Assembly (NCBI GenBank): GCA_003978375.1
Contig: QNZW01000201.1
Coordinates: forward strand, 1 to 13,586
Source: Sulfurovum sp.
GTDB taxonomy: Bacteria; Campylobacterota; Campylobacteria; Campylobacterales; Sulfurovaceae
Reading direction: 5' to 3'
Length of the DNA stretch: 13,586 nt
Shown: positions 1 to 13,586 of the stretch, one piece after another
How positions within the stretch are numbered: position 1 is the first letter of the stretch
Layout of the letters: every line of letters begins with the position of its first letter
Position numbers and translations under genes: made by a program
Notes under the pieces: generated by a model
The model's database searches: none
What the model saw: the letters and a program-made list of their open reading frames with translations, nothing else
What the model was told of the DNA's origin: nothing

Positions 1-2145
1 ATTTACCACCCCACCATGCTCCACCATCACGCCTTTAGGTTTGCCTGTAGACCCTGAGGTATAAATGACATAGGCTAAATGATGTGAGGTGACTGCTGTT
101 TTAGGATGACTCTTTTTCTCCCCAGAGACATCAAGCGTATCTATCGTCAGTATGTTGCTGTGTGTTTTTGGAAGTTGGGAGACTAGAGATGCTTGGGTGA
201 GTAACACTGTGGCATGTGTATCTTCTAGCATATGTGCTATTCTTCCTGCAGGATAGCTAGGATCTATAGGCACATAAGCTCCCCCAGCTTTTAAAATAGC
301 CAATATCCCTATCATCATATCCAAAGATCTCTCTACACAGAGTGCAACCAAACTATCTGGTTGCACCCCTTGTTTAATTAGATAGTGTGCCAGTTGGTTT
401 GCGTGTGTATTGAGTTGTGCATAGGTAAGTGTTTTATCTTCATAGATAACTGCTATATTCTCAGGGGTACGTTTGACTTGCTCCTCAAAGAGTTGATGAA
501 TGGTCTTCTCTTTAGGATAGGGTGCTTTGGTATCGTTATACTCTACTAGTAATTGTTTTTTCTCCTCTTTGGTTAAGAGTGAATAGCTTGAAAGAAGCTG
601 TGTTTCATCTTTAACAATGGCTTCTAGCAATATCTTGAAATGTGTTATCATGGCTTCTATGTAGCTTTGACTAAAGAGGTCTGTGGCGTATTCTAGGGTG
701 CCATGAAGTATGCCTTGACGCTCTTGCATATCTAAAGTTATTTCAAAGCGAGAGACATCTCTTGGTAATGTTTGTGATGTAATAGAGAGATTTGGCAATT
801 CAATACGTTTTTCTTGGGTATTGTGTAAAATAAACATCACTTGAAACAAAGGTGAACCCGAGGTGTCTCTTGGTAGTGTGAGTGCATCAATAATCTTTTC
901 TATAGGCAGATCTTGATGTTCGTAGGCATGCAATGTATGTTCTTTGGTTTGTTGTAATAGTGTATGAAATTTTATATTTTTTTGGAAAGACTGTTTAAGT
1001 ACCAATGGATTTGCAAAAAAACCAATGAGTGGCTCTACTTGAAGGGTATTTCTTCCTGAGACATAGGTGCCTAAGTAGATATCTTCTTTACCACTATATT
1101 GATGTAAAAGCAATCCAAAGCTACTGAGTAAAGTCATAAAAAGGGTTACATCATACTTTCTTGAGAGTTGATTGAGTTTTGTGCTTATCTCTTTATCGAT
1201 ACTAAAGGAGATACTTTGTCCTTTGTGGCTTAGGATATTGGGTCGTGTATAGCTTGTAGGAAGGGCTAAGGGTTCTACACCCAAGAGGGTATCTTTCCAG
1301 TATGCCAATTTTGTTTCTAGAATTTCTCCGCTTAAATATGCTCTTTGCCAAAGGGCATAATCTCCATAGTGTATCTCTAAAGGAAGCAAAGGATTCTCTT
1401 GTGCATGCATATAAGCTGTATAAAGCATGATAAACTCTTCAATTAAGATACCCATAGACCAACCATCAGAGATAATGTGATGCATATTGACAAGGAGGTA
1501 GTGTGTTTGTGTATCTAGGGTAAAAAGTGTGACTCTAAAGAGCATATCTTTTTCTAAATCAAAAGGGGTGGAGAGTATCTTTTGACTGAGGGTGTGTATC
1601 TCTGTTTCTTTACACACAATCTCTTCTATAGTGAAGTCATCCCTTTGGTTTACTTGTTGAAGGGCAACACCTTCTTTTTCTACAAAGTTTGTACGCAAGG
1701 ATTCATGTCTTTGCACAATGCTCTCAAAGGATTGTTTGAGAGCATCTTTATTAAGTTTTCCATGTAATTTTAGGCGTACGGGCATATGATAAAGGGTACT
1801 CTTTTCTTGTTCAAACTGATCTAAAAACCAAAGTCTCTCTTGGGCGTAAGACAGAGGAAAATGCATCCTATTGCTTTGTGCTTTTATTTGTGTGATGGTG
1901 CTCTTGCTTGCTTGGCTTAATAGCATGATTAAGTGTGCTATAGTGGGTTTGGCAAAGAGATCTTTTAGTATAAGCTCTACACCCAACTCACTGCGCACCC
2001 TAGAAACCAATTGCATCGCAAGAAGTGAATGCCCTCCTAGCTCAAAGAAGTTGTCATAGATGCCTACCTTCTCTACTTGTAATACCTCTGCAAAGATACT
2101 AGCTAACTTCTCTTCTATTTCATTCGTGGGGCTACGTAGGCTATT
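1..2145 (-). CDS. Non-ribosomal peptide synthetase: carrier, condensation, adenylation (partial, no own start codon)
   Basis: The minus-strand frame is open from the TAA at 2161-2163 to the left edge, where the gene is cut. Domains in order: a peptidyl carrier protein with LGGHS, whose phosphopantetheine serine codon is at 2026-2028; a condensation domain with YAQERLWFLD, an HHxxxDG active site (HHIISDG, about 1462-1482) and a late IGFFAN motif, so it should be catalytically able; then an adenylation domain with LTYAQLN, LKAGGAYVPID and YTSGSTGKPKG at the window edge. Specificity residues lie outside the window. There is no ATG, GTG or TTG in this frame before the ATG at 2014-2016, which lies after the carrier serine. 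The segment therefore seems to be the continuation of the upstream FAAL, joined by a -1 frame change. It is inferred to condense a FAAL-loaded fatty acid with an amino acid. Its GC looks higher than that of the FAAL and ketosynthase genes. The family call is very secure; the start given here is the first codon after the proposed slip site. Confidence 0.93.
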
Positions 2146-3857
2146 TTTTTTATATCCTCTTTATAGAGATAGTTTATTTGATCGTTTAGATAGGCTTCTT
2201 TGTTTTTGTATCTTTGAATTTTACCACTGGAGGTTTTTAAAATATTTCCTGGTCGAACAAAAACAACATCATGTATATTAAGTTCAAAATCTATACTTAT
2301 GGTTTGTTTAATAGCGTTTAATACCGTGGCGTAGTCAAATGTTTTAAGATGCATACGTTTAACTTCTTGAATAATGACTAATTTTTCAATCCCATTATCT
2401 TCAATGCCAAAAGCAACAGCTCCCATAGTAACTAATGATTCATGGGCACTATAAGCACTCAATTCTATATCTTGAGGATAATAATTTTTCCCTCGTATTA
2501 TAATGAGATCTTTGCTTCTTCCACAAACAAATAATTCATTGTGATACAAGAAGCCTAAATCACCTGTTCTTAAATAAAATTGATTAGAATCAGTATCTTG
2601 AAGTTGTGCTTTAAAAGTATCCTTTGTTTTTTGTGTATTTTTCCAATATCCTAATGTGATGCTTGGTCCTCTTGCCCATATTTCACCTACTTTTTTTTCA
2701 TCAAGTTTGTGTTTATTTGCATCAACAATAATCACTTCATGCCCCTCTCTTGGGGTACCACAAGAAACAAGTTTGATGCTTTTTTTATCATCATCTTGAA
2801 ATGAAATAAGATTATTTTTAAAATCATCTTTGTCAATAGAGATAGTTTTTACTTTCTCTTTTGCTTCAATCCCTGTTAAAAATAGTGTTGTCTCTGCCAT
2901 ACCATAACAAGGAAAATGCACCTTTTCATCTAAACCATAGGGTATAAATTTTTTATTAAATTTTTCTATAGTTTCGTAAGAGACAGGCTCTGCTCCAGTT
3001 GTAGCCAATGTGAGACTGGAAAGGTCAATAGCGTGTAAATCTTCTTTTTTAATATTGTTTACGCAAAGTTCATAAGCAAAATTAGGACCAGCAATCACAT
3101 TAACATTGTATTTACTAATGATTTCAAGCCATCGTACGGGTTTTTGCAAAAAATATACTGGAGACATCAAAATAACTTCTTTACCTAAAAAGAGTGGTTG
3201 TAAAATACCACCAATAAGTCCCATATCATGAAAATGAGGTAACCAGCTAGCACCAATATTGTTTTGTGTATCATCAACGATATGTTGCAATATCGATAAA
3301 TTACTTATTATATTTGCGTGGGTGACCATAACACCTTTTGGTAAGCCTGTAGATCCAGAAGTGTATTGCAAAAAGGCAATGTCTTCTGGGTCAATAGTGT
3401 GATGATGTTTTGTTACAATTTTTTCTTTTATACTATCTTCAGTGTCAAAAATAGGTATATGCTCTAAACTATTTTCGTTATGAAAAATATGCAACAATGT
3501 ATCCTCTATTTTGTGTGTGGTCAATATAATTTTAGGAAGGCAATCATCGATAATATTTTTTAATCTATGGGGTTTTTCATTTTTTCGTGGAGGGTAAACC
3601 GAGACTGCTATGACACCAGCATACAAACAAGCAACAAATGCCGATATAAATTCAAGACCAGGTTGATAAAGCAACAGGGCTCTATCACCCTTTTTTGCAA
3701 TTTGTAATAGTTTGTTTTCTATTTTTCTTGCTTCCTTGTCAATCTCTTGAAATGTTTTTGTGACAGAAGGTCTATCCTCATTTTCTATGTATCTATATAC
3801 TATTTGTGTAGGTATATTTTTTAGATGATGTTGTATCATATCAACTATTGTATTCAT
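2115..3857 (-). CDS. Fatty acyl-AMP ligase (FAAL), lipopeptide loading enzyme
   Basis: 580 residues of an ANL-superfamily adenylating enzyme of the FAAL branch. It should activate a fatty acid as acyl-AMP and pass it to a carrier protein rather than to CoA. Visible motifs: the P-loop YTSGSTGLPKG near residues 165-175, the FAAL-like SWLPHFHDMGLIGG near 204-217, CYGMAETTLFLTG near 317-329 followed by the extra segment typical of FAALs, YLRTGDLGF near 428-436, and a C-terminal SSGKIQR with lysine near 546. The start ATG has a GGGGGAAAAG stretch just upstream. It follows the ketosynthase gene by 48 bp on the same strand. The normal FAAL fold ends around residue 560; the tail reads AYVAPR, a typical NRPS linker, then MK and a TAG stop. 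The carrier domain continues in the -1 frame, so the natural product was probably a FAAL-NRPS fusion. Confidence 0.93.
   Translation of the reverse strand: MNTIVDMIQHHLKNIPTQIVYRYIENEDRPSVTKTFQEIDKEARKIENKLLQIAKKGDRALLLYQPGLEFISAFVACLYAGVIAVSVYPPRKNEKPHRLKNIIDDCLPKIILTTHKIEDTLLHIFHNENSLEHIPIFDTEDSIKEKIVTKHHHTIDPEDIAFLQYTSGSTGLPKGVMVTHANIISNLSILQHIVDDTQNNIGASWLPHFHDMGLIGGILQPLFLGKEVILMSPVYFLQKPVRWLEIISKYNVNVIAGPNFAYELCVNNIKKEDLHAIDLSSLTLATTGAEPVSYETIEKFNKKFIPYGLDEKVHFPCYGMAETTLFLTGIEAKEKVKTISIDKDDFKNNLISFQDDDKKSIKLVSCGTPREGHEVIIVDANKHKLDEKKVGEIWARGPSITLGYWKNTQKTKDTFKAQLQDTDSNQFYLRTGDLGFLYHNELFVCGRSKDLIIIRGKNYYPQDIELSAYSAHESLVTMGAVAFGIEDNGIEKLVIIQEVKRMHLKTFDYATVLNAIKQTISIDFELNIHDVVFVRPGNILKTSSGKIQRYKNKEAYLNDQINYLYKEDIKKIAYVAPRMK
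2144..2151 (-). other. A8 tract at the FAAL/NRPS frame junction: candidate slippage or -1 frameshift site
   Basis: The coding strand has eight consecutive A. In the FAAL frame the codons are ATA AAA AAA ATA, so the heptamer A AAA AAA sits in register as an X XXY YYZ slippery site. A -1 slip here, or one added A by polymerase slippage, continues in the NRPS frame as NSLRSPTNEIEEKLA with no stop. An AGAGGA purine stretch resembling a Shine-Dalgarno lies about 4 bases upstream; I see no convincing hairpin downstream. The register and its outcome are seen directly. Whether the site is used, or simply marks an indel or a base-calling error, is not decided. A single A missing near 2124 would also restore the frame, as AYVAPRNEIEEKL. 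Confidence 0.5.
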
Positions 3858-3879
3858 TCTTTTCCCCCATGTTTATATC

Positions 3880-3899
3880 TTTAATTAATGCTAATTAAA
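3880..3899. repeat. AT-only inverted repeat between ketosynthase and FAAL genes
   Basis: A perfect 8 bp inverted repeat, TTTAATTA and TAATTAAA, is separated by the four bases ATGC in the 48 bp spacer. The stem is all A-T and is not followed by a T run, so it is unlikely to terminate transcription. It may be a protein-binding site or just AT-rich spacer. Confidence 0.3.
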
Positions 3900-3905
3900 T
3901 CTGTA

Positions 3906-5189
3906 TTATTTTATAAATTTTTTAAAAAGTAATGCTCCATTGTGTCCACCAAAAGCAAAAGATTCTGATATGGCATAGACAATATCTAAGTCTATAGGTT
4001 CTTTTACAAAGTTTAAATCAGAAATAGGATCTTTTAGTCCATTGTTGGCATGTATTTTTTTGTTTTGTATGCTTAAAATCGTTGTAATGGTTTCAATAAT
4101 ACCACTTGCAGAAATAGAATGTCCTAGTAATGACTTTGTAGAGTTTATCGCTGTATGGCGATTAAATATTTTTCCTAAAACCAATGATTCAACTTCATCA
4201 TTTTTTATGGTGCCTGTACCGTGAGCATTGATATAAGAAATCTCTTCAGGCATTACAGATGCCTTAGACAATAAATCTAAAAGCATTTTTTCAATATATG
4301 CACCTGTTAAATCAGGTGAGACCATATTGTACCCATCAAACGTATCAGAAAATCCAACAATTTCTGCAAGTATTGTTGCTCCTCTTTTTTTGGCATGTTC
4401 AAGCGATTCAATCACCAAAGCACCTGCACCACCTTCACTAAATAAAAAACCATTTCTATTTTTATCAAAAGGGATATTGGCTTTGGTGATATCATCACTT
4501 TTTGTCAAAGTATTCCCATAAAAAAAACTGTTATAGAGTAAGCCCACTTCTTGATCAGCATATTCGCTGGCACATATAATCGCCATATCTATTGTAGCAT
4601 TTTTGATACTTTCAAAGGCTTTTCCTATAAGTATAGTACCCGTAGCACAAGCGTAGGTGCCACTATTAATATTGTGGTGTAAACTTAATTTAATGCCTGA
4701 TGCTGCGGCAATATTATAAGGCATGGTCTTTGCTACACTTAGTGCATCTAGTCGCACTTTTTTCCCAGATCTGACCTCTGCAAACTGTATGGTTGCATTA
4801 GAGAGTGTTTCTATGCCTCCTATCCCTGTTCCTCCAAATATACCTATTTTATCTACATCAATATGTTTGTCTTTGATTACATAACGGTTTAATTTATCAT
4901 TTAATTTTACTAGATTTATGTTTGCTTGTTTTAATGCTTCTTCTATGCTTAGTAAGGCATTTAATGTGACAGGCTCAAATTGTAATATTTCAGATTTTGA
5001 AAAATCTAAAGTACGATAATCAAGTTTTGGTAAAGGGGCATAAAAACCTTTCCTATTTGGATCTATCTTCCAAGAGACAGGTACTTCTTTGATGGCAGGA
5101 ATATTGGCTATCAAGTTTTTCCAAAGTAGATCTTTTCCTAGGCCATATGAAGTATAACTTCCCATGCCTGTAACGACTACCCTTTTCAT
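3906..5189 (-). CDS. Beta-ketoacyl-ACP synthase, FabF (KAS II)-like, dedicated to the lipopeptide operon
   Basis: A 427-residue condensing enzyme of the thiolase fold. It joins an acyl group to malonyl-ACP with loss of CO2, so it could extend or tailor the fatty acid used by the neighbouring FAAL. The catalytic triad is complete: Cys181 in YACATG, His323 in NAHGTGT, and His357 in KSLLGHSISASG with Lys352. It ends in the usual FAFGGHNGALLF. The length fits FabF (about 410-430). Its ATG overlaps the stop of the carrier protein gene as ATGA, so translation is probably coupled. Its place between a dedicated ACP and a FAAL, with no other fatty acid synthesis genes in the window, argues for a specialised secondary-metabolite role rather than the housekeeping fabF. 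Chain-length factor activity is unlikely because the cysteine is present. The exact substrate cannot be read from the sequence. Confidence 0.92.
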   Translation of the reverse strand: MKRVVVTGMGSYTSYGLGKDLLWKNLIANIPAIKEVPVSWKIDPNRKGFYAPLPKLDYRTLDFSKSEILQFEPVTLNALLSIEEALKQANINLVKLNDKLNRYVIKDKHIDVDKIGIFGGTGIGGIETLSNATIQFAEVRSGKKVRLDALSVAKTMPYNIAAASGIKLSLHHNINSGTYACATGTILIGKAFESIKNATIDMAIICASEYADQEVGLLYNSFFYGNTLTKSDDITKANIPFDKNRNGFLFSEGGAGALVIESLEHAKKRGATILAEIVGFSDTFDGYNMVSPDLTGAYIEKMLLDLLSKASVMPEEISYINAHGTGTIKNDEVESLVLGKIFNRHTAINSTKSLLGHSISASGIIETITTILSIQNKKIHANNGLKDPISDLNFVKEPIDLDIVYAISESFAFGGHNGALLFKKFIK

Positions 5190-5443
5190 GAAGTTTTATG
5201 ATTTTGTAATAAAGTTTCTATATAATCAACAATGGACTCTACCGTTGTAAAATTAGCAAATTCTTCATCTTCTATTGAGATATCATATAGCTCTTCTAAA
5301 TCCATGATTAACGTGATACCATCCACAGAATCCATCTCTAAATCCTCTATGAGTCTAGAAGATAAATCTAATTCCAAATCTTCCACATTTAGGGTTTCTC
5401 TTATTGCTTTATAAACTTTTTCAGTAATTTCAATCCTGGTCAT
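5186..5443 (-). CDS. Acyl carrier protein, stand-alone
   Basis: An 85-residue acyl carrier protein with the phosphopantetheine attachment motif EMDSVDGI (Ser39), an acidic helix II (LIMDLEELYDISIEDEEF) and the usual length. It should carry malonyl or acyl groups for the ketosynthase encoded immediately downstream, with which it overlaps by 4 bp (ATGA). The start is supported by an AGAGGG Shine-Dalgarno 5-6 bases upstream of the ATG. It is the first gene of the operon and has a good -10 box about 28 bases upstream of the start. It differs from a housekeeping AcpP in its more diverged N-terminus, as expected for a pathway-dedicated carrier. It could also deliver a finished acyl chain to the FAAL or NRPS; the sequence does not say which. 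Confidence 0.9.
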   Translation of the reverse strand: MTRIEITEKVYKAIRETLNVEDLELDLSSRLIEDLEMDSVDGITLIMDLEELYDISIEDEEFANFTTVESIVDYIETLLQNHKTS

Positions 5444-5470
5444 CTTTTCCCTCTCTTTTTCCTAGTATAG

Positions 5471-5500
5471 ATTATATTGTAGCATAAAAGCAAAAAAAAG
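5471..5500 (-). promoter_or_regulatory. Promoter of the ACP-KS-FAAL-NRPS operon
   Basis: A perfect TATAAT on the minus strand at 5471-5476 is preceded by a T-rich stretch including an 8-T run and has no clear TTGACA. This is the usual look of a sigma-70 promoter in Campylobacterota. It lies about 28 bases upstream of the ACP start codon. Confidence 0.55.
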
Positions 5501-5544
5501 GAAATTGGAATTTATATGTGAAGAAAAAAATAATTTGGAGAATT

Positions 5545-5572
5545 AAGAAGAGATGCGAATGCATCTTTTCTT
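5545..5572 (-). terminator. Hairpin after the yeiH-like gene, possible weak terminator
   Basis: On the minus strand AAGAAAAGATGC, loop ATTC, and GCATCTCTTCTT form a stem of 11 pairs with one mismatch, starting at the stop codon of the upstream gene. The T run (5524-5530) is about 14 bases past the stem, farther than in a classic Rho-independent terminator. Termination here would insulate the NRPS operon. Confidence 0.4.
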
Positions 5573-6633
5573 TACATACAAACGAGTTTGGTTACGACAA
5601 AGCCACCTGAGACTAGCCAGATAAACATTACAGTAGCGGTATAAATAGGTGCTAAGCCCAAACCTTTAAATTTGGAAAAAATAGTTCCCATACCAAGAGC
5701 CGTCATTGCCATGGTAAGTAAGAAAGTATCTACTTCATTGATAATATCTACTATAGTTTGAGGAACAAGGTGCAAGGAATTAAATCCTGCAACCATAATA
5801 AAATAAACAGCAAACCATGGAATTACAAGTTTAATTTTCTCATCTACGTCTCCACCTACTTTTTTGGCAGACCAAGCGAGATAAAGACCAAGAACAATAA
5901 GCATAGGGGCAATCATAATAACCCTTGTCATTTTTACAATCACAGCAGCATCAGCCATATCTTTTGGGCTATTTGGGATGGAAGCAGGCACGGCTACGAC
6001 TTGTGCAACTTCATGAATGGTGGCACCTACATAGATACCAAAAGTACGTGGATCCATATGCAGAAAGCCTACAGCATTTTTAATCAGTGTTTCATACATG
6101 ACTGGATATAAAAACATAGAGATAGTACCAAAAAGTACGACCATTGAAACAGCAACAGCGGTTTTATGTTCTTGGGCTTTAAGCACAGGCTCTGTAGCAA
6201 GTACAGCAGCGGCTCCACAGACTGAAGCACCAGAAGCTGTGAGGATAGAAGTGTCTTTGTCCATACCAAAAACACGGTACCCTAACCATGAACCAAGAAT
6301 AAGGGTACTTGTAAGCATAATCAATGAGACTAAAAACCCATCCATACCTACTTGTGCAATTTGTTGAAAAGTAATTCTAAACCCATACAGTACAATAGCA
6401 AAACGCAAGATTTTTTTTCCTGAAAATGTGATACCACTTTGCCATGCTTTAGGTGTTTGGTTGTGCAAAGTATTGGCATAAAAAATACCCATAACAATAC
6501 CTATAACCAAAGGAGACAAGCCAAGAGCCTTGATAGGAGCCAACCCAGAGACATAGGTAGCAGCTGCTGCAAAAATAGCAACGAATAAGATACCCATAAG
6601 GGTACCATTACGATTTTTTTGTGAAAAAGCCAT
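5572..6633 (-). CDS. yeiH: YeiH/UPF0324 family inner-membrane protein, putative sulfate/sulfite exporter
   Basis: A 353-residue very hydrophobic protein with about ten predicted membrane segments and the family signatures GASVCGAAAV, GATIHEVAQV and VKMTRV, at the normal family length (about 340-350). Members are annotated as putative sulfate exporters, and in enterobacteria yeiH is controlled by the divergent LysR regulator YeiE. The same divergent arrangement is seen here, which supports the assignment. The exported substrate is inferred, not shown. The start at 6633 is preceded by AAAGG about 11 bases upstream, and the N-terminus MAFSQKNRNG leads straight into the first membrane helix. It is monocistronic as far as visible, with a hairpin at its end. 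The family call is secure; the transport role is moderate. Confidence 0.88.
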   Translation of the reverse strand: MAFSQKNRNGTLMGILFVAIFAAAATYVSGLAPIKALGLSPLVIGIVMGIFYANTLHNQTPKAWQSGITFSGKKILRFAIVLYGFRITFQQIAQVGMDGFLVSLIMLTSTLILGSWLGYRVFGMDKDTSILTASGASVCGAAAVLATEPVLKAQEHKTAVAVSMVVLFGTISMFLYPVMYETLIKNAVGFLHMDPRTFGIYVGATIHEVAQVVAVPASIPNSPKDMADAAVIVKMTRVIMIAPMLIVLGLYLAWSAKKVGGDVDEKIKLVIPWFAVYFIMVAGFNSLHLVPQTIVDIINEVDTFLLTMAMTALGMGTIFSKFKGLGLAPIYTATVMFIWLVSGGFVVTKLVCM

Positions 6634-6681
6634 ATGTTTAAACCTTTAATTCAATTTTATTGATTGTTTTCATGAAACTAT

Positions 6682-6711
6682 ACTATAAATTTGATACAAT
6701 ATGCAAATCAA
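6682..6711 (-). promoter_or_regulatory. Promoter of the yeiH-like gene
   Basis: On the minus strand TTGATT (6706-6711), an 18-base spacer and TATAGT (6682-6687) form a plausible sigma-70 promoter, giving a leader of about 40 bases before the ATG at 6633. Confidence 0.45.
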
Positions 6712-6717
6712 TATAAT
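6691..6717 (+). promoter_or_regulatory. Promoter of the LysR-type regulator gene
   Basis: TTGATA at 6691-6696 and TATAAT at 6712-6717 with a short 15-base spacer. It lies back-to-back with, and overlaps, the yeiH-like promoter, as is usual for LysR regulators that repress themselves while controlling the divergent gene. Confidence 0.45.
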
Positions 6718-6730
6718 TATAGACAATAAT
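6716..6730. promoter_or_regulatory. Candidate LysR operator, T-N11-A inverted repeat
   Basis: ATTAT-AGACA-ATAAT is a perfect 5 bp inverted repeat with a 5 base centre and fits the T-N11-A pattern bound by LysR-type regulators. It overlaps the end of the regulator's own -10 box and is close to the yeiH -35 box. The DNA is AT-rich, so chance is possible. Confidence 0.4.
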
Positions 6731-6766
6731 CATTAATAATGAACAAAAGAACAAAAAGAGTCAAAC

Positions 6767-7699
6767 ATGAAATTAACACTAAGACAAATGGAAATCTTTC
6801 TCAATGTGGTCAAAGAAGGACATCTAACCAATGTAGCAAAAAGTATGCATTTAAGTCAATCGGCAATCTCTATGTCCATTAAAGAGCTTGAGAGTATATT
6901 GGGACGTCCTGTATTTGATAGAATTAATAAAAAGTTGGTACTTAATGAAGTGGGACGTGCTTTTTATAAAGAGATAGATCCTATTTTTAAAAAACTTTCT
7001 GATATTGAGTATGAGTTTAAAAACTCAGAAAATAAAGGAATGATCCGTGTAGGGGCAAGTACAACGATTGTAGATTATTTGATGCCTTCTATTATTTGTT
7101 CTTACATGAGTTCTTACCCAGATGTTAAGATTACGCTCAAAGAAGGCAATACCCAAGAGATAGCAAAAATGATACAAGAGGGAAGTATAGATATTGGTTT
7201 TGTAGAAGGATTTGTATCGGGTTCAGATATTATTAAAGAAAAGATTGGTGTAGATGAATTGTTGGTTGTGACAGAAAATGCAAATTTAGCAGATACAAAA
7301 CCTGTATTTATTGATGAGCTTTCTGAAATGCGCTGGGTACTTAGAGAAGAAGGGTCTGGTACTAGAGAAGTGTTTTTAGACTATATTAAAGAGAAAGTTG
7401 ATAATCTGAACATTTTTTTAGAGTTAGGACATACAGAATCTATTAAGAGTATTTTAAAAAATAGAGAATGCCTTACGTGTATTTCTAGAATTTCAGTAGA
7501 TAAAGAATTACAAGAGGGTACACTTTTTCAAGTACCTGTGAAAAATTTTGCCTGTAAAAGAGACTTTTTGATGATATATCATAAAGATAAATATCATAGC
7601 TCATTGTTTGAAAAATTTGTTTTTTTCTCTAAAAAATTGATGGTTGGTATGCTGAACAATGATACCAAACTTTGTGCCATAGAGTTATCTAAAGCGTAA
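6767..7699 (+). CDS. LysR-type transcriptional regulator, YeiE/CysB-like, controlling the divergent yeiH-like gene
   Basis: A 310-residue protein with an N-terminal winged helix-turn-helix (residues about 4-62: LRQMEIFLNVVKEGHLTNVA, then SQSAISMSIKELE and LGRPVFDR) and a periplasmic-binding-like effector domain from about residue 90. The length is standard for LysR regulators. It diverges from yeiH across 133 bp that contain overlapping promoters and a T-N11-A repeat, so it very likely regulates yeiH and itself. By analogy with enterobacterial YeiE the effector may be sulfite or a related sulfur anion; this is inference from gene order. The ATG has only a weak Shine-Dalgarno (AAAAGAG). The last 15 bp overlap the end of the convergent mobA gene. 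Confidence 0.9.
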   Translation: MKLTLRQMEIFLNVVKEGHLTNVAKSMHLSQSAISMSIKELESILGRPVFDRINKKLVLNEVGRAFYKEIDPIFKKLSDIEYEFKNSENKGMIRVGASTTIVDYLMPSIICSYMSSYPDVKITLKEGNTQEIAKMIQEGSIDIGFVEGFVSGSDIIKEKIGVDELLVVTENANLADTKPVFIDELSEMRWVLREEGSGTREVFLDYIKEKVDNLNIFLELGHTESIKSILKNRECLTCISRISVDKELQEGTLFQVPVKNFACKRDFLMIYHKDKYHSSLFEKFVFFSKKLMVGMLNNDTKLCAIELSKA

Positions 7700-8245
7700 A
7701 TACTCATCGGGTGTATTTAAATTTGTAAATTTGTTTTCATCTCTAAAAAAAATTGTTTGTGTATTTGCTTTAGAAAGCAAAGCAGTAAGCTTATGATTGT
7801 TTTGTGACATAAAGGTATAGCATAAAGGCAAAATAGAACGGTGGTAGATCCCACATAAAGGCTGTAATCCTTTAGGACTTTTTGCAATGATGGCATTTAA
7901 ATGAGGGTTTTTTTTGTGGTTTTGGTATAGGGTTTTTATTATCGTGTCATCGATAAGAGGGGCATCCACAGAGAGTACAAAAACAGCCTCATCTTCTATT
8001 GTTTCAAAAAGAGAAATAAGTGCAATGAGAGGAGAGCTTTGTGTATGGGTATCTTTAATAAGTTGGCAAGAAAAATTAAACTTATTCTCTTTGGAGGAGA
8101 GATAGACCTCGTTAAACAAAAGGGATAGTTTATGGTGTTGAAATTCACTCAATGTTGAAAAGTTTTCAAAAGGCAAAAGTGCTTTGTCTTCTCCCATACG
8201 ACTACTCTTTCCTCCAGCAAAAATGACAGCAGGGATATCATACAT
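7685..8245 (-). CDS. mobA: Molybdenum cofactor guanylyltransferase MobA
   Basis: A 186-residue nucleotidyltransferase that attaches GMP to molybdopterin, making the MGD cofactor of nitrate, formate, DMSO and similar oxidoreductases in the cytoplasm. The signature FAGGKSSRMGEDKALLPF occupies residues 9-26; SVDAPLID near 92-99 holds the metal-binding aspartate, and TNLNTPDEYL near 174-183 is the family's C-terminal motif. The usual GPL motif reads SPL (residues 71-73), a small deviation. The length is normal (about 190). The start overlaps the end of the MFS gene by 8 bp, so it is co-transcribed with that gene, and the 3' end overlaps the convergent LysR gene by 15 bp. It is the last gene of the run that begins at gspF; a functional link with secretion is not obvious. 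Confidence 0.9.
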   Translation of the reverse strand: MYDIPAVIFAGGKSSRMGEDKALLPFENFSTLSEFQHHKLSLLFNEVYLSSKENKFNFSCQLIKDTHTQSSPLIALISLFETIEDEAVFVLSVDAPLIDDTIIKTLYQNHKKNPHLNAIIAKSPKGLQPLCGIYHRSILPLCYTFMSQNNHKLTALLSKANTQTIFFRDENKFTNLNTPDEYLRFR

Positions 8246-9374
8246 GTGGCATACCTACTGAGATATTTTTACGTTTTTGATGTACCCGTAAAATAAAAAA
8301 TGCAAGCAAGGTGATAAAAGCTTCTGTAAGAAAGAGATATTCTCCATACAATTTACCAGCCAATAAGGCCCCTACTGAACCTCCTAAACCAAAAGAAATG
8401 CCTAAAAAAAACTGTTGGGCAAGTTTTTTTTGTGTGTAGAGTGAAAAAACATAGGTAATAGCAGCAGTGTGATAAAGAGCAAAGCTGACAGCATGAAGAG
8501 ATTGTGAAGCAAAGGTAACAAGCATAGAAGAGGGATAAAGATAGAGCAACAACCAACGAAAGGCTGTTGTAAGTGTGGCAAATTGTAAAATATTGAGTAA
8601 ATTTTTTTGAAGAAGAGGCCCTTGAAAATAGAGCATAACTATTTCACAAATCACACCAAAACTCCACATCCATGAGGTCATTTCAAGTGAAATCCCATGA
8701 GATGTTTCATAGATAGTAAAAAAATTATAATAACCACCAAAGCCTACTTGCATAAGAAAAATAGAGAACCAAAATGCCCAATATTTAAGAAGAGAAAAAG
8801 AGGCATTTTCATGTATATTTTCGTGCGATGTTTCATCAAATTTAACCAAAAAAACACCAAAAAGAAGGGTCAAAAAAGCCATGCTACAGAGGTAATAGAG
8901 TGCTTCATGTGCACTACTAAGGATATTCCCCAACCATAAAGCAATGCCCATAAAACCCAAAGACCCCCAAAGACGAATTTTGCCATAGGTGTGTTTAGAA
9001 AGTTTACTTAATGCAATTGTTTCTACATAAGGCAAAGAGACACCCATGGCTGCACCAAAAAGAAGATTGCTTCCAAGATAGAGATAAAAGGTATCAATGG
9101 TGGTTAAAAAAACAAGTGTGGTGATAAAAGTAACAAGAAGTGACAATAGATATATTTTTGGTGTAATAGCAAAAAGATGGCGAAATATAAAAGGGAGCAA
9201 AAAACGCATAAAAGGGGCGGCTGCATAGATAATACCTACTTGAAAAGGACTATAGTCTAGTTCTAGTAGTATTTTGGGCATGAAAATAATATAGACACCA
9301 ACAAGCCCAAAATAAAAAAAGTAGTATGCTGCTAAAAAGAAATAAAATGTAGAACCAAAAGAATTTTTTTGCAT
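8238..9374 (-). CDS. MFS transporter, LacY/HcaT-like (MFS_1-like family)
   Basis: A 378-residue hydrophobic protein with about 12 predicted membrane helices. The segment YGKIRLWGSLGFMGIALWLG (about residues 132-151) is typical of the PPP/HcaT/NupG-like branch of the major facilitator superfamily, which moves small organic solutes or nucleosides by proton symport. The N-terminus FYFFLAAYYFFYFGLVGVYI is also typical. The substrate cannot be deduced. Its start codon shares one base with the stop of the RDD gene (TAATG), and its end overlaps mobA by 8 bp, so all three are probably translated from one messenger starting at or before gspF. The length is slightly below the usual 390-420, but both halves of the transporter are present. 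Confidence 0.82.
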   Translation of the reverse strand: MQKNSFGSTFYFFLAAYYFFYFGLVGVYIIFMPKILLELDYSPFQVGIIYAAAPFMRFLLPFIFRHLFAITPKIYLLSLLVTFITTLVFLTTIDTFYLYLGSNLLFGAAMGVSLPYVETIALSKLSKHTYGKIRLWGSLGFMGIALWLGNILSSAHEALYYLCSMAFLTLLFGVFLVKFDETSHENIHENASFSLLKYWAFWFSIFLMQVGFGGYYNFFTIYETSHGISLEMTSWMWSFGVICEIVMLYFQGPLLQKNLLNILQFATLTTAFRWLLLYLYPSSMLVTFASQSLHAVSFALYHTAAITYVFSLYTQKKLAQQFFLGISFGLGGSVGALLAGKLYGEYLFLTEAFITLLAFFILRVHQKRKNISVGMPHV

Positions 9375-9856
9375 TATGGTCTATGGATAACCGCTGTATG
9401 TGAGAGTAAATCATGCAAGGTTTTGCCATCTTTTCTAAAAAACATCATAATCCAACCAAAAAAAGAAAAAAAAGATAATATGGCACATACATTTCTAAAT
9501 AAAATCACAAAGATACTGGGTTTTTCTCCTGTAGTTTCATCTATAAGATGAAGGTCATAGGCACGATATCCTGGGGTTTGTCCTGTTTTTGACATGAAGA
9601 GGGTTTGTATGATAATGTAGGGAAACAGAATATACAACCATCCTAGCACTTTATGTGCTGCAAAGTGCTCTCTGCCTCCCATAATAAAATAGATTACCAC
9701 ATATAAAATAGGCATCATAAGCATAAAACTATCGGTAAGAAATGCTTTTATTTTTAAAGAGGGTTTGGCATAAGCATAGGGAAAGAGAGAAGTTTTTTTT
9801 GCTTTAATGGCATTGCTTTTCCCTTGTTTTACTTCTCTAAAGCGTTGTTTTTTCAT
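9374..9856 (-). CDS. RDD family inner-membrane protein
   Basis: A 160-residue protein with a basic N-terminus followed by an RDD domain: KIKAFLTDSF near residues 35-44 (the family's Arg is Lys here, the Asp is kept at 42), membrane helices near 46-59 and 72-88, GQTPGYRAYDLHLID near 92-106, RN at 121-122, a third helix near 123-140, and RKDGKTLHDLLS near 141-152. RDD proteins are small membrane proteins of mostly unknown function, some linked to ion exchange. It lies 3 bp after the gspF stop and shares one base with the MFS start. It is small and downstream of a secretion gene, but there is no direct evidence for a secretion role. Confidence 0.82.
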   Translation of the reverse strand: MKKQRFREVKQGKSNAIKAKKTSLFPYAYAKPSLKIKAFLTDSFMLMMPILYVVIYFIMGGREHFAAHKVLGWLYILFPYIIIQTLFMSKTGQTPGYRAYDLHLIDETTGEKPSIFVILFRNVCAILSFFSFFGWIMMFFRKDGKTLHDLLSHTAVIHRP

Positions 9857-9859
9857 GCC

Positions 9860-11074
9860 CTAATTCATTCCTTGTGTCATCGTAAAGATTGGAAGCATCA
9901 TTGCTGCAATAATAACACCAACAAATCCACCAATTAGAATCATCATGAATGGGTTTAGCAGACTTAGAAGAATATTGAGTTTATCATCATTTTCTTCGGC
10001 ATATAGATTGGCTGTATTATTTAAAACTTCTGATACCTCACTAGATTCTTCTCCTAGGGCAAGGGTTTGCATAAAATTACGTTTTATTTTTACGCCTTTA
10101 GAAAGTGCTAAAGAGTTAGAGAGCTTATTCCCTTCTACGACTTTCACTGATGCTTTGTCAAAAAGATTTTTAAGTTTATAATTTGCGAATGTTGCCTTAG
10201 AAAGTTGAACAGCTTGTGCATAGGCAACGCCAGATCCAAGCATCAGCGAGAGGATATAAGAAAATCTACCCAATTCATGGTTTTGTATCAGTTCTCCTAT
10301 AAGAGGTACTTTAAGCATCCAGCCATCTATCAATTCATGAAAGGCATTAATTTTTGCATAGGCAAGTTTAAATAAAACAATCAATAAAATAATACCAATA
10401 AGTATACCCATATAATGGGCAATAAGAAAATCACTACTAGAGACAACAACCTGTGTAATTGGAGGCAATTCTTGATCTGTATCTTCAAAAATTTGTGCAA
10501 TTTCTGGTACTACTGAAACCAATAAAAATCCTATAATCAAAATGGCAACAACAAAAATAACACTAGGATAAATCATCGCACCTTTGACTTGCTTCCTTAC
10601 TTTTGTTTGTGCAGAAAAAAAGTTTGCCATATTGGTAAGGACCTCCACCATTTTTCCACTTTGTCCAGCCACATTAAGACTTTGTAGATAAAAATCAGGA
10701 AGTACATAAACTTTTTGAGTGTCGAGTGCATGATAGAGCGATTTCCCCTCATCAATCATTGTTTTGAGTGAGTTTAAGAAAGAGACATAACGCTTTTCTC
10801 CCTCGTGTTGATTTTCTAGGAGTTTGATGGCAGTAAGTATGGTCATGCCAGAATTAAGATAAGAAGAGAGTTCTTTAGAAAATGTGGCAAGAAGTTCTCC
10901 TGGCATTTGACGTGCAGAAAAGGCATCAAATGAAAATTCAGTCGTCTCTGTAAGCCCTTCATGATAGATGCCTTTACTCTTTAGTTTTTGAGTAGCTTCT
11001 TCTATAGAGCTGGCATTAATCGTACCCTTAACTTTTTTTCCTGATTTGTCAAAACCTTTATATTTTAAAAGCAT
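9860..11074 (-). CDS. gspF: Type II secretion system inner-membrane platform protein GspF
   Basis: A 404-residue platform protein of the GspF/PilC family, which connects the cytoplasmic ATPase to pseudopilus assembly. An N-terminal domain (YKGFDKSGKKVKGTI, residues 4-18) is followed by two T2SSF domains, roughly residues 65-190 (with FSKELSSYLNSGM and GAMIYPSVIFVVAILIIGF) and 268-395 (with FSYILSLMLGSGV and LLNPFMMILIGGFVGVII). Three membrane segments are visible near 167-190, 222-240 and 370-395. Length and layout are normal. The start has AAGGAT 9-10 bases upstream. PilC of type IV pili is the alternative; adjacent gspG-, gspK- and small pseudopilin-like genes favour T2SS. It heads a run with the RDD, MFS and mobA genes; no gspE or gspD is in the window. 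Confidence 0.9.
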   Translation of the reverse strand: MLLKYKGFDKSGKKVKGTINASSIEEATQKLKSKGIYHEGLTETTEFSFDAFSARQMPGELLATFSKELSSYLNSGMTILTAIKLLENQHEGEKRYVSFLNSLKTMIDEGKSLYHALDTQKVYVLPDFYLQSLNVAGQSGKMVEVLTNMANFFSAQTKVRKQVKGAMIYPSVIFVVAILIIGFLLVSVVPEIAQIFEDTDQELPPITQVVVSSSDFLIAHYMGILIGIILLIVLFKLAYAKINAFHELIDGWMLKVPLIGELIQNHELGRFSYILSLMLGSGVAYAQAVQLSKATFANYKLKNLFDKASVKVVEGNKLSNSLALSKGVKIKRNFMQTLALGEESSEVSEVLNNTANLYAEENDDKLNILLSLLNPFMMILIGGFVGVIIAAMMLPIFTMTQGMN

Positions 11075-11105
11075 TTGTGCATAATCCTTATTATTAGTTC
11101 TTGAT

Positions 11106-11111
11106 ATTATA
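11106..11111 (-). promoter_or_regulatory. -10 box of the gspF operon
   Basis: A perfect TATAAT on the minus strand 31 bases upstream of the gspF start, with an A-rich spacer and no good -35. The short intergenic region (69 bp) also carries the start of the divergent exosortase gene. Confidence 0.4.
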
Positions 11112-11132
11112 ACTTTTTTAGCTGTATCTTGC

Positions 11133-11138
11133 TATAGT
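11133..11138 (+). promoter_or_regulatory. Possible -10 box directly before the exosortase gene
   Basis: TATAGT ends only five bases before the ATG at 11144. If used, the message would start at or next to the ATG (leaderless). No Shine-Dalgarno is visible upstream, and an in-frame TAG at 11135-11137 rules out a longer N-terminus. Confidence 0.3.
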
Positions 11139-11143
11139 ACCAC

Positions 11144-11632
11144 ATGAAACAATTTATAGCGCTTTATTTTCTATTTTTAGCCATACTTTTTGTATTGTTT
11201 TATGCTCCAACTTCAGATTTTTCTATATTTTTAAATGAGGGGCAAACAAAGTTAACCCTTTTTTTCTTAGATAAATTTTTAGAACCAGAGCAATTAAAAG
11301 GTATCAATATTTGGATTCACCCAAATTATAAAATCGTGATTCACCAAGCGTGTAATGGAATGATTCCTATACTTTTTTTATTTGCTTCTATTTTAGCATA
11401 TCCTGCAAGTTTTGGGCATAAGATAGTATGGATGTTCCTTGGTTATATTGTCTTTTCTTTGGTGAATGTGGCACGTATTTTATTGGTGGTACATGCAACA
11501 AAAATAGGAGAAGGTCATGAAGAGTTTTATTGGTCTCATGACCTTGTGGGAAACACAATTTTAATGATAACAGGTTTAGTGATGTTTGTAGTTTTTATTG
11601 CAACATCAAGAAGCATATATCATTTAAAGTGA
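11144..11632 (+). CDS. Exosortase/archaeosortase-family transpeptidase, small XrtH-like type
   Basis: A 162-residue, almost entirely membrane-embedded protein with about five hydrophobic segments. Three motifs match the exosortase/archaeosortase catalytic set: Cys70 in HQACNGMIPI, Arg111 in NVARILLVV, and His132 in WSHDLVGN. Exosortases recognise short C-terminal tags (PEP-CTERM and relatives), cleave them at the inner membrane and release or transfer the protein to a cell-surface anchor. The short length resembles compact types such as XrtH, but the exact subtype is inferred. It lies alone on the plus strand between gspF and the pseudopilin operon, and its last 9 bp overlap the convergent pseudopilin gene. 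No protein complete in this window ends in a CTERM-like tag, so its substrate must be encoded elsewhere. The only possible ATG lacks a Shine-Dalgarno. Confidence 0.8.
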   Translation: MKQFIALYFLFLAILFVLFYAPTSDFSIFLNEGQTKLTLFFLDKFLEPEQLKGINIWIHPNYKIVIHQACNGMIPILFLFASILAYPASFGHKIVWMFLGYIVFSLVNVARILLVVHATKIGEGHEEFYWSHDLVGNTILMITGLVMFVVFIATSRSIYHLK

Positions 11633-12037
11633 TTGAATCTTAAATCGCCAGTAAGCAGAAGAGTGTTTGTCTTTGAGTTTGATCTCGTTGGCAATGGCTC
11701 TAGGACCACGTCTGTCTGGAGGAGGAATAATTCTTATCTCTTTAGGAATATAAATTTGTCGACTGTTTTTTTTAAGTATTTGTCTACTCTTATCTTCTGT
11801 TACTTTCATATATCGTTCCAATATATCATAGGCACTTTTTTTGCTTTTATGATATCTTAAAATATTGGGGGTTAGATACAAAGAGTCTTGTAAAGAGTGT
11901 TTGTTTCTTTCTGAAAGGTATTGTATATAGTGTTGATTGTCCGAATGAACACGCAAGGTATAAAGAATAGCACCAGACAAAATAAAAACAGAAATTAAAA
12001 TTTCAATCAACGTAAAGGCAGGACGTAATGTTTTCAT
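11624..12037 (-). CDS. Type II secretion pseudopilin, minor, GspI/GspJ-like
   Basis: A short protein of 137 residues with a class III prepilin signal: KTLRPA, then FTLIEILISVFILSGAILY with the conserved Glu at +5 after the cut. The residue before the cleavage site is Ala instead of the usual Gly, which some prepilin peptidases accept. The rest is basic and polar with no cysteine. I chose the ATG at 12037 over the TTG one codon upstream; it overlaps the stop of the preceding pseudopilin by one base (TGATG). It is the third gene of a pseudopilin operon and overlaps the convergent exosortase by 9 bp. Which minor pseudopilin it is (GspH, I or J) cannot be settled from sequence alone. Confidence 0.75.
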   Translation of the reverse strand: MKTLRPAFTLIEILISVFILSGAILYTLRVHSDNQHYIQYLSERNKHSLQDSLYLTPNILRYHKSKKSAYDILERYMKVTEDKSRQILKKNSRQIYIPKEIRIIPPPDRRGPRAIANEIKLKDKHSSAYWRFKIQSL

Positions 12038-12585
12038 CAATAAAAATCTCCAGAACTTGATACACTTTGGCTTTGCTTTAGCCAGTATTCTTTGGCATCT
12101 GAGGGAGAATCAAATTTTTTAGCTTCCCCAAAAAAAGCAGGTAAAAAATAACTTCCTTTATCATCTTCAAGTATGATTTGTGTAGAGCTACCATTGTTAT
12201 AAAAATCCATAACAAGACACACCTTTTGATCATTAAAACGACGGTATTCGATTCTTCTAAGTGAATCTCTTTCATCTAAAGTATAGGCTTTTATATTTTT
12301 AAGGTCAATTTTGTTTGCATAGGGTCTAAAAGAACCAGAAAGTCCTTGTCTTAAGTAGCACTGCTTACATTTATTGACACACATAAGTGTGGCATGACCA
12401 TTAAAAAATTTTGAATTTACAATGTTATCTTTTAGATTTAGAGGGGTCAGTGCTTTAGGTTTAGGTTTGTCTAAATGAACGCGAGAAAAACCTACAAAAT
12501 AGACCAAAGAGACAATCATAATAACCATAAGAAGCTCTATGAGTGAAAAGCCTTTGCGTAATGGATCTCTCTTTGTTTTGTTCAT
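12037..12585 (-). CDS. Type II secretion pseudopilin with CxxxCxxC motif, GspH-like
   Basis: A 182-residue prepilin-like protein with the cleavage signal RKG, then FSLIELLMVIMIVSLVYFVG, Glu at +5, and a single N-terminal helix. The periplasmic part contains Cys69, Cys73 and Cys76 (CVNKCKQC) and a fourth cysteine at 123, unusual for a minor pseudopilin. They could form disulfides or bind a metal; this is inference. The remainder shows short beta-rich segments (VCLVMDFYNNGSSTQIILED) and a C-terminal DSPSDAKEYWLKQ. It follows gspG after 8 bp and ends one base into the next pseudopilin start, so it belongs to the gspG operon. I could not identify it with a specific Gsp subunit beyond a GspH-like size and position. 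Confidence 0.72.
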   Translation of the reverse strand: MNKTKRDPLRKGFSLIELLMVIMIVSLVYFVGFSRVHLDKPKPKALTPLNLKDNIVNSKFFNGHATLMCVNKCKQCYLRQGLSGSFRPYANKIDLKNIKAYTLDERDSLRRIEYRRFNDQKVCLVMDFYNNGSSTQIILEDDKGSYFLPAFFGEAKKFDSPSDAKEYWLKQSQSVSSSGDFY

Positions 12586-12593
12586 GCTGATAA

Positions 12594-13025
12594 TTATTTA
12601 TTACACTCACTCAATAAAATATCTTTATCCCAGCCATCGCCACCTTCTCTTTTGTCTGCAGCATAAGAGATAATTTCGATATCTGAACCTTTTTTGATAT
12701 AAACAAAAGGTGTTCTCCATGCATCCTTAGCTACCTTCTTAAGGTAAGGTTTTACAGGGTAGTTAGGGTACTTGTCTGCATCAGGATTAGAAAGAAGTGC
12801 TTTGAAGCCCTCTTCTGTATCTGGATACGTACCATTATCAAGACTAAACATCTCAAATCTTTTTTTGAGGTCATTCATACTTAAGCACATAGTTTTTCTC
12901 GTTGCTTTTCTTTGTGAATCCATGAGTCCAGGTGCAACCACTGCCATCAGTCCTCCAAGTATCACGATAACGATTAAAAGTTCTATCAGTGAAAACCCTT
13001 CTCTTAGTGTTTTGTTCTGTTTCAT
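12594..13025 (-). CDS. gspG: Type II secretion major pseudopilin GspG
   Basis: A 143-residue major pseudopilin forming the periplasmic pseudopilus that pushes substrates through the secretin. The signal reads MKQNKTLREG, then FSLIELLIVIVILGGLMAVV with Glu +5. The C-terminal part has the GspG features NGTYPDTEEGFKALL, DAWRTPF and the calcium-loop-like DKREGGDGWDKD. The start at 13025 is chosen because AAGGA lies 6 bases upstream and the signal is then of normal length. A longer reading frame to 13112 would add 29 residues before the signal and overlap the divergent gene. It is the first gene of a three-pseudopilin operon. A C-terminal cysteine (SECNK) is paired with one at MCLSMN. Confidence 0.9.
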   Translation of the reverse strand: MKQNKTLREGFSLIELLIVIVILGGLMAVVAPGLMDSQRKATRKTMCLSMNDLKKRFEMFSLDNGTYPDTEEGFKALLSNPDADKYPNYPVKPYLKKVAKDAWRTPFVYIKKGSDIEIISYAADKREGGDGWDKDILLSECNK

Positions 13026-13056
13026 TTGTATCCTTTTAGTTTGCTTTGGTATAATA
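13026..13056. promoter_or_regulatory. Overlapping divergent promoters of gspG and the gspK-like gene
   Basis: Plus strand: TTGTAT (13026-13031), an 18-base spacer and TATAAT (13050-13055). Minus strand: TATTAT (13051-13056) on nearly the same bases for gspG. The two -10 boxes overlap, so the operons compete for polymerase or are balanced. Confidence 0.5.
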
Positions 13057-13099
13057 TTTCGATTTAAATTTACAGATTTTACTTTAATAGAGCTTTTAA

Positions 13100-13586
13100 A
13101 TGGATAAAACATATTTTACAAATACCAATATCAAACAGCAAAAAGGATTTGCTCTAATGATAACACTTTCGGTGTTGATGGTGTTAATTTCTTTGACTAT
13201 GGTACTTTTGGGGTATTTTAAAAAAGTGCAACATGATGCCAAAGATACAACAGCCATGATACAAGCAGATGTTTATTATGCGGATATAACCGATACATTT
13301 GGACGGTTTAAAAATAAAAAAACACTTTTTTCTACACTCTATCTTTTTCCTGTTTCATTACGTTCACCAGATGGTAGATTTGAGATGTATTTACGATGTC
13401 AAGCCTTATCTCGAGGGGTTAATATCAATTGGCTAGGTATGGAAGAGAAACAAAATATGCGAGAAGCATATAGCTTTGCCCAAACCGTATTTGATACAGT
13501 AGCACAAGAGTATAATATAGAAGATGCATCTAGGCTTTTAGAGATGTTACTTGAAGAGATAGGAGGAAAGAAACAATTTGTGAAAA
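13100..13586 (+). CDS. GspK-like minor pseudopilin of type II secretion (partial, 3' end outside the window)
   Basis: The frame is open from ATG 13100 to the right edge (162 codons). It begins with a basic region KQQKG, then FALMITLSVLMVLISLTMVL, a prepilin-type helix. The +5 residue is Ile and not Glu, as is typical for GspK, the tip subunit of the pseudopilus. The periplasmic part contains YYADITDTFGRFKNKKTLFS and a later stretch QTVFDTVAQEYNIEDASRLL, like the start of the GspK-family alpha domain. It is divergent from gspG and shares its promoter region. The Shine-Dalgarno is weak (TAGAG). The call is made on the N-terminal features and context; identity beyond GspK-like is uncertain because the C-terminal half is missing. 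Confidence 0.68.
   Translation, partial: MDKTYFTNTNIKQQKGFALMITLSVLMVLISLTMVLLGYFKKVQHDAKDTTAMIQADVYYADITDTFGRFKNKKTLFSTLYLFPVSLRSPDGRFEMYLRCQALSRGVNINWLGMEEKQNMREAYSFAQTVFDTVAQEYNIEDASRLLEMLLEEIGGKKQFVK

Follow-up and report, generated by a model that had tools for sequence, protein, structure and literature searches.

A predicted lipo-initiating FAAL–NRPS gene of a Sulfurovum bin is split by a register change that is probably an assembly or consensus error

A fatty acyl-AMP ligase (FAAL) and the first part of a nonribosomal peptide synthetase (NRPS) stand in two registers of the same strand in a 13,586-nucleotide stretch of DNA from Sulfurovum sp. (contig QNZW01000201.1 of assembly GCA_003978375.1), referred to here as the window. 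Judged by sequence comparison, the two halves are one polypeptide by descent, because five relatives carry an uninterrupted chain at this exact point. The one switch of register, at the passage from the FAAL linker to the carrier domain, would be a one-off in this MAG contig. With somewhat better than even confidence we ascribe it to an assembly or consensus error and not to a feature of the living cell, because the same bin breaks the essential gene secA in the same register. The preliminary description of this DNA had proposed one polypeptide interrupted by a frame change. The single polypeptide is borne out, with a zero gap in the five relatives, while an interruption in the organism itself finds no support, the only secA match of the bin being broken in the same way. 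That description had named a base-calling error as the outcome that would count against it, and an error of base calling or assembly is probably what the window holds, the frame change being probably absent from the organism.

Domains and the joint between the two frames

All features discussed lie on the reverse strand, and coordinates are those of the window. The FAAL frame (2115–3857; 580 amino acids) was assigned from the ORF call, Pfam, NCBIfam, solved structures and relatives. It matches Pfam AMP-binding (4.1e-66) and PF23024, and its best solved structures are 7r7e and 3kxw, both of which we take to be FAALs. Its AMP-ligase matches include some named FAAL, among them NCBIfam FAAL models with scores below their curated cut-offs, and it is 51–57% identical to the FAAL part of the five fused relatives. 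The NRPS frame (1–2124), assigned from its translation and Pfam, reads RGYKKNSLRSPT-NEIEEKLASIFAEVLQ...DNFFELGGHSLLAMQL, that is, a carrier motif followed by a Condensation domain and a partial AMP-binding domain that is cut by the contig end. The carrier (NEIEEKL...FFELGGHSLL) has its phosphopantetheine serine codon at 2026–2028 and aligns with the carrier region of two relatives, P0241 and L016, in which Pfam calls PP-binding. The Condensation match (5e-107) includes the HHxxxDG motif as HHIISDG, and the frame is 55–66% identical to the matching part of P0241, P0242 and L016. The domain set of the window is a FAAL-carrier-C-A module, which is of an already known kind, as had been said of FAAL-carrier-condensation fusions that serve as lipopeptide loading modules.

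The FAAL frame ends in IAYVAPRMK followed by TAG at 2115–2117, the final MK being an out-of-frame tail, and the NRPS frame continues in the −1 register as NEIEEKLA and NEIEEKLASIFAEVLQ...GGHSLL; these positions are as first described. Aligned to relatives, the linker motif ..YVAPR|NEIEEKL.. crosses from the FAAL frame into the NRPS frame at 2122–2127. The NRPS frame is open from 2160, just before which there is a stop codon, to the end of the contig, and translation of both frames leaves 43 bases (2118–2160) that are open in each. This overlap contains a run of eight A (A8; 2144–2151), and the joint itself is outside any homopolymer. When the codons on either side were scored against the five relatives with BLOSUM62, the seven codons upstream of the joint gave 20 to 27 in the FAAL frame and −1 to 10 in the NRPS frame, and the eight codons downstream gave 19 to 33 in the NRPS frame and −10 to −7 in the FAAL frame. 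The pattern exceeds chance and, since the scores switch at the joint, locates the register change after FAAL residue 578 (R) and before the next N. As assembled, ligase and carrier are thus separated by a −1 switch in the window, and in the closest relatives they are in one frame.

A codon scan confirmed the earlier claim that ATG, GTG and TTG are all missing from the NRPS frame ahead of the carrier serine, the first such codon being the ATG at 2014–2016, past that serine. CTG and ATT are likewise absent upstream of the serine codon in this frame, and the near-start codons found there are just ATA at 2116–2118, ATC at 2095–2097 and ATC at 2059–2061.

Uninterrupted chains in relatives and the surrounding locus

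The search of relatives for an uninterrupted FAAL-NRPS gene, which had been suggested as a check, showed that in L016, L051, P0241, P0242 and P0002 a single chain holds both FAAL and carrier, the gap at the joint being zero, and the break is absent from all five. L016 has a single open frame of 3247 amino acids inside the locus and no N, with 53% identity to the window in the FAAL and 61% in the NRPS part. In L051 the frame is open from 7989 up to a masked stretch that starts at 13640, the ends of this locus being masked (N) (FAAL 51% and adjacent NRPS part 33% identical). Identities of FAAL and NRPS part are 56% and 66% for P0241 and 57% and 55% for P0242, and P0002 is 53% identical in the FAAL and 68% in the carrier. 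More widely, an NRPS piece is present within 3 kb downstream of the FAAL in 24 of 92 fetched loci, a set that excludes the two of the window itself and in which L003 and L051, having identical figures, are probably one place. The piece is in the same frame in 23 of these 24, the exception being L092; in the remaining loci no NRPS piece was found or the flank is short, short flanks being the case for L003–L014. Among 360 proteins examined, 347 match the FAAL piece, in many cases by way of an ordinary adenylation domain, and 124 of the 347 have the NRPS piece following in the same chain. The best 120 matches listed for each half include no near-identical second copy of either, and after the window's own entries (P0001 and P0121) the next best matches among them are 53% and 66% identical to the two halves.

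Upstream of the FAAL lie a FabF-type ketoacyl synthase (KS; 3906–5189), called from its ORF and from Pfam and NCBIfam scores below cut-offs, and a free-standing acyl carrier protein (ACP; 5186–5443; 85 amino acids), called from its ORF, Pfam and NCBIfam. Of 150 relatives in which the FAAL was sought, the window's own counted, 13 gave a match; named relatives of the FAAL include records of Sulfurovum, Sulfurimonas and Arcobacter and, further away, of Pseudoalteromonas among others. In a genus-level search the type II secretion gene of the window was matched in 71 of 78 genomes, its own included. Four genomes (G008, G039, G052 and G042) keep six genes from this type II secretion gene to a YeiH-like gene, and no match to the ACP, KS or FAAL follows those six genes in any of them, the sequence downstream in locus L145 extending only ∼1.4 kb. 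By this comparison the cluster is accessory, being missing at the same place in four relatives. The window is a single contig (C29) of a fragmented MAG of 228 contigs that is 79% complete, and the remaining NRPS modules were sought elsewhere in the bin and not found. An AMP-ligase match in contig C16 that seemed to contain stops turned out to be an intact gene of 513 amino acids.

Origin of the register change

Forty contigs of the bin (570,111 bases) were screened for like breaks, defined as two frames of at least 150 amino acids on the same strand, the second open across the stop of the first and with its earliest start 45 or more bases further on. The first 20 contigs (336,414 bases) gave one match, inside secA (L104) and in the same register as the FAAL-NRPS break, and the further 20 (233,697 bases) gave none. 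One secA half corresponds to the N-terminal and the other to the C-terminal part of SecA models, and the bin has no SecA_DEAD match besides this broken gene. An open frame of at least 868 amino acids is present at secA in 72 of 76 other genomes of the genus that have a match, and it is shorter in G063, G076, G017 and G007. SecA is essential in bacteria, so this break, in a gene that living cells need intact, is almost surely an artefact, and it is a warning against taking the frame breaks of this bin for biology.

A looser screen of the same 40 contigs, for frames of at least 100 amino acids with a true overlap, returned nine pairs, one of them secA. Pfam was run on five of the remaining eight, the pairs in L122, L124 and L137 being left out, and of these five only a YfhO-like pair in L136 resembles a single broken gene; its counterpart is an 822-amino-acid frame in G039, and the G022 match contains stops. 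A TruD/HAD pair and a DUF1538 frame with an unmatched neighbour appear by Pfam to be separate genes, and a YhdP and a histidine kinase are each followed by a frame without a Pfam match. Allowing the second frame to open up to 30 bases past the stop gave extra pairs, a pattern that ordinary neighbouring genes fit as well. Screening of 141,829 bases of relatives gave no such breaks, a sample too small to tell the rates apart. The bin therefore carries such frame breaks at a low rate, and error is not rampant in it. Many bacterial pseudogenes are reported to be assembly errors (PMC11017572), and singleton frame transitions are described as likely indel mutations or sequencing errors (PMC3711429). 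If the break is an error, gene callers list a free FAAL and an NRPS that lacks the carrier serine, and the true gene is one lipo-initiation synthetase. Several points speak against the error: one strict and one likely looser break are all that was seen in 570,111 bases, the joint is outside any homopolymer, an A8 run lies in the overlap, and a gene of secondary metabolism, in contrast to secA, could be truly mutated.

The candidate origins rank, in our order, as assembly or consensus error, private mutation, a recombination or mis-join border, rescue by slippage and two separate proteins. A real, private frameshift, which would make the gene either a recently formed pseudogene or a null allele still segregating and would leave the cells with free FAAL but without the fused loading module, is in our view doubtful. 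The break is absent in relatives and both halves are otherwise open, which a young mutation predicts, and the cluster is accessory, both in its absence from the four relatives and in the 13 of 150 that have the FAAL; the break in secA, however, already requires a source of error that acts in the same register. It is unlikely that the joint is instead a border at which an ACP-KS-FAAL side and an NRPS side of different sources were joined out of register, by the cell or by the assembler. Third-position GC does rise near the joint, from 0.222 in the KS and 0.210 in the FAAL to 0.338 in the NRPS part, which are the 19th, 12th and 98.6th percentiles among 291 ORFs of at least 250 codons on the 40 contigs. 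A step placed 31 codons upstream of the joint fits best, with a log-likelihood gain of 17.3, the gain at the joint being 15.7 and the maximum in 300 shuffles 8.2 (every fifth codon tested). The NRPS half is also nearer to a later L016 module (62.4%) than to the one adjoining the L016 FAAL (60.8%), and nearer to another NRPS stretch of L051 (64.5%) than to the module adjoining its FAAL (33.5%). Such a step could reflect a synthetase of mosaic origin or a mis-joined contig. However, P0241 has the identical domain order uninterrupted, with halves 56% and 66% identical to those of the window, third-position GC of the NRPS part is somewhat above that of the FAAL also in L015, L016, L017 and L051, and two sequences mis-joined at a conserved motif, through a word identical in both, would be expected as a rule to stay in register.

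It is decidedly improbable that a ribosome (by −1) or RNA polymerase slips on the A8 run at 2144–2151 and so yields both free FAAL and a FAAL-NRPS fusion. The run reads ATA AAA AAA ATA in the FAAL frame and holds the slippery heptamer A_AAA_AAA in that frame, within the sole 43 bases open in both frames, and the direction required is −1; ∼0.02 such in-frame heptamers are expected in the overlap, from 153 in 316,194 ORF bases with spurious ORFs included. Rescue at poly(A) tracts has been reported in AT-rich endosymbionts (PMC5009743). A −1 slip here would produce a linker of the same length in which NSLRSPT replaces IAYVAPR, but read in the unslipped frame the codons thereby skipped still spell the conserved linker YVAPR. 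Moreover, the frame change is conserved in none of the five closest fused relatives (L016, L051, P0241, P0242 and P0002), L016 and L051 have no A8 in the 60 bases that lead up to the joint, where their A runs reach at most 5 and 4, and the RNA structure predicted for the 101 bases of 2060–2160 is not unusual (z −0.95, with equal or better folding in 31 of 200 shuffles). A programmed frameshift was accordingly put low, the slippery site being present but conservation in homologues and a stimulating structure lacking and the linker kept unslipped. More doubtful again is that a recent frame change is tolerated in the lineage through A8 slippage to free FAAL and full FAAL-NRPS, one gene thus feeding a stand-alone ligase and a lipo-initiation module. 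Slippage, if real, would amount to recoding within an NRPS, by frameshift or slippage, of which no instance was recognised among the titles and opening lines of abstracts in a literature search. Two separate proteins, the NRPS part restarting by termination-reinitiation at the ATA of 2116–2118 (as ATAG with the stop) or at the ATC of 2095–2097, are barely credible; the frames do abut, with the ATA overlapping the TAG, but ATG, GTG and TTG are absent before the carrier serine and the close relatives are fused. ATA is a very rare start codon.

Proposed function and related systems

The gene by descent is, as far as its sequence goes, a lipo-initiating NRPS, with a mechanism proposed by analogy to the known family. 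The FAAL would activate a fatty acid as the acyl-AMP and transfer it to the carrier domain fused to it, and the first condensation domain would then couple the acyl chain with the amino acid of the next adenylation module. Upstream, the KS and the ACP may produce this chain or deliver it.

The arrangement is shared with L016 (a 'Campylobacteraceae' MAG), L051 (the Sulfurimonas endosymbiont of Alviniconcha boucheti), P0241 and P0242, in each of which, as in the window, the FAAL is followed by a carrier through a linker of the form ..[YL].APRN.., although in all four, unlike the window, the frame is uninterrupted. C and A domains follow the carrier in L016, P0241 and P0242, as in the window. The upstream gene is a phosphopantetheinyl transferase in L016, whereas the window has the ketoacyl synthase and free ACP. 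The puwainaphycin system, as described in PMC4219810, is likewise initiated by a fatty acyl-AMP ligase and continued by an NRPS, but its product, its host and the modules that follow are different; the window ends within the first adenylation domain and supports no inference of a product. The literature found on Sulfurovum and nonribosomal peptides is, by title, survey or review. A lipopeptide assembly line in the class Campylobacteria is also represented by the NRPS-PKS for barnesin A of Sulfurospirillum barnesii (PMC13096860), which by description is an NRPS-PKS hybrid; the main text of that paper contains neither 'FAAL' nor 'fatty acyl'.

Interrupted reading frames elsewhere in the bin

A split secA gene was found on the minus strand of L104 (G000:C7), another contig of the bin, with a stop at 5871–5873 and a register change like that at the FAAL–NRPS joint. 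No other match to secA exists in the bin, and the interruption of this one calls for caution regarding the frame accuracy of the assembly. On the plus strand of L136 (G000:C39), the gene for a YfhO-like membrane protein looks like one gene divided between two frames around 9939–9961; in the relative G039 the YfhO-like gene occupies a single frame of 822 aa. A looser screen for overlapping frames yielded more pairs, in L122, L124, L137, L138 and on the plus strand of L104, some of which may represent additional breaks in the bin.

The NRPS proteins P0241 and P0122

P0241, which carries an uninterrupted FAAL–carrier–C–A chain, ends early within an adenylation domain, and another protein, P0122, starts inside one. 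The source contigs of both are each given as 90,255 bases, so the assembly in question may contain a further broken NRPS gene.

Setting and composition of the cluster

The block from the type II secretion gene to the YeiH-like gene is kept in four relatives (L143–L146). The ACP–KS–FAAL–NRPS cluster (window 1–5443) follows the YeiH-like gene in the window only; no ACP, KS or FAAL matches were found after that gene in the four relatives, with only ∼1.4 kb available there in L145. Near the FAAL–NRPS joint, third-position GC rises from ∼0.21 (window 2115–5443) to 0.34 (1–2124), the latter value placing the NRPS part at the 98.6th percentile among sampled ORFs of the bin. The window also encodes a short exosortase-like membrane protein (PF09721; 11144–11632), whose gene lies on the other strand from those for type II secretion and pilin-like proteins.
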